Positions 1 to 64,000 of a stretch of 64,000 nt of DNA are shown one piece after another. Source of the DNA: Haladaptatus paucihalophilus DX253 (GTDB lineage: Archaea > Halobacteriota > Halobacteria > Halobacteriales > Haladaptataceae); NCBI RefSeq assembly GCF_000376445.1, contig NZ_AQXI01000001.1:652962-716961 (forward strand), given 5' to 3'. A program made the position numbers and the translations under genes. The first letter of the stretch is position 1; each line of letters starts with the position of its first letter. The notes below the pieces were generated by a model that was not told where the DNA came from, made no database searches, and saw nothing but the letters and a program-made list of their open reading frames with translations.

Positions 1-525
1 TATCGTCGTCTCCGGGTGTAACAACGGGGCGAACCTCGGCGCGTACGTTCTCGGACGCTCTGGAACCGTCAGCGCCGCGGTCGAGGCCGCCTTCTTCGAC
101 GTTCCCGCCATCGCCGTCTCGCTGCACGTGCCGAACCACCTCTGGCCCTACGACACGACCGTCGAGGAGTACGACGTGGCGGCGAAGGCGACGACCTATC
201 TCACCGAACACGCGCTCGACGCGGGCGTGTTCGAACAGGCCGAGTACCTGAACGTCAACGCGCCGATGTCGAGCGACGGGGCGACTCCGATGGAGGTCAC
301 CCGCCCTCGCACGTCTACGACATGGACACGACCAACGAGGGCGGCGTCATCACGCTGCACGACCGGACGTGGGAACAGATGGGCGACGAGACGCTGCCGG
401 ACGCCGAGGGGACGGACCGTCACGCGGTGTTCAACGGGAAGGTGAGCGTCTCGCCGTTGACCGCCCCGCACACGACGCGCCACCACGAATCGCTGGACGA
501 ACTGGTGACGGAGTACCGGGTCTAG
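1..525 (+). pseudogene. surE: 5'-nucleotidase SurE, 3' part, one-base frameshift
   Basis: SurE is a metal-dependent 5'/3'-nucleotidase (nucleoside monophosphate phosphatase). The window opens inside the gene. The frame starting at base 2 reads the family motif SGCNNGANLG followed by GRSGTVSAAVEAAFFDVPAIAVS, typical of the SurE core. Near 305-307 the frame breaks: the upstream frame reads MEVTRP and the continuation, one frame back, starts SHVYDMDTTNEGG and ends with the normal-looking C-terminus at the TAG at 523-525. Restoring one T in the CCCTCG stretch would rejoin the two halves. The break is therefore one missing base: either a sequencing undercall or a recent mutation. The N-terminus lies outside the window. 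Confidence 0.85.
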
Positions 526-582
526 CGCCACCGTTTTACCCGCTGGAGTCCAACCGGGCCTGATGACTGGGGGGTAAGAATC

Positions 583-2922
583 GTGAGTCGTACCGATATC
601 GAACAGCTTGCGCTCGATGTCGTTCCCGTCAACGTCGCGGTGCTCGACGAGAACGGGGTCATCGTCGCAACGAACGACGCGTGGGAGCGGTTCGGCCGAG
701 AAAACGGTCTGGCCGAGCCGACGATAGGGGTCAATTATCTCGACGTTTGTGACGGTGCGGACGAGCTGACGGCGGACGAAGCGGCGACGGGCATCCGCGC
801 CATTTTGTCGGGGGATCGGACCGATTTTAGCCTCGAATACCCGTGTCACTCGCCGGACGAGCGGCGCTGGTTCGTGATGCGCGCAGCGGACGTGACGGAC
901 GACGGCAATCGGTACGTCGTCGTGGCACACATGAACGTCACCGAGCGACACGAATCGAAGTCCGAAGTCGAGCGGTACGAGATGATCGTTCGCAACGTCC
1001 CGGTGATATTCTTCGTCATCGACGCCGACGGGACGTTCCAACTCGTGGAGGGGAGCGGATTGGAATCGACCGGGTTGGAAGACGGGGAACTGGTCGGCGA
1101 GTCCATCGACGACCGGTACAAAGACCACCCTGATATCCTCGAAAACTGCCGTCGCGCCCTGTCGGGGGAGCCGATTCAGACGACCAGCGAATTCGGGGGG
1201 ATTATCTACGACGTCGTGTATCAACCCGTGTTCGATTCGGCGGGCGACGTCGATCGCGTCATCGGCGTCTCGGTTGACGTGACCCGACGCGAACGTCACG
1301 AGGAAGCGCTCGCCGCGTTATCGGACATCACGCGGGAACTGCTGGAGACGGAAACCTCGGACGAGGTGTGTGCCGTCACGGTCGAAGCGGCGGAACGATT
1401 GCTATCCCTGCCGAGGACGCGCATCGCGCTGTACGACGAATCGACCGGCGCGCTCCGAACGAACGCGGAGACGACGGGTGCGGAGACGTTGCCGGACGAA
1501 CTGCTGGACGGCGACGGCATCGCGTGGCAGTCGTTCATCGAGAACGAGGCCGCATTCGACGACGAAATCGTCTCCCTCCCGCTCGGGACGCACGGCGTGT
1601 TCATCACCGAAATCTCCGGGAACGCGACCCTCGACATCGCGGAACTCTGTGCCGCCGCCGTCGAATCGGCGCTCGGACGAGCGGTCCGCCAGCGCCGACT
1701 GCAGGAACAGGACGCGACGCTCCGTCGGCAGAACGCGGCGCTCGAACGGCTCAACGAACTGAACGAGGGTATCCGACGCATCGACCGGGCGCTCGTGGAG
1801 GCGCGAACCCGCGAGGAGATAGAGTCCGCCGTCTGTAGCCGCCTGACGAGCGGCGGACCGTACCGCTTCGCGTGGATCGGCGTGGACGACCCGGCGACGG
1901 GACGGGTCGTCCCGCACGAATCGGCGGGAATCGAACGGGGCTATCTCGACGCGATAGCCATCACGACCACCGACGAGACGACCGACCCGGCCGGAACCGC
2001 GCTGAAAACCGGACGGGCGCAAGTGGTGCAGGACGTCCTTCGCGGACCGCTCTCGGAGCAGTGGCAGAGCGAGGCGCTGAAACGCGGCTATCGCTCGTCG
2101 TGTTCCCTCCCGCTTCGCTACGGCGACGCCGTTTACGGGGTACTGTCGGTCTACTCCGACCAGCCGCGGACGTTCGACGAACTGGAGCGGGCCGTGCTCG
2201 AAGACGTGAGCCAGACCATCGCGTACGCCATCAACGCCGTCGAGAGCAAGAAGGCGCTCGCCGGTGGCGAGGTGGTCGAACTCGAATTCGACATCGAGGA
2301 CTCGACGGTGGTGTTCGTGGACATCGCCAAAACGCTGGATTGTCACGTCGAGTTCATGGGTGTCGTCTCGAAACACGACGGCACGGTGACGGCGTTTTTC
2401 ACCGTCAACGACACTTCATCGGAGGACGTCCGCGCCCTGGCGTCCCGGTCGCTGGAAGTCATCGACATCGAACGGGTGAGCAGTCGAGAAGATTCGACGC
2501 TGTTCGCCGCGACGTTGACCGGTTCGAGTTTCGTCGGGACGCTCCTCGACCACGGAGCGGTTCCCGAGACGTTCACGGTCGGACCGCTCCCGGGGACGGT
2601 GGTCGTCAGACTCCCGATGAATGCGGACGTTCGGACGTTCGTCGAAGTGCTCCAGACGCGATTCCCGGCGTTGGAACTGCGAAGCCGTCGGCACCGCGAA
2701 CGACCGGTCGCGTCCGGCGACCTCGATACGGTACTCGCGGAACTCCTGACCGACCGTCAACTGGAGGTCCTGGAGACGGCCTACTACAGCGGCTTCTTCG
2801 ATTCGCCCCGGAAGAGTACCGGCGAGGAAGTCGGAGGGTCGCTCGATATCTCCCAACCCACGTTCCAACATCACTTGCGCGCCGCGGAGCGGAAACTGCT
2901 CCGGAGGCTGCTCGAATCGTGA
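583..2922 (+). CDS. Bat-type sensory transcriptional regulator (PAS-PAS-GAF-GAF-BAT-HTH_10)
   Basis: This 779-residue cytoplasmic protein has the architecture of the bacterio-opsin activator (Bat) family. Two PAS folds occupy roughly residues 5-120 and 125-237. A partial GAF-like region follows (250-365), then a coiled coil (365-400) and a second GAF domain (400-560). Next come the GAF/HTH_10-associated domain (565-710) and a C-terminal HTH_10 helix-turn-helix (about 720-775, starting LTDRQLEVLETAYYSGFF). Such proteins sense redox, light or ligands and activate transcription. The start used is GTG; no ATG precedes the first PAS fold. It is transcribed alone, and the following small genes include a HalOD1 protein, another haloarchaeal signalling output module. 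The signal and target genes cannot be read from sequence. Confidence 0.9.
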   Translation: MSRTDIEQLALDVVPVNVAVLDENGVIVATNDAWERFGRENGLAEPTIGVNYLDVCDGADELTADEAATGIRAILSGDRTDFSLEYPCHSPDERRWFVMRAADVTDDGNRYVVVAHMNVTERHESKSEVERYEMIVRNVPVIFFVIDADGTFQLVEGSGLESTGLEDGELVGESIDDRYKDHPDILENCRRALSGEPIQTTSEFGGIIYDVVYQPVFDSAGDVDRVIGVSVDVTRRERHEEALAALSDITRELLETETSDEVCAVTVEAAERLLSLPRTRIALYDESTGALRTNAETTGAETLPDELLDGDGIAWQSFIENEAAFDDEIVSLPLGTHGVFITEISGNATLDIAELCAAAVESALGRAVRQRRLQEQDATLRRQNAALERLNELNEGIRRIDRALVEARTREEIESAVCSRLTSGGPYRFAWIGVDDPATGRVVPHESAGIERGYLDAIAITTTDETTDPAGTALKTGRAQVVQDVLRGPLSEQWQSEALKRGYRSSCSLPLRYGDAVYGVLSVYSDQPRTFDELERAVLEDVSQTIAYAINAVESKKALAGGEVVELEFDIEDSTVVFVDIAKTLDCHVEFMGVVSKHDGTVTAFFTVNDTSSEDVRALASRSLEVIDIERVSSREDSTLFAATLTGSSFVGTLLDHGAVPETFTVGPLPGTVVVRLPMNADVRTFVEVLQTRFPALELRSRRHRERPVASGDLDTVLAELLTDRQLEVLETAYYSGFFDSPRKSTGEEVGGSLDISQPTFQHHLRAAERKLLRRLLES

Positions 2923-3017
2923 GCTTGGAGCGCCATCTAGATTGATAGCCCCCTCCTCGAATTATCACATTCAATCTAGCTGGAAGTGCCTTTACATAGT
3001 ATTCCCTACCGGTGGGT

Positions 3018-3272
3018 ATGAGAACGGATATGAAACGACGACGCGACCAAGGGGGCGACCGGGTAAGCCTCGACGTCCTGTCCGCCGTGATGGACGCGGC
3101 GGGGTACGACGATGCGACCGAGTTCGAGACGTGTTTGTACGACGTCATCGACCCGGATGCGCTCGACTCGCTCTTTCATCAGCGGACGAGAGGCGGCCGC
3201 GTCGAGTTCACGATAGACGGATTCGAGGTACGCGTACACAGCAACGGCACCGTCGAAGCCACACCGGAGTAA
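3018..3272 (+). CDS. HalOD1 output domain protein
   Basis: A stand-alone 84-residue haloarchaeal output domain 1 (HalOD1) protein. Diagnostic features are a VSLDVLSAVMDAAG helix, the central LYDVIDPDALDSLF motif and the closing beta strands GRVEFTIDGFEVRV...GTVEAT. HalOD1 modules are usually found alone or at the end of response regulators; no biochemical function is established. A TATA-like tttaca lies at 2991-2996, which predicts transcription start near 3020. The true start may therefore be ATG 3018 or ATG 3030. It is followed after two bases by a zinc-ribbon gene and probably co-transcribed with it. Confidence 0.8.
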   Translation: MRTDMKRRRDQGGDRVSLDVLSAVMDAAGYDDATEFETCLYDVIDPDALDSLFHQRTRGGRVEFTIDGFEVRVHSNGTVEATPE

Positions 3273-3274
3273 CG

Positions 3275-3469
3275 ATGGGCGAACAGTGCGTGGGTAAAAC
3301 CGAAGCGCCGTTCGACGAGTGCGCCTGCGTCGTCTGCGGCGACGACATCGACATCGAATCGTGGCATCCGATTCTCGCCGACACCGACGCGACGGGAACG
3401 TTCCGTCTGTATCCGTTCTGTACGACCGACTGCCGAGACGCGTGGAACAGCCATCGAACCAACCGATAA
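3275..3469 (+). CDS. small zinc-ribbon protein
   Basis: A 64-residue protein with one CVVCGDD knuckle and a second FCTTDC pair about 35 residues later, enough to bind one zinc ion. It begins two bases after the HalOD1 stop codon and ends seven bases before the next small gene, so the three look like one operon. It resembles small haloarchaeal zinc proteins often found beside HalOD1 genes (DUF7576-like, from memory). No function is known. Confidence 0.7.
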   Translation: MGEQCVGKTEAPFDECACVVCGDDIDIESWHPILADTDATGTFRLYPFCTTDCRDAWNSHRTNR

Positions 3470-3475
3470 CAGAGA

Positions 3476-3610
3476 ATGACTGACCGAGCACCTAACGAGA
3501 TAGAATACAGCGAATACGAGGACGAATACGGAACCGTGGCGATGTTCTACGACCCGGAGAATCACCAGGCGTGGATTCGCTCCAGCACGACGGTTTCGGT
3601 GCGACCATAA
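3476..3610 (+). CDS. small conserved haloarchaeal protein (DUF7331-like)
   Basis: A 44-residue acidic protein with the pattern YGTVAMFYDPENHQAWIRSS near its end, which recalls the tiny haloarchaeal DUF7331-type family. No catalytic or metal-binding residues are visible. It is the third gene of a tight cluster with the HalOD1 and zinc-ribbon genes. Family assignment is from memory and should be treated as tentative; the reading frame itself is well supported by context and composition. Confidence 0.6.
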   Translation: MTDRAPNEIEYSEYEDEYGTVAMFYDPENHQAWIRSSTTVSVRP

Positions 3611-3716
3611 ATGGCGCGTATTTTCGGAACATCGGACCGAAGATAGTCATCACTGGTGCTCGCGGAGGCCACCGCGGGAGACGGTTGCGGACTCGGCGAC
3701 CGGGCGAGTGACGAAC

Positions 3717-4247
3717 TCACGGGTTGCGTTCGTCACTCGCGCGTTCGAGCACGCGCCGGATGAACGGTTCCTTTTTCCGCGTGTACGTCGGTCTGTCGTC
3801 CCCGTGCTCGTCCGCCAACTCCCGCTTCAGGCGGTCGTACTCCGCGGCGGCGGACGGGTGCTCGCGCAAGAAATCCCGGAACAGAACGGATTCCCGATAG
3901 CAGTCGCTTCCCGCTTCGGTCAGCGAGAGATAGTGCGTCCGGTTCGCCCGCGGTCCCTTGGCGAGGAACGCGCGGTCTGGAACGCCGTCGTTCGGTCGAT
4001 ACTCGTAGCCGTGCCCCTCCAGCACGGAGACGAGTCGCGCGGCGTGAGACGCATCCTCGACGACGGCGAGCACGTCGATGATGGGCTTTGCGACGATGTT
4101 CGGGATAGCGGTGCTTCCGACGTGCTCGAAAGCGAGTCCGTCGTCGCCGGTGACCTCCCGTATCCGTTCGACCTCCGTCTCGTACTCCCGTCGCCACTCG
4201 TCCCTGTGGGGTTCCAGCTCGACGGTGCCACGCTGCAGACCGACCAT
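3717..4247 (-). CDS. GrpB family nucleotidyltransferase-like protein
   Basis: A 176-residue GrpB/UPF0157 family protein with the nucleotidyltransferase fold. The hallmark FEHVGSTAIPN is followed by AKPIIDVLAVV, the region that forms the nucleotide-binding turn and acidic strand in this fold. The C-terminal half carries the usual FRDFLREHP and YDRLKRELA helices. Some relatives are fused to dephospho-CoA kinase, but the activity of stand-alone GrpB proteins is not established. It is transcribed alone, convergent with the small upstream cluster. Confidence 0.85.
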   Translation of the reverse strand: MVGLQRGTVELEPHRDEWRREYETEVERIREVTGDDGLAFEHVGSTAIPNIVAKPIIDVLAVVEDASHAARLVSVLEGHGYEYRPNDGVPDRAFLAKGPRANRTHYLSLTEAGSDCYRESVLFRDFLREHPSAAAEYDRLKRELADEHGDDRPTYTRKKEPFIRRVLERASDERNP

Positions 4248-4353
4248 ACGCCTTCCATGGGAAACCCGGGAATAAACGTTCGCACTGGATACGATGCTCG
4301 CCCGAGCGTGCCTTCCGCGGAATGTTTATTCCCGTTCGTGACGAATTAGAATC

Positions 4354-4616
4354 ATGAACCGCGCCCTCCTCCACTACGTGTCGTTGGGTATCATCGGGCT
4401 CTCGTTCGCCACGCTTTCCATTCCCGGCCTCGCGGCAGGAGACTCCAGCATCAGCCTGTGGCTGTTCGCCATCAGCGGGGTCGGTCTCATCCTCGGGAGC
4501 CTCTACGACGTGCTGACGGTGGCTTGAACGACTTCGAACCGGACGGTTTCACGCCGCTCGTCGTCCTCGGCGCGGTACTCTCGCTCGCTGGCGCCCTCCT
4601 ATCGCTGTTTCCGTGA
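4354..4616 (+). pseudogene. small three-helix membrane protein, one-base frameshift
   Basis: The ATG frame from 4354 gives 57 residues with two hydrophobic helices (LGIIGLSFATLSIPGLA and LWLFAISGVGLILGSLY) and stops at 4525-4527. One frame back, coding continues without pause from 4527 as NDFEPDGFTPLVVLGAVLSL and ends in a third hydrophobic helix before TGA at 4614. Adding one T to the TT at 4524-4525 would join the parts into an 87-residue protein (…VALNDFEP…). The gene is thus probably intact in the cell or recently broken. Function unknown. Confidence 0.6.
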
Positions 4617-4650
4617 GCACGTGTGGACGGTCCATCCGTCGAGACGCGGC

Positions 4651-4950
4651 CTACAGGAACTTCCGAACGCTCCAGTACAGCCACGTGAGCACGTCCCCCA
4701 CGGCGGAAACGGGATTGAACCCGGCGTCCGGATTTCTCGCCGGTTCGAACTCCTCATCGAGCGTCGCGGACGAGCAGCGACGTATCTCGCCGGAGTTGAC
4801 CCGCCTCCCGTCGGCGTCGGTGACTCGCAACAGCGTCACTCCGTCCGTCCGCCCCACGACGCGATGAACGTTCGATTCGGGCGGTTCGCCCGCCGGTCGG
4901 TAATGCTCGCCGAGTTCTTGCATGTGTCGTCCGAGTATCCGTCCGTACAC
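4651..4950 (-). CDS. conserved hypothetical protein
   Basis: A 99-residue protein with haloarchaeal codon use. The central part (HRVVGRTDGVTLLRVTDADG) looks like a small beta-rich fold, and the C-terminus (VGDVLTWLYWSVRKFL) is amphipathic and aromatic, perhaps membrane-associated. I do not recognise a family and see no catalytic motif. It lies between the frameshifted membrane protein gene and the nucleoside phosphorylase gene and shares strand with the latter, but the gap gives no clear sign of co-transcription. Confidence 0.55.
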   Translation of the reverse strand: MYGRILGRHMQELGEHYRPAGEPPESNVHRVVGRTDGVTLLRVTDADGRRVNSGEIRRCSSATLDEEFEPARNPDAGFNPVSAVGDVLTWLYWSVRKFL

Positions 4951-5025
4951 GTGGGGGTTATATGAAACGTTTCCCTCTCGACCCGGAGTCTCGGACCACG
5001 CGCATTCCGCGGGCGTCGTCGGTGC

Positions 5026-5802
5026 TCACGCCACGCCGTTTTCGAGAACTGCCTTCGCGGTGTCCCCGAGGTGTTGCATGTCTTCCCCCGTCAGATGGAA
5101 CTTCGGCTCCCAGTCGGCGGGGCCGAGATAGTCGCTGACGACGAACATCGACGCGGCGTCCACGCCGCGATGGGCGGCGACGGTGAACACCGCGGACGCC
5201 TCCATCTCGACGGTGAGGATGCCTTCGTCGGCGTACCGCTCGACCTCCCGTTTCGTCTCTCGGTACATCGCGTCGATGGTCCACGACGACCCGACGTGGA
5301 ACCGTTCGTCGCGCTCGCGGAGCAGTCCGATGGTCTCGTCGGTGAGCGATTCGCTCGCGTGAGCGAACTTCTCGGACTCGGCGTAGTGATGGGACGTCCC
5401 TTCGTCGCGGATGGCCTTGTCACAGACGATGAAATCGCCCATCTCGATGGTGTCGTCCAGGCACCCGGCGAACCCGATGGAGAGGAACGTCTCCACGCCG
5501 TCCGCGACGAGTTCGTCCATCAACATCGCTGTGGTGGGCGCTCCTATCCCGAAGTTGCCGAGAACGCCGACGGCGTAGTCGGCGTCCGCAAAGGAATAGA
5601 GGTCGCCGTAGTAGTTCCCCACGTGCTGGCCGTCGTGGGTTTCGGTGAGGTAGTCCATCAATCCGCGACTGTAACAGAGGACGACCGCCTCCGGCAGTCT
5701 CGTCCGTCCCGTTTCGCTTTCCGCGTGTCGGTACTCGGAGTGTTGGGCGGGTGTGACCAGCGGGTCGGCCGCCTGCTTTCCGGGAAGATTTGGAAACGCC
5801 AT
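5026..5802 (-). CDS. nucleoside phosphorylase (PNP/UDP family)
   Basis: A 258-residue family 1 nucleoside phosphorylase, which cleaves purine or pyrimidine nucleosides with phosphate to give a base and ribose-1-phosphate. Evidence: GNFGIGAPTTAMLMDEL (phosphate/ribose site), SIGFAGCL, and the signature TVEMEASAVFTVAAHRG followed by VVSDYLG, where the Asp normally contacts the base. The start chosen is ATG 5802 (MAFPNLPGK); a longer in-frame extension upstream has poor composition. Substrate preference (uridine or purine) cannot be decided from sequence. It acts in cytoplasmic nucleoside salvage. Confidence 0.85.
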   Translation of the reverse strand: MAFPNLPGKQAADPLVTPAQHSEYRHAESETGRTRLPEAVVLCYSRGLMDYLTETHDGQHVGNYYGDLYSFADADYAVGVLGNFGIGAPTTAMLMDELVADGVETFLSIGFAGCLDDTIEMGDFIVCDKAIRDEGTSHHYAESEKFAHASESLTDETIGLLRERDERFHVGSSWTIDAMYRETKREVERYADEGILTVEMEASAVFTVAAHRGVDAASMFVVSDYLGPADWEPKFHLTGEDMQHLGDTAKAVLENGVA

Positions 5803-5946
5803 CGTTCGTGACGAGACAGGACACCGTAATGTATGTTGTGCGGGCACGTTGGACGATACCCCTTGCCACGAGTCGGTAGCAGGGGCGTGACTCGACCGAC
5901 CCAAAAATCCGAAAATCGCGTTTCGACTGTCGCCGTCGGTTGCTGA

Positions 5947-7776
5947 TCAGTCCACGACGACGAGCACGTCGCCCATATCGACGCTATCGCCTTCGCTGAC
6001 GGCAATCTGCGTGACGGTACCGCCGCGGGACGCGACGACGTCGTTTTCCATCTTCATCGCTTCGAGGACGCAGACCACGTCGCCCGACTGAATCTCGTCG
6101 CCCTCTTCGACCTTCACGTCGAGGATGGTGCCCTGCATCTCGGCGGACACGGTTTCCCCTTCGGCGTCCACGACGGCCTGACTGCCGCCGTCGCCGCTGC
6201 CGCCCGCCGGTTTCGGCTTCTGGCCGCCGCCGTTGGAACTCGACGGGACGGCGGCGACGCCGCCGCGGTCTTCGAGGTTGACCTCGAAGCGCTTGCCGTT
6301 GACCTCGACCGTGAACTCGCGCTCGACGACTTCCTCGTCCTCGCCCGCGGATTCGGCCGAACCCCACTTCTCCTGTGCCTCCTCGATTCGGTCTTGGTCG
6401 AGGTGGTGGTCGAGGTACTTCGTGGTGTGGGTCCCCGCGACGAACTCGTCGTCTTCGAGCATCAGGCGGTGGAACGGGATGATGGTCGGGATTCCCTCGA
6501 TGTCGTACTCCGCGAGTGCGCGCTGGGAGCGTACGATACACTCCTCGCGGTCGGCACCGTGGACGATGAGTTTCGCTATCATCGAGTCGTAGTCGGTCAC
6601 GAGGTCGTCGTCCTGTCGGAGCGCGTCGTCCAAGCGAACACCGATTCCGCCCGGCGGGTCGTAGGTCGTCAGTTTCCCGCCCGTCGCCGGAGCGAAGTCG
6701 TTCGCGGCGTTCTCCGCGTTGATGCGGAACTCCATCGCGTGCCCTTCGAGTTCCACGTCGTCCTGTTCGAAGCCGAGCGGTTCGTCGGCCGCGACGCGAA
6801 TCTGCCACTTCACGATATCGACGTCGGTCAACCACTCCGTGACGCAGTGTTCGACCTGAATTCGGGTGTTCACTTCGAGGAAGTAGAAGTTCGTGTCCAC
6901 GCCGAGGAGTTCGCCATCGCCGCGCGCCTCGTCCTCTTCCACGAGGAACTCGAAGGTACCGGCGTTGTAGTATCCGGCGGCGTCCGCGCCGTCACGGGCG
7001 GATTCCGCTATCTTCTCGCGGAGTTCGTCCGAGAGCGCGGGCGACGGGCCTTCCTCGATGACCTTCTGGTGGCGGCGCTGGAGCGAACAGTCGCGCTCGC
7101 CGAGGTGACGGACGTTGCCGTGGTGGTCCGCGATGATCTGCACCTCGATGTGACGCGGGTTTTCGAGGTAGCGTTCGAGGTAGACGTTGGCGTTGTCGAA
7201 GTACGCCTCACCCTCGCGCTGGGCGGATTCGAGTTGGTCTTCCGCTTCTTCGGGGCCGCGGACGACTTTCATCCCGCGGCCGCCACCGCCACCCTCCGCC
7301 TTGATGGCGACGGGGTAGCCGTGTTCGTCGCCGAAGTCCGTGACCTCCGACGGGTCCTCAACGGGGTCCGTCGTGCCGGGGACGATGGGCACGCCAGCCT
7401 CCCGCATCGTCTTCCGGGCTTTCGTCTTCTCGCCGAGTTGCTCCATCGATTCGCTGGCCGGGCCGATCCACGTCACGCCGTCGGTGGCTTCGACCAGCGC
7501 GGCGAAGTCGGCGTTCTCCGCGAGGAACCCGTAACCGGGGTGTATCGCGTCGGCACCGGCCTTTTTCGCGGCGTCGATGATGGCCTCTTGGTCGAGGTAC
7601 GATTCGGCTGCCCGCGCCGGGCCGACGTTGTACGCCTCATCGGCGTAGCGCACGTGTCCGGAGTTTCGGTCGGCGTCGCTGTAGATGGCAACGGTGTCGA
7701 TTCCGAGTTCCTCACAGGCGCGCATCACGCGGACCGCGATTTCCCCGCGATTTGCGACGAGAACCTTGTCGAACAT
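5947..7776 (-). CDS. pccA: acyl-CoA carboxylase biotin carboxylase/BCCP subunit
   Basis: A 609-residue fusion of biotin carboxylase (about residues 1-445, with the ATP-grasp glycine loop [10 protein letters not shown] and the R-I-Q-V-E-H catalytic strand) and a C-terminal biotinyl domain (about 535-609) carrying EAMKMEND, with biotin expected on Lys575. It carboxylates biotin with ATP and bicarbonate; the carboxyltransferase PccB (12.3-13.8 kb) passes the carboxyl group to propionyl- or acetyl-CoA. In haloarchaea this enzyme feeds propionyl-CoA to methylmalonyl-CoA and is linked to polyhydroxyalkanoate precursor supply. Here pccA is separated from pccB-pccX by a methyltransferase and an AT-rich island. 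Confidence 0.95.
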
Positions 7777-8183
7777 TCCTGCGGGAAACTATTCGGGAGG
7801 ACCACCTCATTCTGTCGATTCAGGGTCGGCCATTACGGCGTCAACGGGTGGTTTTCCCACTGGGTGACGGAAGCTCACGTCCGCCCCGTCCTCGTGTGAC
7901 GCGCTCACCTGTCGAGAGCGGAACCTTTTTATCCCCGTCAGCTGACATCTGGGTCGTGCGACGACCGACTCCACCCCACGCTGGACACCCGAATCACGGG
8001 CCAGCGTCTGCTTTTCGCCGGGTGGAGTCTCGATTCGGCCGCTGACGCGGCGTCGGGGTGAAACCGGGCGAGTCGTGTTTTCACCATCGAACGAACCCAC
8101 CCCACACAACAGATGAACATCGACGAACGGACGGAACGACGTATCACCAGCGAAACGATTCGACGATTCAGCGAGGGCCGACG
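7777..8183. other. intergenic region between pccA and the methyltransferase gene
   Basis: About 400 bases lie between the divergent genes pccA (minus strand) and the methyltransferase (plus strand), so promoters for both are expected here. A good TATA-like ctttttat lies at 7925-7932. A GTG at 7956, about 26 bases downstream, opens only a 29-codon Arg/Pro-rich frame, so a leaderless micro-ORF or a non-coding transcript is possible but unproven. I see no repeat or RNA gene. Confidence 0.4.
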
Positions 8184-9005
8184 ATGAGCGACATGGACCC
8201 CGCGCGGTACTACGACGAGTACGGCGAACGCGAGTGGGAGCGACTGGAACGCGACCCCGTTACCCGCATGGAGTTCGCAAACACGGTCGATTACCTCGAC
8301 CGGTACCTCCCCGACTCGGGCCGCGTCCTCGACGTGGGCGGCGCGTCGGGCCGCTACGCGCTCTGGCTCGCAGAGTGTAATTACGACGTGACGCTCGTGG
8401 ACGTGAGCGAGACGCAGGTCGAACTCGCCCGCGAGAACGCCGCCGAAAGCGGCCTCGAAGACGTTATTTCGGCGGAGCAGGGCGACGTCCGAGACTTGCG
8501 ATTCGAGAACGAGGTGTTCGACGCGGTGTGCTGTCTCGGTGGTCCCTTAAGCCACGTCGTGGACGACGACGAGCGCGCCACCGCCATGCGCGAACTCCGC
8601 CGGGTCGCCGCATCCGACGCCCCCGTCTTCGTCTCCGTCATCAGTCGCTTCGCACCCCTCCGGGACATCATGAAGTTCAACCTCGAATCCAGCCACGGCC
8701 TGCTCGCCCCCATCACCGAGGACGGCAAGTACACCGCCGAACGCGTCGCCGAACACGCCGATGGAGAAGGCTGGGCGGAGTGTCACTTCTTCCGCGCCGA
8801 CGAGTTCGAAGCGGAACTGGAGGACGCCGGTTTCGACGTCGAGCAACTGGTCGGTTTGGAGGGCGTCGCCAACCGCATGAAACCCGAACTGGCCGACGCC
8901 AGCGACGAAGCCGTCGAGAGCGTGCGCGAGGTCGTCCGGATGCTTCGAGAGGACCGTGCCGTGGTCGATTTCTCGGAGCACATGCTGGCGGTGTGTCGAG
9001 TATAG
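8184..9005 (+). CDS. class I SAM-dependent methyltransferase
   Basis: A 273-residue Rossmann-fold methyltransferase. Motif I is RVLDVGGASGRYALWLA (about residues 47-63), followed by VTLVDVSETQVELAREN (acidic motif II) and a later CCLGGPLSHVVDD stretch. The C-terminal half contains hydrophobic segments that could shape a small-molecule pocket. The start chosen is ATG 8184, preceded by a GAGGG ribosome-binding-like stretch; upstream in-frame codons are low quality. The substrate is unknown. It sits between pccA and the AT-rich island but has normal haloarchaeal composition, so it belongs to the backbone. Confidence 0.85.
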   Translation: MSDMDPARYYDEYGEREWERLERDPVTRMEFANTVDYLDRYLPDSGRVLDVGGASGRYALWLAECNYDVTLVDVSETQVELARENAAESGLEDVISAEQGDVRDLRFENEVFDAVCCLGGPLSHVVDDDERATAMRELRRVAASDAPVFVSVISRFAPLRDIMKFNLESSHGLLAPITEDGKYTAERVAEHADGEGWAECHFFRADEFEAELEDAGFDVEQLVGLEGVANRMKPELADASDEAVESVREVVRMLREDRAVVDFSEHMLAVCRV

Positions 9006-9351
9006 AATCTGGAGCGTTTGCTCGTCCGGCGGTGTGCTTTGCCACTCCCATTCATGTGCTTTGCCACCTCCGTTCAATTACGCGGGAGTGGACACGCCAC
9101 GATATCCCTCTCAATCCATGAATCGTTCCTGGTGCATTACGTAGTGTGCAACTCTGTTGAAATCGGTGGTCGGTCCGGTTGCTCACAGTCGCTACAGCTT
9201 CTCGGTCACCGCTCAAGGTCCATACGAAATGACCGATTTTTAAATCGAGGTTCGACATTTGTAGTCTCCAGAAGATATATTATTTCCCATATTTTAAAGA
9301 TTAAATTATAGACTAGATTTATTGGCCACGGTGAAATTTGTATTTGATGCC
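9006..9351. other. intergenic left flank of the AT-rich borosin island
   Basis: Composition changes here from GC-rich to AT-rich at about 9230. A 12-bp direct repeat gtgctttgccac occurs at 9034-9045 and 9056-9067. A TATA-like gatttattg at 9316-9324 lies about 30 bases before the precursor ATG and is a good promoter candidate for the island. No complete transposase, integrase or tRNA gene is visible on this side. Confidence 0.45.
9316..9324 (+). promoter_or_regulatory. TATA-like element of the borosin-like operon
   Basis: The stretch gatttattg is centred about 30 bases upstream of ATG 9352, which would place transcription start roughly five bases before that codon. This supports ATG 9352 rather than the upstream TTG at 9322 as the start of the precursor gene. 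It is inferred from spacing and composition only; the flanking DNA is AT-rich, so chance matches are possible. Confidence 0.4.
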
Positions 9352-9564
9352 ATGTCGGAAACTGCAACAAAAGTGGTCGAACGCACGATGCAAGATGAAC
9401 AGTTCCTCAACCTCTTCCAGCGTAATCCAGATGCGGCATTGGAAGAGTATGATCTCGCAGAACACGAGGAAAAAGCGCTGAAAAGTGGCAAAGAAAGCCG
9501 AATTCGCGATGTTATTGACGATGCGTTGGCCGCTGCAGTACTTGTTGTTGTCGTGAATAACTAA
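9352..9564 (+). CDS. putative split-borosin precursor peptide (LigA-like leader plus hydrophobic core)
   Basis: A 70-residue peptide in two parts. Residues 1-55 form a helical leader like the small LigA-type domain used as the methyltransferase-binding region of split borosin precursors; the conserved stretch is FLNLFQRNPDAALEEYDLAE, ending in SGKESRIRDVI. Residues 56-70 form a hydrophobic tail, DDALAAAVLVVVVNN, resembling the Val-rich cores that borosin enzymes N-methylate. The methyltransferase gene follows after 23 bases. LigA domains also occur as a dioxygenase subunit, but no LigB gene is nearby and the tail and partner argue for a RiPP precursor. Base composition is AT-rich, unlike neighbouring haloarchaeal genes. 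No cleavage site or protease is evident. Confidence 0.8.
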   Translation: MSETATKVVERTMQDEQFLNLFQRNPDAALEEYDLAEHEEKALKSGKESRIRDVIDDALAAAVLVVVVNN

Positions 9565-9587
9565 CAATCGCTTCCACAATTTTTACC

Positions 9588-10433
9588 ATGACAAACAATA
9601 GCAACTCGGACAGTACGAATTTTGTAGATATTTATGTGATTGGAACAGGAATGGTAGGAACCCGTCAATTTACTCAAGAAGCGATCTCAGCACTTGAGCA
9701 ATGTGAACGAGTATATTTAGTCCATTTCCAAAAATCTGTCAAAAAATATCTAGAAGAATTTACTGACCAAGTTCATGTTCTCACTGATGAATACAACGAA
9801 GGTGAAAAGCGCGATAATACATATGCTCGTATGGCTCAACAGGTTCTAGATGGAGCAGAAGAGTCTGAGGGTCCTGTGGTGTTTGCCCTATATGGTCATC
9901 CAATGGTTTTTGTTTCACCTAGTCGATGGGTGATTGATGAGGCGCCAGAAAGAGGATTAGAAGTTGAAGTCCAACCAGGTATCTCATCTATGGATTGCTT
10001 ATATTCCGACATTGCTTTCGACCCTGCTAAAAATGGCGTCCAGATGTTCGAGGCAAGCGATTTACTCCTTCGTGAGTTTGACCTTAATCCAGATATTCCG
10101 GCAATGATATGGCAAGTGGGTATGCTTGAATCGGCACTTTATACCACTAATTCAAGTGAGCCTGAACGATTTACTCGATTTAGAGAATATCTTGAGCGAT
10201 TTTATCCACCGGACCATTCTGTTTCACTCTTACAGACCGCAACTTATCCGATTTCTAATTCAAGACAGATAGAATTCGAAATTAAGGATTTTGAGAAAAT
10301 GGCTGATGAGATAAATGCAATCCAGACGTTATACATCCCACCAGCTAATGAACGACCAGTACAGAACGAAGAACTCGCTGAATTGTTCAAATCAAAAGAA
10401 CATATAGAAACAATAACTAATAAAAACTCTTAA
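9588..10433 (+). CDS. borosin-type peptide backbone alpha-N-methyltransferase (split form)
   Basis: A 281-residue enzyme of the tetrapyrrole-methylase fold (PF00590-like). It starts with the SAM-binding strand VIGTGMVGTRQFTQEA, then carries EYNEGEKRDNTYARM (residues 68-82), which matches the Tyr/Arg/Tyr active-site pattern of borosin methyltransferases such as OphMA. Next come FALYGHPMVFVSP (about 99-111) and VQPGISSMDCLYSDI (128-142). Borosin enzymes methylate backbone amide nitrogens of a precursor's C-terminal core using SAM. There is no core peptide at its own C-terminus; the separate upstream gene would supply it, as in the SonM/SonA pair of Shewanella. No cobalamin or siroheme genes are nearby, which argues against a corrin methylase role. 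AT-rich; probable operon with its neighbours. Confidence 0.85.
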   Translation: MTNNSNSDSTNFVDIYVIGTGMVGTRQFTQEAISALEQCERVYLVHFQKSVKKYLEEFTDQVHVLTDEYNEGEKRDNTYARMAQQVLDGAEESEGPVVFALYGHPMVFVSPSRWVIDEAPERGLEVEVQPGISSMDCLYSDIAFDPAKNGVQMFEASDLLLREFDLNPDIPAMIWQVGMLESALYTTNSSEPERFTRFREYLERFYPPDHSVSLLQTATYPISNSRQIEFEIKDFEKMADEINAIQTLYIPPANERPVQNEELAELFKSKEHIETITNKNS

Positions 10434-10457
10434 CTACATACATTATTTTATTAATTT

Positions 10458-11717
10458 ATGAGCTTCAGATCATCACTTAAAAATCGAGGATTTCTTTCGC
10501 TATGGTTGGCTCAAGTTGTGTCACGGATTGGTGATAGTATCCATGAAATTGCACTGATTTGGGTTGTTTACGAAGTAACTGAAAATCCGGTGTTGATGTC
10601 TGCAGTAGTCGTTGCAAGTCTCGGACCAAGCGTGTTATTTTCACTTCCTGCCGGTTCCTTAGTTGATAGACTAAACCGTAAATATATTTTAATTGGCACC
10701 GACCTTATTCGGGGTGCAGCAGTTCTCTTAATACCACTCATTGGATCCCGCCAACTTCTCGTACCAGTGGTGCTTTTTGTTGCAGCTATTTCAGGTCTAA
10801 TGGAATCATTTGCTGGTCCTGCTCGGAGTTCGCTTATCCCACGACTGGTTCCAAACACGGAACTTGATTCAGCAAATGCACTCCAACAAATGACCACTAG
10901 TGCATCACAGACCCTGTATGTGATTGGTGGTATTATTGTGGGTGTTACTGGATCATTTTCTGCATTTTATCTGGATTCAGCGTCATTCTTCCTTTCAGCT
11001 ATCATTCTACTACCTATTTCGAGGCAAGCAGGTACACCAGACCGTTCAAGCAATAATTCCACAGGATTACTAGCGGAGGCGCGTGATGCGATTGACTTTA
11101 TCCGACAGCACCGTATTTTGCCAAGTGTTATCATTCTCTCTGCCCTTACCGGATTTGCATTAGGCCCACTTGCCATCGTATTACCACTGTTCACCGAAAA
11201 TATACTCGGACATGGGAGTACTGCGTTTGGGATACTGTATGGTAGCCTCTATGCGGGGGTTTTAATCGGTGGGACGATTGTTGGCGGGGTCAATACTCGT
11301 CTTAGCTCGTATAGAGGAATTATTATGACAGGTGGCACACTTCTCACTGGACTCTCCCTGATACTTGTTGCTATAATCCCATCACAAGTCTCATTTTCTT
11401 TAGTCGCTGCGATCATCCTATTTGCGTTCTGTGGGGTGGCAATTTCACTTATTCAAGTTCCACTTCAGACATTGGTTCAATCTGCAGTCCCTGATGAGAG
11501 ACGCGGACGGGTTTTTTCTGTAATGACTGCCGCTGGGCTCGCTGCACCGCCAGTTAGTGTTGCACTTACTGGCCCGCTTCTTGCTCAGTTTGGAGTTATT
11601 AATTTACTACTTATTGAAGGTATTTTTGTATCTCTATCCGGTATTATTATTGCGTTGACTCCCCTTGCTCATGTTGGAGAAAATGATTCAGCGAGATCTG
11701 ATTTACTGAACAATTAA
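10458..11717 (+). CDS. MFS transporter, probable exporter of the modified peptide
   Basis: A 419-residue major facilitator superfamily permease with about twelve hydrophobic helices. Typical features are an N-terminal NRGFLSLWLAQVVSRIGDSI, the loop 2-3 motif GSLVDRLNRKYIL and the mirrored PDERRGRVFSV in the second half, as in MFS drug or siderophore exporters. It begins 24 bases after the methyltransferase gene and shares its AT-rich composition, so it is probably the third gene of the operon. By position it may export the methylated peptide or protect the producer; that is inference. No peptidase domain is fused to it. Confidence 0.85.
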   Translation: MSFRSSLKNRGFLSLWLAQVVSRIGDSIHEIALIWVVYEVTENPVLMSAVVVASLGPSVLFSLPAGSLVDRLNRKYILIGTDLIRGAAVLLIPLIGSRQLLVPVVLFVAAISGLMESFAGPARSSLIPRLVPNTELDSANALQQMTTSASQTLYVIGGIIVGVTGSFSAFYLDSASFFLSAIILLPISRQAGTPDRSSNNSTGLLAEARDAIDFIRQHRILPSVIILSALTGFALGPLAIVLPLFTENILGHGSTAFGILYGSLYAGVLIGGTIVGGVNTRLSSYRGIIMTGGTLLTGLSLILVAIIPSQVSFSLVAAIILFAFCGVAISLIQVPLQTLVQSAVPDERRGRVFSVMTAAGLAAPPVSVALTGPLLAQFGVINLLLIEGIFVSLSGIIIALTPLAHVGENDSARSDLLNN

Positions 11718-12026
11718 TGAAATTTACTTCCCCTCAAGATAGACATCTCCCGACAAAATTTGTCAAAATAGTGTTTAGAATACGCATAATGTATTTCGAG
11801 GGGTCCAATTCGGGTATTCCCTATCCATGTTCACTACTCAGCATGATCCCAATATCTGATTTTTAGAATCATTGTTGATAGTACATAAATTCGACACGCT
11901 TGCCAAACTCTTGTAGTTCTGCTTAGTGCAACAAGCAGGAGTAAGACAAATCGACCCCGGCCAGTTCACTCTTCGCGTACAAGTGGACCACGTTCACTGC
12001 ACCTGAAATCATAACCGAAAGTGAAC
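11718..12026. other. AT-rich right flank of the borosin-like island
   Basis: About 300 bases with no supported gene. The first 200 bases are AT-rich like the island, and the last 80 return to GC-rich sequence near 11940. Read on the minus strand, 11940-12000 encodes a short open stretch (VVHLYAKSELAGVDLSY) without a recognisable family. I see no convincing inverted repeats, transposase or integrase, so how the island arrived is not shown. Confidence 0.4.
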
Positions 12027-12293
12027 TCAGTACCGCGTCGTCCGCCCCGCCGCGCTCCACTCGTTCGTCGGGGCGTTCGTCGGGACGCGAACGTTGCGGT
12101 TCTGCAACCCCGCCATCCGCCCGGCGAAGCGCCAGCGGTCGCCCTCCCAATCCGGTCGTTCTTCGCCCTCCGCGGCGGCCGCCTCCTGCTCGCGGAGGTG
12201 GACGTCGATGGCCGCGATGATGGCGGCGGCTTCCTCATCGGTGGCGTCCGGCGGAATCGAGAGGTTCACGTCCTCAGAGCGGGATGTTGCCAT
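12027..12293 (-). CDS. pccX: acyl-CoA carboxylase small (epsilon-like) subunit PccX
   Basis: An 88-residue protein with an acidic helix ([19 protein letters not shown]) and a basic C-terminus containing [18 protein letters not shown]. This matches the small accessory subunit encoded with pccB in haloarchaea, which resembles the actinobacterial carboxylase epsilon subunit (WRF/AGR pattern). Its ATG at 12293 overlaps the last 20 bases of pccB, so the two are translationally coupled. It would stabilise the PccA-PccB complex. Length and position fit the family well. Confidence 0.8.
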
Positions 12294-13824
12294 GTTTCTT
12301 TTCCGGTTGCGACTTGCGCTTGGTCGAGAGCATTTCGAGGTCGTCGATGAGCCGCGGACGGGTGTCCTGCGGTTCGATAACGTCGTCCACGAAGCCGCGG
12401 TCGGCGGCGGTGTACGGGTTGGCGAACTGCTCGCGGTACTCGTCGATGAGTTCGTCGCGGCGCGCATCGGGATCGTCGGCCTCGGCGAGCTCCGAACTGT
12501 ACAGGACGTTGACCGCTCCCTGCGGTCCCATCACGGCGATTTCGGAGGTGGGCCACGCGTAGTTCACGTCCGCGCCGATGTGCTTGCTTGCCATCACGTC
12601 GTAGGCACCGCCGTACGCTTTGCGGGTGATGACGGTCATGAGCGGCACCGTCGCTTCGGAGTAGGCGTAGAGCAGTTTCGCGCCGTGGCGGATGATGCCG
12701 CCGTGTTCCTGGTCCGTGCCGGGCATGAAGCCGGGGACGTCCACGAACGTCACGATGGGAATGTTGAACGAATCGCAGAAGCGCACGAACCGCGAGCCTT
12801 TCTCCGAGGACTCGATGTCGAGGGTTCCTGCGTTGACGCGGGGTTGGTTCGCCACGATGCCGACCGAGCGGCCGTCGAGGCGGCCGAAGCCGACGACGAT
12901 GTTCTTCGCGTAGCCCTCCTGCACTTCGAAGAACGAATCCTCGTCCACGACGCCCTCGATGACGCGCTGGATGTCGTACGGTTTGCGCGGTTCGTCGGGG
13001 ACGACGGATTTCAGTTCCTCGTCGCGGCGCTCGGGGTCGTCCCACGGTTCGAAGCGCGGCGGGTCCTCGACGTTGTTCTGGGGGAGGTACGAGAGCAGGC
13101 GGCGGATGTCGTCCAGCGCCTCCTCCTCGCTGTTCTCGGCGAAGTGGGCGACGCCACTCTTTCCGGTGTGGGTCGTCGCGCCGCCGAGTTCCTCGAACGT
13201 GACTTCTTCGCCCGTGACCGTCTCGATGACGTCGGGGCCGGTGATGAACATGTGGCTCGTGTCCTTCACCATGAAGATGAAATCCGTGATGGCGGGCGAG
13301 TAGACCGCACCGCCGGCGCACGGCCCCATGATGGCCGAAATCTGGGGGATGACGCCGGACGCTTGCTGGTTGCGGTGGAAGATGTCGGCGTAGCCTGCGA
13401 GCGACTCGACGCCCTCCTGAATCCGTGCACCCGCCGAATCGTTCAGGCCGATGATGGGCGCGCCGACTTCCATCGCGCGGTCCATCACCTTCGTCACCTT
13501 TTGGGCGAACACCTCACCGAGCGACCCGCCGAAGACGGTGAAGTCGTGGGCGAAGACGAACACCTTGCGGCCGTTGACCTCGCCGTAGCCCGTCACCACG
13601 CCGTCGCCGGGCACCTGTTTCTCCTCCATGCCGAAGTTGTGGCTCCGGTGGGTTCGAAGTTGGTCGAACTCGTTGAAGGTGTCGTCGTCGAGGAAGTAGT
13701 CGATGCGCTCGCGCGCCGTCATCTTCCCTCGCTCGTGTTGTTTCTCGATTCGCTCCTCTCCGCCGCCTTTCTCCGCCTCGCGGCGCTTTTCGCGTAGTTC
13801 GTCGATGCGCTCGTCCATCGTCAT
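12274..13824 (-). CDS. pccB: acyl-CoA carboxylase carboxyltransferase subunit
   Basis: A 516-residue carboxyltransferase with the tandem crotonase-like halves of the PccB/AccD5 family. It transfers the carboxyl group from carboxybiotin on PccA to propionyl- or acetyl-CoA. Visible signatures are [12 protein letters not shown], the [17 protein letters not shown] oxyanion region, [13 protein letters not shown] in the first half, and [29 protein letters not shown] and [10 protein letters not shown] in the second. The start chosen is ATG 13824 ([10 protein letters not shown]), which matches family length; 13818 is possible. It overlaps pccX, its operon partner; pccA lies 4.5 kb further along the same strand. 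Confidence 0.95.
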
Positions 13825-13914
13825 CGCTGAACACCCGGACGCGTTATCATTGCGCGTTTGCAGTACGAGCGAGCGCAAAAGGTTTCCGTACTACGATGAG
13901 GACAGTTCGACAGC

Positions 13915-15237
13915 CTACAACAGCGAGTAGAGGTTCACCGCGAGGGTGACGAGCAGAAACAGCGGGAGAACGGTCCTGACGCTCCAGAGCCACGGGACGC
14001 CGAGCGAACTGGCGAATCCCCCCGCGCCGGAGTCGAACTCGGCGAGCGCGTCAGACCCGAGGATCCATCCGGCGAAGACGAGGAATCCCGCGAGTCCGGC
14101 GGTCAGCATCAGGTTGACGAGGGTGTCCGCTACGAAGGTGAACAGGTCGGGGGTGAGCGCACAGACCGTGCCGGTGACGAGGATGACCCCCGCGAGGCTG
14201 AGCGTCGCCGTCCGCCGCGAGACGCCGTGTTCGTCTACGAGGTACGCGACGGGGATTTCGAGCATGCTGATGGAGCTCGACAGGGCGGCGAAGAGGATGG
14301 CGGCGAAGAACCCGACGGCGACGACCTCGCCGTAGGGGACTTGCGTGAACGCGCCCGCGACGGAGACGAACAGCGCGCCGGGGCCGCCGCCCGCGGAGGC
14401 GTCGGTGAGACCGCCCTGAAACGCGAACAGGAGCGGGAAGACGACGAGTCCGGCGAGGACGCCGACGGCCGTGTTCAACACGGCGATGACGCTCCCGTCG
14501 AACGGGAGGCTGTTGTCCTCGCCGAGGTAGGAGGCGTAGGTTATCATCGTCCCGACGCCGAGCGAGAGGGTGAAGAGGGCCTGTCCGGCCGCCGCCTGCA
14601 ACAGTCCGATGGGGTCGTTTCGAATCGGTTCCGGGTTGAAATCGAGGAAGAACGAGAGTCCCGAACCGGCGTCGGGTTGGGTGATGGCCCACCCCGCCAG
14701 CACCGCGAGCAGGAGGATGATGAGGGGCATCATCACCTTCGTCGCCTTCTCGATGCCGCCGCGAACCCCGCCGAGGACGACCAGTGCAGTCAGCGCGAGG
14801 AACGCAACTTGGAACGCGGCAGCTTCCCAACCGAAGCTGATAGTTCCGAAGTACTCCCCCGGCGCGGCGAAGTACGACCCGGTGAAACTGGCGAGAAAGT
14901 ATCGAACGATCCACCCGCCGACGACGCTGTAGAACGACAGCAAGACGAGCGCGGTGACGACGCCGAACAGACCGACGAAGCCCCACGATTTGGTGCCGGG
15001 CGCGAGTCGAGCGAGTGCGCCCGCCGGATTACGTTTCGACCGGCGGCCGATGACGAACTCCGCGAGGAGTCCGGGGACGCCGACGAGCAATACGATACAC
15101 AGATAGACGACGAGGAACGCGCTTCCGCCGTACTTGGCCGTCATCCACGGAAAGCGCCAGACGTTGCCGAGGCCGACCGCGCTCCCCACCGCCGCGAGGA
15201 TGAAGCCGACTCGGCTCGCCCACGATTCACGTACCAT
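13915..15237 (-). CDS. neurotransmitter:sodium symporter family transporter
   Basis: A 440-residue membrane protein of the NSS (LeuT-like) family, which couples uptake of amino acids or similar solutes to sodium. The first helix contains GSAVGLGNVWRFPW, the unwound sodium/substrate site of the family. About eleven to twelve hydrophobic segments follow, with the conserved ALFTLSLGVGTMITYASYLG stretch in helices 6-7. The C-terminus is short. It lies 145 bases downstream of a second NSS gene on the same strand, probably a tandem duplication. The substrate cannot be predicted with confidence. Confidence 0.9.
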   Translation of the reverse strand: MVRESWASRVGFILAAVGSAVGLGNVWRFPWMTAKYGGSAFLVVYLCIVLLVGVPGLLAEFVIGRRSKRNPAGALARLAPGTKSWGFVGLFGVVTALVLLSFYSVVGGWIVRYFLASFTGSYFAAPGEYFGTISFGWEAAAFQVAFLALTALVVLGGVRGGIEKATKVMMPLIILLLAVLAGWAITQPDAGSGLSFFLDFNPEPIRNDPIGLLQAAAGQALFTLSLGVGTMITYASYLGEDNSLPFDGSVIAVLNTAVGVLAGLVVFPLLFAFQGGLTDASAGGGPGALFVSVAGAFTQVPYGEVVAVGFFAAILFAALSSSISMLEIPVAYLVDEHGVSRRTATLSLAGVILVTGTVCALTPDLFTFVADTLVNLMLTAGLAGFLVFAGWILGSDALAEFDSGAGGFASSLGVPWLWSVRTVLPLFLLVTLAVNLYSLL

Positions 15238-15382
15238 TGCTATGCACTCGCTTGCCCAGCGGTTATGAGGCTTTCGAGATTGAAAACCGTCAAAGTACGA
15301 TAATCATGGTTTTCGGGCATCTGATTTGCTATTTACAATTCCGATTCGGAAGGAAATTTAACCGATACGTTACGATTCGTCG

Positions 15383-16720
15383 TCAGCCGAAGTAGGCCCC
15401 CGAGGAGAGTCCCGTGTAAAGTGCCTTGATACCCAAGTAGAGGGTGACGACGACTGCGATGGGGACGACGGTCCGCACCCACCACAGCCAAATCGTCTTG
15501 AACGACCCGCCCACCGAACTCCCTCGCCCGAGTTCGTCCATCGCGTCGGTGTCGGCGAACCACCCGATGAAGACGGCGAGGAGGAGCACCGCGATGGGAA
15601 GGAGGAACTTAAACACGAAGTCGTTGTAAAAGCCGAGCCAGGTCGTACCGAACGTCGCGGGGACGCCGACGAGGAAGATGAAGACGCCGGCCGCGACCGC
15701 GGTCGTCGAACGTCGGTAGCCGTAGTGCTCGGTGATGTAGGACACCGGCACTTCGAGGAGACTGATGGAACTGGAGAGGGCCGCGAACAGCAGGACGACG
15801 AAGAAGACGAAGCCGATTATCTGTCCCGCCGGAAGGTTACCGAACGCGCCTGCGAGGGCGACGAACGCCGTTCCGGCACCGCCGCTCGCGCCTTCCGCCC
15901 CGCCCGTGGCGAAGAGGATGGGGAAGACGACGAACCCGGCGAGGAGCGCGACGAGGGTGTTGACGACGACGATGGCTCCCCCGTCGGCTGGGAGACTGTC
16001 GTCTTCGCCGAGGTAGGACGCGTATGCGATCATGACGCTGAACCCGAGCGAGAGGGTGAAGAACGCCTGTCCCATCGCGGGCGGAACGATGGTACCGAAG
16101 TTGTTCGCGATGACGCCGAAGTCCGGGGAGAGGTAGTAGTTGTACCCCGCCGTGGCACCCTCGAGCGTGGTCGCCCAAGCGCCCAGTCCGACGAGGAGGA
16201 CGAGAATGGCGGGAATCATGAACGTCGTGGCTCGCTCGATGCCGCCCGTGACGCCGAGCGCGACGATGCCGATGGTGATCGCCATGAAAACGGCGTGAGC
16301 GGCGACGGCGGTCGGTCCGGCGGACACCGCACCGAAATAGGTTCCGGGGTCGCCGAAGTAGCTTCCCGTGGCGCTTCCGACGATGTAGCTGAGGACCCAC
16401 CCGCCGACGACGCTGTAGAACGCGAGCGTCAAGAGCGAGGAGAACAGGCCGAGTCCCCCGACGAACGACCACTGCCCGTGTCCGATTTTCCGGAACGCCT
16501 CGACCGGGTTCTGTTCCCCCCGCCGACCGATGACGAACTCGATGAGCATCGTCGGAAAGCCGATGAGCGCCACCGCCAGGAGATAGACCACGAGGAACGC
16601 CGCACCGCCGTTCGTCGCGGTCTGGAACGGGAACGACCAGATGTTCCCCAGTCCGACCGCGCTACCGACCGCGGCGAAGATGAATCCGATTCGTGACGTC
16701 CACGTCTCACGTTGTGCCAT
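15383..16720 (-). CDS. neurotransmitter:sodium symporter family transporter (paralogue)
   Basis: A 445-residue NSS transporter clearly paralogous to the next gene: GSAVGLGNIWSFPF in helix 1, FFTLSLGFSVMIAYASYLG in the middle and matching loop lengths throughout. Two in-frame ATGs exist (16735 and 16720). A TATA element at 16749-16755 predicts transcription start near 16726, which puts ATG 16735 upstream of the message and leaves a five-base leader before ATG 16720. ATG 16720 is therefore preferred. Likely a sodium-coupled amino-acid importer. Confidence 0.9.
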   Translation of the reverse strand: MAQRETWTSRIGFIFAAVGSAVGLGNIWSFPFQTATNGGAAFLVVYLLAVALIGFPTMLIEFVIGRRGEQNPVEAFRKIGHGQWSFVGGLGLFSSLLTLAFYSVVGGWVLSYIVGSATGSYFGDPGTYFGAVSAGPTAVAAHAVFMAITIGIVALGVTGGIERATTFMIPAILVLLVGLGAWATTLEGATAGYNYYLSPDFGVIANNFGTIVPPAMGQAFFTLSLGFSVMIAYASYLGEDDSLPADGGAIVVVNTLVALLAGFVVFPILFATGGAEGASGGAGTAFVALAGAFGNLPAGQIIGFVFFVVLLFAALSSSISLLEVPVSYITEHYGYRRSTTAVAAGVFIFLVGVPATFGTTWLGFYNDFVFKFLLPIAVLLLAVFIGWFADTDAMDELGRGSSVGGSFKTIWLWWVRTVVPIAVVVTLYLGIKALYTGLSSGAYFG

Positions 16721-16748
16721 GTGTATGCTTGCCATTTTTAACTAAGTG

Positions 16749-16755
16749 TTATAAA
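16749..16755 (-). promoter_or_regulatory. TATA box of the NSS transporter gene
   Basis: On the minus strand this reads TTTATAA, a strong archaeal TATA match. Its centre is about 32 bases from ATG 16720 and 17 bases from ATG 16735; archaeal transcription starts about 26 bases downstream, so it selects ATG 16720. Confidence 0.6.
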
Positions 16756-16836
16756 CGACCCGATGTATATTTCCTACATTGAAAATGGGACAATAAAGAT
16801 AAGCGCGATAAAAACAGCCGTCGTCGCGCCCGCGAC

Positions 16837-17544
16837 CTACGCCTCGCCGTACACCGGAACCGCCGCCCCGCTCGTCACGCTCGCTGCGTCGCTACAGAGG
16901 AAACAAATCATTTCCGCGATATCCTCGGGGGCGACCCATTTTTCGTGGTCCGCGTCCGGCATCATCTCGCGGTTCGCGGGCGTGTCGATGACGCTCGGCA
17001 TCACGGCGTTCGCTCGGACGGTGCCGGAGTTCTCCTCCGCTATCGTCTCCGTGAGGAGACGAACTCCCGCCTTCGACGCGCGGTACGGCCCGTCTCCCTC
17101 GCCGCCTTCGAGCGAGGAGCGCGCGCTGACGCTCACGATTGCACCGTCGCGCTCCTGTAAGTGCGGGAGCGCGTGTTTCGACGCCAGAAACATCGTCTTC
17201 AGGTTCACGTCGAACAGCAGGTCGAACGTTCCCACGTCCGTCTCTTCGATATGCGACCCGCCTTTCCACGTTCCGGCGATGTTGGCTAGCGCGTCGATGC
17301 CGCCGTGGTCGGCAACGACGTCGGACACGACAGACTCGACGGCGGACTCGTCCGTGAAATCCGCCCGATAGAAGTTGACGCGTTCGCCGTCGAGCAGCGC
17401 GTCTTCCTCGTCCGGTTCGACTACATCCGTCGCACAGACGGTCGCGCCCGCGTCGTCGAACGCGGCACAGACCGCACTTCCGAGTGCGCCGCTCGCGCCC
17501 GTGACGAGGACCACCGCACCGTCGAAGTCGAAGCTCACGTCCAT
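16837..17544 (-). CDS. short-chain dehydrogenase/reductase (SDR)
   Basis: A 235-residue classical SDR oxidoreductase. The cofactor loop is VTGASGALGSAV near residue 15, the structural NIAG appears as LANIAGTW, and the catalytic triad fits a Ser about 13 residues before YRASK. An acidic residue after the second strand (ATDVVEPDEE) suggests NAD rather than NADP. The start used is ATG 17544; upstream in-frame codons run into the promoter region. It lies downstream of the rpa operon on the same strand with a short gap. The substrate is unknown. Confidence 0.85.
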   Translation of the reverse strand: MDVSFDFDGAVVLVTGASGALGSAVCAAFDDAGATVCATDVVEPDEEDALLDGERVNFYRADFTDESAVESVVSDVVADHGGIDALANIAGTWKGGSHIEETDVGTFDLLFDVNLKTMFLASKHALPHLQERDGAIVSVSARSSLEGGEGDGPYRASKAGVRLLTETIAEENSGTVRANAVMPSVIDTPANREMMPDADHEKWVAPEDIAEMICFLCSDAASVTSGAAVPVYGEA

Positions 17545-17586
17545 GGACCGTCCAACACCGTGCGGGATGAAAACACGCACGGCCGT

Positions 17587-18339
17587 TCAAATCGCGTCGT
17601 ACCGACCCAACCGCGCGCCGTCCAGCAGGTACGCCTCTCCGTCGGAAAGCCCGCCGGGCAGAAACGGCGCGAGGAATCCCTGCTCCGCGACGTTGACCCA
17701 CGTCCCGCCCGTCAGGTCGTTGAACGCGGGGAAGACTATCAGCTCGCCGCCGCTCGCCACCTCCGTCGCTTCTTCGTCACCGTACTGCTCCTCGAACGCG
17801 CTCGGATTCAGCTCGCCGCGCAACCAGACGCGCTCGATTCGACTGCCGCCGACGGAATCCTCCAACCGCACGCACGGGTGTTCGTGACCGACGCACACCA
17901 CGTCCGCGGAAAGCACGTCCCTGCTCGGCCACGTGTGCCCGTGCACGAATCCCACGTCGCCGAGGCGGATTCCGTCGCCCGGCGTCACCGAGCAGTCGAT
18001 CCACGATTCGATGTCGCCGTCGTGATTCCCCTTCACCAGCGTCACCGGGCGGTCGATGGATTCGAGGAGCACCTCGATTTCGCCGCGTTCGGCACCGCCC
18101 GGTCCGGCGATGGAGTGCATGAGGTCACCGAGAACGATCACCCGGTTCGGGTCGGTGCGTTCGACCAGCGATACCATCCGCTTCCGGCGCTCTCCCGCTC
18201 GGCTGTCGAGGTTGATGCCCTGCTCGTATCGGAGGCCGTCCTCGATTCCGGCGTGGTAGTCCGCCACGACGAGCGCCCGCTCGTCGCCGAGCGTCGCGGT
18301 TGCGGCGGGTTCGCCGGGGACCGGTTCGACCAGCGCCAT
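17587..18339 (-). CDS. calcineurin-like phosphoesterase of the RPA operon
   Basis: A 250-residue metallophosphoesterase with the dimetal motifs ALVVADYHAG, VIVLGDLMHS, VKGNHDGD and later VGFVHGHTW and VGHEHP. The ATG at 18339 overlaps the stop of the preceding gene (TGATG), so it is translationally coupled to rpap1. In Haloferax volcanii a phosphoesterase gene (named rpe there) closes the rpa1 operon, and the same order is seen here. Substrate and link to DNA repair are not established. The protein acts in the cytoplasm. Confidence 0.9.
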   Translation of the reverse strand: MALVEPVPGEPAATATLGDERALVVADYHAGIEDGLRYEQGINLDSRAGERRKRMVSLVERTDPNRVIVLGDLMHSIAGPGGAERGEIEVLLESIDRPVTLVKGNHDGDIESWIDCSVTPGDGIRLGDVGFVHGHTWPSRDVLSADVVCVGHEHPCVRLEDSVGGSRIERVWLRGELNPSAFEEQYGDEEATEVASGGELIVFPAFNDLTGGTWVNVAEQGFLAPFLPGGLSDGEAYLLDGARLGRYDAI

Positions 18340-20111
18340 CAGATGGGCTTCAGGGTCTCCTCGCCGGATTCGTAACACCGTCCGGCCATCAGCGCGTCTT
18401 GGAGCGCGTCATCGACGTCTGCGGGCGTCACGTCGTAGGAATCGACCACGCTGGCGAGCAGGCGCTCGCGCTCCACGCCGTCGCCGTCGTTCATTCCCCG
18501 CATGACTTCCATCACCGTGTTTTCGAGATTCTCGGGAACCGGCTTGTCGCCGTCGTCCCCGCCCGCCGCTTCGGGTTCCGGTTCCATCGCCGATTCGGTC
18601 CCGCTTTCCTCGCTCGGCGTCGGTTCCGGTTCGGTGGCTTCCGTCTGCTCCGGTTGCGCCGCGTCGGCGTCCGGGCCGGTCGCTTCGGCCGGTTCGGCGG
18701 CGGTGTCGGATTCGAGGTCCGCCTCCGATTCCGTCGCCATCTCCTGGGCCGGTTCCGGCGTCTCGATGTCGGCCTCGCCGGGTTCGCCGACCTCCGCGCC
18801 GGTGGTGAACTCGGTACCGAACTCCTCTTCTATCTGCTCGCGCTCGCCCTCGTCGAACTCGTACATCTCGCCGCTGACGTCCTCGCCCATCGGTTGGTCG
18901 AAGTCGCCGGGACCGTCCTCCTCGTCCGACGGTCCGGCGTCGAAATCGCCGAGGTCGTCCGCGGACTCGTCGGAGTCGCTCACGGTGGTCTCGTCCGACG
19001 GGTTCGCGTCGAACTCCTCCACACCGGTTTCGCCGGCGGGTTCCGATTCGACCGGTTCGTCGGTCTCCGCGGGTTCGCGGGCCTCTGCCGGAGGCGTCTC
19101 CGGTTCAGCGTCGGTGTCGGGAACCGTCGTTTCCGCGGCCGGTTCGTCCGCCGGTTCGGATTCCGTCTCGAACGTCGATTCGGATTCTTCCGATTCCGGT
19201 TCCGTCGGTTCGGCGTCGGTCAGGTCGGCGTCGGTCGGTTCCGCGCCGCTCGATTCGAACGCCGCCGGTTCCGTCTCCGGTTCGGCTCCCGAGTCCGAGC
19301 CGACTTCCGCGTCGAACTCGGCCGACGTTTCGGGTTCGGTGGCCGGGGATTCCATTTCGCTCGTCCCGGTTTCGACCGCCGCGGTGTCGAGCGAGACGTC
19401 CACGTCGAGCGTCGCGTCGCCGGGTTCGTCCGGTGACGCGTCGAGCGTCCCAACTTCGTCACGTTCGCCCGCGACGACTCGCGTAGCGTCGAGCGCGACG
19501 TCCTGCAGTTCCGCGAGGTACGGCGTGTTCGTTCGGTAGTGGTCGAGCGCCAGCGGCACACCGGCCGCCAGTCCCGTGTCCACGTCGGCGGCTTCGAGCG
19601 CCCGTCGAAGCTCCTCGCCGTACTGGCCGGAGTCGAGCGCACCCGCGGCCGTTTCGATGCGCGAAAGAGTCTGTTCCGCGGTTTGGACCACCCACCGGTC
19701 GCGCGTTTCGGCGTCCACCGCGTTCATGCTCTCGGGTCGAATCGAGGTGTACACGAGGTCCGAATCCTCGGGCTGGAAGGTCCGCGCCTTGCCCGTCACC
19801 GCGACGAACATCGGCGGGTCGGCGCGTTCGAGGAACGCGAGCGCGTCCGGCTGGTACTGCCCGGCGTAGACGACGAAGCCGCCCGTCGGGTCCACGATGC
19901 GGGCGCGGAGCACGTCGTCGCCGACCTGCTCGATTTCGGTCAGCACGCCGACGACGAACAGGCGGTTGATGCGTGCACCCGTCGGCGTGACGACGTAGTT
20001 CGGGGCGCGCTCCTCGTCGCTGTCCGAGTGTTCGAGCGAGGCGTCGTCGTACTCGGCCGCGAAGATTCGCCACGCGACTTCCCGACGACCGACGCCGCCC
20101 TGCGAACTCAT
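18339..20111 (-). CDS. rpap1: RPA-associated protein (COG3390) with long acidic linker
   Basis: A 590-residue partner of the single-strand DNA-binding protein RPA1. The N-terminal part (about 40-140) is an OB-fold region, including INRLFVVGVLTEIEQVGDD and GGFVVYAGQYQPDALAF. A very long Glu/Asp/Ser/Thr/Pro-rich stretch covers about residues 215-500. The end (about 520-590) is a helical, winged-helix-like region (VMEVMRGMNDGDGVERERL). Its ATG overlaps the rpa1 stop by four bases. In haloarchaea this family binds its own cognate RPA and is needed for repair and replication. The acidic linker is much longer than the folded parts and probably disordered. Confidence 0.9.
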   Translation of the reverse strand: MSSQGGVGRREVAWRIFAAEYDDASLEHSDSDEERAPNYVVTPTGARINRLFVVGVLTEIEQVGDDVLRARIVDPTGGFVVYAGQYQPDALAFLERADPPMFVAVTGKARTFQPEDSDLVYTSIRPESMNAVDAETRDRWVVQTAEQTLSRIETAAGALDSGQYGEELRRALEAADVDTGLAAGVPLALDHYRTNTPYLAELQDVALDATRVVAGERDEVGTLDASPDEPGDATLDVDVSLDTAAVETGTSEMESPATEPETSAEFDAEVGSDSGAEPETEPAAFESSGAEPTDADLTDAEPTEPESEESESTFETESEPADEPAAETTVPDTDAEPETPPAEAREPAETDEPVESEPAGETGVEEFDANPSDETTVSDSDESADDLGDFDAGPSDEEDGPGDFDQPMGEDVSGEMYEFDEGEREQIEEEFGTEFTTGAEVGEPGEADIETPEPAQEMATESEADLESDTAAEPAEATGPDADAAQPEQTEATEPEPTPSEESGTESAMEPEPEAAGGDDGDKPVPENLENTVMEVMRGMNDGDGVERERLLASVVDSYDVTPADVDDALQDALMAGRCYESGEETLKPI

Positions 20112-21379
20112 GCGTCCACCTCCGTGAGGAGGGCCTTGGCACGGTCGACCGGGTCGTCGTCCGTCTCGGCGAACTCGCTCGCTTCGAGGTTCGCACCGTA
20201 GTCGTCCACCGACAGGTTACCGCGGACGCGGTACTCGTGGCCGACGATTTTCTCGCGGATGGTGTCCGCGACGACTTCCTGGTCCATCGCGTCGCGCGCC
20301 TGCTGACGGGCCTTGTCGAGGCCGCCGCCGTACACCTCGGCGGTAAGTTCGTCGTCCAAAATCGCGGTGACGGTGCCCGTCCCGTCGTCCACGATGGCCT
20401 TCACGCGCAAGTCGTCTTGTCCATCGACTTGGCCGTGGCTTCGGCACTGGCCTTTCTGCACGACGCGGCCGCACTCGGGACAGCGCTGGATGAGTCCCGA
20501 CCCGTCGCGGACCGCGACGATGTTACCGAGGACTTCCACGTCGAACGCGCCGCCGGTTTCGACCGCCTCGCGGACGGACATGCGCGTCGCGCTGTCGTTC
20601 ACGTCCACGTCGCGCGCGAGGGGTCCGACCGTCGTGAACTCCGAGAAGTTGATGGACGGCACGCCGCGGAACTCGCGGACGTACACGTTGTCCACGCGAA
20701 GCGCCGCGCCTTCCGTCACTTCGTCGCGCGCCTCCCAGTCGGTGAACGGCAAGCGAGCGGACTCGTCGGCGACCACGCCGCTTTTTATCTCCGTCTCGCC
20801 GTCCCGTCCGTCGATGACCTTGTTCTCGACTTCGAGGACGGTCACTTCCAGCGCGACGCCGCGGTCCCCCGGCGTCACCTCGGCCAGCGTCGCGTCGCCG
20901 CCGACCTCGTACGGCACGTCGAGGTCGGTCTCCTCGCGCGCGACGTTGGTGCTGTCCCCGAGGTTGAGTTCCGGTTTGCCCTCCCACTCGCGGACCCCGG
21001 CGTTGCCCGCGGTGATGACCTGCCCCGCATCGAGGTTGAAGTCGTTCCACGCGGTGTAGGAAATCTTCCCCGTCTCGTCGGCGAGTTCGCCCTCGAAGAT
21101 GGTCTGTTCGTTGCCCTGATAGCGAATCGAGCGCTTGCCCACCGTGAGCACCTTCGCGGTGATGGTGACGTTGCCCATGTCGGTCGTCACGTCGGCGATG
21201 TCGGCGGTGGAGGGAGCAGAACTGCTACCACCGCCGTCGCCGTACTTCCGGCGAAGGCTCTGTTTGGCTTCGTCTATCGGGACGCTGTACTCGATGAGGT
21301 TCTGCAGGTCTGCTTTGACCTCCTCTTTGTCAACACCGAGGTCGGAGGCGAGCGCCTCGGCATGGTCGTCTACGTTCAT
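20108..21379 (-). CDS. rpa1: replication protein A, RPA1 type
   Basis: A 423-residue single-stranded DNA-binding protein with an N-terminal helical domain (about 1-45), then three OB folds (roughly 65-165, 175-270, 285-395). A zinc finger CPECGRVVQKGQC lies inside the last OB fold. It coats single-stranded DNA in replication, recombination and repair. A GTG at 21382 precedes ATG 21379; the ATG is preferred. The gene heads the rpa1-rpap1-phosphoesterase operon with four-base and one-base overlaps, the same order as in Haloferax volcanii. Confidence 0.93.
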   Translation of the reverse strand: MNVDDHAEALASDLGVDKEEVKADLQNLIEYSVPIDEAKQSLRRKYGDGGGSSSAPSTADIADVTTDMGNVTITAKVLTVGKRSIRYQGNEQTIFEGELADETGKISYTAWNDFNLDAGQVITAGNAGVREWEGKPELNLGDSTNVAREETDLDVPYEVGGDATLAEVTPGDRGVALEVTVLEVENKVIDGRDGETEIKSGVVADESARLPFTDWEARDEVTEGAALRVDNVYVREFRGVPSINFSEFTTVGPLARDVDVNDSATRMSVREAVETGGAFDVEVLGNIVAVRDGSGLIQRCPECGRVVQKGQCRSHGQVDGQDDLRVKAIVDDGTGTVTAILDDELTAEVYGGGLDKARQQARDAMDQEVVADTIREKIVGHEYRVRGNLSVDDYGANLEASEFAETDDDPVDRAKALLTEVDA

Positions 21380-21741
21380 CACTCGAAGTTGGAACGGGAT
21401 GGATTAAAAGTGTTCGTCGTCGCTAGATGTGAGAGCGGGGAGTGGGTCGGGGAATTGGATCGGAACTCACACCAGCGACGTGAACTGAATCGACGTTTTC
21501 GTATGCACCACCGAGCGATAACCAGCTCGAATGTTCTCGTTCACCGCGAATTGTGGTTGGTGCTACTGTGATTGCAACTACCGAGCAACGATGAAGACCG
21601 CAACCGCCCCGCCACTGCGCCACGACCCTCCCCAACCGACTCCTTCACTTCGTTCAGGAACCAAATTCTCCCAGAGAAAGCGAACATCCTCGCTCCCGTG
21701 ACACCGAAAGGGGTTTTCACCGCCGAAGCGTACCCCGGAAC
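21380..21741. other. intergenic region between rpa1 and arfC
   Basis: About 360 bases between divergently transcribed rpa1 and arfC. Promoters for both are expected. I see no small gene with good composition, no tRNA and no clear inverted repeat. Confidence 0.4.
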
Positions 21742-22374
21742 ATGCACGTGGTCGTCAACGCCGCGATGAGCGCCGACGGAAAACTCTCCTCTCGCCAGCG
21801 CGAGCAGGTCGCCATCAGCGGCGCGGACGACTTCGACCGGGTGGACGACCTGCGGGTCGAAAGCGACGCCATCGTGGTCGGCGTCGGCACCGTCCTCGCG
21901 GACGACCCGTCCCTGACCGCCGACGAGGGGGTCAATCCGGTCCGCGTCGTCGCGGATTCGAAAGCCCGAACGCCGCTCGACGCGCGGGTGTTGGACGACA
22001 GGGCGGACACGCTCGTCTTCGTCGCCGAGAGCGCGCCGAACCGGAACGTCCGGGCGCTCCGCGAGGCGGGGGCGGACGTCGTGGTCGCCGGAAACGGCCG
22101 CGTCGCGCTCGGGCAGGCCTTCTCGGAACTCGAATCGCGGGGGACCAAACGGGTGATGGTCGAGGGCGGCGGCGAACTCATCTTCTCGCTGTTCGACGGC
22201 GGACTGGTGGACGAACTCCGCCTCTACGTCGGGTCGGTGGTCATCGGCGGCCGCGACGCGCCGACCCTCGCGGACGGCGACGGCTTCGTCGAACGGAGAT
22301 CGTTCCCGGACCTCGACCTCGATTCGGTCGAGCGCGTGGACGACGGCGTTTTGCTCCGCTATCTGGTCTCCTAA
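21742..22374 (+). CDS. arfC: 2,5-diamino-6-(ribosylamino)-4(3H)-pyrimidinone 5'-phosphate reductase
   Basis: A 210-residue RibD C-terminal-domain reductase. It reduces the ribosyl side chain of the diaminopyrimidinone phosphate to the ribityl form, an early step of archaeal riboflavin and F420 synthesis. Evidence: the start MHVVVNAAMSADGKLSS, the NADPH-binding GVGTVLADDPSLT, and VMVEGGGELIFSLFDGGLVDELRLY. The length is normal for the archaeal ArfC family. It stands alone, divergent from rpa1 and convergent with asd. Confidence 0.92.
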   Translation: MHVVVNAAMSADGKLSSRQREQVAISGADDFDRVDDLRVESDAIVVGVGTVLADDPSLTADEGVNPVRVVADSKARTPLDARVLDDRADTLVFVAESAPNRNVRALREAGADVVVAGNGRVALGQAFSELESRGTKRVMVEGGGELIFSLFDGGLVDELRLYVGSVVIGGRDAPTLADGDGFVERRSFPDLDLDSVERVDDGVLLRYLVS

Positions 22375-22416
22375 CCGCCGAAAAAACGACCCGCGATCGC
22401 TTCTATACCCTTCCTT

Positions 22417-23451
22417 CTATACCCAGCCGTCTTCGACGAGGAGTTCGCCGTTCAGCACGCTGGCACCGGCGGCCCCGCGAATCGTGTTGTGTGCGAGGCA
22501 GTTGTACTGGATTCCGGCGGGCGTCTCCTGCACGCCGCCGACGGCAATTTGCATACCGTCGCCGATGGTGCGGTCGAGGCGGGGTTGCGGGCGGTCCGGG
22601 TCCTCGAACACCTCGATGAGCGGGTCGGGCGCGCTCGGCAGGTCGAGGGTAGTCGCCTCCGCGAAGGCCGCTTCGGCGCTCGCCTTCGTGATTTCCTCGG
22701 CGGTTTCGGCCCACACGTTTTCGAGGTGGCCGTCGAGCGTCGGGACGCGGTTGCAGGAGGCCGCCACGTCCACGTCGTGTTGGACGATTTCGCTCCCGTC
22801 GAACGAGCCGAGGAGCTTCTTCGGTTCGGTCACCATCTTGTCCTCCTCGCCGCCGATGTGGGGTATCACGTTGTCGATGATTTCCATCGACGTTACGCCG
22901 TCGTAGCCCGCGCCGGAGACGGCCTGCAGGGTCGAGACGTGTACGCGCTCCAACCCGAAGTTGTCGAGGGCGGCGAGCGTCGGGACCATGGTGATGGTCG
23001 AGCAGTTCGGGTTCTTCACGAGCGCGCCGTCCCATCCGCGCTCGTCGCGCTGGACTTCGATGAGGTTCAGGTGGTCCGCGTTGACCTCGGGGATGACGAG
23101 CGGAACGTCGTCGGCCATCCGGCTGTTCGAGGAGTTCGAGGAGACGACGTAGCCCGCCTCGGTGAACTTCGGTTCGACGTCCGCGGCGACCCCGGAGGGA
23201 AGCGAGGAAAAGAGGAGGTCTACATCGTCCGGTACGTCACTCGGGTCGGTCGCGCGTACTTCGATGTCACCGACGTACTCCGGAATCGGAGAGTCGATGC
23301 GCCACTTCGCCGCTTCGCGGTAGGCCTTACCGGCGCTCGCGTCGCTCGCGGTTATCGTCGTCAGTTCGAACTCGGGATGCCCGTCGAGCAGTTGAATGAA
23401 TCGCTGTCCGACCGCACCGGTTCCACCCAGAATACCAACGTTGACACTCAT
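22417..23451 (-). CDS. asd: aspartate-semialdehyde dehydrogenase
   Basis: A 344-residue NADP-dependent enzyme that reduces L-aspartyl phosphate to aspartate semialdehyde, the branch point to lysine, threonine and methionine. The cofactor loop is GILGGTGAVGQ. The catalytic cysteine is Cys150 in VKNPNCSTITM, and the C-terminal domain contains SCNRVPTLDGHLENVW with the expected base and substrate-binding residues. The start used is ATG 23451 (MSVNVGI), directly before the first strand; an upstream ATG would add nine unlikely residues. It belongs to the archaeal/fungal-type subfamily. Confidence 0.94.
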   Translation of the reverse strand: MSVNVGILGGTGAVGQRFIQLLDGHPEFELTTITASDASAGKAYREAAKWRIDSPIPEYVGDIEVRATDPSDVPDDVDLLFSSLPSGVAADVEPKFTEAGYVVSSNSSNSRMADDVPLVIPEVNADHLNLIEVQRDERGWDGALVKNPNCSTITMVPTLAALDNFGLERVHVSTLQAVSGAGYDGVTSMEIIDNVIPHIGGEEDKMVTEPKKLLGSFDGSEIVQHDVDVAASCNRVPTLDGHLENVWAETAEEITKASAEAAFAEATTLDLPSAPDPLIEVFEDPDRPQPRLDRTIGDGMQIAVGGVQETPAGIQYNCLAHNTIRGAAGASVLNGELLVEDGWV

Positions 23452-23556
23452 GTGCGAACCGATAGCAGGAGTGTGCAAGTAGCTTTCGACGGTGTCGGTG
23501 TTTGCCGTGAGGCGGGCGGGGAAGACTCATATATCGAGTGACACCTCAAGAGTCGT

Positions 23557-23715
23557 ATGGATTGGGAGTTCGTCACCTGTGAGGAGTGTGGGCAGCCGTA
23601 TTCCGTCCGCGTTCGTGAGGACGGCACGTACGTCCTCCCGACCGATACGGGCGAGTGCGAGCGGTGTGGCTGTACCGAGTTCTCGCAGGTGACTGGAGTG
23701 GCCGGTGACGATTGA
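23557..23715 (+). CDS. small two-CxxC zinc-finger protein
   Basis: A 52-residue protein with CEECGQPYSVRV and CERCGCTEF, four cysteines in two knuckles that could bind one zinc. Between them lies a short beta hairpin (VREDGTYVLPTDTG). It is divergent from asd. Haloarchaea encode many such small zinc proteins; some affect motility or metabolism, but no role is known for this one. Confidence 0.65.
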   Translation: MDWEFVTCEECGQPYSVRVREDGTYVLPTDTGECERCGCTEFSQVTGVAGDD

Positions 23716-23782
23716 AACAGCTCGACGTGGTATTCGTTATCGATGAAAAGCGAGCCCGAAGCGAGCCCGAAATGAAGGAGAG

Positions 23783-23959
23783 TTATTCTTTCTTGCGCGT
23801 GACGTAGCCAGCGATTCGGTTGCGGACGCCCTTCGAACCGATGTTGGTCAGCTGTTCGACGCTGTCCTTGTTCTGGTCGAAGTCCTTCGTAAACGCGCTC
23901 GGGTATCGTTCCAACAGGATGTTCCCTGTCTTTTTCACGTAGTCGGGTTTGATTGCCAT
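23783..23959 (-). CDS. rps17e: 30S ribosomal protein S17e
   Basis: A 58-residue archaeal/eukaryal-type small-subunit ribosomal protein. The sequence begins MAIKPDYVKKTGNILLERYP and ends GVRNRIAGYVTRKKE, which is diagnostic for S17e. The length agrees with archaeal members (about 60 residues). It is encoded alone on the minus strand, upstream of acylphosphatase on the same strand by position but separated by sequence that could hold a promoter. Confidence 0.95.
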   Translation of the reverse strand: MAIKPDYVKKTGNILLERYPSAFTKDFDQNKDSVEQLTNIGSKGVRNRIAGYVTRKKE

Positions 23960-24015
23960 ACCGAACTGTTTCCGACAGCGGGCCTTAAAAGCATTCGTTC
24001 GCGTTCGCCGGGGCG

Positions 24016-24294
24016 CTACCGCCGAATCCGGAATCCGTCCTCGCCCTCGGGTGACGCGTAGGTAACCGTCACGTCGTCCACGTCAGCGGCGGGACTGCCC
24101 GTGTGACACCACTCGACCATCTCCTCGACTTCCGACTCGGGTCCCTCGAAGACGGCTTCGACGCGCCCGTCGGAGAGGTTCTGCACCCAGCCGTCGAGTC
24201 CCTTCCCCTGTGCGGTGTCGCGGGTGTTCGCCCGGTAGTAGACGCCCTGTACCGTCCCCGAGACGAACACGTGTGCGCGGGTTCGGTCTGCCAT
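24016..24294 (-). CDS. acyP: acylphosphatase
   Basis: A 92-residue acylphosphatase, which hydrolyses carboxyl-phosphate bonds. The active-site loop is GTVQGVYYRANTRD, with the catalytic arginine at position 21. The conserved asparagine is in GWVQNLSDGRVEAVFEG. The usual alpha/beta sandwich length is preserved. It is followed on the minus strand by rps17e and preceded by a small membrane protein; gaps suggest separate transcripts. Confidence 0.92.
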   Translation of the reverse strand: MADRTRAHVFVSGTVQGVYYRANTRDTAQGKGLDGWVQNLSDGRVEAVFEGPESEVEEMVEWCHTGSPAADVDDVTVTYASPEGEDGFRIRR

Positions 24295-24367
24295 ACCGGA
24301 CGTTCGAATCCGAGCCACAAAACGGTCGGGGCCATTCGACGTTCGAATCGACGATTCTCGGAGCGGG

Positions 24368-24544
24368 TCACTCCTCGGACGGCAGTCGCTCGTAGGCGAG
24401 GTGTTTGACCGCCGTTCGTATCTCCTCCTTCGTGAGGTCGAGTTCTTGATAAACGAACGACCTGAGTGCGAAATACGCGCCGGTGCCCGAAACCGCCACG
24501 CCGAGGAGAAACGCGAGAAAGAAGCCGAACAAGTCTGTTGCCAT
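24368..24544 (-). CDS. small single-span membrane protein
   Basis: A 58-residue protein with an N-terminal hydrophobic helix (DLFGFFLAFLLGVAVSGTGAY) and an amphipathic acidic/basic helical tail (LDLTKEEIRTAVKHLAYERL). The reading frame has haloarchaeal codon use and ends with an acidic PSEE tail. I do not recognise the family. It lies between the 8-oxoguanine glycosylase and acylphosphatase genes on the same strand. Confidence 0.6.
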   Translation of the reverse strand: MATDLFGFFLAFLLGVAVSGTGAYFALRSFVYQELDLTKEEIRTAVKHLAYERLPSEE

Positions 24545-24610
24545 GATACCACTCTCCCCGCCCCGACGAAATAGTTTTCCACTGAACTGTTCCGCGGCGA
24601 TATAATCGGC

Positions 24611-25492
24611 TCAACTCCGCAAGTAGTGAAACACGTACGTTTGGGCGTATCCGGCGTACTCGCCACCGAATTGCTCTCGAATCGCCCGCGAGGTGTCCCG
24701 GTACGACCCCCGGTCACAGTGCGGGTAGTGCTCCTCGATGGCGCTCTGAATCCACGTGTCGAGCGGCACGGCTTCCAAATAGCCGAGCGCGAACAGGAGC
24801 ACGCAGTCGGCCACCTTGTCGCCGACGCCCACGAACGCCTGCATGGCGTCGCGGGCGTCCTCGTAGGGCAACCCCCGCACGTCTTCCGCGGTCACTTCGC
24901 CGGACGCGAGCAGTTCGGCCGACTTCCTGACGTACGGTGCTCGGTAGCCCAGTTTCAACGCCCGGAGGTCCGATTCGTCGGCCGCGGCCAACTGCGTCGG
25001 CGTCGGGAACTCGTGGTACGTCTTCCCGTCGAACTCGACGCTCTCCCCGAACCGGCGAGCCAGCGCGGTCTGCATGTCGTAGATGCGACGCACGCGCATC
25101 TGGGCCGAGCAGATGAACGAGACCAGACACGGAAAGAACGGGTCGCGGACGATTCGCATCCCGCGATACTCGTCGTAGGCGGTTTCGACCAGCGAGTCCT
25201 CGGGCGTCGCGTCGAGTATCGCGTCCAAATCGTCGTCCAGTCGGAGGAGCGAAACGAGGAGTGACTCGGCGTCGGTCGTCGATTCCCACTCCAACAGGCC
25301 GTCCCGCTGGCGGGCGCGGACGACCTCGCAGTCCGTGACGGCGTAGTACCACGCGGACCCGCCGTAGGCGTGCGTCGTCTCGTACATCCGACCGTCCTCG
25401 CGCCGCCAGAGGTAACTCTGGCCGCTCTCGACGGTCGATTGCAGGTCGAACCCACCCGGGAGGTCCTCGACGGGTATCGAACCGGTTTCCAT
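24611..25492 (-). CDS. OGG1-type DNA glycosylase/AP lyase
   Basis: A 293-residue HhH-GPD superfamily glycosylase. The N-terminal domain carries SGQSYLWRR, like the GQSFRW region of OGG1. The helix-hairpin-helix reads FVGVGDKVADCVLLFALG, with the candidate Schiff-base lysine at Lys226, followed by AVPLDTW with the catalytic Asp245. Such enzymes excise 8-oxoguanine from DNA and nick the strand. The lysine supports a bifunctional OGG-like rather than AlkA-like mechanism. ATG 25492 is chosen because it begins just before the OGG-like N domain; it starts 40 bases after the dipeptidase gene ends. Confidence 0.85.
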   Translation of the reverse strand: METGSIPVEDLPGGFDLQSTVESGQSYLWRREDGRMYETTHAYGGSAWYYAVTDCEVVRARQRDGLLEWESTTDAESLLVSLLRLDDDLDAILDATPEDSLVETAYDEYRGMRIVRDPFFPCLVSFICSAQMRVRRIYDMQTALARRFGESVEFDGKTYHEFPTPTQLAAADESDLRALKLGYRAPYVRKSAELLASGEVTAEDVRGLPYEDARDAMQAFVGVGDKVADCVLLFALGYLEAVPLDTWIQSAIEEHYPHCDRGSYRDTSRAIREQFGGEYAGYAQTYVFHYLRS

Positions 25493-25532
25493 CGGCCGGG
25501 TGTCGGCATCGAAGGCAAGCAACTCTTTCGAT

Positions 25533-26570
25533 TCACCACGTCTCGGCCAGCACGCGTCGCCAGTTTTCGTGGGCCACCTTCGCAACGTCGTCCTCGCTGA
25601 ACCCGCGTTCCCGAAGCGCCGCCAGCACGTCGGGGAGTCCGGTCACGTCGCCCACGTCGTCCGGTATCCGCGCGCCGTCGAAATCCGACCCGAGCACGAC
25701 GTGGGAACTCCCGGCGCGGTCGGCGACGTACTCGATGTGGTCCACGAGGTCGGCCATGGTCGCGGTCGCCTCGGGGTTCGGTTCGTCGGACAGGACGGTC
25801 TCCAGAAAGCCGATACCGACGACACCGTTCGAGTCGGCCACGGCGTCTATCTGTTCGTCGGTCAGATTCCGGGAGTGGGGCGAGAGAGCGTGTGCGCCGG
25901 TGTGCGATGCGACGAGCGGTGCACCGATCGTCTCGGCGACGTCCCAGAATCCCGCTTCGGTCAGGTGTGCACAGTCGATGACGATGCCGCGCTCCTCACA
26001 GGCGCGAACGAGGTCGCGGCCCGCGTCAGTCAATCCGCCGCCGACGTCGGGACTGCTCGGGTATTTCGTGGGGACGCCCGCACCGAAGGCGTTGGGGCGA
26101 CTCCACACCGGACCGATGGAACGGACGCCCGCGGCGTAGAGGAAGTCGAGGTTCGCGCAGTCCGGTGCGACGCCTTCCGCACCTTCGATGTGTGCCACCG
26201 CGCCGAGGTCGCCGGATTCGAGGCAGGCGTCGAAGTCGTCGAGGGAGCGGACGACGCGGAAGTCCTCTATCTCCGCGGCGAGGCGGTGGAGCAGTTCGAG
26301 CATTCGGTAGGTGGTCGCTCGCGCGTCGTCGTGGTCCAGCGCGTCCGGGACGCGGAACTCGTAGCCGTCGTCCGTCCATCGGAGTTCGTGGTCGTCGCCC
26401 CCCGAAACGAACGTGGCGAAGAAGCCGACGCCGAGTCCCGCTTCGCGGGCGCGCGGGCGGTCGATGTGCATCTCCTCGGTGCCTCGCGTGAACGTCGCCA
26501 CGGGGTCGTCGATTCCGTGCAATCGGAGGAGCGTATCGTTGTGGCCGTCCACGACCGGTGGGAAACTCAT
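25533..26570 (-). CDS. membrane dipeptidase family (M19) zinc peptidase
   Basis: A 345-residue TIM-barrel dipeptidase. All usual dimetal ligands are visible: VVDGHNDTL (His-x-Asp), the bridging Glu in AHIEGAEGV, His in IDCAHLTEAGFWD, His in VASHTGAHAL, and Asp in LGSDFDG. The family hydrolyses dipeptides, often including D-amino-acid forms. Despite the family name there is no signal peptide, so it is probably cytoplasmic. The start chosen is ATG 26570; upstream codons are weak. It precedes the glycosylase gene on the same strand with a 40-base gap. Confidence 0.9.
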   Translation of the reverse strand: MSFPPVVDGHNDTLLRLHGIDDPVATFTRGTEEMHIDRPRAREAGLGVGFFATFVSGGDDHELRWTDDGYEFRVPDALDHDDARATTYRMLELLHRLAAEIEDFRVVRSLDDFDACLESGDLGAVAHIEGAEGVAPDCANLDFLYAAGVRSIGPVWSRPNAFGAGVPTKYPSSPDVGGGLTDAGRDLVRACEERGIVIDCAHLTEAGFWDVAETIGAPLVASHTGAHALSPHSRNLTDEQIDAVADSNGVVGIGFLETVLSDEPNPEATATMADLVDHIEYVADRAGSSHVVLGSDFDGARIPDDVGDVTGLPDVLAALRERGFSEDDVAKVAHENWRRVLAETW

Positions 26571-26675
26571 TGCTACTGGTGTGTACGAAACGGACATAAG
26601 TGCTGGTGTGACCTGTCATGACGCCTGAAAAGGGCGAAAATTCATACTCCTGGCTGTGCAATTACCGTTGGGATT

Positions 26676-27119
26676 ATGAACTGTAGAGTTGTCGTCGAAG
26701 CCGCGATACCGGTATACGACGTGAAAACGCCGGACGAGGCGGTGCGCATCGCCATCTCGAAGACCGGCGAGATGCTCAATCCCGACCTGAACTACGTCGA
26801 AATAAACATGGGGTCACGAACGTCGCCGTCCGGGGAGGAACTCCCACCAGCGTTCATCGCCGCCGACGAGGCGCTCGTCGCCTTGGAGCTCGAAATGACG
26901 GTGTTCAACGTCGAGCGAGAGGAACACGCCTCGCGCATCGCTCGTAAGGAGATCGGCCAGCGGTTGGAGAACATCCCGCTCGCCGTGCTCGACGTCGAGA
27001 TACTCGAAGAGGACGAGGACGAGGACGCCGAAACCGACGCCGAGGCAGACACCGACGACGCGGACGAGGAGGACGATTCGGACGACGTTCTGCCCGAGTT
27101 CGAGGACCTCATCGACTGA
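26676..27119 (+). CDS. DUF555 (UPF0212) family protein
   Basis: A 147-residue archaeal protein. The first 110 residues are typical of DUF555: MNCRVVVEAAIPVYDVKTPDEAVRIA…, a YVEINMGSR strand and EEHASRIARKEIGQRL. A strongly acidic, probably disordered tail (about residues 112-147) follows, common for haloarchaeal versions. The family is widespread in euryarchaea but has no assigned function. It is transcribed alone in the plus direction, divergent from the dipeptidase gene. Confidence 0.88.
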   Translation: MNCRVVVEAAIPVYDVKTPDEAVRIAISKTGEMLNPDLNYVEINMGSRTSPSGEELPPAFIAADEALVALELEMTVFNVEREEHASRIARKEIGQRLENIPLAVLDVEILEEDEDEDAETDAEADTDDADEEDDSDDVLPEFEDLID

Positions 27120-27281
27120 ACCGGTATCCGGGGGTCGCTGTGACGCGCTGTTCGACCGCGGCGACGAGAGATATGTCGGTCGCTGTCAGTGGACGTCGCA
27201 AACCGCTTGTTTGTCGTGAACGATGCCGCTCGGGAGCGGCGGGACACAAACGATAACCGATGGGACGACCAACCGGGAGAT

Positions 27282-27491
27282 ATGACCGAATACACGACGG
27301 TTTCCATTCCGAAGGACCTCGCCGACCGCGTTGACGAGACGATAGAGGGGACGAGTTTTTCGAGTACGAGCGACCTCGTTCGGTTCCTGCTCCGCAGCAT
27401 CGTCATTCAGCACCAGCGACAGGGCCGCCTGACGGAATCCGAGTTCAGCGAAATCACGGACCAACTGCGCGAGCTGGGGTATCTAGAGTAG
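27282..27491 (+). CDS. ribbon-helix-helix (CopG-like) regulator
   Basis: A 69-residue protein with an N-terminal beta strand YTTVSIPKDLADRVDETIEG and a second helix STSDLVRFLLRSIVIQH, the standard ribbon-helix-helix DNA-binding fold. It would bind DNA as a dimer. The C-terminal 25 residues are acidic. Its 3' end overlaps the convergent next gene by nine bases. No toxin gene is adjacent, so a stand-alone regulator is more likely than an antitoxin. Confidence 0.8.
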   Translation: MTEYTTVSIPKDLADRVDETIEGTSFSSTSDLVRFLLRSIVIQHQRQGRLTESEFSEITDQLRELGYLE

Positions 27492-27935
27492 TTCGACGGG
27501 CGGTTCCGCGTCGACGATAACGAGTTTCCGTTTTCTGCCGCTCCGGTCGAACGCCGCCACCATCTCCGCGGTCCACGGCGGAACCGCGACCAACACCACC
27601 TCGTGTAAGTCGTCCGTCTGCGTGACTTCGAGGTGGCCTTGCGGGTGGGAGATAAACCTGCCCTGTGTCTGGCGGGCGGGAATCGAGAGGTCCATACCGA
27701 AGACGGCCGCGACCGACCCGCCCGTGTTCGGGGGATAAAAATGGGTGAACACCGGTGTCTCCGCTTCGAGATGGTCCGCGCCGTCCAACTCCTCGGCCGG
27801 GGTGATGGCCAGCGGGACGGTCAATTTTTCCGGCTCGGCGTCCGCGGCAAGTTCGAGGAGTGCGTCTCTCAATCCACGGGTGAGGAAGACCACGGTGGGC
27901 CATTCGTGTCGTATCGAGATAACAGCGTCGCCCAA
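27483..27935 (-). CDS. conserved haloarchaeal protein of unknown function
   Basis: A 150-residue protein. The middle segment PVFTHFYPPNTGGSVAAVFGMDLS and the end EMVAAFDRSGRKRKLVIVD suggest a compact alpha/beta fold, but I do not recognise a family. The codon use is haloarchaeal. It is convergent with the RHH regulator, overlapping it by nine bases, so mutual interference is possible but speculative. No membrane segment or signal peptide is present. Confidence 0.65.
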   Translation of the reverse strand: MGDAVISIRHEWPTVVFLTRGLRDALLELAADAEPEKLTVPLAITPAEELDGADHLEAETPVFTHFYPPNTGGSVAAVFGMDLSIPARQTQGRFISHPQGHLEVTQTDDLHEVVLVAVPPWTAEMVAAFDRSGRKRKLVIVDAEPPVELL

Positions 27936-28062
27936 CGACAGCCGGAAGTGATAATTTAATAACGATTTCCTTCTTACAATCTAGTGATAATATAATACCG
28001 ACAGTTCTTGGATATTTTTCATTATAATAATAGAAAATTTAATATACTATCGGATATGTCGT

Positions 28063-28203
28063 ATGGGTATGGAAGAAAACGAACTGACCACGTATCTGGC
28101 GGAGAACCCCCGTATGATCGGCGTACTGTTCGCTATCGTACTCATCCTTTCACAGGCCGGGAGTGCGGCAGGTGCCGTGTTGGGCGGTTCGACTGGAACG
28201 TAA
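28063..28203 (+). CDS. small membrane protein (DUF7503-like)
   Basis: A 46-residue protein: a short polar N-terminus (ENELTTYLAENPRM) and one hydrophobic helix (IGVLFAIVLILSQAGSAAG) ending in a glycine-rich tail. It resembles the tiny haloarchaeal DUF7503 proteins that often occur beside CHAT or signalling genes. ATG 28063 is used; ATG 28069 is also possible. It converges on the CHAT-domain gene that follows. Confidence 0.6.
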   Translation: MGMEENELTTYLAENPRMIGVLFAIVLILSQAGSAAGAVLGGSTGT

Positions 28204-28251
28204 ATCCGATTCTATTGATCGTTTTGTAGTAGCGTGTGGGCGAGTGAGACT

Positions 28252-30309
28252 CTACCCGAGCGTATCCACATCGAGGGAATAGCTCCACGTAAACCGTCCA
28301 TCGAGTCGGACCGGGACATCCTCCAAAGCGAGAAGTCGAGTGAGGGTGTCCTTATCCATTGTGAGCGTACTAAGAGACCCCGATGCCAGATATGATCGGT
28401 TCGTCTCGTCCAGACGTAAATTGACGAAGGCACCGATTCCCCCCTCGTTGGAAAGATACGTGATGGGTGTTACCTCGAACCTCTCTCCGTTCACCTCGAT
28501 ATCGAAAAGAACGGCCGCGATACTCTCAGTCTGAACGACGTTGATGCTCCCGTCTCCGACGACGGTGTACTGACCGCCGATGATGCTCCTGTCGCGGGCG
28601 ATGTCCAACGCCGCCCAGAGCGGGAACCCACGGTTCAACAACCGTGCCATCGTCTTGCCGACGCGAACCGCGCCGCTGTTTATGACGTCGTTCAGAGTGA
28701 CGACGCCGCCGATGGCTCCTGCCTCGATGAGCGCCATTCCCTGTTCGAACGACCGGCAAGCGTTGAGGAGGAACGCTTCGACGCCGATGTCGTCGAGTTC
28801 GGCTGCGTCCAACATCCCGTCACGACAGTTGAAACCTCCCTCGTCGATGTGACCGATGTAGTGGAGAAACTGCGTCTCGGATTCGAGGACGGAACGCAGT
28901 TCGGCGACGCTCAAATCGTGTTCGACGCTCACGTCGAACGGAAGGGTTCGTCCCGATCCGTACACTTCGTCCGCGAGGTTCCGTTCCTCGTCCATCTCGC
29001 GGTCGTTGCAGACGACGGTGATGGCTATCTCTCTGTCCGTGGTCGTGCGTTCGAGTCGGTTGTGAAACGCGTTTATGGTCGCTTTGCTCGCGCCGACCGG
29101 CGCGTCGTCGCCGACCCACACCTGTTCGAGCGAGTCGGTCTGCTCCGGTTCGACGAACGTACGCGGGTTCGACGTCGTTTCCGACGTGCTTCTGGTATTC
29201 CCCCGAACGAACTGTTCGACCGCCGGTACCTGTATCGCCGACGCGGACACTTCCGTCGCTCGCGGCGTTCGAATGGCGGCGAGGTCGTCCACGAGGAACG
29301 GAAGCATCTCGACGTTAGTTGCCGTCGAGGAGACGTGCGTGGTCAACTGCCAATCGGGGACGAGGTCCTCAAGCATCCCGTAGGGAATCGTGAGGTACGT
29401 TTCCAAGCGGTCATCCAGCGGGGCGTCGTACAGCGCCGCAAAATCGAGGTCGACCGTCGATTCGAGCGTTCGGCGTTCGTGGAGGTCGATGGGATACAGT
29501 CCTTCCGTCCGAGTCACGCAGTCGAGGAGGAACGTCTGTTTCAGCACCCGTTCGACCTCGCTTTCGAAATCCCGAGCGCCGCCGAGCGGGTGTTCGAAGT
29601 CGTCCGTGACGATTCGAGGGGAGTTGCCCGGAACGACCGTCGCACCGAGGTAGTACGCGAGCGAGGCGACGGGGAAAATCGATTCGTACGTGGGAGGCAC
29701 TTCGATGGTCACGCCCGTTTCGGGCGGTTGCAGGGCGTCCGGGACGCGGAGTTCGTCGCCGAGTTCGACGACCGGCGGATGCCCGCGGAGGGTGGGAAAC
29801 GACCGCTCTGGACTGGTCGTCTTCAACGCCGACCCGAACGTCGATATCGCCGCCATCATGTCCGTCGGGTCGCTCGTCGTCGTCACCGTTCCCGAAGGGC
29901 GTCGGTGGGATGACCGCCCACCGACGACGACGGTCGTCCTCGAACCGAACCGGAACGTGATGTCCTCGAACGTCGCACCGATGTCGAGCGATTCCTCGAC
30001 GTCGAGATACAGTTTGATCGGGGTACAGAGCTCGATGGTGTAGTTTCCCGACGGGAGCGCCTCGTTCGCCATCCCTTCGACGCTCGCCACCATCTCACCG
30101 GTCTCGTCGCGGACGTAGACGGCGGCCGGTGTCGGGAGCCGAAGGCCGCCGGTCGAGAGACAGACCGCGCGGTCGACGGGAAAACGAAACGAGTGAGTGT
30201 CGGCCGGGACAGGTCGAACCGCGTCGAACGTCTGAAGCGTGCACGTACGTCGTTCGATTTGGTCTCGAATTTCGATTCCGTCCGGACGGGAATCGAACGA
30301 AATAGTCAC
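28252..30309 (-). CDS. CHAT domain protein (caspase-like protease candidate)
   Basis: A 685-residue protein whose C-terminal half is a CHAT domain. The catalytic histidine is in FLHYIGHIDEGGF (about residue 486) and the cysteine in FLLNACRSFEQG (about 517), followed by GGVVTLNDVI and the closing helices. CHAT proteases are caspase relatives used in programmed cell death and phage-defence circuits. The N-terminal 400 residues are beta-rich with no TPR or NB-ARC seen. The start is GTG 30309, supported by an excellent ribosome-binding site. It lies downstream of an MBL-like gene on the same strand and converges on a DUF7503-like membrane protein gene. Its target is unknown. Confidence 0.8.
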   Translation of the reverse strand: MTISFDSRPDGIEIRDQIERRTCTLQTFDAVRPVPADTHSFRFPVDRAVCLSTGGLRLPTPAAVYVRDETGEMVASVEGMANEALPSGNYTIELCTPIKLYLDVEESLDIGATFEDITFRFGSRTTVVVGGRSSHRRPSGTVTTTSDPTDMMAAISTFGSALKTTSPERSFPTLRGHPPVVELGDELRVPDALQPPETGVTIEVPPTYESIFPVASLAYYLGATVVPGNSPRIVTDDFEHPLGGARDFESEVERVLKQTFLLDCVTRTEGLYPIDLHERRTLESTVDLDFAALYDAPLDDRLETYLTIPYGMLEDLVPDWQLTTHVSSTATNVEMLPFLVDDLAAIRTPRATEVSASAIQVPAVEQFVRGNTRSTSETTSNPRTFVEPEQTDSLEQVWVGDDAPVGASKATINAFHNRLERTTTDREIAITVVCNDREMDEERNLADEVYGSGRTLPFDVSVEHDLSVAELRSVLESETQFLHYIGHIDEGGFNCRDGMLDAAELDDIGVEAFLLNACRSFEQGMALIEAGAIGGVVTLNDVINSGAVRVGKTMARLLNRGFPLWAALDIARDRSIIGGQYTVVGDGSINVVQTESIAAVLFDIEVNGERFEVTPITYLSNEGGIGAFVNLRLDETNRSYLASGSLSTLTMDKDTLTRLLALEDVPVRLDGRFTWSYSLDVDTLG

Positions 30310-30311
30310 CG

Positions 30312-30321
30312 GATCACCTCT
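30312..30321 (-). promoter_or_regulatory. strong Shine-Dalgarno site deciding the GTG start
   Basis: On the minus strand this is gaggtgatcc, fully complementary to the archaeal 16S rRNA 3' end (ggatcacctc). The core lies five to six bases before GTG 30309, which makes that codon the start of the CHAT protein although no ATG is near. Confidence 0.7.
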
Positions 30322-30418
30322 ACAACCAGAGGGGAAAAATTCCGGCGCTCATGGCACATGCGTCGTTCATATCGAGCAAATGCTAAAAAACTATCGGCAA
30401 TCTGTAATTCTTGTGGTA

Positions 30419-31093
30419 TCACGACGATACAAATCCGCGGACGGTCTTCGCCAGCAACGAGGGGAATCGTCTGCGAGACCCGTCGAGCGCATCCGCGAGG
30501 ACGACCGTGGCATCGTCGAAGATACCGGGGCCATGTCCGACGAGGACCCGCTCGGGCGTCAACCCGCGGAGTTCGTTCGGCGGTAGGAGTCGAACCATCG
30601 GATGGACGCCCAGTCGCTCGCGACCGGTTCGGAAGTAGTCGGCGGTGCCGACGGATTCGGGGACGACGAGCGTTCCGTTCGTCTCGTCGTACAGCGCGGC
30701 TTCCTGCCACGCCGGGTTATCGACCAGTCGAAGCACGCGCAGTCCGGTGTCGGCGAGCGTCGTCTCGAACCGTCGGACCGGAACCCCGCTCACGCTCCGT
30801 CGGACCCACGTCGGAAGGTACACCGGCACATCGTGTCGCTGTGCGATTTCCTTGGCATCGCGGGTGTGGCGGTCGAGAAGGACGACGACGCCCGCGACCG
30901 TTCCGAACTCGGCGAACAGGTCGTCGATGCCCGGCGCATCGACCGGGTCGATAACCCAGACGTCGTCGTCGATGGCGAGCGCGTGGCTCGCTCGCTCCAT
31001 CGTTTCCTCCGGGTGTGCGAGCCAGCCGACGCCGCCGTCCCAGCGGTCGATTTCCCGATATTCCGTAGGGGACTCGGCTTCTTTCAGTGGCAT
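30419..31093 (-). CDS. metallo-beta-lactamase-fold-like protein with degenerate metal site
   Basis: A 224-residue protein whose layout follows the MBL fold: ALAIDDDVWVIDPVDAPG (early strand pair), GVVVLLDRHTRDA where active enzymes have HxHxDH, and RVLVGHGPGIFDD near the end, which keeps the late GHG motif. The changed first motif suggests lost or altered metal binding. It may be a ligand-binding or structural relative of glyoxalase II-like proteins. It sits 110 bases upstream of the CHAT gene on the same strand. Confidence 0.7.
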   Translation of the reverse strand: MPLKEAESPTEYREIDRWDGGVGWLAHPEETMERASHALAIDDDVWVIDPVDAPGIDDLFAEFGTVAGVVVLLDRHTRDAKEIAQRHDVPVYLPTWVRRSVSGVPVRRFETTLADTGLRVLRLVDNPAWQEAALYDETNGTLVVPESVGTADYFRTGRERLGVHPMVRLLPPNELRGLTPERVLVGHGPGIFDDATVVLADALDGSRRRFPSLLAKTVRGFVSS

Positions 31094-31161
31094 ACTCTCA
31101 CTAGTCGGTCAACGCGCATAAATCGACGGGGCAACGATTCCGTCCCCCGACGGCGACGGCA

Positions 31162-31953
31162 CTACGTGAGGTCCGTCTCCATCGACTCGACGTACTCGGC
31201 GGCGGGTTCCGCGTCGGCCCAGACGGCCTCGAACAGTTCGTTTCCCTTTCGACGTGCGCGGTCGGTCTCGACGACGAACTCGGTCTGCGTATCGTAGGAC
31301 CCGTCCAGCAGCGGGAGCGAGAGCAACAGGCCGTCGTCGGTCACCGTCAGCGCGAACGAAGTGTCGGCCACGCGAACGTTCAGGTCTTCGTCTACCGTGG
31401 CGTCCGTGGTCGCGAGGAGGGAGTGAAGGACGTCCGTCGCCAGTACGAGCCGCGCGTCGCCGTCCCCGTCGAGGAGCGCATCGGAGTATCGCTCGTTGAA
31501 AATGGGCGCGATGACGGACGCGGAAGTCGTCGTTTCGAGTCGCCGTTCCACCTCGCGGACGGCCCGCGACGGATGGGTGTCGGTCGCGCGAATGACGGTT
31601 CCACCGGTGAGGTCGGCAATACGAAGCAAATCGGAGGAGGGCAACGCGGTGACGTCGTGTCGTTTCCAGTAGTCGATGTCGATTCGAAGTACTCGTTCCG
31701 TCTTCCGCTGTTCGCGGACGAGCGCGGATACGACCGAGCCGGTTCCGGTCGGTGCCCACCGTTTGGTGCGTGGCGAGTGAATCAGCCCGCGATTTTCCAA
31801 TTCCGTGAGGGCGTTGTAGACGGCGGATTCGCTCGCCAAATCCCGGTTCAACAGCGCGCGTGTCGTTTCAGAACCGTCGACGATTGCCTGTAAGACTGCT
31901 GTCCGTGCTCCGGACCGGAGAACGTACTCGGTGAGGGACTGTTGGTGCTCCAT
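31162..31953 (-). CDS. winged-helix regulator of the FilR1 type
   Basis: A 263-residue transcription factor. Residues 1-80 form a winged helix (LRSGARTAVLQAIVDG … SESAVYNALTELENRGLI). The rest matches the FilR1/DUF1724 ligand-binding region found in methanogen and haloarchaeal regulators (VIAPIFNERYSDALLDGD, a typical stretch). Such proteins sense small molecules or cell-surface states; targets are unknown. It lies about 70 bases upstream of the MBL-like gene on the same strand, so it may control that gene or itself. Confidence 0.8.
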   Translation of the reverse strand: MEHQQSLTEYVLRSGARTAVLQAIVDGSETTRALLNRDLASESAVYNALTELENRGLIHSPRTKRWAPTGTGSVVSALVREQRKTERVLRIDIDYWKRHDVTALPSSDLLRIADLTGGTVIRATDTHPSRAVREVERRLETTTSASVIAPIFNERYSDALLDGDGDARLVLATDVLHSLLATTDATVDEDLNVRVADTSFALTVTDDGLLLSLPLLDGSYDTQTEFVVETDRARRKGNELFEAVWADAEPAAEYVESMETDLT

Positions 31954-32188
31954 GGCGGCAGTTCCCTATACACCCATTGGATTCTTTTCACTATCGTTCT
32001 TGGGCAACTGACTATCAAATTCCATATCAATTGGAGCAATCTACTCAAAATGCAAATTTCTGGAATCTAGAATGGAATTTTTATATACTGTTGGTGTATT
32101 TTTGCCGATTGGGCCACCCTGTGGTCCCCCCTGACGTACATCACGAACGGTGATACCCCACCGTTTCCCTCCGAGGTGCAGGCAGTTC

Positions 32189-32479
32189 TCAGAGTCTGCT
32201 CGTATCGATTTCGATACCGGGTGGCGAGATGATGAGGAACTCCCGAAAGTGCACCAAATTTCCGCCCTGTTTTTTCACCGCCGGTGCGAGGTCGGCCGCG
32301 AGCTCGGTGAGGTCGCCGTCGACCGCGAGGACGAGGACGTGTCCGCGTTCGACTGCATCGAGGCGTTCCGCGATAGCCGTGGTCCCGTCGAGGACACCGA
32401 GGATGACGCGCTCGTTCTCGTCGAATTCGATCTCCTGTTCGGCCGCCTGTAGGTCCAAGTCGAACCCCGAATCGTTCAT
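32189..32479 (-). CDS. conserved haloarchaeal protein (DUF5779-like)
   Basis: A 96-residue acidic alpha/beta protein. The pattern LQAAEQEIEFDENERVILG and GHVLVLAVDGDLTELAADLA is like the haloarchaeal DUF5779 family (assignment from memory). A C-terminal REFLIISPPGIEIDTSRL strand follows. The start used is ATG 32479. It lies 47 bases downstream of the ferritin-like gene on the same strand and may be co-transcribed. Function unknown. Confidence 0.65.
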   Translation of the reverse strand: MNDSGFDLDLQAAEQEIEFDENERVILGVLDGTTAIAERLDAVERGHVLVLAVDGDLTELAADLAPAVKKQGGNLVHFREFLIISPPGIEIDTSRL

Positions 32480-32526
32480 GCCGGTACCTCTCATCCCCCC
32501 GAGAAAAATCCTTGCCTTGGTTCGGT

Positions 32527-32982
32527 TCAGTTGTCGTATTCGCGCTTGAATCCGCGGAACTCCGTGCGGTGGGCCTCCTCGTCGGCGAGGATGGTAACAC
32601 CGAGGTCTTCAGTCACGGGGTCGTCCGCATCTCGCGCCGCTGATATGACGTTTCGATACGTCGAAATGGCATCCTCCTCCGCTTCGAGGACGCCGTCGAT
32701 AACCGACAGGACGTCGGTGCTGTCTTCCGGCGGTTGCAAGCCTTCCTGCCGCGCCTCGAAATCGTAGGACGCCGGTGGGCGCTCGTCCAACTGTTTGAGC
32801 CGTTGGCCGATCATCTCCGCGTGCCCCAACTCCTCCTGGATATCCGTCTCCAGGCTCTCTCGTACCTCTTCCGCGCTCACGCCTTCGAGGACGATGGAGT
32901 TCGTCAGGTAGTTCATCACGGTTTCTATCTCGTCGCTGTACGCCTTTCGAAGGAGGTCCGTTACTTCATCGTTCGTCATCAT
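32527..32982 (-). CDS. ferritin-like diiron protein
   Basis: A 151-residue four-helix-bundle protein. Diiron ligands expected for the ferritin/Dps/rubrerythrin superfamily are present: Glu in YSDEIETVMNY, EELGHAEM in helix 2, EAEEDAISTYRNV in helix 3 and ADEEAHRTEF in helix 4. It may store iron or consume peroxide in the cytoplasm. Starts at 32982 or 32979 are equivalent; a further ATG at 32997 is less likely. It is similar to haloarchaeal proteins annotated as ferritin-like or bacterioferritin-related. Confidence 0.85.
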   Translation of the reverse strand: MMTNDEVTDLLRKAYSDEIETVMNYLTNSIVLEGVSAEEVRESLETDIQEELGHAEMIGQRLKQLDERPPASYDFEARQEGLQPPEDSTDVLSVIDGVLEAEEDAISTYRNVISAARDADDPVTEDLGVTILADEEAHRTEFRGFKREYDN

Positions 32983-33088
32983 TCGGGAGTACGACACGAA
33001 CCCTCCTTACGATTGTGGCGAACGAGGGTGGCAACGGTTGCCTCGCACACAACGGTTATATGCCTTGACACACATTAGCACGGTAGCG

Positions 33089-33169
33089 ATGGAACAGTAT
33101 GTCAAACATTCGCATACGAACGTTGCGGGCGGCGCTGTCGTCGGCACGATTCTCATCGTAGGGGTCTGA
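33089..33169 (+). CDS. possible 26-residue hydrophobic micro-protein
   Basis: The ATG at 33089 opens 26 codons ending in a small hydrophobic stretch (VAGGAVVGTILIVGV). A TATA-like gttatat is centred near 33058, which would place transcription start about five bases before the ATG, a normal haloarchaeal arrangement. Nothing else supports it, so it may equally be a non-coding transcript. Confidence 0.35.
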   Translation: MEQYVKHSHTNVAGGAVVGTILIVGV

Positions 33170-33278
33170 CCCCTACACATTCACACCATCGAATCCTCGA
33201 ATCGATACCGAATAGAGCCGACCGTGCAACGTACTGCGAACCACCGAAACCGAGACGAACGACACCAACGACCGATAC

Positions 33279-33434
33279 ATGACGGACGAAAACTCGACAC
33301 GACGACCGACGAACCGAGACCGACCGAAAAAGACGATGGCGGACATCAGCCACACACCGCCCTACGAAGCGCCGGACGCGAACCGCGTGTTCGAACGCGG
33401 CGGCGAGCTGCTGACTGACGAACGCCGTCCGTGA
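33279..33434 (+). CDS. small hypothetical protein
   Basis: A 51-residue frame. The first 18 residues are polar and Arg/Thr-rich; the second part, MADISHTPPYEAPDANRVFE, looks conserved-like and could itself be the true start. I do not recognise a family and there is no metal or membrane motif. It is convergent with the DUF7563-like gene. Confidence 0.45.
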   Translation: MTDENSTRRPTNRDRPKKTMADISHTPPYEAPDANRVFERGGELLTDERRP

Positions 33435-33528
33435 GCACCTGAATCGGAAAAAGAGACCGCCTGGTTTTTCTCCCGTCCCCCATTTCCTGTCCGACCCGGT
33501 TCCCCGTCCCCCAGCGTCGACGCCGCGC

Positions 33529-33762
33529 TCAGCGGATCGGTTCTCGGCCGCCGACGAGCTTGGACGTGTCGACGAACTCCGCCCGCGCACCGCCCTTCTT
33601 GACTTCGGTCGCCGTCATACATTCGAGGCACCCGAAGACCTCGTTCTCGTTGTTTCCGAACACGCGGGCGAAATCGCGGGTCACGAAGGAACCGCAACTT
33701 CGACATCGGTTTTCGGCCACAGTGTCGCTTCCACTGGCAATCTGGCTGTTTGTCGTTGTCAT
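33529..33762 (-). CDS. small zinc-ribbon protein (DUF7563-like)
   Basis: A 77-residue protein with CRSCGSFVTRDFARVFG and GCLECMTA, two CxxC knuckles as in haloarchaeal DUF7563 proteins. The C-terminus (KGGARAEFVDTSKLVGG) is extended. The ATG at 33762 is preferred over upstream in-frame codons because the preceding residues have poor composition. Function unknown; DNA or protein binding is possible. Confidence 0.7.
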   Translation of the reverse strand: MTTTNSQIASGSDTVAENRCRSCGSFVTRDFARVFGNNENEVFGCLECMTATEVKKGGARAEFVDTSKLVGGREPIR

Positions 33763-33987
33763 GCTGAACCTCGTCGGTACGACTAACATCAGTGTGGGTA
33801 CTTTGTTATCCGGTGACTGTCGGGGCGAAACCAACCACTGTCGTCTGGAAAGACAACTCTACGATTCCGGTAACGACCGGTTACTCGGGCGATACGGCGG
33901 ACTTCTCCGTTCGAGAAGACCGTAACGACGGCGGGAAATTCGGACCGGCCTATGCTTTAATGATTGTCCAAGGGGTAGAGAACATCG

Positions 33988-34143
33988 ATGCCCAAGATAA
34001 CACTCGACGAGGAGACCGTCTCCCGCCTCGACAGCCTGCGCGTCGAAGACGAATCCTACGACGAGATCATCAACGAACTCATCAACATCTACGAAGCGGA
34101 GGAGATGACGCTTTTCCACGGCGGCGATTATTCGAGCGACTGA
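33988..34143 (+). CDS. small DUF7557-like (antitoxin VapB-like) protein
   Basis: A 51-residue protein beginning MPKITLDEETVSRLDSLRVE and continuing DESYDEIINELINIYEAEE, a strand plus two helices as in RHH-type VapB-like proteins common in haloarchaea. A TATA-like ctttaatg near 33959 places transcription start within a few bases of the ATG. No toxin gene lies next to it. Confidence 0.75.
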   Translation: MPKITLDEETVSRLDSLRVEDESYDEIINELINIYEAEEMTLFHGGDYSSD

Positions 34144-34149
34144 ATCGCG

Positions 34150-34743
34150 TCAGTCATCGCGCCGAGCGAGAACCGTCTCACCCGCGCGCACGCGCTGACC
34201 GTTTCTTACTTCTACGTCCGCCGCGTCGAACGACGCCGGAAGGAGCACGTCCGCTCGACTGCCGAACGCGATGTGGCCCAATCGCTCTCCCCGCGCGAGT
34301 TCGTCGCCCGATTCGACGTACGGATGGATTCGCCGGGCGAACGCACCCGCGATAAGCGTCAGATCGCACGTCGAAAGGCCGATGTGGACCTTCTCGTTGT
34401 TGTCCGACTCCTTGCTGAACGCGGGACGGTGGGTACCCGGTTCGTGTTCGACCGATTCGACGCGCCCCGACAGCGGCGCGCGGTTGACGTGCACGTCCGT
34501 CACGTTCATGAACACGCCGACTCGGACGCGGTTTCCTTCCTCGCGGATCACCGAGACGCGGCCGTCCGCGGGCGAGAGGACGCCGTCCGACGGCGGAGAA
34601 CGGTCCGGGTCGCGGAAGAAGAGCAGGACGGCACCGCCGAGCGCGAGCGCCGCGAGCGTGGCGAGCGGCGAGAGCAATCCGAGCGGCCCAGCGAGCAGGA
34701 ACGGCGGCGCGGCGTATCGCCACGCGCCGGGTGCGACCTCCAT
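34150..34743 (-). CDS. psd: archaetidylserine (phosphatidylserine) decarboxylase
   Basis: A 197-residue pyruvoyl-dependent decarboxylase proenzyme that turns archaetidylserine into archaetidylethanolamine. Evidence: two N-terminal hydrophobic helices (about residues 8-42), FFRDPDRSPP, SPADGRVSVI, the FMNVTDVHVNRAP motif, and the self-cleavage site AFGSRADV with Ser162 expected to become the pyruvoyl group. The short archaeal (PSD-B type II) length is normal. Its ATG overlaps the upstream gene's stop (ATGA), so the two are coupled. Confidence 0.9.
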   Translation of the reverse strand: MEVAPGAWRYAAPPFLLAGPLGLLSPLATLAALALGGAVLLFFRDPDRSPPSDGVLSPADGRVSVIREEGNRVRVGVFMNVTDVHVNRAPLSGRVESVEHEPGTHRPAFSKESDNNEKVHIGLSTCDLTLIAGAFARRIHPYVESGDELARGERLGHIAFGSRADVLLPASFDAADVEVRNGQRVRAGETVLARRDD

Positions 34744-35192
34744 CACTCCTGAACCGCACTTCTGACGCGCGCCCACTTCCCGGTCGATTCGAGGCGCGTC
34801 TGGAGTTCGTCGGCGTACCGTTGTGCCAACCCCTCGGCCGCGGCGAGTCGCTCCTCGTCGACGCCGCTCCCGCCACCGCCGCCCAGTCCGAGCGCGTCCT
34901 TGACCGACCCGAAGACGCCCCGTCCTTCCTTCTTGGACGACTTCCCCGTCATGGAGTTCATCTGCGACTGGATGTTCTCCATCTCGGGCATCACCTGTTT
35001 CACCTTGCTCGTGTCGGCGACGAGCTTCGCGCGCTCGTCGTCCTCGGGGTGTTCGATGTCGAACTCGACCGCGGTCATCACCAGTCCCCACTCCTGGCGC
35101 GAGAATTGGGAGTCGGCGACTTCCTGTGCGAACTCCCTATCGACCGCCATCCTGTCCCCCACTATCATGTCCGTCCACCGTTGTCCGCTCAT
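34743..35192 (-). CDS. DUF5799 family protein
   Basis: A 149-residue haloarchaeal protein. The start SGQRWTDMIVGDRMAVDREF and QEWGLVMTAVEFDIE match the DUF5799 pattern. A central helix-rich part contains MENIQSQMNSMTGKS and a poly-glycine hinge (GLGGGGGSG) before a C-terminal helix. The start ATG 35192 is supported by this conserved N-terminus. It is coupled to the decarboxylase gene by a four-base overlap, suggesting a membrane-lipid context, but the function is unknown. Confidence 0.75.
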   Translation of the reverse strand: MSGQRWTDMIVGDRMAVDREFAQEVADSQFSRQEWGLVMTAVEFDIEHPEDDERAKLVADTSKVKQVMPEMENIQSQMNSMTGKSSKKEGRGVFGSVKDALGLGGGGGSGVDEERLAAAEGLAQRYADELQTRLESTGKWARVRSAVQE

Positions 35193-35397
35193 AGGTGACA
35201 GTGATATGGCGCGAGACTTGGTAGTTTCGTCTGCGCGAACGACGAACGGGACGGACCGTCGAGAGGGGACGAGACCCGCCGAAGATGGCGAAAACACGCC
35301 GGTAGGGAGTTCCTACGGTCGGTGATTCGGTTCGTAATGGCTGCTTTCCGATGGGAGACGTGTCGAAATCAAAACGGGGAGAACGGCGCTGTGCGGG

Positions 35398-35673
35398 TCA
35401 GTCGTAGGGATAGCGCGCCTGATTGCCACAGTCACACGTAATGACGACGTGGCCGTCCTGCAGTCGGACCCGTGCGTTCTTTCCGGGACGGAGATAGGCG
35501 TCACAGGCGTCGCAGGTGAATCGTTTGAACTGCTGTGGGAGCGAAAGGCGGTGTCGCTCGGCGATTCGTCTGGCGAGGCGGACGTACTCCCGCGCTCGGT
35601 CGTCGTTACACTCTGCGGTGGCGTCCCGTGCAAGTACTTCGAGACGCTCTATTCGCTCTTGAGCTACTGTCAT
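35398..35673 (-). CDS. rnp4: ribonuclease P protein component 4
   Basis: A 91-residue archaeal Rpp21/Rpr2 homologue. Two N-terminal helices (ERIERLEVLARDATAECN and YVRLARRIAERHRLSLP) precede a zinc ribbon with CDACDAYL and CDCGNQARYPY. It binds the RNase P RNA and helps remove 5' leaders from tRNA precursors. The ATG at 35673 agrees with family length; the longer upstream frame is not used. Confidence 0.9.
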   Translation of the reverse strand: MTVAQERIERLEVLARDATAECNDDRAREYVRLARRIAERHRLSLPQQFKRFTCDACDAYLRPGKNARVRLQDGHVVITCDCGNQARYPYD

Positions 35674-35838
35674 TCGGAATGGGGGGGTGGGGGGTTTCCG
35701 GGGCGAGACAGGACAAGGATAGAAATCGTTCCTGTATTGCCCCATGCGAGTCATGCTCGTATGGGAACAAATACTTTGCGGTCGTTCAATGAGTCCTTTC
35801 CGAAAGGAGTAATTGGGCGCTATGCCATTTCCCCCGCA

Positions 35839-36885
35839 GTGCGCGTACTCAACTACCTCGAACTCGAATCCCGACTGGCCCGGAGCGGCATCGGTACCTC
35901 CACGAAGCAACAGCGCAAGGCGTTAGCGGAAACCGACGTGGACGTGATCACGTCGCCGTGGGAGGGGGAAACGCCGGGTCGCGCGCTGCTGTCCGGGGCG
36001 GTAGGGGGTCGTTTCTTCGCCGACTTCGACGTGGCACATTGCAACGTCATCGGGCCGGGGTCTGTCGCGGTCGCGCGCCACGCGAAACGGAACGATATCC
36101 CGCTCGTCCTCCATTCCCACGTCACGAGCGAGGACTTCGCGGAGAGTTTCCGCGGGTCGAGCCTCGTCGCGCGCCCGCTCGGTCGGTATCTGAAGTGGTT
36201 CTACTCGCAGGCCGACCTCGTGCTCTGTCCCAGCGAGTACACGAAATCCGTCCTCGAACGGTATCCCGTGAACGCGCCGATTCACCCAATCTCGAACGGC
36301 GTGGACGCAGAATCGCTCGCCGGGTTCGAATCCTTTCGCGATGAGTACCGCGCGCGGTACGATTTGGAGGGCATGGTCGTCTTCGCACTGGGGAACGTCT
36401 TCGAGCGCAAGGGTCTCACGACGTTCTGCCGAGTCGCCCAGCAGACGGACTTCGACTTCGCGTGGTTCGGGACGGTGGACGACGGCCCGCACGCCAGTTC
36501 GACGGTCAAACGGTGGACGGAGAACCCGCCCGAGAACGTGACGTTCACCGGGTGGGTCGACGACAAGCGCGGCGCGTTCGCGGCGGGCGACGTGTTCTGC
36601 TTCCCGGCGAAAGTCGAGAATCAGGGAATCGTCGTCCTCGAAGCAATGGCGTGCGGAAAGGCCGTCGTACTCCGCGACATCCCCGTCTTCGACGAGTTCT
36701 TCACGCACGGCGTGGACTGTCTGAAGTGCGAAACGGAGACGGAGTTCCGACGCGCGCTCGAACTGCTCGAACGCGACCCCGAACTTCGGGAGCGATTGGG
36801 GGAAAACGCCCGCGAGACGGCGAGCGAACACAGCCTGAAGCGCGTCGGCGAGCGTCTTGTCGAGGAGTATACAAAACTCGTCTGA
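35839..36885 (+). CDS. GT4-type glycosyltransferase
   Basis: A 348-residue GT-B glycosyltransferase. The GTG at 35839 begins VRVLNYLELESRLARSGIG, the normal start of this haloarchaeal family; the upstream in-frame extension has poor composition. The C-terminal donor domain contains GNVFERKGLTTF, TGWVDDKRGAFAAGDVFC and the EX7E-like PAKVENQGIVVLEAMACGKAV. It probably adds a sugar to a membrane lipid or glycan. It lies 41 bases before a second GT4 gene, likely an operon. Confidence 0.85.
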   Translation: MRVLNYLELESRLARSGIGTSTKQQRKALAETDVDVITSPWEGETPGRALLSGAVGGRFFADFDVAHCNVIGPGSVAVARHAKRNDIPLVLHSHVTSEDFAESFRGSSLVARPLGRYLKWFYSQADLVLCPSEYTKSVLERYPVNAPIHPISNGVDAESLAGFESFRDEYRARYDLEGMVVFALGNVFERKGLTTFCRVAQQTDFDFAWFGTVDDGPHASSTVKRWTENPPENVTFTGWVDDKRGAFAAGDVFCFPAKVENQGIVVLEAMACGKAVVLRDIPVFDEFFTHGVDCLKCETETEFRRALELLERDPELRERLGENARETASEHSLKRVGERLVEEYTKLV

Positions 36886-36926
36886 AGTCACAAGCACTTA
36901 ACTTCCCGTCCTCGAATGGCCGAACA

Positions 36927-38033
36927 ATGAGCCGATGGGTCGCCGCGTTCACGGACACATATCTACCGACCATCAATGGTGTCACCTACACCATCCGAAC
37001 GTGGCGCGATTTTTGGGAGAAAAACGGCGGGCGGATGGACGTGGTGTATCCCCAATCCGACGACTACGCGCCGGAGAAAGGCGAACATCCCATCGGAAGT
37101 CTTCCGTTCCCCTTTTATGATGGCTATCGACTCGGAACGCCGCGGGTTCCGAAGGCGGTCCTCGACGCCGAAATCGTCCACTCCCACACGCCGTTCGCCA
37201 TCGGCCTCGGCGGTCTTCGACTCGCGCGAAAGAACGAACTCCCGTTCGTGACGTCGTACCACACGCCGACAGGGGAGTACGCGGACTATCTCGTCCCGAA
37301 CGATTCCGTCGCCGACTACGTGGAACGGGCGGCAGGGGCGTACGAGCGGTGGTTTTTCGGGCGGTCCGACGCCGTGTTGACGCCGAGCGAGGCGACGCGA
37401 GAGCACATCGTCGAGACGGTGGGCGTCGATGCGCCCGTGCACGTCGTCCCGAACGGTATCGACGTGGAGCGGTTTCACCCGGTCGAAACGGCAGCCTTCG
37501 TTCGGAAATACGACCTTGATGTGGATCGCCCGCTCGTCGGCTACACCGGCCGCCACGGCTTCGAAAAGCGTCTCTCGGAGATCATCACGGCGGCCGACGG
37601 CATGGACCTGACGGTCGTCTTCGGCGGCGACGGTCCCGCCCGCGAATCGTTGGAGAAACAGGCCCGCGATTATGACGTGGACGTCCGTTTTCTCGGATTT
37701 CTCGACCGGGACGAGATGGCGGCGTTCTACTCCGCTCTCGACGTGTTCGCGTTCCCCAGTCCCGTCGAAACGCAAGGCCTCGTCGCGCTCGAAGCGAACG
37801 CCTGCGGGACGCCGGTCGTCGGGGCGAACGCCGGAGCGCTGTCGAACACCATCGTCGATGGCGAAACCGGCTATCACTTCGAGAGCGGCGACATCGAAGA
37901 TGTTCGGGCATCGATTCGCCGTACGCTCGCGGAACGCGAGAGGCTTCGAGAGTCTTGTCTCGCCCGTCGGGACGAAATCAGCGTCGAACGCGCGGTCGAG
38001 AAGTTAGAACGGGTGTACGACCGGGTGTGCTGA
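36927..38033 (+). CDS. GT4-type glycosyltransferase, diglycosyl-diacylglycerol/SqdX-like
   Basis: A 368-residue GT-B enzyme. The N-terminus FTDTYLPTINGVTYTIRTW and HSHTPFAIGLGGL are typical of bacterial and archaeal lipid glycosyltransferases. The donor site includes YTGRHGFEKRLSEII and the motif FPSPVETQGLVALEANACGTPVVG. Together with the preceding GT4 gene it may assemble a glycolipid head group such as those of haloarchaeal sulfated diglycosyl lipids; that role is inferred. There is no membrane segment; it probably acts at the inner membrane face. Confidence 0.88.
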   Translation: MSRWVAAFTDTYLPTINGVTYTIRTWRDFWEKNGGRMDVVYPQSDDYAPEKGEHPIGSLPFPFYDGYRLGTPRVPKAVLDAEIVHSHTPFAIGLGGLRLARKNELPFVTSYHTPTGEYADYLVPNDSVADYVERAAGAYERWFFGRSDAVLTPSEATREHIVETVGVDAPVHVVPNGIDVERFHPVETAAFVRKYDLDVDRPLVGYTGRHGFEKRLSEIITAADGMDLTVVFGGDGPARESLEKQARDYDVDVRFLGFLDRDEMAAFYSALDVFAFPSPVETQGLVALEANACGTPVVGANAGALSNTIVDGETGYHFESGDIEDVRASIRRTLAERERLRESCLARRDEISVERAVEKLERVYDRVC

Positions 38034-38230
38034 AAGCGCGGTCGCGTTTCGAACCGCGTTTTCTAATTGACGGTCGGTCTCGGACGACGTGCCGTTCTTT
38101 TTCGCCGTCGTTTCTTCAGAATGAGAGTTCTCTACGGAATCGTACGTCGAAATATAATTTCTAGAAAATATTAGATAAATATTACAAGATACAGAAAGTA
38201 TTTATCGAGTTAGTATATATTGATTCATGG

Positions 38231-39037
38231 ATGAAAGATATAAATCCAAACAGAAGAGAGCTGCTACAGACGTTAGGAGTTGCGGGCCTGAGTACGGGCG
38301 GCGTGCTGTCTATGAGCGGTACTGGTGCTGCAGCAAGCGCTCCGCAGAACAAGATAGACAACATCTGGGATGCCATGGTCGACTTGGCATCTGACCTTCT
38401 TGGATCGGCCATCCCGTGGGATGCAGTCCAAGCGAGTGACCTATCGGAGAACGAAAAGCAACACCGACTCCGATCGCTTTTGGACCCCCAGTATAAGGAT
38501 CTCGTCATGAGCGATTCGGTTACGACCAGTTCTAGCGTTTACGTCCCCGGCGTGCTCCCGTTCGATGCCTGCTATTGGACCGACTACGGTGCCGACGGAA
38601 AGAAAATCTGCGTCGAGGGCTCACCCGGACACTACGGCAAACCCAGTTGCTATCAGAGTACGCCGAATCTCGGCTACGTGGACCTTACCGTGGACACATA
38701 CGACCTGAAAATCGACCGAAGTTGGTCGCTTCGAAAGAGCTTCTCCTTCTGGCTTGGCCTCTCCGAGGACGGCTGCGTGTGGACCGGTCAAGAGGACCTC
38801 GACCTCTGCGCGGAAGTCCTCTGTATCGACGACCTGCTGTACCCCTACTCGCCGGTCGCCGCGCTCGCAGAAGCGGGTCTCAAAGCGGGTATCGAGGCCA
38901 TTAGCAACTGGGCCGAGACGGACGACATGATCGATTGGCTGTTCTACGCGCTCGCCGTCATCGCCGGAATCGCGATAATCCTTCTCTTGTGGGAGATCGA
39001 AATTCCGCTCGCCATCGGTGCGTTCGCGCTCGCATAA
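38231..39037 (+). CDS. Tat-exported protein with C-terminal membrane segment
   Basis: A 268-residue protein of unknown family. The N-terminus has a twin-arginine-type signal (NRRELLQTLGVAGLSTGG…AAASA, residues 7-37). The mature part is Cys-containing (about residues 113-200, CYW, KICVEG, SCYQS, CVW, CAEVLC) and Trp/Tyr-rich, and a hydrophobic C-terminal segment (about 236-264) could anchor it. The upstream 190 bases are AT-rich. It is followed after 39 bases by a membrane protein gene, probably an operon. A secreted effector with a partner is possible, but there is no direct similarity I recognise. Confidence 0.65.
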   Translation: MKDINPNRRELLQTLGVAGLSTGGVLSMSGTGAAASAPQNKIDNIWDAMVDLASDLLGSAIPWDAVQASDLSENEKQHRLRSLLDPQYKDLVMSDSVTTSSSVYVPGVLPFDACYWTDYGADGKKICVEGSPGHYGKPSCYQSTPNLGYVDLTVDTYDLKIDRSWSLRKSFSFWLGLSEDGCVWTGQEDLDLCAEVLCIDDLLYPYSPVAALAEAGLKAGIEAISNWAETDDMIDWLFYALAVIAGIAIILLLWEIEIPLAIGAFALA

Positions 39038-39076
39038 GGTATAAGAACCGACCTCGCTTCTTTATTACACAGCACC

Positions 39077-39745
39077 ATGAATGAACTCATTCTGGTACTC
39101 GTCGCCCTCGCTGCCATCCTCGGAGCACTGTACCTCGTGAACTATCTCGCGGGACCCCTCCTCGTCGGGAAACTGAACGACACGAAATCGCTTCCCGGTC
39201 GGCTCGCCAGCGAACTTCCCTCCGGTAGTCCTCCGACGGTCGTGCTCGGCGGCAACGCGCTCGGTTCGAACCTCTCCGGCGGTTCGGGACCTCCCGGATA
39301 CCGACGACTGTTGCTCAGCGATACCGTCATCGACGAACACGAGGACGAACTCGGCACCGTCTCCGCACTTTCGGTTGCCCTCCTCGATACCTACGCCTAC
39401 GACGTGCGGATACTCGCGAATCTACTTCGCATCGAACTGCTGTTCGGCATCGTGGCGTTCGCCCTTCACGCCGCACAGACCGACCTGTTTCGTTCGCTCT
39501 CCGCCGCACTCGCCGTCGTTATCGGCATCATCGTCGGGGCGCTCGTCGTCTTCTACGGACTGTACCGACTCGTCGCGTGGCGCGTCTACCGCGCCGACGA
39601 ACGAGCGGCGACCTACGTCGGCGCGGAGAACATTATCACCTATCTCGAATCGAACCACGGGCGTACCGAGTCGCTCCTCTCCGCGGTCGTTCATCTCTCT
39701 CCGCCGACGAAGACACGAATCGACCGCCTCGAACGCGCTCGGTGA
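39077..39745 (+). CDS. membrane protein resembling a catalytically dead M48 (HtpX) peptidase
   Basis: A 222-residue protein with one N-terminal helix (about 3-25) and two central helices (about 118-165). The segment PGYRRLLLSDTVIDEHEDELGTVSALSVALLDTYAYD aligns in layout with HtpX proteins, where LLSDTLL is followed by HExxH and a later His/Asp; here the HExxH zinc site is absent. It may therefore bind rather than cleave. It lies directly downstream of the Tat-exported protein gene and could be its receptor, chaperone or immunity protein; that is inference. Confidence 0.6.
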   Translation: MNELILVLVALAAILGALYLVNYLAGPLLVGKLNDTKSLPGRLASELPSGSPPTVVLGGNALGSNLSGGSGPPGYRRLLLSDTVIDEHEDELGTVSALSVALLDTYAYDVRILANLLRIELLFGIVAFALHAAQTDLFRSLSAALAVVIGIIVGALVVFYGLYRLVAWRVYRADERAATYVGAENIITYLESNHGRTESLLSAVVHLSPPTKTRIDRLERAR

Positions 39746-39755
39746 GACGGACGGG

Positions 39756-40580
39756 CTACAACTCGACCCGTTCCACGATGTGATCGCTCCCCTCGCGGAC
39801 GTTCAAGGCGACGATTCGGATGTCGTCCTCCAGCCCGGAGCCGTGGAGTTTCGCCTTGAGCAGGTTATCGACCTGGTACACGCCCGCCGCGTTCAGCATC
39901 TCGATTTCGACGAGAACCGGCACCGTATCTCCCTGTCGGAGGGTGACCTTCTTGATGGCTTGGCTTGAGACGGTGTTGATGCCCCGACCACCCTTCTCGT
40001 AGGGGATGCGCGACCGACCGTGTTCCATGTCCAGCGCGTCCGACACCCGGATGACTCCCGCTTCCGTCGTCAGCGGGTCTTCCTCGGTGTGGTGACAGAG
40101 AATGGCGTGGAGAATCTCGCCCTTCATCCGAACCGAGTTCGCCGTGTCGTAGAAGTTCGGCAGCACGCGGTCGAGGACGTCCGCCGCGAGCGGAATCGAG
40201 TAGTAAGAGTGGTCGTCGCGGTGAACGATGTGACCGATGTCGTGGAGCGTCGCGGCGAAGGCGACGATGACGCTCTCGTCCGCTTCGTCCAGTCCTTCGT
40301 CGGCCGCGCCGTTGAACTCGACGCCGCCGCGTTTCAACAGGTCGTAGAGGAGCAGCGCGCGGTTCCGAACGATTTCGATGTGCTTTCGCCCGTGGTCGTT
40401 GTATCCTTTTCTCGTCACCGCGTTGACGTTTTGCGCGTCGAGATACGCCTGAATCTCGTCGTCGTTCGCGATGAATTCGAGCACCTCGTTCAGCTTTTCG
40501 TCGGGGAAGGCGTGGTCCGCGTCCGGGTCGTACGCACGCCGTCCGTTCTCCGTTTGCGGTTCCGTTGCAACGTCGTCCAT
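39756..40580 (-). CDS. HD domain phosphohydrolase-like protein
   Basis: A 274-residue cytoplasmic protein with an HD-type metal site: DHGRKHIEIVRNRALLL, ATLHDIGHIVHRDDHS and HAILCHHTEED carry the His and His-Asp ligands, and VSDALDMEHGRSRIPY supplies the distal Asp. Archaeal members of this family have no proven substrate; nucleotide or cyclic-nucleotide hydrolysis is possible. The C-terminal third (about 200-274) is a beta-rich region. It converges on the preceding membrane protein gene. Confidence 0.85.
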   Translation of the reverse strand: MDDVATEPQTENGRRAYDPDADHAFPDEKLNEVLEFIANDDEIQAYLDAQNVNAVTRKGYNDHGRKHIEIVRNRALLLYDLLKRGGVEFNGAADEGLDEADESVIVAFAATLHDIGHIVHRDDHSYYSIPLAADVLDRVLPNFYDTANSVRMKGEILHAILCHHTEEDPLTTEAGVIRVSDALDMEHGRSRIPYEKGGRGINTVSSQAIKKVTLRQGDTVPVLVEIEMLNAAGVYQVDNLLKAKLHGSGLEDDIRIVALNVREGSDHIVERVEL

Positions 40581-40721
40581 GTTCCATTTTCACGTTCTGG
40601 GGGGAAAAACTCTCGGGCGCGACGGGGTTTTACGGGTCGTTCGGACGGAAAATAGGTCGGGAAACGACCCTGAGAAGAGCAAAAAGCCTATAGTTGGCAA
40701 TGGGTAAGAAACTGGTAGAGG

Positions 40722-41018
40722 ATGTTCGAAATGATACCACTATTCGGGCCGGTTCCCGGCGGGATGGAGCTCGCGGTGATTCTGCTCATCGCGGTTCTCC
40801 TGTTCGGTGCAAACAAGATTCCGAAGCTCGCCCGCTCCACCGGTGAGGCGATGGGAGAGTTCAAGAAAGGCCGCGAAGAAGTCGAACAAGAGTTGCAGGA
40901 GATGCAAAGCTCGGGTTCCAGTACCGCGACCGAGGTCGAAAGCGAACCGACCACGACCACCGAAACCGAGACCGAGACCGAGACCGAGACTGAAACCCAG
41001 ACCGAATCGGAATCGTAG
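40722..41018 (+). CDS. tatA: Sec-independent protein translocase TatA
   Basis: A 98-residue TatA/E protein with one membrane helix (MELAVILLIAVLLFGANKIP) containing the usual FGxxK/RxP hinge, an amphipathic helix (ARSTGEAMGEFKKGREEVE) and a tail of repeated Thr-Glu pairs from about residue 75 onward. It forms the pore-like component of the twin-arginine pathway, which haloarchaea use heavily. Two Tat-signal proteins occur in the same window. Transcribed alone. Confidence 0.93.
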   Translation: MFEMIPLFGPVPGGMELAVILLIAVLLFGANKIPKLARSTGEAMGEFKKGREEVEQELQEMQSSGSSTATEVESEPTTTTETETETETETETQTESES

Positions 41019-41051
41019 TTGTTTTTCCCGCGAGCTATTACATATTATACA

Positions 41052-41124
41052 GGGCGTGTGGCCTAGCGGATAGGGCGAGAGGTTCCTAACCTCTCGACCG
41101 CGGGTTCGAATCCCGCCACGCCCG
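41052..41124 (+). tRNA. tRNA-Arg (anticodon CCT)
   Basis: A 73-base cloverleaf. The acceptor GGGCGTG pairs with CACGCCC, the D arm has GCCT/GGGC, the anticodon stem AGAGG/CCTCT encloses the loop TTCCTAA (anticodon CCT, reading AGG), and the T arm is GCGGG-TTCGAAT-CCCGC. No CCA is encoded and no intron is seen. The discriminator base is G. Confidence 0.95.
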
Positions 41125-41635
41125 TTCTCCGGCGAACGTTAGTGAGCCGTGGGAACGGGGTGGCTTACTCACCCTCACTTCGTTCGCGGGAGTCCCGAAA
41201 GACGCGGTGCGTCTTTCGACGTTCGTGAATCGGAGATTCACTTACTCCCGCCACGCCGTTTTTACCACGTTTGTGTGAGGTTCCGCCACGACCGATGACG
41301 CTCCCGTTCCGTTTGCTCTTCGTCGCAAGCATGATGAAAGATTTATTGTGTGTCAACGGACAGCAAGAAATGCGGTAGCTTCCGACGGAAGATGCCGCGA
41401 CAACAGCCAAGTCAGGCATGACCGTGTTCGGCGCGGAGCGGCCACTGTTCTTCCCGCCTCGCGTCGAACGCGGTTCTCTCTCCCTCTTCAAACGAGTTGA
41501 TACGAATGAGAATTATATCCCTTCTGAGATTCGAAAACCACACGACTACGAGCCACCAGATACAAATATGGCAAATATCACATGTATATTAATTTTAACA
41601 AGGTTTTTTAATGGATTAGCGATTGGCGATACTCA
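41125..41635. other. intergenic region with tandem hairpins after tRNA-Arg
   Basis: About 510 bases. Two perfect hairpins with three-base loops follow one another: gaaagacgc/gcgtctttc at 41197-41217 and gtgaatc/gattcac at 41225-41241. A 12-base copy of the tRNA 3' end, tcccgccacgcc, recurs at 41246-41257. The sequence ctcacttcgttcgcgg at 41174-41189 also occurs downstream of tRNA-Ala (61049-61064, opposite strand). The last 150 bases are AT-rich and contain the promoter of the pilus operon. No gene is supported. Confidence 0.5.
41604..41611 (+). promoter_or_regulatory. TATA box of the pilus operon
   Basis: The run ttttttaa is centred about 28 bases before ATG 41636, so the message is predicted to be leaderless. 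This supports 41636 as the ATPase start. Confidence 0.5.
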
Positions 41636-44600
41636 ATGGCTAGTGACGAGTCCGAAGCGCTCGGGAGTGGGGACCCCGGCGACGCTGGACCGGACGGGAT
41701 CCGTCTCTCCGATGGACTCCCGTCCCGCGTGGCGGTCGGGTCGTACTCGTGGGAGGATTTCAAGGTGGAGTTCTTCTACGAGGATGGCACCCCCCCGACC
41801 AACTGGCGGGGAAAGCCGCGTCCGTTTCCGGCCGAGGAGTTCCTCGGCTTCGACCCGGAGGAAACCGAATCGCGGGTCGAAACGGCCGCGGAGACCGCGG
41901 CCGCGCTCGGGAACTATTTCGAATCGTTTCTCGACTACGAGGAGACGCCCGTCGCGCTCGGCGACTACTTCTGGGAGCACTTCCGGTACGAGTACTACTA
42001 CGACCCGAATCGGGAGAAGCCGCACGAAAGCCCCCGCGACGAGGACGGCGACGTCATCGAATTCGAGAAAGCCGAGTGGCTCGGTTTCGACCCCGACGAA
42101 CTCCCCGAACGGCTCTTTCGCGGAGCGTTCGCCGGAAACCGCGGGAGCGACCGATTCGAGGCGTTTCTCGACCCCGCGACCACGCCGGTCACGGTCGGCG
42201 AGTACCTCTGGGAGCACTTCCGGTACGAGTACTACTACGACCCGGACCGCGAGAAGCCGCACGAAAAGCCCCGCGACGAGGACGGCGACGTCATCGAATT
42301 CGAGAAAGCCGAGTGGCTCGGCTTCGAGGAGGAAGACCTGCCGGACTTGCTCACCGAGGGGGCGGCGAAGGCGCGAAAACTCCTCGAAATCGAGGACGAG
42401 CGGACGCTCGACGTTCCCGAGGAACTGGACGAGGACGCCTTCTTTTCGACCGTCGAAGGGTACACCACGGTCGTCAACCGCTACGATTTGGAGAAGGCGG
42501 TCGCGCTCCCGAAGAAGAGCCACTTCCGCGAGGTGGACCGCTACTGGGTGAACAAACCCTACTCGTTCGTCATCATCTTCCACTCCGAGAAGGAAAACGA
42601 GACGAAGTACTACCTCGTGGAGCCGCACCGGACGCGAATCGAGGAGGACCTGCGGGAGTTTCTGACCGCCAAACTCAGGACCTCCATCAAGTACGCGAGC
42701 GACGAGGTGGTCGTCGAAGCCGACGAAGAGGCCCGCGAGGACGTCATCGAGCGCGAGGCGCTTCGCCTTCTGTCGCGCTACGACCTGTACATGCTCGACG
42801 ACGACCAAATCGCCGACCTTCTCAAGGGAACGCTTTCGGGGTACGACCACGCCCGCGAGACGTGGACGCGATACTCCGCGGAGATCGAAACCCGCACCGA
42901 CGAGACGCTTCGAACCCTCCGCGAACGGGCGGAACCGTACGTGGAAAGCCTCCGAGGGACGCGGACGAGCGGCGTCGAATCGACCGATTCGGCGTCGGAT
43001 TTGGATTCGGATTCGACACCGGAACCGAATTCGGAATCGGAGTCGAGCGCGGAATCGGTGCCGAACGCACCGACCCCCGACGAAACGGATGAAGACGGAG
43101 ATGTGACCGACGGGTCGGCGGTGGACGAGTCCGACGGGGACGACACACCCGAAGGCGAAGCGGACGGAGACGGCGATTCGGAGGGAGAACGCGAGCACGA
43201 AGAGGCCGAGAAAGCGGAAGAAACGGAGAAGGAACGAGAAGGGACCGACGAAGCCGAGGAGACCGACGGTGACGAATCCGAAGAAGGAGAGGAGGCGGGA
43301 GAACTGGAAACCGAAGCGGAGGGCGACACTCCCGAGGACGGTCAGGAAACCGACGGAGGAAACGCAGACGGCGAGGCGGTCGAAACCGTCGCCCAGACCG
43401 CCGAATCCGAGACGGCAGAAACGATAGCAGCGACGAAACCGGAAACGGGACCGGCGACGGAATCGACAGCGGAATCGGTCGAACCGACTTCCCCTGACGA
43501 CCCGGCGACGGCCGCCGGAGGGGGGCGTCTCGGCGAATTTCGGACGCGGTGGGACGAACTTCTCCGCGAACGTGCCGGGGACGAGAGCCTTCGCCGGGCG
43601 GTTCGAACCCGAATCGAGGAGACCATCGAGGAGCACGAAGTGGACGACGAGGGTGGCGAACTCGACGGCATCATGGCCCGGCCGGAACCCGCCCTGTTGG
43701 AGGAGGACGCGGACACGCTGACGGAGTACCAGGTCGAGAAACTGCTGTACGTCCTGAAGCGGAACTTCATCGGCTACGAGCGCATCGACGGCATCAAACA
43801 CGACATCAACGTGGAGGACATCTCCTGTGACGGCTACAACTCGCCGGTGTTCGTCTACCACTCGGACTACGAGCAGGTCATCACGAACGTCTTCCACGAG
43901 GAGACCGAGTTGGACGATTTCGTCGTCAAACTCGCTCAGCGCTCCGGAAAGGGTATCAGCAAGCGTCAACCGCAGGTCGATGCCACGCTGCCCGACGGGT
44001 CCCGTGCCCAGTTGACGCTCGGGCGCGAGGTGTCCGACCACGGGACGAACTACACCATCCGGCAGTTCAAGGACGTGCCGTTCACGCCCATCGACCTCAT
44101 CAACTGGAACACCTTCTCGCTGGAGGAGATGGCGTTCCTCTGGTTGGCCATCGAGAACCACCGGTCGCTCATCTTCGCCGGTGGTACCGCGTCCGGGAAG
44201 ACGACGAGCCTCAACGCCGTCTCGCTGTTCATCCCCAGCAACACCAAAATCGTCTCCATCGAGGACACGCGCGAGGTCGAACTCCCCCAGCGCAACTGGA
44301 TTGCGAGCGTCACGCGCCCCTCGTTTTCGGACGACGACAAGAGCGACGTGGACGAGTTCGACCTTCTGGAGGCCGCGCTCCGCCAACGCCCCGACTACAT
44401 CGTGATGGGCGAGATTCGGGGCGAGGAAGGGCGGACGCTCTTTCAGGTCATGTCGACGGGACACACGACCTACACGACGTTCCACGCCGACACCGTGGGC
44501 GAGGTGCTGAAACGGTTCACCACGGAACCCATCAACCTCTCGAAGACGCTGTTCACCGCGCTCGATTTGGTGTCCGTCCAGACGCAGACGCGGGTGAAGG

Positions 44601-45454
44601 GGAGCAAGGTGCGCCGGACGAAATCGCTGACCGAAATCAACCACTACGACACGGAGAACGACGAAATCAACGTCAAAGACGTGTTCCAGTGGCGCGCCGA
44701 GACGGACGAACACGAACCCCTCACCGGGTCGAACACGCTGGAAGAGATCAAGTTCGACCGCGGGTGGGACCAATCGCGGTTGGACGAGGAACTCCTGAAA
44801 CGCCGGACGATCCTCGCCTACCTCATCGACAACGGTCTGAACGAGTACACGCAGGTCGCGGCGACGGTTCAGGCGTTCATCAACGACCCGGACACCATCC
44901 TCGCGCTGGTGGCGAACGACGCGCTGGAAGACAGCCTCGCGGACCTCCGCGAGATGGAGAGCGTGCTCATCGACATCGACCCCGAAAAGGAGGAGATGGT
45001 CCCGCGACCCGACCCGACCGAAGAAATCGCCGACCTCTCCGCGGACATCCTCGCCGAGGCAGATGACCGGCTCTTCGACCGGTATCGAGACGTGTACGTC
45101 CCGAACGAGGGCCTCGCGGTCGCGCTAGCGGACACGGCGAAACCGACCGAAGCCCCGGCGACCGACGTTCCACCGAACGCCCTCGGCGGGAACACCGACC
45201 GCGATTCCGAATTCGACCCGGAACCGACGCTCGACGACGACCCGTTCGGCGGGTTCGAAGAGGCGACGGTTTCCGACGAGGTGGAACGAGCGAACGCGGA
45301 CGGTGCGGACGTGGAGAAACGAGCGAATACGAACGGTGGGGACGTGGAGGTACGGGCGGACGCGGACGGTTCGGATGTGGAGGAACGGGCGAACCAAAGC
45401 GACGAAACTGACGGGACGGACGCCCCGAGCGAGGAACCGGAGGACGAGCGATGA
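41636..45454 (+). CDS. type IV pilus/type II secretion ATPase with extended acidic regions
   Basis: A 1272-residue assembly ATPase of the archaeal PilB/TadA (VirB11-like) family. The catalytic part is about residues 630-1130: Walker A FAGGTASGKTTSLNA near 848, the Asp box IVSIEDTREVELPQ, Walker B DYIVMGEIRGEEGRT and the His box MSTGHTTYTTFHADT. The N-terminus has three copies of a W-E-x-F repeat (about residues 37, 108 and 188), the last two nearly identical. Residues about 440-630 are Glu/Asp/Ser-rich and probably disordered, and three degenerate 11-residue repeats (R-A-x-x-x-G-x-D-V-E) end the protein. It powers pilin polymerisation from the cytoplasm. The stop overlaps the next ATG (ATGA). 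Confidence 0.93.
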   Translation: MASDESEALGSGDPGDAGPDGIRLSDGLPSRVAVGSYSWEDFKVEFFYEDGTPPTNWRGKPRPFPAEEFLGFDPEETESRVETAAETAAALGNYFESFLDYEETPVALGDYFWEHFRYEYYYDPNREKPHESPRDEDGDVIEFEKAEWLGFDPDELPERLFRGAFAGNRGSDRFEAFLDPATTPVTVGEYLWEHFRYEYYYDPDREKPHEKPRDEDGDVIEFEKAEWLGFEEEDLPDLLTEGAAKARKLLEIEDERTLDVPEELDEDAFFSTVEGYTTVVNRYDLEKAVALPKKSHFREVDRYWVNKPYSFVIIFHSEKENETKYYLVEPHRTRIEEDLREFLTAKLRTSIKYASDEVVVEADEEAREDVIEREALRLLSRYDLYMLDDDQIADLLKGTLSGYDHARETWTRYSAEIETRTDETLRTLRERAEPYVESLRGTRTSGVESTDSASDLDSDSTPEPNSESESSAESVPNAPTPDETDEDGDVTDGSAVDESDGDDTPEGEADGDGDSEGEREHEEAEKAEETEKEREGTDEAEETDGDESEEGEEAGELETEAEGDTPEDGQETDGGNADGEAVETVAQTAESETAETIAATKPETGPATESTAESVEPTSPDDPATAAGGGRLGEFRTRWDELLRERAGDESLRRAVRTRIEETIEEHEVDDEGGELDGIMARPEPALLEEDADTLTEYQVEKLLYVLKRNFIGYERIDGIKHDINVEDISCDGYNSPVFVYHSDYEQVITNVFHEETELDDFVVKLAQRSGKGISKRQPQVDATLPDGSRAQLTLGREVSDHGTNYTIRQFKDVPFTPIDLINWNTFSLEEMAFLWLAIENHRSLIFAGGTASGKTTSLNAVSLFIPSNTKIVSIEDTREVELPQRNWIASVTRPSFSDDDKSDVDEFDLLEAALRQRPDYIVMGEIRGEEGRTLFQVMSTGHTTYTTFHADTVGEVLKRFTTEPINLSKTLFTALDLVSVQTQTRVKGSKVRRTKSLTEINHYDTENDEINVKDVFQWRAETDEHEPLTGSNTLEEIKFDRGWDQSRLDEELLKRRTILAYLIDNGLNEYTQVAATVQAFINDPDTILALVANDALEDSLADLREMESVLIDIDPEKEEMVPRPDPTEEIADLSADILAEADDRLFDRYRDVYVPNEGLAVALADTAKPTEAPATDVPPNALGGNTDRDSEFDPEPTLDDDPFGGFEEATVSDEVERANADGADVEKRANTNGGDVEVRADADGSDVEERANQSDETDGTDAPSEEPEDER

Positions 45455-47493
45455 GTCTCGGCTCCGCGTCGGCGGGGGACGGTTCGAGCGCGGACGTCCT
45501 CACCGACGCCTTCTACCCGCTGTACGACCGTATCTTCCCAGAGAACAGCGATTTCGTCGCCGACATCGAAGGGAAGCTAGCCGAGGCGCGGATGTCAGAG
45601 ACGGCGGAGTTGTACCTCTCGCGCGGCCTCGCCATCGGAACGCTCGCCGGACTCGCCCTGTGGCTGGTCGGGCTGTTCCTCGGCTATCTCCTCTTGCGGT
45701 TCGGCGTCGTCGGCACCGGGGTTTGGATCGGCATGCCGGTCTCCGGAACTGTCGCCGAGGCGCTGAACGCGCTCAAGGTTCCCGCGTTGGTGTTCGGCAC
45801 CGGCGTCGTCCTCGGTGCGGTCGGGTTTCTGGCCGGATTCGGAACGGTGCTCGTCATCCCGTACAGCCGCGCCGGGGCGCGAAAGCGGGAGATCAACATG
45901 CTTCTGCCGGACGCCATCTCGTTCATGTACGCCCTCTCCATCGGCGGACTGAACCAACTGGAGATTCTGGAGGCGATGGCGAAGGCGGACGACACCTACG
46001 GCGAGGTGTCCCGCGAGTTCCAGAGCGTCGTGCAGGAAACGGAGTACTTCGACATCGACTACCGCAACGCCATCAGAAAGCGGGCGCTCGAAACGCCGAG
46101 CGACGAACTGTCCCAGTTTTTCACCGACATGCTCTCGATAATCAACAGCGGCGGGAACATGACCCGGTTTCTGGACGACAAGAAGGACAAGCACATGCGG
46201 ACGGCGAAACAGGAACAGGAGTTGACGCTCGAAACGCTGGAACTGTTCGGCGAGATGTACATGACGCTCTCGCTGTTTCCCCTGTTGCTCATCATCATCC
46301 TCGTCATCATGAGCATGCTCGGAAAGGCACAGGAGATGCTGCTCTACGGAACGGTGTACGCCCTGATTCCGCTCACCGGCGTCGGCTTTCTCGTGCTCGT
46401 CTCGACCGTGAAACAGGACGAGGTGGGGGACGGCTTCCTCGACTCCGGCGACGGCGGCGACCGCCTCGAAACGGTCTCCGGGGCGGGACTCCTCCACCTC
46501 GGCCTCGTCGAGGAGTTCGTCGGCGAGTTCTCCGTCTTCGACCGAATCAAAAGCCAAGAGGGAACGCACACCACCCTCGAACTGCTGAAACGGCCGCACG
46601 TCTTCTTCCGCGACAACCCGCTGTACGTCCTCGGCATCACGCTCCCGACCTCGATGGTGCTGGTCGCCAGCGCGGTGTGGACGGGGACGGTGGCCTCGTC
46701 CGTCGAGGGGTTGCGGGCGAACCCGACGTGGACGACGTTCGTCTACGTCTACATCCCGCTGTACGTGAACGGGGTCCCGCTCGCCGTCTTCCGCGAGTGG
46801 AACGTCCGGTCGCGCCACAAGGTGATTCGAAAGCTCTCGGACGACCTGCGTAAGCTGTCGAGCGCGAACGACACCGGTCTGACGCTGCTCGAATCCGTCA
46901 AGAACGTGGCCGAAACGTCCTCGGGGAAACTCGCCGACGAGTTCGACCGGATTCACGCCAAGGTCGAATACGGCATGGGCATGAAAGCGGCGCTCATCGA
47001 GTTCAACAACCGATACCACATTCCGCGACTCGCCCGAACGGTGAAACTCATCAGCAAGGCACAGGAGGCGTCGAGCCAGATTACGGCGGTTCTGACGACG
47101 GCGGCGCAGACGAGCGAGAATCAGGACGACATCGCGCGGGAGCGCCGCTCCCGCGCCCGCATGCAGGTCGTCATCATCATCATGACGTACCTCACCCTGC
47201 TCGCGGTGATGGCGATTTTGAAGACCCAGTTCCTCGACGTGATGGCGAACCTCTCGGCGAGTGCGGGCGGAAACGGCGCGTCCGGAGCGAGCATGAGTTC
47301 GTCCGGCATGAGTTTCGGCGACGGCATCGATACCGAGACGCTCTCGATGCTCTTTTTCCACGCGGTGACGATACAAGCCATCCTCTCGGGATTCATCAGC
47401 GGCTACATCCGCGACGCCGACCTCCTGTCGGGCGTCAAATTCTCGGTCGCGCTGGCGACGACCGCGCTCGGAGTTTGGGTGGTGGTCGGCTGA
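45451..47493 (+). CDS. pilus assembly membrane core protein (TadC/PilC, T2SSF)
   Basis: A 680-residue integral membrane protein with two T2SSF-type cytoplasmic modules (about residues 135-250 and 450-570; EINMLLPDAISFMYALSIGG and NDTGLTLLESVKNVAETSSG are typical) and about seven to nine hydrophobic helices. It anchors the ATPase and moves pilins into the filament. It starts inside the ATPase stop codon, so translation is coupled. Length is usual for archaeal double-module PilC proteins. Confidence 0.92.
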   Translation: MSLGSASAGDGSSADVLTDAFYPLYDRIFPENSDFVADIEGKLAEARMSETAELYLSRGLAIGTLAGLALWLVGLFLGYLLLRFGVVGTGVWIGMPVSGTVAEALNALKVPALVFGTGVVLGAVGFLAGFGTVLVIPYSRAGARKREINMLLPDAISFMYALSIGGLNQLEILEAMAKADDTYGEVSREFQSVVQETEYFDIDYRNAIRKRALETPSDELSQFFTDMLSIINSGGNMTRFLDDKKDKHMRTAKQEQELTLETLELFGEMYMTLSLFPLLLIIILVIMSMLGKAQEMLLYGTVYALIPLTGVGFLVLVSTVKQDEVGDGFLDSGDGGDRLETVSGAGLLHLGLVEEFVGEFSVFDRIKSQEGTHTTLELLKRPHVFFRDNPLYVLGITLPTSMVLVASAVWTGTVASSVEGLRANPTWTTFVYVYIPLYVNGVPLAVFREWNVRSRHKVIRKLSDDLRKLSSANDTGLTLLESVKNVAETSSGKLADEFDRIHAKVEYGMGMKAALIEFNNRYHIPRLARTVKLISKAQEASSQITAVLTTAAQTSENQDDIARERRSRARMQVVIIIMTYLTLLAVMAILKTQFLDVMANLSASAGGNGASGASMSSSGMSFGDGIDTETLSMLFFHAVTIQAILSGFISGYIRDADLLSGVKFSVALATTALGVWVVVG

Positions 47494-47495
47494 CG

Positions 47496-47924
47496 ATGGA
47501 CGACAGAGGCCAGACGCTGAACGACTACGTGCTCGGCATCAGCGTCTTCCTGCTGACGGTGGCGTTCGTCGTCGCGTTCCTGCCGGGTATCTTCACCCCG
47601 TTCAACGCACCGATTGGCGATTCGACCACCGCTCGGGCGAGCCGCGGCGCGACGTTCATCGTCGGGAACCTCTCCGTCGATGGTCACCCGAACGTGCTCG
47701 ACCAGGCTCGGACCGCGACGTTCTTCCAGCGGAACGAAACCGAACTCCGCGAGACGCTCGGCTTCCCGCGGACGACGGACGTCAACGTCACCGTCGTCGA
47801 GGAGGCGACGCGAACCGTCGCGTGGACCGCGGGCGACGCGCCAGGCGAGCACCCGACTGCCGCGACGGGCCGGGTCGTGCGAATCGGCGCGAAAACCTAC
47901 CGACTGACGGTGAGAGTATGGTAG
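47496..47924 (+). CDS. pilin-like membrane protein (DUF7287-like)
   Basis: A 142-residue protein with a short charged N-terminus (MDDRGQTLNDY) and a hydrophobic helix (VLGISVFLLTVAFVVAFLPG), like a class III prepilin, followed by an extracellular beta-rich domain. It starts two bases after the TadC/PilC stop. It is the first of five pilin-like genes that overlap by a few bases each. DUF number is from memory. Confidence 0.75.
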   Translation: MDDRGQTLNDYVLGISVFLLTVAFVVAFLPGIFTPFNAPIGDSTTARASRGATFIVGNLSVDGHPNVLDQARTATFFQRNETELRETLGFPRTTDVNVTVVEEATRTVAWTAGDAPGEHPTAATGRVVRIGAKTYRLTVRVW

Positions 47925-48544
47925 ACGACAGGGGGCAGGCGTACACGCTGGAAGGGTTCGTCGGCGCGCTCGTCGTGTTGACCGCGCTGCTCTTCGTCTT
48001 TCAGTCCATCGTGCTGACGCCGACGACGGCGGGGACGGTGGACCAAGACGTGAAAGCACAACTCCGGGTGCAGGCGAACGACGCGCTTCGAACCGCCGAC
48101 ACCGACGGCGCGCTTCGAAACCTCACCCGCTACTGGAACGCGAGCGGCGGGTTCGCTTACACGAACGGAACCGACGTGGGATACGGAACTCACCCGCCGT
48201 GTGCCCCGACCGTCTCGCCGGACGGGACGTGCGATTCGTTCGGCGAGACGCTCCGCGACGTGTTCACCGCCCGCGGCTACACGTACAACCTCTACGTGAC
48301 CTACCAGCTGGCGAGCGACCCGACGGAAACCGCCACGGAGCGCGTCGTCTACCGCGGGGTTCCGTCGGCGAACGCGGTGACGGCCACCCGCGACGTGGTT
48401 CTGTACGACGACCAGCGGTTGACCGCGCCGGAGGACGCCGGAAACGCGACGCTCGAAGCGCTCGGCTCCGGTGGGTTCTACGCGCCCGACGCCAGCGATG
48501 GCGTCGTCTACAACGTCGTGGAGGTGCGGTTGGTCGTATGGTAG
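47918..48544 (+). CDS. pilin-like secreted protein (DUF7288-like)
   Basis: A 208-residue protein beginning MVDDRGQAYTLEGFVGALVV, a prepilin-like leader and hydrophobic helix, then a Thr/Asn/Asp-rich exported domain with a cysteine pair (PPCAPT and DGTCDSF, about 35 bases apart). It overlaps its neighbours by a few bases (ATGGTAG arrangement). A minor pilin or pseudopilin role is inferred from position. Confidence 0.75.
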   Translation: MVDDRGQAYTLEGFVGALVVLTALLFVFQSIVLTPTTAGTVDQDVKAQLRVQANDALRTADTDGALRNLTRYWNASGGFAYTNGTDVGYGTHPPCAPTVSPDGTCDSFGETLRDVFTARGYTYNLYVTYQLASDPTETATERVVYRGVPSANAVTATRDVVLYDDQRLTAPEDAGNATLEALGSGGFYAPDASDGVVYNVVEVRLVVW

Positions 48545-49473
48545 CCGACGCCGAACGACGAGGCCTCCGCGGCGACGACCGGGGACAACTCATCCTCGTC
48601 GGAGCAGTCGTCATCGCCATCGCGCTGGTCGGCGTGGTCGTCGTCCTCAACAGCGTCCTCTACGCGGAGAACGTCGCCAATCGGGAGCCGATTTCGGCCA
48701 CGCAAGACGTGCGGGACGCACAGACGCTCGTTCGGGAGGACGTCGGCTCGCTGGTCCGGCGGGTGAACGACGACGCGCGATACGACTCGCCGAGCGCGGT
48801 CCGAACCGCCGTCAACGGGAGCGTCGCGGAGTACGGGACGCTCATCGGGCTTCGAATCGCCCGGCGCTCTCCGGCGTCGCTGAACCTCTCCGTCACCGAC
48901 GAAACGGTCGGGACCGGCATCGAACAGGATTCCGGCGGCAACTTCTCGGACGCGGGCGACGGGAGCAACTGGACGGTCGCGCGCAACGCGGACGTTCGGC
49001 GGTACGTCGCCACGGTGAACCGGTCGTCGCTCTCGACCGACCCCGACACGGCCTTCGCGGTGACGACGACCGACGGAGCCGCCGACTGGACGCTTTCCGT
49101 CTACCGAAACGGGACGAACGTCGTCGTCCGAACGAACGGCTCCGCGACGCCGACGGCGAGTTGTCCGGTCGCCGCGGAGCGCGTTCGAATCGACCTCCGA
49201 AACGGCTCGGCGGGTGGATGCTCGTTCACGTTCGCCGACGGCGTGGGCGACGGCTACGACGTCGAGTACCGGAACGGCGTGAACGCGAGCGGGAACTACT
49301 CCATCGTCCTCAACGGGACCGACGCGACGATTCCCTCCGGGGCGGTGCACACCGGTTCCTCGGCGTCGCCGTATCGAACGTACGTCGTCTACGACTTCGC
49401 GGTGCGGTTGACCTACGCGACGCCGGGACTGACCTACGGAACGCGGATACACACCACCCTCTACGAACCATGA
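48538..49473 (+). CDS. pilin-like secreted protein (DUF7261-like)
   Basis: A 311-residue protein with DDRGQLILVGAVVIAIALVG near the N-terminus (RGQ leader plus membrane helix) and a long extracellular domain rich in N-x-S/T sites (for example NGS, NLS, NRS), so N-glycosylation is likely. Cysteines in ASCPV and GGCSF may form a disulfide. It overlaps the preceding and following genes by a few bases, so all five are one message. Confidence 0.75.
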   Translation: MVADAERRGLRGDDRGQLILVGAVVIAIALVGVVVVLNSVLYAENVANREPISATQDVRDAQTLVREDVGSLVRRVNDDARYDSPSAVRTAVNGSVAEYGTLIGLRIARRSPASLNLSVTDETVGTGIEQDSGGNFSDAGDGSNWTVARNADVRRYVATVNRSSLSTDPDTAFAVTTTDGAADWTLSVYRNGTNVVVRTNGSATPTASCPVAAERVRIDLRNGSAGGCSFTFADGVGDGYDVEYRNGVNASGNYSIVLNGTDATIPSGAVHTGSSASPYRTYVVYDFAVRLTYATPGLTYGTRIHTTLYEP

Positions 49474-49943
49474 TTCCGACGCGACTCACGGCGGACGACC
49501 GGGCGGTCTCGACAACGGTCACGTACGTCCTGACGATGGCCATCACCGCGGTGCTCCTCGGCGGACTCATCACCGCCGCCGGGGGTCTCGTGGAGAACCA
49601 GCGAACGCAAGCGGTGCGGAACGAACTCGGCGTCGTCGGCGAGCGGATGGCGGGCGAGTTGACGAGCGTTGACGTCCTCGTGCAGGCGGGCGACGACCCC
49701 GCGGTTCGACTGCGGGCGCGCCACCCCGAACAGGTCGCGGGGAGGTACTACGCGGTCGAACTCGTGACCGGCGGGACGCCGCCGTGTTCCACCCAGCAGT
49801 GTCTCGTCCTCTCGACCGACGACGTGACCGTGACGGTGCCGTTCGCCACTGCGACGCCCGTGCAACCGGGGCGGGTGTCCGGCGGCACCGTCGTCATCGA
49901 ATACGACGCGGTGAACGGAACGCTCGGGGTGACGAAACCATGA
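49470..49943 (+). CDS. pilin-like protein (DUF7266-like)
   Basis: A 157-residue protein: TADDRAVSTTVTYVLTMAITA then a hydrophobic helix (VLLGGLITAAG), close to the DRAVSP…IG start of haloarchaeal type IV pilins. The extracellular part has one CSTQQC disulfide candidate. The ATG overlaps the previous stop. It could be a major or minor pilin. Confidence 0.75.
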   Translation: MIPTRLTADDRAVSTTVTYVLTMAITAVLLGGLITAAGGLVENQRTQAVRNELGVVGERMAGELTSVDVLVQAGDDPAVRLRARHPEQVAGRYYAVELVTGGTPPCSTQQCLVLSTDDVTVTVPFATATPVQPGRVSGGTVVIEYDAVNGTLGVTKP

Positions 49944-50692
49944 CGTTCGACGAACGGGGCGTGAGCGAGGTGCTGGGGTTCATCTTCATCTTCTCGATAA
50001 TCGTCGCGTCGGTCGGTATCCTCTACGTCAGCGGGGTCGGGTCGCTGACGAGCGCTCGAAACGCGGAACAGTCGCGGAACGCCCAGCGAGCGTTTTCAGC
50101 GCTGGCGACGACGTTCGACGACCTGCAACGCGGTCGTGCGCCCGCCCGCGCCGGTGAGATTCGTCTGTCGGGCGGGTCGCTTTCGGTCGAGAACGAGACG
50201 GAGCTTCGCGTCGTAGTCGACCAGACGAGTCCGTCCGCGGTGACGCTCAACCGAACGCTGTCGCACGGGTCGCTCGTCTACTCGTTCGACGGGAGCGTCG
50301 TTCGGTACGAAGCGGGAGCCGTCTTCGGTCGGAGCGACGGCGGAAGCGTCACCCTCCGCCCTCCGGCGTTCGCGTGCGGTCCCGACCGGGCGTTCGTCTC
50401 GTCGGTGTCGGTCGTCGGTGCGGGGGGACCGTCCGCGCTTCGCACGGACGGGTCCGTGCTCCTCGTCGGACGAACCGCGTCGAAGGAACTGGTCTTCCCG
50501 ACCGACTCGACGCCACAGGACGCGGCGCAAGCCACGACGGTCAGGATAACCGTCGCGTCGTCGCCGGACGACGCGGCGTGGCGTCGGTACTTCGAGGGTA
50601 CCGGCTGGTCGAAAAACGGGTCGTGGTACGAATGTCACACCCGACGGGCGGTCGTCCGCGAGACGACCGTCGCGTTCTCCGTCCGGGACTGA
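49940..50692 (+). CDS. pilin-like protein (DUF7289-like)
   Basis: A 250-residue protein starting MTFDERGVSEVLGFIFIFSI, again a haloarchaeal prepilin-like leader with a hydrophobic helix, then a secreted beta-rich domain ending in a Cys-containing EGTGWSKNGSWYECH segment. It is the last gene of the operon, 35 bases before the convergent large pilin-like gene. Confidence 0.75.
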   Translation: MTFDERGVSEVLGFIFIFSIIVASVGILYVSGVGSLTSARNAEQSRNAQRAFSALATTFDDLQRGRAPARAGEIRLSGGSLSVENETELRVVVDQTSPSAVTLNRTLSHGSLVYSFDGSVVRYEAGAVFGRSDGGSVTLRPPAFACGPDRAFVSSVSVVGAGGPSALRTDGSVLLVGRTASKELVFPTDSTPQDAAQATTVRITVASSPDDAAWRRYFEGTGWSKNGSWYECHTRRAVVRETTVAFSVRD

Positions 50693-50727
50693 CAATTCCC
50701 ATCGCGTTTTTCGTTTACAAGCGGTTT

Positions 50728-52311
50728 TCACCCGTCGGCTCGCTCGATGGTGACCTGATTCATCGTCACGTGGATGCGGAAGTCCTCGGGTTCGCCGACG
50801 CTGCCGTCCTCGTGAATCGAGATGAGGACCACCGCGTCGTTGTAATCGGGATCGCCGCTGCCGCATTTCCCCGTCCCGATGTCGTCGGTGGTGGCGTCGG
50901 GACAGGAGAGTTCGTACACCAACACGAACTCGTTCGGGTCGAGGTCGAGGTAGCCGGTGTCGTTGATGCGGCCGCCGAGCATCTGGGACATGTTCCGCTG
51001 TTCGGGGTTCGCGGAGCCGTAGCCCGGCACCGCCATCCCGTCCGAGAGGAGCACGACGTTCCCCTCGTTCGTCCCCGTTCCATCGGCTTCGACGACGATG
51101 TTGGTCATCAGCGACCCTTCGTAGTCGGTCCGGTAGGATTCCCAGACGTAATCGTACCGCTCCCCGCCGGACTCGTACTGGTTGAGCCGCTTCGTCGCCG
51201 ACGAACCCCAATCGACGGAGCCGATACCGTACGCGGTCCCCTCCACGCTGATGACGTCGCCCGCGGTCACGTTCTCGGAGAAGTGATAGTGCTCGCCGTT
51301 GGTCGGGTCGTTGATATCGTGTCTGATGACGTCCGTCGGCCCGACGCCATCGCCCCACGGCTCGTACGTGTCGTCGCCGACGTTGATGCGCATGTTGATG
51401 GGAGCGTTGCGCTTCGTGCCGTGGACCTCCCACTCGCCGGTCGTGTCGTTTTGGACCCAGTTCAGGTTGCCCCCGGAGGAGATTTCGGTCCCGAGAACGT
51501 CCACGCTGACCGAGGCGTTTCGTTGGGTGCTGACGCTGTTGTCGTCGCTTTCGGCCGTCGAACCGCTCAGAATAACCGTCAGGGACGCGGTTTCGTTCGC
51601 GTCGTCCACTGCCACGGTCCCACCATCGACGTGGGTTCGGAAAAAGTCGGCCCACGCCCGGTAGTAGTCGCTCTCGACGGTGAGCGTCGCGTTGTCCGGC
51701 GGGGTACACCGCGGGGCGTCGAACGTCTCGCGGAACGCCTCGCTGTCGGCGCGGGACGCCGTGACGTTCTTCGTCGCGCGGAGTCGCTCGACGGGACCGC
51801 TGGCGGACCCGGTGACGTTCACCAACTGAAAACTGAAGGTGCCGTTCCGGTACTGCATGTCCGGCGGCGAAATCATGACGCTCCCGTTTTCGGTTCGTTT
51901 CCAGACGCCGCCCGCCTGATACGCGACGACTTCGCCGTCCGCGCCGTGATACTCGATGGCACCGAATTCGATTCGCCTGCTACACGCCGGGTTCGACCCG
52001 TTCACGAGCGAGATGGTCATCGCCCCGTCGTTCGTGACTTCGACGTTCCCGTCCTGTCCGCCGAAATCGAGGATGTGCTCGTCGTTCGTTCCGAAGGCGA
52101 CTTGGCTCAATCTGGCGTCCGCCTCCCGCATCGCGTGCTCCGCGTTCTGCACGCCGACCGTCCCCCGAATCTGATGAACGGCCGACGACCCGATGAGGAG
52201 GACCCCGACGACGGAAACCGTCACCAATCCGATCATCAAAACGACACCGATGAGCGGGGACTGCCCACGGCGATTTTTCGATTGTATGTCCGATTTCCGA
52301 TGTGTCATCAT
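50728..52311 (-). CDS. large pilin-like surface protein (DUF7289-related)
   Basis: A 527-residue protein. The leader is basic (THRKSDIQSKNRRGQ), followed by the helix SPLIGVVLMIGLVTVSVVG, which looks like a prepilin cleavage and polymerisation region. The rest is an extracellular, Asn/Thr/Gly-rich domain with several N-x-S/T sites and Asp-rich loops (DLDPNE, SGDPDYNDAV). A TATA element at 52334-52339 predicts transcription start near 52311, so ATG 52311 is used rather than GTG 52323. It faces the pilus operon and may be a major structural or adhesive subunit of the same filament. Confidence 0.75.
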   Translation of the reverse strand: MMTHRKSDIQSKNRRGQSPLIGVVLMIGLVTVSVVGVLLIGSSAVHQIRGTVGVQNAEHAMREADARLSQVAFGTNDEHILDFGGQDGNVEVTNDGAMTISLVNGSNPACSRRIEFGAIEYHGADGEVVAYQAGGVWKRTENGSVMISPPDMQYRNGTFSFQLVNVTGSASGPVERLRATKNVTASRADSEAFRETFDAPRCTPPDNATLTVESDYYRAWADFFRTHVDGGTVAVDDANETASLTVILSGSTAESDDNSVSTQRNASVSVDVLGTEISSGGNLNWVQNDTTGEWEVHGTKRNAPINMRINVGDDTYEPWGDGVGPTDVIRHDINDPTNGEHYHFSENVTAGDVISVEGTAYGIGSVDWGSSATKRLNQYESGGERYDYVWESYRTDYEGSLMTNIVVEADGTGTNEGNVVLLSDGMAVPGYGSANPEQRNMSQMLGGRINDTGYLDLDPNEFVLVYELSCPDATTDDIGTGKCGSGDPDYNDAVVLISIHEDGSVGEPEDFRIHVTMNQVTIERADG

Positions 52312-52333
52312 TTCGTTTTCCACTTCGAAACTG

Positions 52334-52339
52334 CATAAA
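52334..52339 (-). promoter_or_regulatory. TATA box of the large pilin-like gene
   Basis: On the minus strand this reads TTTATG and is centred about 26 bases from ATG 52311, predicting a leaderless transcript. Confidence 0.45.
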
Positions 52340-52401
52340 TCTATACCAAACAGTCAATAGAAACGAATGGTTGGGGATCGGACGGGACGTGCGAGATTCC
52401 C

Positions 52402-53106
52402 TCAGAAGTCGGCGATTCGTTCGTTGTGGTAGCGGAGAAACTCGCTACCGACGGCGTGGCCCTTTCGAACGGTCAGGGTGTCCCCCACGGACCCGTCGTA
52501 CGCGTGGTCCAGTTCGTGGGTTTTCGGGTCGATTCGGAGCAACCCGTAGTCCAAATCGCGGTGATGGTTGGGGCAGACGACGAGGAGGTTCTCCGGCATG
52601 TCCGGGCCGAAATGGGGGCCACCGAGCGGTTCGATGTGGTGCGCTTCCGCGTAGCCCTCGGTTCGGCTTCGTCGGCGGCGAGTCCCACAGAGCTGACACT
52701 CGTAGTCGTAGCGCTCCTTGAGTCGTTCGACTACCTTCCGGTTTCTCGTAACCGTCTCGACGGTCCGTCGGACCCGCTCCGGGTCGTCGGTTCCCTCGGG
52801 GAGTTCGGCGGGGGCATCCGGCCTCGCATCGGCGATACGGTCGAACTCGGCGGCGTCGATGTCCGCGAGGTCGAGCGACGCGATTTGGTAGCGCCCCGTG
52901 TCGTCCACGAACTCGATTTCGTCGCGGTCACGGAGTTGCTGGAGGATTTGCCGAACCTTCGCCTCGGGATGGTCGTTCCCCGGAAATCGCGTCCGGAGGT
53001 GGTCGATGCTGTTCGCGTACACCTCGTCGAGGGTGAAGACGGAACTCCCGGTGTGCGTGCGATGCCGTGCGAGCTCGACGCGAACGGCGTTCCGCCACGT
53101 GACCAT
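52402..53106 (-). CDS. HNH endonuclease with N-terminal winged helix
   Basis: A 234-residue nuclease. The first 90 residues contain VFTLDEVYANSIDHL and EAKVRQILQQLRDRDEIEFV, a winged helix like that at the end of Dam-replacing/DpnI-type proteins. The C-terminal HNH fold has CQLCGTRR, YAEAHHIEPLGG, ENLLVVCPNHH and DYG, with all zinc and catalytic His positions present. It may cleave DNA as a restriction or defence enzyme; no methyltransferase gene is adjacent. Confidence 0.85.
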   Translation of the reverse strand: MVTWRNAVRVELARHRTHTGSSVFTLDEVYANSIDHLRTRFPGNDHPEAKVRQILQQLRDRDEIEFVDDTGRYQIASLDLADIDAAEFDRIADARPDAPAELPEGTDDPERVRRTVETVTRNRKVVERLKERYDYECQLCGTRRRRSRTEGYAEAHHIEPLGGPHFGPDMPENLLVVCPNHHRDLDYGLLRIDPKTHELDHAYDGSVGDTLTVRKGHAVGSEFLRYHNERIADF

Positions 53107-53263
53107 GCCGCGGTGAACGGATCGGTGGTATATAGATCCTGTCACTCCTCGAACGATTGCGAAACGCGACGGAGGACGAATTCGAAACGCGACGAACCGC
53201 GATTCCGTCGAACGAAGATAATCGAGGACAAAATTGATGTTTAAACAACAAATATGTCGTGAT

Positions 53264-53872
53264 ATGGTCCTCGAAAACGGCTGGACGGTGTACGACAAAC
53301 TGGCTGGCGTGTTCGCGCTCGTCCTCATGACGGGTTACTACCTCGTACCTGTTCAAAGCGCGGTCGTGGCGGCGTTCGACGTCGTTCTCGCTCCGTTCGC
53401 GGCGCTCGTTCCCGCCTCGGTGTTCCTGTTCGGGTTGGCCGGTGCGACCGGACTGTACTCGACGACTCTTCAGCTCCTCCTCCGAGATTCCGACGCGATG
53501 GAGCGATTACAGGAGCGGATGAAAACTCTGCAGGAGAAACTGCAGTCCCCGCCGGACGGCGACGATGCGGGGGCTCTCGAAGACGACCAACGCGAACTGA
53601 TGCGGTCGTGGGTGGCGATGCTGAAACTACAGTTCCGTCCCTTGGTGTGGAGCATGTTGCTCACGATACCGGTGTTCCTATGGATTCGCTGGGCGATGGC
53701 GAATCCCGCGGCGGCGACGGTTCCGGTTGCGCTCTCGCTCCCCGTCGTCGGGCACGTCGCGCTGACCGCCACCCTCGTCGGGCCGGTGGAGGTCTGGCTC
53801 GTCTGGTATCTCGGCGGATCGATGTCGTTCAGTTTCGTCTCGCGGCGCGTGCTGTCGCGCGTCCTCGCGTGA
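53264..53872 (+). CDS. DUF106 family membrane protein (EMC3/Oxa1 superfamily)
   Basis: A 202-residue protein with about four hydrophobic helices and a charged coiled coil between them (MERLQERMKTLQEKLQ). The order N-helix, coiled coil, RSWVAMLKLQFRPLVW and two more helices is that of archaeal DUF106 proteins, which belong to the Oxa1/EMC3/TMCO1 insertase superfamily. It may assist membrane protein insertion. ATG 53264 is preferred over upstream codons because a tttaaac TATA-like element lies at 53240-53246. Confidence 0.8.
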   Translation: MVLENGWTVYDKLAGVFALVLMTGYYLVPVQSAVVAAFDVVLAPFAALVPASVFLFGLAGATGLYSTTLQLLLRDSDAMERLQERMKTLQEKLQSPPDGDDAGALEDDQRELMRSWVAMLKLQFRPLVWSMLLTIPVFLWIRWAMANPAAATVPVALSLPVVGHVALTATLVGPVEVWLVWYLGGSMSFSFVSRRVLSRVLA

Positions 53873-53952
53873 CCGGAGGAGGACGGACGACGAACGACGA
53901 GCGAACGGAAACCGGGACCGGAATTCCTCCACACCCCAACCCGGCGAACCGC

Positions 53953-54996
53953 CTACGACGGCATGATGACCGCACGCCCCTCGATTTCGCCGTGTTCGAG
54001 TTTTTCGGCGACGGTGTTGATGTCGTCGAGGCCGTACCTCGTCGTGTGCAGCGTGACGTCGCCGCGTTCGACGAGTTTGACCAGTTCCTGTAGCTCCGTG
54101 TACTTGCCCACCAGCGTTCCGCGGTAGGCGAACTCGCCGTCCACGAGCGACTGGGACGGTTCGTGGATGTGGCCGCCGTAGCCGACGACGTGGTGGTCGC
54201 CGCCGGGGGCAACGATGTCCGGGGCGTAGCCAGTCGTCTCGTCCGCGCCCACGAAGTCGATGACTTGCTCGGCACCCGCTCCGTCGGTGATGTCCGCGAT
54301 GGTGTCGGGGACGTCCTCCGAACTCGGGTCCACCGTGTGGTGTGCGCCGAGTCCGTCGGCCAAGTCGCGGGCGTCCTCCTTCACGTCGAGGGCCGTGATT
54401 TCGACGGCGCTCATCGCGTCCAGACACTGGAGGCCGATGTGGCCCAGTCCGCCGACGCCGATGACGACGGCGTGGTCGCCGGGGTTGAGTTCTCGGGTGG
54501 CCTTCTTGACCGCGTGGTAGGCCGTGATTCCCGCGTCCGCGTGGGGCGCGATGTCCACGGGGTCCACCCCGTCGGGGAGCGGGATGACCGCCCGCTCGTT
54601 GGTCAGCAGGTATTCGGCGAATCCGCCGTCGGTCGTCAGGCCGGGGAACTGGACGTTCTCGCAGTACATGTCCTCGCCGAGGCGGCACTGACGGCACTGG
54701 CCGCACGTCATCACCGGATGGCAGATAACCGTGTCACCCTCCTCGACGGTGTGGACCTCGCCGCCGACTTCGACCACCTCCCCGGCGTTCTCGTGCCCGA
54801 GCGTCATCGGGAGGTCCTGGTCCACGTACTCCGTCCACATCCCCTCGATGACGTGGTTGTCGGTCTGACACCACCCCGCGCCTTTGACTTCGACCACGAC
54901 GTGATTCGACCGACTCGGCTCCGGGCGGTCTACCTCGTCGATGCTGAGCGCGTGTTCCATATCCTCGGTGTACTCGTGCAGGCGTGCGGCTTCCAT
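53953..54996 (-). CDS. zinc-dependent alcohol dehydrogenase
   Basis: A 347-residue MDR-family dehydrogenase. The catalytic zinc ligands are in GWCQTDNHVIEG and TLGHENAGEV. The structural zinc lobe is CGQCRQCRLGEDMYC, and the cofactor loop GVGGLGHIGLQ is followed by an acidic TALDVKED, favouring NAD. It is divergent from the amidohydrolase-DUF59 pair (131 bases apart). The trio resembles the accessory genes of propane/acetone monooxygenase clusters, where the ADH oxidises the alcohol product. Confidence 0.9.
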   Translation of the reverse strand: MEAARLHEYTEDMEHALSIDEVDRPEPSRSNHVVVEVKGAGWCQTDNHVIEGMWTEYVDQDLPMTLGHENAGEVVEVGGEVHTVEEGDTVICHPVMTCGQCRQCRLGEDMYCENVQFPGLTTDGGFAEYLLTNERAVIPLPDGVDPVDIAPHADAGITAYHAVKKATRELNPGDHAVVIGVGGLGHIGLQCLDAMSAVEITALDVKEDARDLADGLGAHHTVDPSSEDVPDTIADITDGAGAEQVIDFVGADETTGYAPDIVAPGGDHHVVGYGGHIHEPSQSLVDGEFAYRGTLVGKYTELQELVKLVERGDVTLHTTRYGLDDINTVAEKLEHGEIEGRAVIMPS

Positions 54997-55126
54997 GGCG
55001 CGTAGAATAACCGTCGAATTACGCATAAATATTCGTGCACTACTCAATCCGGATATGTGTTTGGGCGCACATATTACATAATTGTAAATGACTGTTATGT
55101 GCTAGCAAGCCGTCCATGGGGTCGAT

Positions 55127-56209
55127 ATGTACCGCGGAACCGGAGACGGCCAATGGGAGAACGAGGAGGATGTGTTCGTCATCGACTCCCACATTCACTT
55201 TTGGGACGCGAGCGAAGAAAACATCATCCACGAGGGCGGCGAGCAGTTCATCCGGTGTTTTTACGATTATCACGCCGGATTCACGCCCGCGGAACGCGAG
55301 TGGACGCTGGAGGAGTACCGGAAATACTCGCAAGAGCGCATGATAGAGGACCTGTTCGGCAACGGTGCGGTCGATATGGGAATCTTCCAACCCACGCACT
55401 TGGAGGAGTTCTACGACGAGGGGTTCAACACGGTCGATAGGAACGCCGACTTCGCTGACGAACACGAGGACCGCTTCATCGTCAACGGTCGCTTCGACCC
55501 CCGCGAGGGTGAGGAGGGACTGCGGGAACTCGAACGCCAGAAGGAGGAGTTCGACATCCAAGGCGTGAAACTCTACACCGCCGAGTGGCTCGGCGATTCG
55601 AAGGGTTGGCGACTCGACAGCGAGGAGTCCTTCGAGTTCTTGGAGAAGTGCGCCGAGTTGGGTATCGAGAACATCCACCCGCACAAGGGACCGACGATTC
55701 GGCCGCTGAACAAGGACGCCTTCGACGTGAAGGACGTGGACGACGCCGCCACGTCGTTCCCGGACCTCAACTTCGTCGTCGAACACGTCGGGCTGCCGCG
55801 GCTGGACGACTTCTGTTGGCTGGCCGCCCAAGAACCCAACGTGTACGGCGGGTTGGCGGTGGCCGCGCCGATGGCACAGAACCGCCCGCGGAAGTTCGGC
55901 GAAATCATGGGCGAACTGCTCTACTGGCTCGGCGAGGACCGCCTGCTGTTCGGGAGCGACTACGCGCTGTGGAACCCCGACTGGCTGGTCGAGACGGTGA
56001 TGAACGCGGAACTGACGGACGACCAGAAGGACGAGTACGGGGTGGAGTTGACGCCCGAAGTCATGCGCAAAATCATGGGCGAGAACGCCGCCCAGTTGTA
56101 CGACATCGACATCGAGGAGAAAAAGCGTCAGTTCCGCGAGGACGCCATCACCGAACAGTTCGGCTTGGAAACCCACTACGAGACGACGGACTCCACGGCG
56201 GCCGACTAA
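55127..56209 (+). CDS. amidohydrolase-2 family TIM-barrel protein
   Basis: A 360-residue metal-dependent hydrolase or decarboxylase. Ligands are visible: DSHIHFWD (HxH), Lys in GVKLYTAEW, His in NIHPHKGP, EHVGLPR and Asp in LLFGSDYAL. Relatives include ACMSD-like decarboxylases and proteins encoded with soluble diiron monooxygenases. The following DUF59 gene starts two bases after its stop, so they are co-transcribed. Function unknown; no signal peptide. Confidence 0.85.
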   Translation: MYRGTGDGQWENEEDVFVIDSHIHFWDASEENIIHEGGEQFIRCFYDYHAGFTPAEREWTLEEYRKYSQERMIEDLFGNGAVDMGIFQPTHLEEFYDEGFNTVDRNADFADEHEDRFIVNGRFDPREGEEGLRELERQKEEFDIQGVKLYTAEWLGDSKGWRLDSEESFEFLEKCAELGIENIHPHKGPTIRPLNKDAFDVKDVDDAATSFPDLNFVVEHVGLPRLDDFCWLAAQEPNVYGGLAVAAPMAQNRPRKFGEIMGELLYWLGEDRLLFGSDYALWNPDWLVETVMNAELTDDQKDEYGVELTPEVMRKIMGENAAQLYDIDIEEKKRQFREDAITEQFGLETHYETTDSTAAD

Positions 56210-56211
56210 CG

Positions 56212-57114
56212 ATGTCCGCGGACGATTCGAACTCCGACGGTTCGGAGCGAGACGGCGGACGGAATCCGACCCGCGCGGCCGTCCGGTCGGCGCTCGCCGA
56301 GGTGACCGACCCCGAACTCGACCGGTCCATCGTCGAACTCGAATACATCGACGACATCGCCATCGAACCCGGCGAACCGACGGACCTCGATAGCGCCGGG
56401 GAATACGGTAGAATCGGGAAATACGACGGAATCGGGGACCTCGACGGAACCGGGGACCTCGACGGAAGCGACGAGTCCGGCGCGCACGTCGAGGTGAGCT
56501 TCACGCTGCCGACGGCGTGGTGTTCACCGGCCTTCGCGTGGATGATGGCCATCGACGGGCGCGAGGCCGTCGAGTCGCTGCCGGGCGTCGCCCGCTGTGA
56601 GATGCACCTGAACGACCACATGCACGCCCGCGAGGTCACGGAGGGGGTCAACGGCGGTCGAGGCTTCGAGGAGACGTTCCCCGACGCCGACGGCGGAATC
56701 GAGGCGACCCGCGCGACCCTCGACTCGAAGGCTCGACTCGCGCGCCAGTACGTCGCCGTCGAGGCGCTGTTGGCGGCGGGGGTGACCCACGAGCAAATCG
56801 CGGCGATGTCTCGCGGGGACTGTCACCGTCTCCCCGGCGGGGAGTCCGTCGCCATCGACGTGCGGGGCGGCGCGCTCGCGGTCGTGGTGGACGCCGACCC
56901 GCTGGACCGGTATCTGGCAAAGGCCGAGCGAGTCGGCTGTTTCGCCGACGGCGACGACCGCCTCTTTCGGACGCCGGAGGGCGACCCCATCGACCCGGAC
57001 CGGGGCGAACTCGTCCACCGGCGCGCGCGGCTCGCCCGGGTGAACATGGACGGTCAAGGCGGCGTCTGTGCCGCCCTTCACGAGGCGCGTCGTTCCGAAT
57101 CAGCGCGTCGGTAG
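56212..57114 (+). CDS. DUF59 (MIP18-like) metal-sulfur cluster assembly protein
   Basis: A 300-residue protein. The N-terminal part (about 18-140) is a DUF59 domain: AVRSALAEVTDPELDRSIVELEYI and VEVSFTLPTAWCSPAF keep the usual Asp-Pro and Cys positions. Between these strands lies a Gly/Asp repeat (IG-KYDG-IGDLDG-TGDLDG) as a species-specific insert. The remaining 150 residues are a less known helical region with a conserved-like MSRGDCHRL and LVHRRARLARVNMDG. Paired with the amidohydrolase; perhaps matures an iron enzyme. It overlaps the convergent ogt gene by 15 bases. Confidence 0.8.
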   Translation: MSADDSNSDGSERDGGRNPTRAAVRSALAEVTDPELDRSIVELEYIDDIAIEPGEPTDLDSAGEYGRIGKYDGIGDLDGTGDLDGSDESGAHVEVSFTLPTAWCSPAFAWMMAIDGREAVESLPGVARCEMHLNDHMHAREVTEGVNGGRGFEETFPDADGGIEATRATLDSKARLARQYVAVEALLAAGVTHEQIAAMSRGDCHRLPGGESVAIDVRGGALAVVVDADPLDRYLAKAERVGCFADGDDRLFRTPEGDPIDPDRGELVHRRARLARVNMDGQGGVCAALHEARRSESARR

Positions 57115-57525
57115 CCGGGTCTGTCGGGCGCGTTCACAGACCTCCGCTTCGAGGTCCAGCAAGCGTCGCTTCGTCGCGGTCCCGTCAGCCGCCGAATAGC
57201 CCTTCAGCGACCCGTCGCTCCCCACGACGCGGTGACAGGGAACCACCAACGGGACGGGGTTTCGACCGCACGCTTGCCCGACGGCGATGGGTGTCGTATC
57301 GAGGGCCGTGGCGAGTTCGCCGTACGTCCGCGTTTCTCCGTACGGTATGTCGGCCATCGCGCTCATCACGGTCCCGGTCATCCCGTCGGGAAGGGTGACG
57401 CGGAGGTCGAAATCCAGGCGGTCGCCCGATTCGTACTCTCGTATCTGGTCCCGGATTTCGTCGCTCGATTCCGCGACGAGCGACTCGTCGATGTCGATTG
57501 TAGTCTCGAAAATATTGACGTTCAT
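57100..57525 (-). CDS. ogt: O6-alkylguanine-DNA alkyltransferase
   Basis: A 141-residue single-turnover repair protein. The helix-turn-helix (IPYGETRTYGELATALD) is followed by the active-site PCHRV with the acceptor Cys97 and the SLKGYSAADG loop. The N-terminal domain is shorter than in bacterial Ogt, as in other archaea. ATG 57525 matches family length; the longer frame before it is Ser/Arg-rich and unlikely. It removes alkyl groups from guanine. Confidence 0.9.
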   Translation of the reverse strand: MNVNIFETTIDIDESLVAESSDEIRDQIREYESGDRLDFDLRVTLPDGMTGTVMSAMADIPYGETRTYGELATALDTTPIAVGQACGRNPVPLVVPCHRVVGSDGSLKGYSAADGTATKRRLLDLEAEVCERARQTRLPTR

Positions 57526-57830
57526 GACTGTGTGTTCGATTCGTCCGTGATCCTCGAAGGTCGTCGGAACGGATAACCCCTCACCTCGGACTGAAACTGA
57601 TAATCCGTCCGAAGCCGACCTCGACCCCGATCCTGACCCCGACCCCGACCGTCTCCGCGACGTACTCGACATCGAGCGACACGACTCTCCCAGATATTAA
57701 TTACTCTTACTAGAAATAATAATTAAGTACTAAAAGATATGATTAAAATTGTCGTCGGTGGACGGCCGAGACCCGCCTGCATGTGGCAGTCAGTCGGGTG
57801 AGCGGTGGCCACCGGCGCAGTGGAGAGACC

Positions 57831-58727
57831 ATGAATACTGACGAGTCAAGCGAATCGACGGGCGACGGCGTAGCGAACGGCGAACGAACGACGGGCGGAT
57901 TTCATCGTCGGCAGTTCCTGAGTACCGCGGCGGTCGCACTCGGTGGCGCGTTCGCCACCGGCACCGCGAGTGCGGCCTCGAACGACGTCCACACCGAGGC
58001 GTTCGACGGGAACGACTGGACGCTTAGCTGGCGCGACGAGTTCGATGCCGGGTACATCGACACCGGCATCTGGAACTTCGAGACCGGGAACAACAACGGG
58101 TGGGGGAACAACGAACTCCAGTACTATCGGAGCAATAACGCGTGGACCGAGAACGGTCACCTCGTCATCGAGGCTCGCGAGGAGCAGTACGGCGGGTGTG
58201 ATTACACCTCCGCGCGGATGACGACCCAAGGCAAGTACAACAAGCAGTACGGGCGGGTGGACGTGCGCGCCAAACTTCCGTACGGACAGGGCATCTGGCC
58301 CGCCATCTGGATGCTCGGGTCCGACATCGGGTCGGTCGGCTGGCCCGACTGCGGCGAAATAGACATCATGGAACTCATCGGCTCCGACCCGGACACCGTT
58401 CACGGAACCGTCCACGGTCCCGACTCCGGCGGGGCGGGCGTCGGCGGGTCCTACAGCCAAAGCAACTGGTTCTCGGACGCCTACCACACGTTCACGCTGA
58501 CGTGGTACCCCGACGCCATCAAGTTCTTCGTGGACGGTCAGCAGTTCTTCGTGACCACGCTGTACGACGCGCAGAACGCGGGCCGAGAGTGGGTGTTCGA
58601 CGACGGACCGTTCTTCTTCCTGCTCAACGTCGCCGTCGGCGGGGACTGGCCCGGCGCGCCGGACGCCAGCACGCAGTTCCCCCAGCGCATGGAGGTTGAT
58701 TACATCCGAGTCTACGACTGGGTGTGA
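57831..58727 (+). CDS. Tat-exported GH16 beta-glucanase
   Basis: A 298-residue secreted glycoside hydrolase. The signal FHRRQFLSTAAVALGGAFAT carries the twin arginine and ends in an Ala-x-Ala region near residue 48. The GH16 signature is GEIDIMELIG with Glu176 (nucleophile), Asp178 and Glu181 (acid/base). Flanking stretches such as LPYGQGIWPAIWMLG and the C-terminal VDYIRVYDWV are typical of laminarinases. It probably cleaves beta-1,3(1,4)-glucans outside the cell. Codon use is haloarchaeal. TatA in this window is part of its export pathway. Confidence 0.92.
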   Translation: MNTDESSESTGDGVANGERTTGGFHRRQFLSTAAVALGGAFATGTASAASNDVHTEAFDGNDWTLSWRDEFDAGYIDTGIWNFETGNNNGWGNNELQYYRSNNAWTENGHLVIEAREEQYGGCDYTSARMTTQGKYNKQYGRVDVRAKLPYGQGIWPAIWMLGSDIGSVGWPDCGEIDIMELIGSDPDTVHGTVHGPDSGGAGVGGSYSQSNWFSDAYHTFTLTWYPDAIKFFVDGQQFFVTTLYDAQNAGREWVFDDGPFFFLLNVAVGGDWPGAPDASTQFPQRMEVDYIRVYDWV

Positions 58728-58805
58728 GCAGGCGCGAGGCGTTTCGGAGAGCGTCGGAGACGGTCGAATGCTATCTTTTTCGGGGCCGTGCGAACGGCAG
58801 GGCGC

Positions 58806-58982
58806 TCATTCATCCCCCTTCGAAGCACCCGGCGTAATTCCCGAAGCGACCGGACAACCACAGGGCTGGCATGCGTGACTGTCCGGCCCGCGCGTCACGA
58901 CCAGCAGGACGGGCGCGCCACAGCGCGGACAGTCGGGGAACGGTTCTCGGGGCGAATCGTCCGGCGAATTCTCGGAGCACAT
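58806..58982 (-). CDS. small zinc-ribbon protein
   Basis: A 58-residue protein with CPRCGAPVLLVV and ACQPCGCPVA, two CxxC pairs around a short hairpin, like haloarchaeal zinc ribbons of the DUF7837 kind. ATG 58982 is chosen as the nearest to the domain. It converges on the GH16 gene and is divergent from the accessory patch to the right. No function is known. Confidence 0.55.
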   Translation of the reverse strand: MCSENSPDDSPREPFPDCPRCGAPVLLVVTRGPDSHACQPCGCPVASGITPGASKGDE

Positions 58983-59118
58983 GGGTTCGAGCGCGTGAAC
59001 ACGGACGCCACCACGGGCGCGATTCCCGACGCTTCGGCTCCCCACTGGGGCTAACGAGGAGTGTGTGGCCCGCGGATGGCTTCCGTGATTCTGTGTGTAT
59101 GTCCTACCGACATAAATC

Positions 59119-59131
59119 TATGCTTAGCATA
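59119..59131. promoter_or_regulatory. palindromic operator candidate 1
   Basis: The sequence tatgcttagcata is a 13-base near-perfect palindrome. A second copy differing by one base lies 42 bases downstream, about four helical turns, both upstream of a PhiH1-like repressor gene. The arrangement fits cooperative repressor binding. Confidence 0.5.
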
Positions 59132-59160
59132 TTCAAAAATCTGTCAAACCTATTCTAAAA

Positions 59161-59173
59161 TATGCCTAGCATA
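59161..59173. promoter_or_regulatory. palindromic operator candidate 2
   Basis: The sequence tatgcctagcata ends 26 bases before ATG 59200, exactly where the TATA region should be, so binding here would block transcription of the repressor gene itself (autoregulation). Confidence 0.5.
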
Positions 59174-59199
59174 GTTTCAATTAGAAAACCGACACATCT

Positions 59200-59484
59200 A
59201 TGCGAATACTGGAGCATCCTCCCTCCAGCCAGATGCGCCGCCAACGAGCAGATTGGATGAATCCAGTCGATGACGAAATCATGGAACTCTTAGATGAATC
59301 TGGAGCGGGGACACCACAATCGTTGGCGAACGAACTCACCAAGAATAACGACTATATCGGTGTTCGATGCCGAGAACTCGCTTCGAAGGGTTTGTTGGAG
59401 CGGCCATCTCGCGGACTCTACGTTTTGACTGATGAAGGGAAGCAGTATCTCGCGGGGGAATTGGACGCGAGCGAGTTGGGGTAG
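59200..59484 (+). CDS. PhiH1-repressor-like winged-helix regulator
   Basis: A 94-residue protein (83 if ATG 59233 is used). It contains DWMNPVDDEIMELLDESGAG and ANELTKNNDYIGVRCRELAS followed by GLYVLTDEGKQYL, a winged helix as in haloarchaeal virus PhiH repressor homologues. Two palindromes upstream suggest that it binds its own promoter. Its AT-rich setting next to a defence-type ATPase suggests an accessory or provirus-derived regulator. Confidence 0.75.
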   Translation: MRILEHPPSSQMRRQRADWMNPVDDEIMELLDESGAGTPQSLANELTKNNDYIGVRCRELASKGLLERPSRGLYVLTDEGKQYLAGELDASELG

Positions 59485-59579
59485 GACGAAAAGAGACGCA
59501 GTAGAATAGTAATTCACCAATCAACATGTTTGTAGTTATTATAATATATTTTATATTTATAGAAGGAGTGTTAAATACG

Positions 59580-60874
59580 TCAATCAAACACTACCTGTAA
59601 TTCGGGTTCATAATTAAGCACTCCTGACCATCGTAGGTAGAAAATCAGGGCAGGTTCTGGTATCTGTACCTGCTTATTTCGGTCTTTCACATAGTCAAAC
59701 ACAAAGTCTTCTACCTTCTCCGAATCCTTCACCCAATCGCTCATTCGCTCTACGTCTTGAGTGATGTTTCCACTTTGTGGCGATTTTCCATCGCACTCGC
59801 CATATATTCTATTTTTCAAACTATTGAGTTTAAAACTTGTGTTTGGTTCATTGATTGCGATACCACGAAGAACAGCATTGTACCGATCTCCTTTGGTCCC
59901 ATCAATAAAATCATATTTTATATTTGTATTTCCTTTTGCAGCACCACTTATCAGATCATATACTGTAGAATAGGTTTTATTTAGGCCACCCGCTACGTTC
60001 CTTAGAACCTGTTTAATTGATTGTTCTTTAGAGTTAATTCCAATTCTTTCTCTTGCTCATAATATATGCCATTCTGTGTACAGAATGTATAGCAGAGTTT
60101 CTGCATCAGTTGGGGAGACCCAATTGACTCACTTGCAAGAGATTCAATTACTTTTTTATCCACCTTTAAATTCAATTGATCAAAGCCTTTCTTCCCAATC
60201 TTTTCTAGATCTGTTTGACTCCACTGCTCTAAACTCACAGAGTCAATCCTTGATGATAAATCAATATCTGCTGATGTGAGTGCATCGGACCGATAATCAA
60301 TATATCCAACACACATTAACAATCCTCTGTCAAGCCCTTCCTTAATCTGCTCAGCTAGATTTTTATGTATATCGTCAGGTATCTTATGTGCATCATCAAT
60401 AAATATAACAAATCTCTCTTCCTCATATATTTCAATCACACTGTCCAAACCCAAATCATGCTCTTCAATAATGACCTCAAAGTCTTCTTGAGTTGATGAT
60501 TTTGTGTACTTTGCTGTAAGTGCTTGAATCGCGGCACCAATACCAAAATGGTCCTTCTTTTTCGTCCCCGTTCGTGTCTCACGTGAGCGCTTGCTAGGTT
60601 CCCCTAGTTTTTTCAATACTGACTTCCAGAATCTCTCTTCTGAGTCAATATTATTCCCTCTAATGGTGATCAAATCATCAGGTACTCGATCTACTTCTTG
60701 AACAACATGATTAACAAGAGCAGACTTCCCCGATTTTGAAGGGCCTGATAAAGATACAACAGCACTTTCTTTGAACAGGTAATTAGCTAATTCCTCTTCT
60801 TTGCCACCATCACGCCTTTCAACATAAGTAATCTCTGGATAGCCACTATCTCGAAATACCTCACTGATTTTCAT
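59580..60874 (-). pseudogene. AAA/STAND-type ATPase, one-base frameshift near the C-terminal third
   Basis: The N-terminal part (ATG 60874, or GTG 60880, to TAA 60002) is a 290-residue P-loop ATPase: Walker A SLSGPSKSGKSALVNH, Walker B RFVIFIDDAHKIP and an ORC/STAND-like helical tail. The frame then stops, but one frame back the coding continues from about 60015 as QVLRNVAGGLNKTYSTVYDL to the TGA-free end FYLRWSGVLNYEPELQVVFD at 59580. Adding one A to the AAA at about 60013-60016 would give a fused protein of about 435 residues. AT-rich and unlike the backbone; such ATPases often serve defence or mobile elements. Function is not proven. Confidence 0.65.
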
Positions 60875-60880
60875 ATTCAC

Positions 60881-61182
60881 ATCTCACGTCAAGACTTGAT
60901 GAATGTTTCTAGTCATTCAGCAGCTGATATCTACTCAGAAGTCACCAAAACAGATTTATGTTATAAATAGATTGTTCATACCTTACTATTATATATCCTT
61001 TTCATATTTTAATATTCATCTCCCCACATTTCTCTCCTTTTAAAATCTCCGCGAACGAAGTGAGCGGGCCGACGAGCGACCACCGGGAGCGAGGAGTGCT
61101 TTTGATCAACCTTTTACAGGGAGCCAACAGGAGTGGCAACGACAGTTGCCACTCCTGAATGCGACCGTCGTAAAAGGTTGAA
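60881..61182. other. AT-rich intergenic stretch and nested inverted repeats downstream of tRNA-Ala
   Basis: The left 160 bases are AT-rich with no gene. From 61107 to 61180 lies a nested inverted repeat: outer arms caaccttttac (61107-61117) and gtaaaaggttg (61170-61180), and inner arms aggagtggcaac (61129-61140) and gttgccactcct (61145-61156) around a four-base loop. Both pairs are perfect. It ends three bases from the tRNA 3' end, so it could form a terminator or mark an integration or recombination site. Confidence 0.55.
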
Positions 61183-61254
61183 TGGACTCGCCGGGATTTG
61201 AACCCGGGGCCTCTCCCATGCCAAGGGAGTGATCTACCACTGATCTACGAGCCC
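61183..61254 (-). tRNA. tRNA-Ala (anticodon GGC)
   Basis: A 72-base cloverleaf on the minus strand. The acceptor GGGCTCG pairs with CGAGTCC (one G-T pair), the D stem is GATC/GATC, the anticodon stem CTCCC/GGGAG encloses TTGGCAT (anticodon GGC), and the T arm is CCGGG-TTCAAAT-CCCGG. The discriminator base is A. No intron and no encoded CCA. Confidence 0.95.
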
Positions 61255-61461
61255 GCGTCTGCATTCACTTCTTCCGTGCGACCATTGATAAACCTCTCGA
61301 AATCGCCCCACCCCCGGCGCGGAGTACCACACCACTCTCCTCGTGTCCCTGATTCCGGTTTTACGTCGGACATGACCACGATACTGACCGCGAGAGCCTC
61401 CGTCCGCTTGTCACGTGTTGTTTTTACTGGAACGGTGATTGGCGTCCGTGAGAAGCAGTTT

Positions 61462-61648
61462 CCGAAAGCCCTCGTCCGCTCGCTACGAAACGAGTTTACT
61501 TGCGAGGATGCTCCGAGTGGAGCAACAGTGAACTTGACTCCGAAAGCCCCCGCCCGCTCGCTACGAAACGAGTTTACTTGCGAGGATGCTCCGAGTGGAG
61601 CAACAGTGAACTTGACTCCGAAAGCCCCCGCCCGCTCGCGGTCACTCG
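61462..61648. repeat. 78-bp tandem repeat, two full copies plus a partial copy
   Basis: Copies begin at 61462, 61540 and 61618, each starting ccgaaagccc. The two full copies differ at only a few bases, and the third stops after about 25 bases. The period of 78 is a multiple of three, so an open frame persists on both strands; the frame's Arg/Gly/Ser-rich composition does not look like a real protein. Confidence 0.75.
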
Positions 61649-62246
61649 CCGACATATCGCGGACCTCTCCGCACCGCTCGGTCCGCGATAGTGGCCGTCG
61701 AGCTGACCACGCAAGCGCGAGCGGACGGCCCCTTTCAGTCCACCCAAATACCGCAACCGCACAGCACCGCAACGGCCACGCCCTCCCCAACCGATTGCGC
61801 TTCTCGGCCTCCGGCCTCCGATGCTCATCCCTCGCGTGATAATCAGCAGGCCCTCGGCCGTGATGGCCTCGGGCCTGCTGGCGCACGCGCCGCGCGGCTG
61901 GTCAGTACTCGCGTACCGTCAACGGCATCAAAATCGGCATCGTGTTGTAGCGAGCGTGGCGGGGGCCTTCGAAGACACCATCCCGGTAGTTGTGATTCGA
62001 CCATTCTTGACTACAACACGTAGCGGGGGTGTTCGACTCCATCCCCGTCGCCGCCGAAACCGTACTCGAATGGAAACCCTTTAACCCGCGAGAACGGAAC
62101 GCGTCTGTAGGGAACGGCACAGCCGCAAATCCGACTCGTCGTGAGATTTCACGGCTCTGGGATTGCGGACGTGCAACGTGACTCATGTCACGACTGGCGG
62201 AACCCACCGCCAGCACAGCGGCTCGTGCAGTTCCTATCCTCAAACA
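61649..62246. other. GC-rich region with strong hairpins, no supported gene
   Basis: Two strong inverted repeats stand out: tatcgcggac/gtccgcgata at 61655-61664 and 61681-61690, and cagcaggccc/gggcctgctg at 61844-61853 and 61871-61880 with a further ggcc/ggcc pair inside. The stretch ggcccctttcagtccaccc around 61728-61746 recalls a repeat family dispersed in haloarchaeal genomes (from memory). The last 150 bases must hold the rps15 promoter. Confidence 0.45.
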
Positions 62247-62711
62247 ATGGCACGAATGCACACACGACGTCGCGGGTCGTCCGGTTCGGACCGCCCCGTG
62301 ACCGACGAACCACCGGAGTGGAGCGATGTAGATGCTGACGACGTGGAAGACCGCGTCGTCGAACTCGCGGAGGACGGCTACAGCCCGAGCGAAATCGGGC
62401 AGAAGCTCCGCGACGAGGGCGTGACCGGCACGCCGGTCCCGAACGTGAAGCTCGCAACGGGCAAGAAAGTGACCGAAATTCTCGAAGAAAACGACGCAGC
62501 GAACGAGCTGCCGGAAGACCTTGAGAACCTGATGGTTCGCGCCGTGCGCCTCCGTGAGCACGTCAACGAGAACGGTCAGGACAAGCAGAACAAACGCGCG
62601 CTGCAGAACACCGAGTCGAAGGTTCGCCGCCTGGTCAACTACTACCGCGGCGACAAGATCGACGAGGACTTCACGTACTCCTACGACAACGCGAAAGAAC
62701 TCCTCGAATAG
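62247..62711 (+). CDS. rps15: 30S ribosomal protein S15
   Basis: A 154-residue archaeal S15 (S13e). It starts MARMHTRRRGSSGSDRPV, carries the N-terminal archaeal extension with VEDRVVELAEDGYSPSEIGQ, and ends with the S15 core (KRALQNTESKVRRLVNYYRG). The start is supported by the universal MARMHxRRxG. The RecJ-like gene begins directly at its stop codon, so they form one operon. Confidence 0.95.
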   Translation: MARMHTRRRGSSGSDRPVTDEPPEWSDVDADDVEDRVVELAEDGYSPSEIGQKLRDEGVTGTPVPNVKLATGKKVTEILEENDAANELPEDLENLMVRAVRLREHVNENGQDKQNKRALQNTESKVRRLVNYYRGDKIDEDFTYSYDNAKELLE

Positions 62712-63875
62712 ATGTCCACGTCCGGTCGAACCGCAGCCGAGGACGCCCGAACCGCGAGCGACATCGCCGCGACGCTCCGCGACGCCGACTTCGTTCGGAT
62801 CGTCGCGCACGCGGACGGCGACGCGCTCGCATCGAGCGGCCTCCTCGCCCGCGCCTGCACGACAGTCGGGATTCCGTTTCAAGTGAGTGCTACCACCTTG
62901 CCCACCCGACGAGTCGAGTCCCGTGACGACGAGTGCGTCGTGGCGGTCGGCGCGACGGGCGGCGACGTGGTACTCGCCACACGCCCGACGAGCGCCCTCG
63001 CGTTCGATATCGCGGCCGAACTCGGCGGAACCCCCGACCCGGTGCTGGCCCTTGCCGGTGCCGTGGCGACGGGATTCTCGCCGGGTGCGGGCGATACCGC
63101 GCGACTGCTCGATGCGGCGGACGGCCGACTGACGCGACGCCCCGGCGTTTCGACGCCGACGGACGACCTCGCGGACGGACTGGCCCATTCGACCCTCTTT
63201 CACGCCGGATTCTCCGGCGACGCGGAGGCGGTGCAGGCCGAACTCGCGGAACTCGGCCTGCCGGTCGAACTGGACGACGACGCCCATCGACACGTCGCCT
63301 CGCTCGTCGCGTTCTCGGTCGCCGGACCGGCGGACGCGACGCCGCGAGCGGGCGAAACCGTCGAACGGGCGCTTCGTCCGTACGAACTCGGTGACGACCA
63401 CCCGTTTGCGACGCTCGGCGGCTACGCCGACGTGCTCGACGCGGTGTCTCGGGAACAACCCGGCACCGGCATCGCGCTCGCACTGGGTCACGACGCACGT
63501 GCGCCCGCGCTCGACGCGTGGCGGACGCACGCGACGGCGGCCCACGCGGTGCTCCGCGAGGCGACGACGGGTCGATACGACGGCCTGTTCGTCGCCCGGA
63601 TGGACGACGCACCCGTTGCGACGGCGGCGCGACTCCTCGGCGATTTCAGGTCGCCGGAACCGGTCGCGCTGGTCGTCACCGACGACGAGGCCGCCGCGGT
63701 CGCCGTCGGCGACCCGAGGGAGGACGCTGATTCGGACGGCACCGACCTCGGGGACGCCATGCGGCGAGCCGGGTCGCGGCTCGACGGCCACGGAACCGGA
63801 AACAGACAGCGGGGATACGCGCGGTTCGACGCGGACGCGAAGGAGTTCCTTTCGGCGTTCCGGGAGGCGCTATGA
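62712..63875 (+). CDS. RecJ-like DHH superfamily protein
   Basis: A 387-residue protein in the position of the haloarchaeal RecJ-like exonuclease gene between rps15 and pcc1. The N-terminus VRIVAHADGDALASSGLLAR corresponds to the DHH-family HxDxD-type metal site, but the second DHH-type motif is not clear, so activity may be weakened. The C-terminal half contains the DHHA1-like GYARFDADAKEFLSAF. It starts at the base after the rps15 stop and its stop overlaps the pcc1 ATG. A DNA repair or replication (GINS-associated) role is inferred from relatives. Confidence 0.8.
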   Translation: MSTSGRTAAEDARTASDIAATLRDADFVRIVAHADGDALASSGLLARACTTVGIPFQVSATTLPTRRVESRDDECVVAVGATGGDVVLATRPTSALAFDIAAELGGTPDPVLALAGAVATGFSPGAGDTARLLDAADGRLTRRPGVSTPTDDLADGLAHSTLFHAGFSGDAEAVQAELAELGLPVELDDDAHRHVASLVAFSVAGPADATPRAGETVERALRPYELGDDHPFATLGGYADVLDAVSREQPGTGIALALGHDARAPALDAWRTHATAAHAVLREATTGRYDGLFVARMDDAPVATAARLLGDFRSPEPVALVVTDDEAAAVAVGDPREDADSDGTDLGDAMRRAGSRLDGHGTGNRQRGYARFDADAKEFLSAFREAL

Positions 63876-64000
63876 GACGAGCGACGATTCGAACGGAGCT
63901 GGAGGACGCAGAACGCATCGCGGCGGCAGTCGTGCCCGACAACACGCCCGAAATCGATACGAGCGTCGAGGACGGCACGATTGTGACGCACATCGAACGC
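63872..64000 (+). CDS. pcc1: KEOPS complex subunit Pcc1, 5' part
   Basis: The first 43 codons are inside the window: MRRATIRTELEDAERIAAAV and VVPDNTPEIDTSVEDGTIVT match archaeal Pcc1, a dimerising subunit of the KEOPS complex that makes the t6A modification of tRNA. Its ATG overlaps the RecJ-like stop (ATGA). The rest is beyond the window edge. Confidence 0.85.
   Translation, partial: MRRATIRTELEDAERIAAAVVPDNTPEIDTSVEDGTIVTHIER

Follow-up and report, generated by a model that had tools for sequence, protein, structure and literature searches.

The question raised by this locus is whether three closely spaced haloarchaeal genes, encoding a small peptide, a methyltransferase, and a transporter, constitute a split borosin cluster, the product of which would be a backbone N-methylated peptide. 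The window, i.e., the whole stretch of DNA that was analyzed, is 64,000 nucleotides long, and the features of interest within it are the following.

9352-9564, plus strand: precursor peptide P0001, 70 amino acids, ATG start; putative split-borosin precursor by leader profile, predicted helices, and SonA similarity
9352-9510, plus strand: borosin-binding-domain-like leader, precursor residues 1-53, by AlphaFold2 pLDDT and structural matches
within 9352-9564, plus strand: hydrophobic tail of the precursor, about residues 54-70, VIDDALAAAVLVVVVNN
9532-9564, plus strand: predicted methylated core, residues 61-70, AAVLVVVVNN, by phmmer alignment to SonA
9588-10433, plus strand: putative borosin alpha-N-methyltransferase P0002, 281 amino acids, by sequence, tree, and AlphaFold2/Foldseek
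10458-11717, plus strand: MFS exporter P0003, 419 amino acids, drug-efflux-like, by MFS_3, TIGR00900, and a homologue in genome G275
9000-12025, no strand: low-GC insertion carrying the cluster, 37-46% GC versus 61-68% in the flanks
11880-12023, no strand: fragment of a dispersed repeat, at the insertion's right edge, with four further partial copies in the genome (46-109 bases, 73-93%)

An earlier note on this DNA had described three same-strand open reading frames with gaps of 23-24 bases, and this layout was confirmed to the base: 23 bases separate the precursor and enzyme genes and 24 bases separate the enzyme and MFS genes. The precursor and methyltransferase genes are in different reading frames.

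The methyltransferase and its precursor peptide

When the 281-residue protein was compared with PDB sequences, it matched dbOphMA (E 1.3e-32), MroMA1 (8.5e-29), OphMA (7e-27), and SonM (1.6e-26). The PDB sequence matches were fungal and bacterial borosin enzymes, with E values from 1e-32 to 1e-25; no corrin or siroheme enzymes were found among them, and diphthine synthase appeared at just E 0.79. In an AlphaFold2 model with a pLDDT of 84 (the enzyme and the precursor were both modeled as single chains), the top 50 Foldseek matches were all borosin enzymes. An alignment with dbOphM places Y69, R75, Y79, and Y102 of the window enzyme at the positions of OphMA Y66, R72, Y76, and Y98; a YGHP motif is located at residues 102-105, and PGISSMDCLYSD at residues 130-141. 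No methylation was detected after expression of the OphMA variants R72A, R72K, Y76F, Y98F, and Y98A, while the Y63F and Y66F substitutions merely reduced activity (PMC6108569). The position of Y63 is occupied by T66 in the window enzyme, and fungal MroMA1 likewise has a threonine there. The borosin signature claimed in the earlier note (Y69, R75, Y79, YGHP, and PGISSMDCLYSD) is present in full, and the enzyme matches are well above chance. Judged by its sequence and predicted structure, the protein is a member of the borosin alpha-N-methyltransferase family.

Sequence similarity of the 70-residue peptide to SonA is weak (E 0.03-0.06). In a phmmer alignment of the two, L63 and I65 of SonA, its methylated residues (PMC11285071), lie opposite L64 and V66 of the window peptide; by this analogy, the methylation sites in the window core are probably around L64/V66. 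The AlphaFold2 model of the precursor contains five helices, with a pLDDT of about 90 over residues 1-40, and the fifth helix extends into the tail with low confidence. The SonA borosin-binding domain has a five-helix architecture, and the unmethylated SonA core was observed as a helix (PMC8429565). The best structural matches of the leader were SonA, the OphMA clasp, Os1348 (6lk7), and the LigA-type region of DesB; taken alone, these matches of a short helical domain are statistically weak, with a Foldseek E of about 0.6 and VIA Z scores of 6 at most, and we used them in a support role.

A leader profile was also built. Five of the six strong-match genomes contributed rows to it, the sixth being near-identical to one of those five, and it detected seven peptides at 2e-27 or better in all six genomes with the closest enzymes (the window's included; G298 contains two). 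Since the rows came from the matched genomes, the independent test is a leave-one-out profile made from the other loci and SonA, which found the window peptide at 3.4e-20 among 5818 open reading frames. The leave-one-out test also succeeded for the other haloarchaeal peptides. In three genomes of the divergent genus g32, matches to the leader profile were weak (2.8e-6, 0.04, and 0.11), and in eight enzyme-less congeners nothing better than E 0.3 was found. The earlier note's leader peptide with a hydrophobic, Val-rich tail is therefore borne out by the profile and the predicted helices. Its split arrangement in the style of SonA/SonM also stands: precursor and enzyme are encoded by separate adjacent genes, with the core at the C-terminus of a compact precursor, which is the gene layout of a type IV split borosin. 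In kind, the window cluster is a split borosin, a known class.

Haloarchaeal relatives and rival identities

The enzyme was missing from eight of eight congeners and from 19 of 19 further family members examined. It was present in nine of 391 sampled Halobacteria genomes (about 2%) and on a plasmid of Haloarcula sp. CBA1115; the enzyme of G217, a genome from the same order as the window genome, is identical to that of the plasmid. Phylum-wide, the only other strong match was in G673, outside the window's order. A single-sequence scan of genome contigs for enzyme relatives yielded nothing and an alignment-based scan yielded bacterial enzymes only, so the archaeal relatives were taken from whole-genome and plasmid searches. 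The haloarchaeal enzymes formed one group (support 94/95, 200 of 200 bootstrap trees) in a tree that has an arbitrary root and three rows with very long branches and from which SonM was left out. The closest non-archaeal enzymes found in the genome collection are bacterial (32-40% identity), and most of these bacterial relatives have an open reading frame resembling a borosin-binding domain (BBD) directly upstream of the enzyme.

The leader peptide adjoins the enzyme in nearly all haloarchaeal loci. The leaders are alike and the tails vary (AAVLVVVVNN, TSTVVIIVVV, ADVSVTIIVRIR, SDVLVAVVVTIARA, MATVYTITITYV, MATVYTITITYVSRKRD, and GIQIAGIVLPSSEA), being hydrophobic in close relatives. Comparison of two related clusters gave a dN/dS of 0.17 in the precursor gene and of 0.03 in the enzyme gene; the cluster genes of this pair are under purifying selection.

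Precursor architecture is diverse among the wider set of loci. In G298 (L009:8358-8905), an ABC transporter lies upstream of two different tandem precursors and the single enzyme that follows them. In the g32 genomes G351 and G728 (L014 and L073), the leader is followed by a short charged tail ending in PRSWLINN, and a hydrophobic core is not evident. A probable multicore precursor in G706 (L072, G706:C19:388000-403000; precursor from about G706:C19:396563 onward) has a borosin-type leader followed by six tandem DDNIGYTGDS repeats, and is encoded divergently from the adjacent gene of a divergent haloarchaeal borosin enzyme. In a 426-residue open reading frame of G673 (L061:4407-5687), the N-terminus is BBD-like, and a proline-rich linker and a methyltransferase domain of the borosin type (dbOphM, 5.7e-53) follow; by its sequence, this is apparently a borosin of the fused kind, in a second lineage of archaea. 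In a bacterial precursor from Opitutaceae (L015:7598-7999), a long poly-Thr tract (TTTTTTVITTTTTT) follows the leader.

Two other identities were weighed against that of a borosin pair. The enzyme could be a tetrapyrrole (corrin or siroheme) or diphthine methyltransferase, with the small open reading frame unrelated to it. It does belong to the Pfam TP_methylase superfamily (4.5e-20), which is common to corrin and borosin enzymes, and it gave partial matches to the NCBIfam models of YabN, CobI/CbiL, CobJ, and Dph5, but all of these were far under the curated equivalog cut-offs (79.9 versus 525 bits for YabN, 27.4 versus 163 bits for CobI/CbiL). Given these scores, the composition of the PDB matches, the retention of the borosin-specific catalytic residues, and a leader peptide that travels with the enzyme gene, we regard such an identity as extremely unlikely. 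The earlier note's preference for borosin over corrin and siroheme families survived the profile comparison, in which borosin enzymes were best by both sequence and structure; tetrapyrrole, YabN, and diphthine enzyme identities were ruled out on the curated cut-offs. The peptide, in turn, could be of the NHLP/Os1348 or LigA type, with other enzymes modifying it. The Os1348 family model NF038399 matches it at 3.5e-8 and Pfam LigA at 0.027, in line with the structural matches to 6lk7 and DesB. These scores are, however, under the cut-offs (33.4 versus 40 bits and 15 versus 25.3 bits, respectively), as is that of TIGR03793 (12.7 versus 50.9 bits), the borosin-binding domain has dioxygenase caps among its own structural homologues (PMC8429565), and a borosin enzyme adjoins the leader peptide in haloarchaeal loci. 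A peptide of this type is thus very improbable here.

Cluster partners and the insertion site

The third gene product, P0003, matched MFS_3 at 1e-34 and TIGR00900 at 1.1e-68, the latter below its cut-off. In G275, a genome from a different family, the gene for a 41% homologue directly follows that of the enzyme, such that its start codon and the enzyme's stop codon overlap, while no MFS homologue at E 1e-30 was found anywhere in the genomes G107, G298, G138, and G217. MFS genes also adjoin borosin-type enzymes on one Legionella and one Serratia plasmid. No protease gene was found in the window cluster, and S9-family peptidase genes are present elsewhere in the same genome; with no dedicated protease in the cluster, the mature product cannot be predicted.

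These observations bear on whether the transporter acts on the product. The enzyme and the peptide could form a borosin pair whose product is not exported or is not a secreted effector (for example, one involved in intracellular protein modification), the MFS gene being a bystander. Such a reading accommodates the lack of a protease, the generic efflux-pump character of MFS proteins of the P0003 type, and the fact that other haloarchaeal clusters are without an MFS gene, several of them having an ABC transporter gene near the enzyme instead. Against it speaks the recurrence of the MFS gene beside the enzyme in the second lineage, that of G275, together with its absence from the four genomes named above and the Legionella and Serratia plasmid pairs. 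We therefore find a bystander role rather unlikely, and retain the MFS gene in the borosin cluster, as the earlier note had placed it.

A different partner gene was found on the Haloarcula sp. CBA1115 plasmid and in G138 and G217, where a prolyl oligopeptidase is encoded immediately downstream of the enzyme.

L008:7758-10909, on the plasmid of Haloarcula sp. CBA1115 (and likewise L012 and L013): consecutive genes for a precursor, a borosin enzyme, and a prolyl oligopeptidase

The Haloarcula precursor tail ends in IVLP-SSEA. The fungal macrocyclase OphP is a prolyl oligopeptidase and accepts proline at P1 (PMC12235650); by analogy, the product of the Haloarcula cluster is a candidate macrocyclic N-methylated peptide. 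A prolyl oligopeptidase gene is also located beside a borosin-type enzyme gene on a plasmid of Bradyrhizobium sp. 155.

The genes flanking the window cluster encode a class-I methyltransferase and a carboxyltransferase. In the congeners G002, G003, G006, and G007, these flanking genes are 20-27 bases apart, and the cassette is therefore an insertion of about 3.0 kb. The same slot contains about 7 kb of other DNA with a 1561-codon open reading frame in G001, and about 17 kb of other DNA, including a 766-codon open reading frame, in G004. The slot is a variable insertion site. The repeat at the right edge has several copies in congeners too; no terminal inverted or direct repeats convincingly bounding the insertion were found. 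The data fit a recent, horizontal acquisition of the cassette, and horizontal spread agrees with the enzyme gene being plasmid-borne elsewhere.

Proposed pathway and comparison with known systems

In our view, the cluster is highly likely to be a split-borosin cassette gained by horizontal transfer; its leader would dock on the enzyme, and its Val-rich tail would be N-methylated, cleaved, and exported by the MFS protein. The computed basis of this reading consists of the enzyme family, the active-site residues, the leader fold, the recurrent gene set, the insertion, and purifying selection; the methylation, the residues it affects, cleavage, export, and any ecological role are inferred. By analogy with SonM and OphMA, the first 53 or so residues of the precursor would fold as a borosin-binding domain and dock on a dimeric enzyme, and the Val-rich tail, disordered or weakly helical, would thread into the SAM-containing channel. 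There, R75, Y79, Y69, and Y102 would position the peptide and stabilize the peptide bond as an imidate, and methyl groups of SAM would be transferred to several successive backbone nitrogens in the AVLVVVV stretch. The methylated peptide would be released and then cleaved in trans by a protease encoded elsewhere, after which the MFS protein would export the methylated tail. The cassette very probably yields a short backbone N-methylated peptide and pumps the product out of the cell; a role of this product as an archaeocin or a signal is speculation.

Backbone N-methylation makes peptides protease-resistant and membrane-permeable, and is chemically hard to install. It is an even call whether haloarchaea hold a family of exported, backbone-N-methylated peptides that has so far gone unreported and comes in several variants: a Val-rich linear form with an MFS exporter (the window and G275), a form on plasmids of Haloarcula whose prolyl oligopeptidase could macrocyclize a core ending in IVLP as OphP does, a two-precursor form (G298), and a six-repeat multicore form (G706). 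If true, this family would be a first for borosin chemistry, both as found in Archaea and as carried out in molar salt. A salt-adapted borosin enzyme, possibly with the paired Haloarcula plasmid cyclase, would bring borosins to the third domain and could provide salt-tolerant tools.

A review gives fungi borosin types I-III and bacteria types IV-X (PMC11285071); according to a survey from 2024, metazoans have fused borosins and fungi have split ones (PMC11395268). Our literature searches found no report of archaeal borosins; Imani 2022, Cho 2022, and the type 0/RODEO study were outside their scope, and priority is not claimed. A survey of archaeal RiPPs works on lanthipeptides, and the word borosin is absent from it; archaeal RiPP clusters have already been expressed in Haloferax volcanii (PMC12144867), which makes an archaeal borosin cluster directly testable.

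The closest counterpart in layout is SonA/SonM of Shewanella oneidensis (type IV, PMC8429565; PDB 7LTC and 7LTE), which shares with the window cluster a separate compact precursor (71 residues versus 70 here), a binding-domain leader, a hydrophobic core at the C-terminus, and a free-standing methyltransferase that is about 27% identical to the window enzyme in a structural alignment. Unlike in Shewanella, the host here is archaeal, the core is AAVLVVVVNN, and an MFS gene is part of the cluster. The fungal enzymes OphMA, dbOphMA, and MroMA1 have the same methyltransferase fold, the essential residues corresponding to R75/Y79/Y102, and a clasp homologous to the leader, but their core is fused to the enzyme, and Y63 of OphMA is replaced by a threonine in the window enzyme, as in MroMA1. 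The prolyl oligopeptidase used in fungal omphalotin synthesis is without counterpart in the window cluster and present in the Haloarcula plasmid cluster. Bacterial long-precursor split borosins (Opitutaceae, Phycisphaerae, Bryobacterales, and Streptomyces; L015-L035) have the closest non-archaeal enzymes and the upstream BBD-like open reading frame, but a long region follows their leader, whereas haloarchaeal precursors are in most cases short and terminate with the core.
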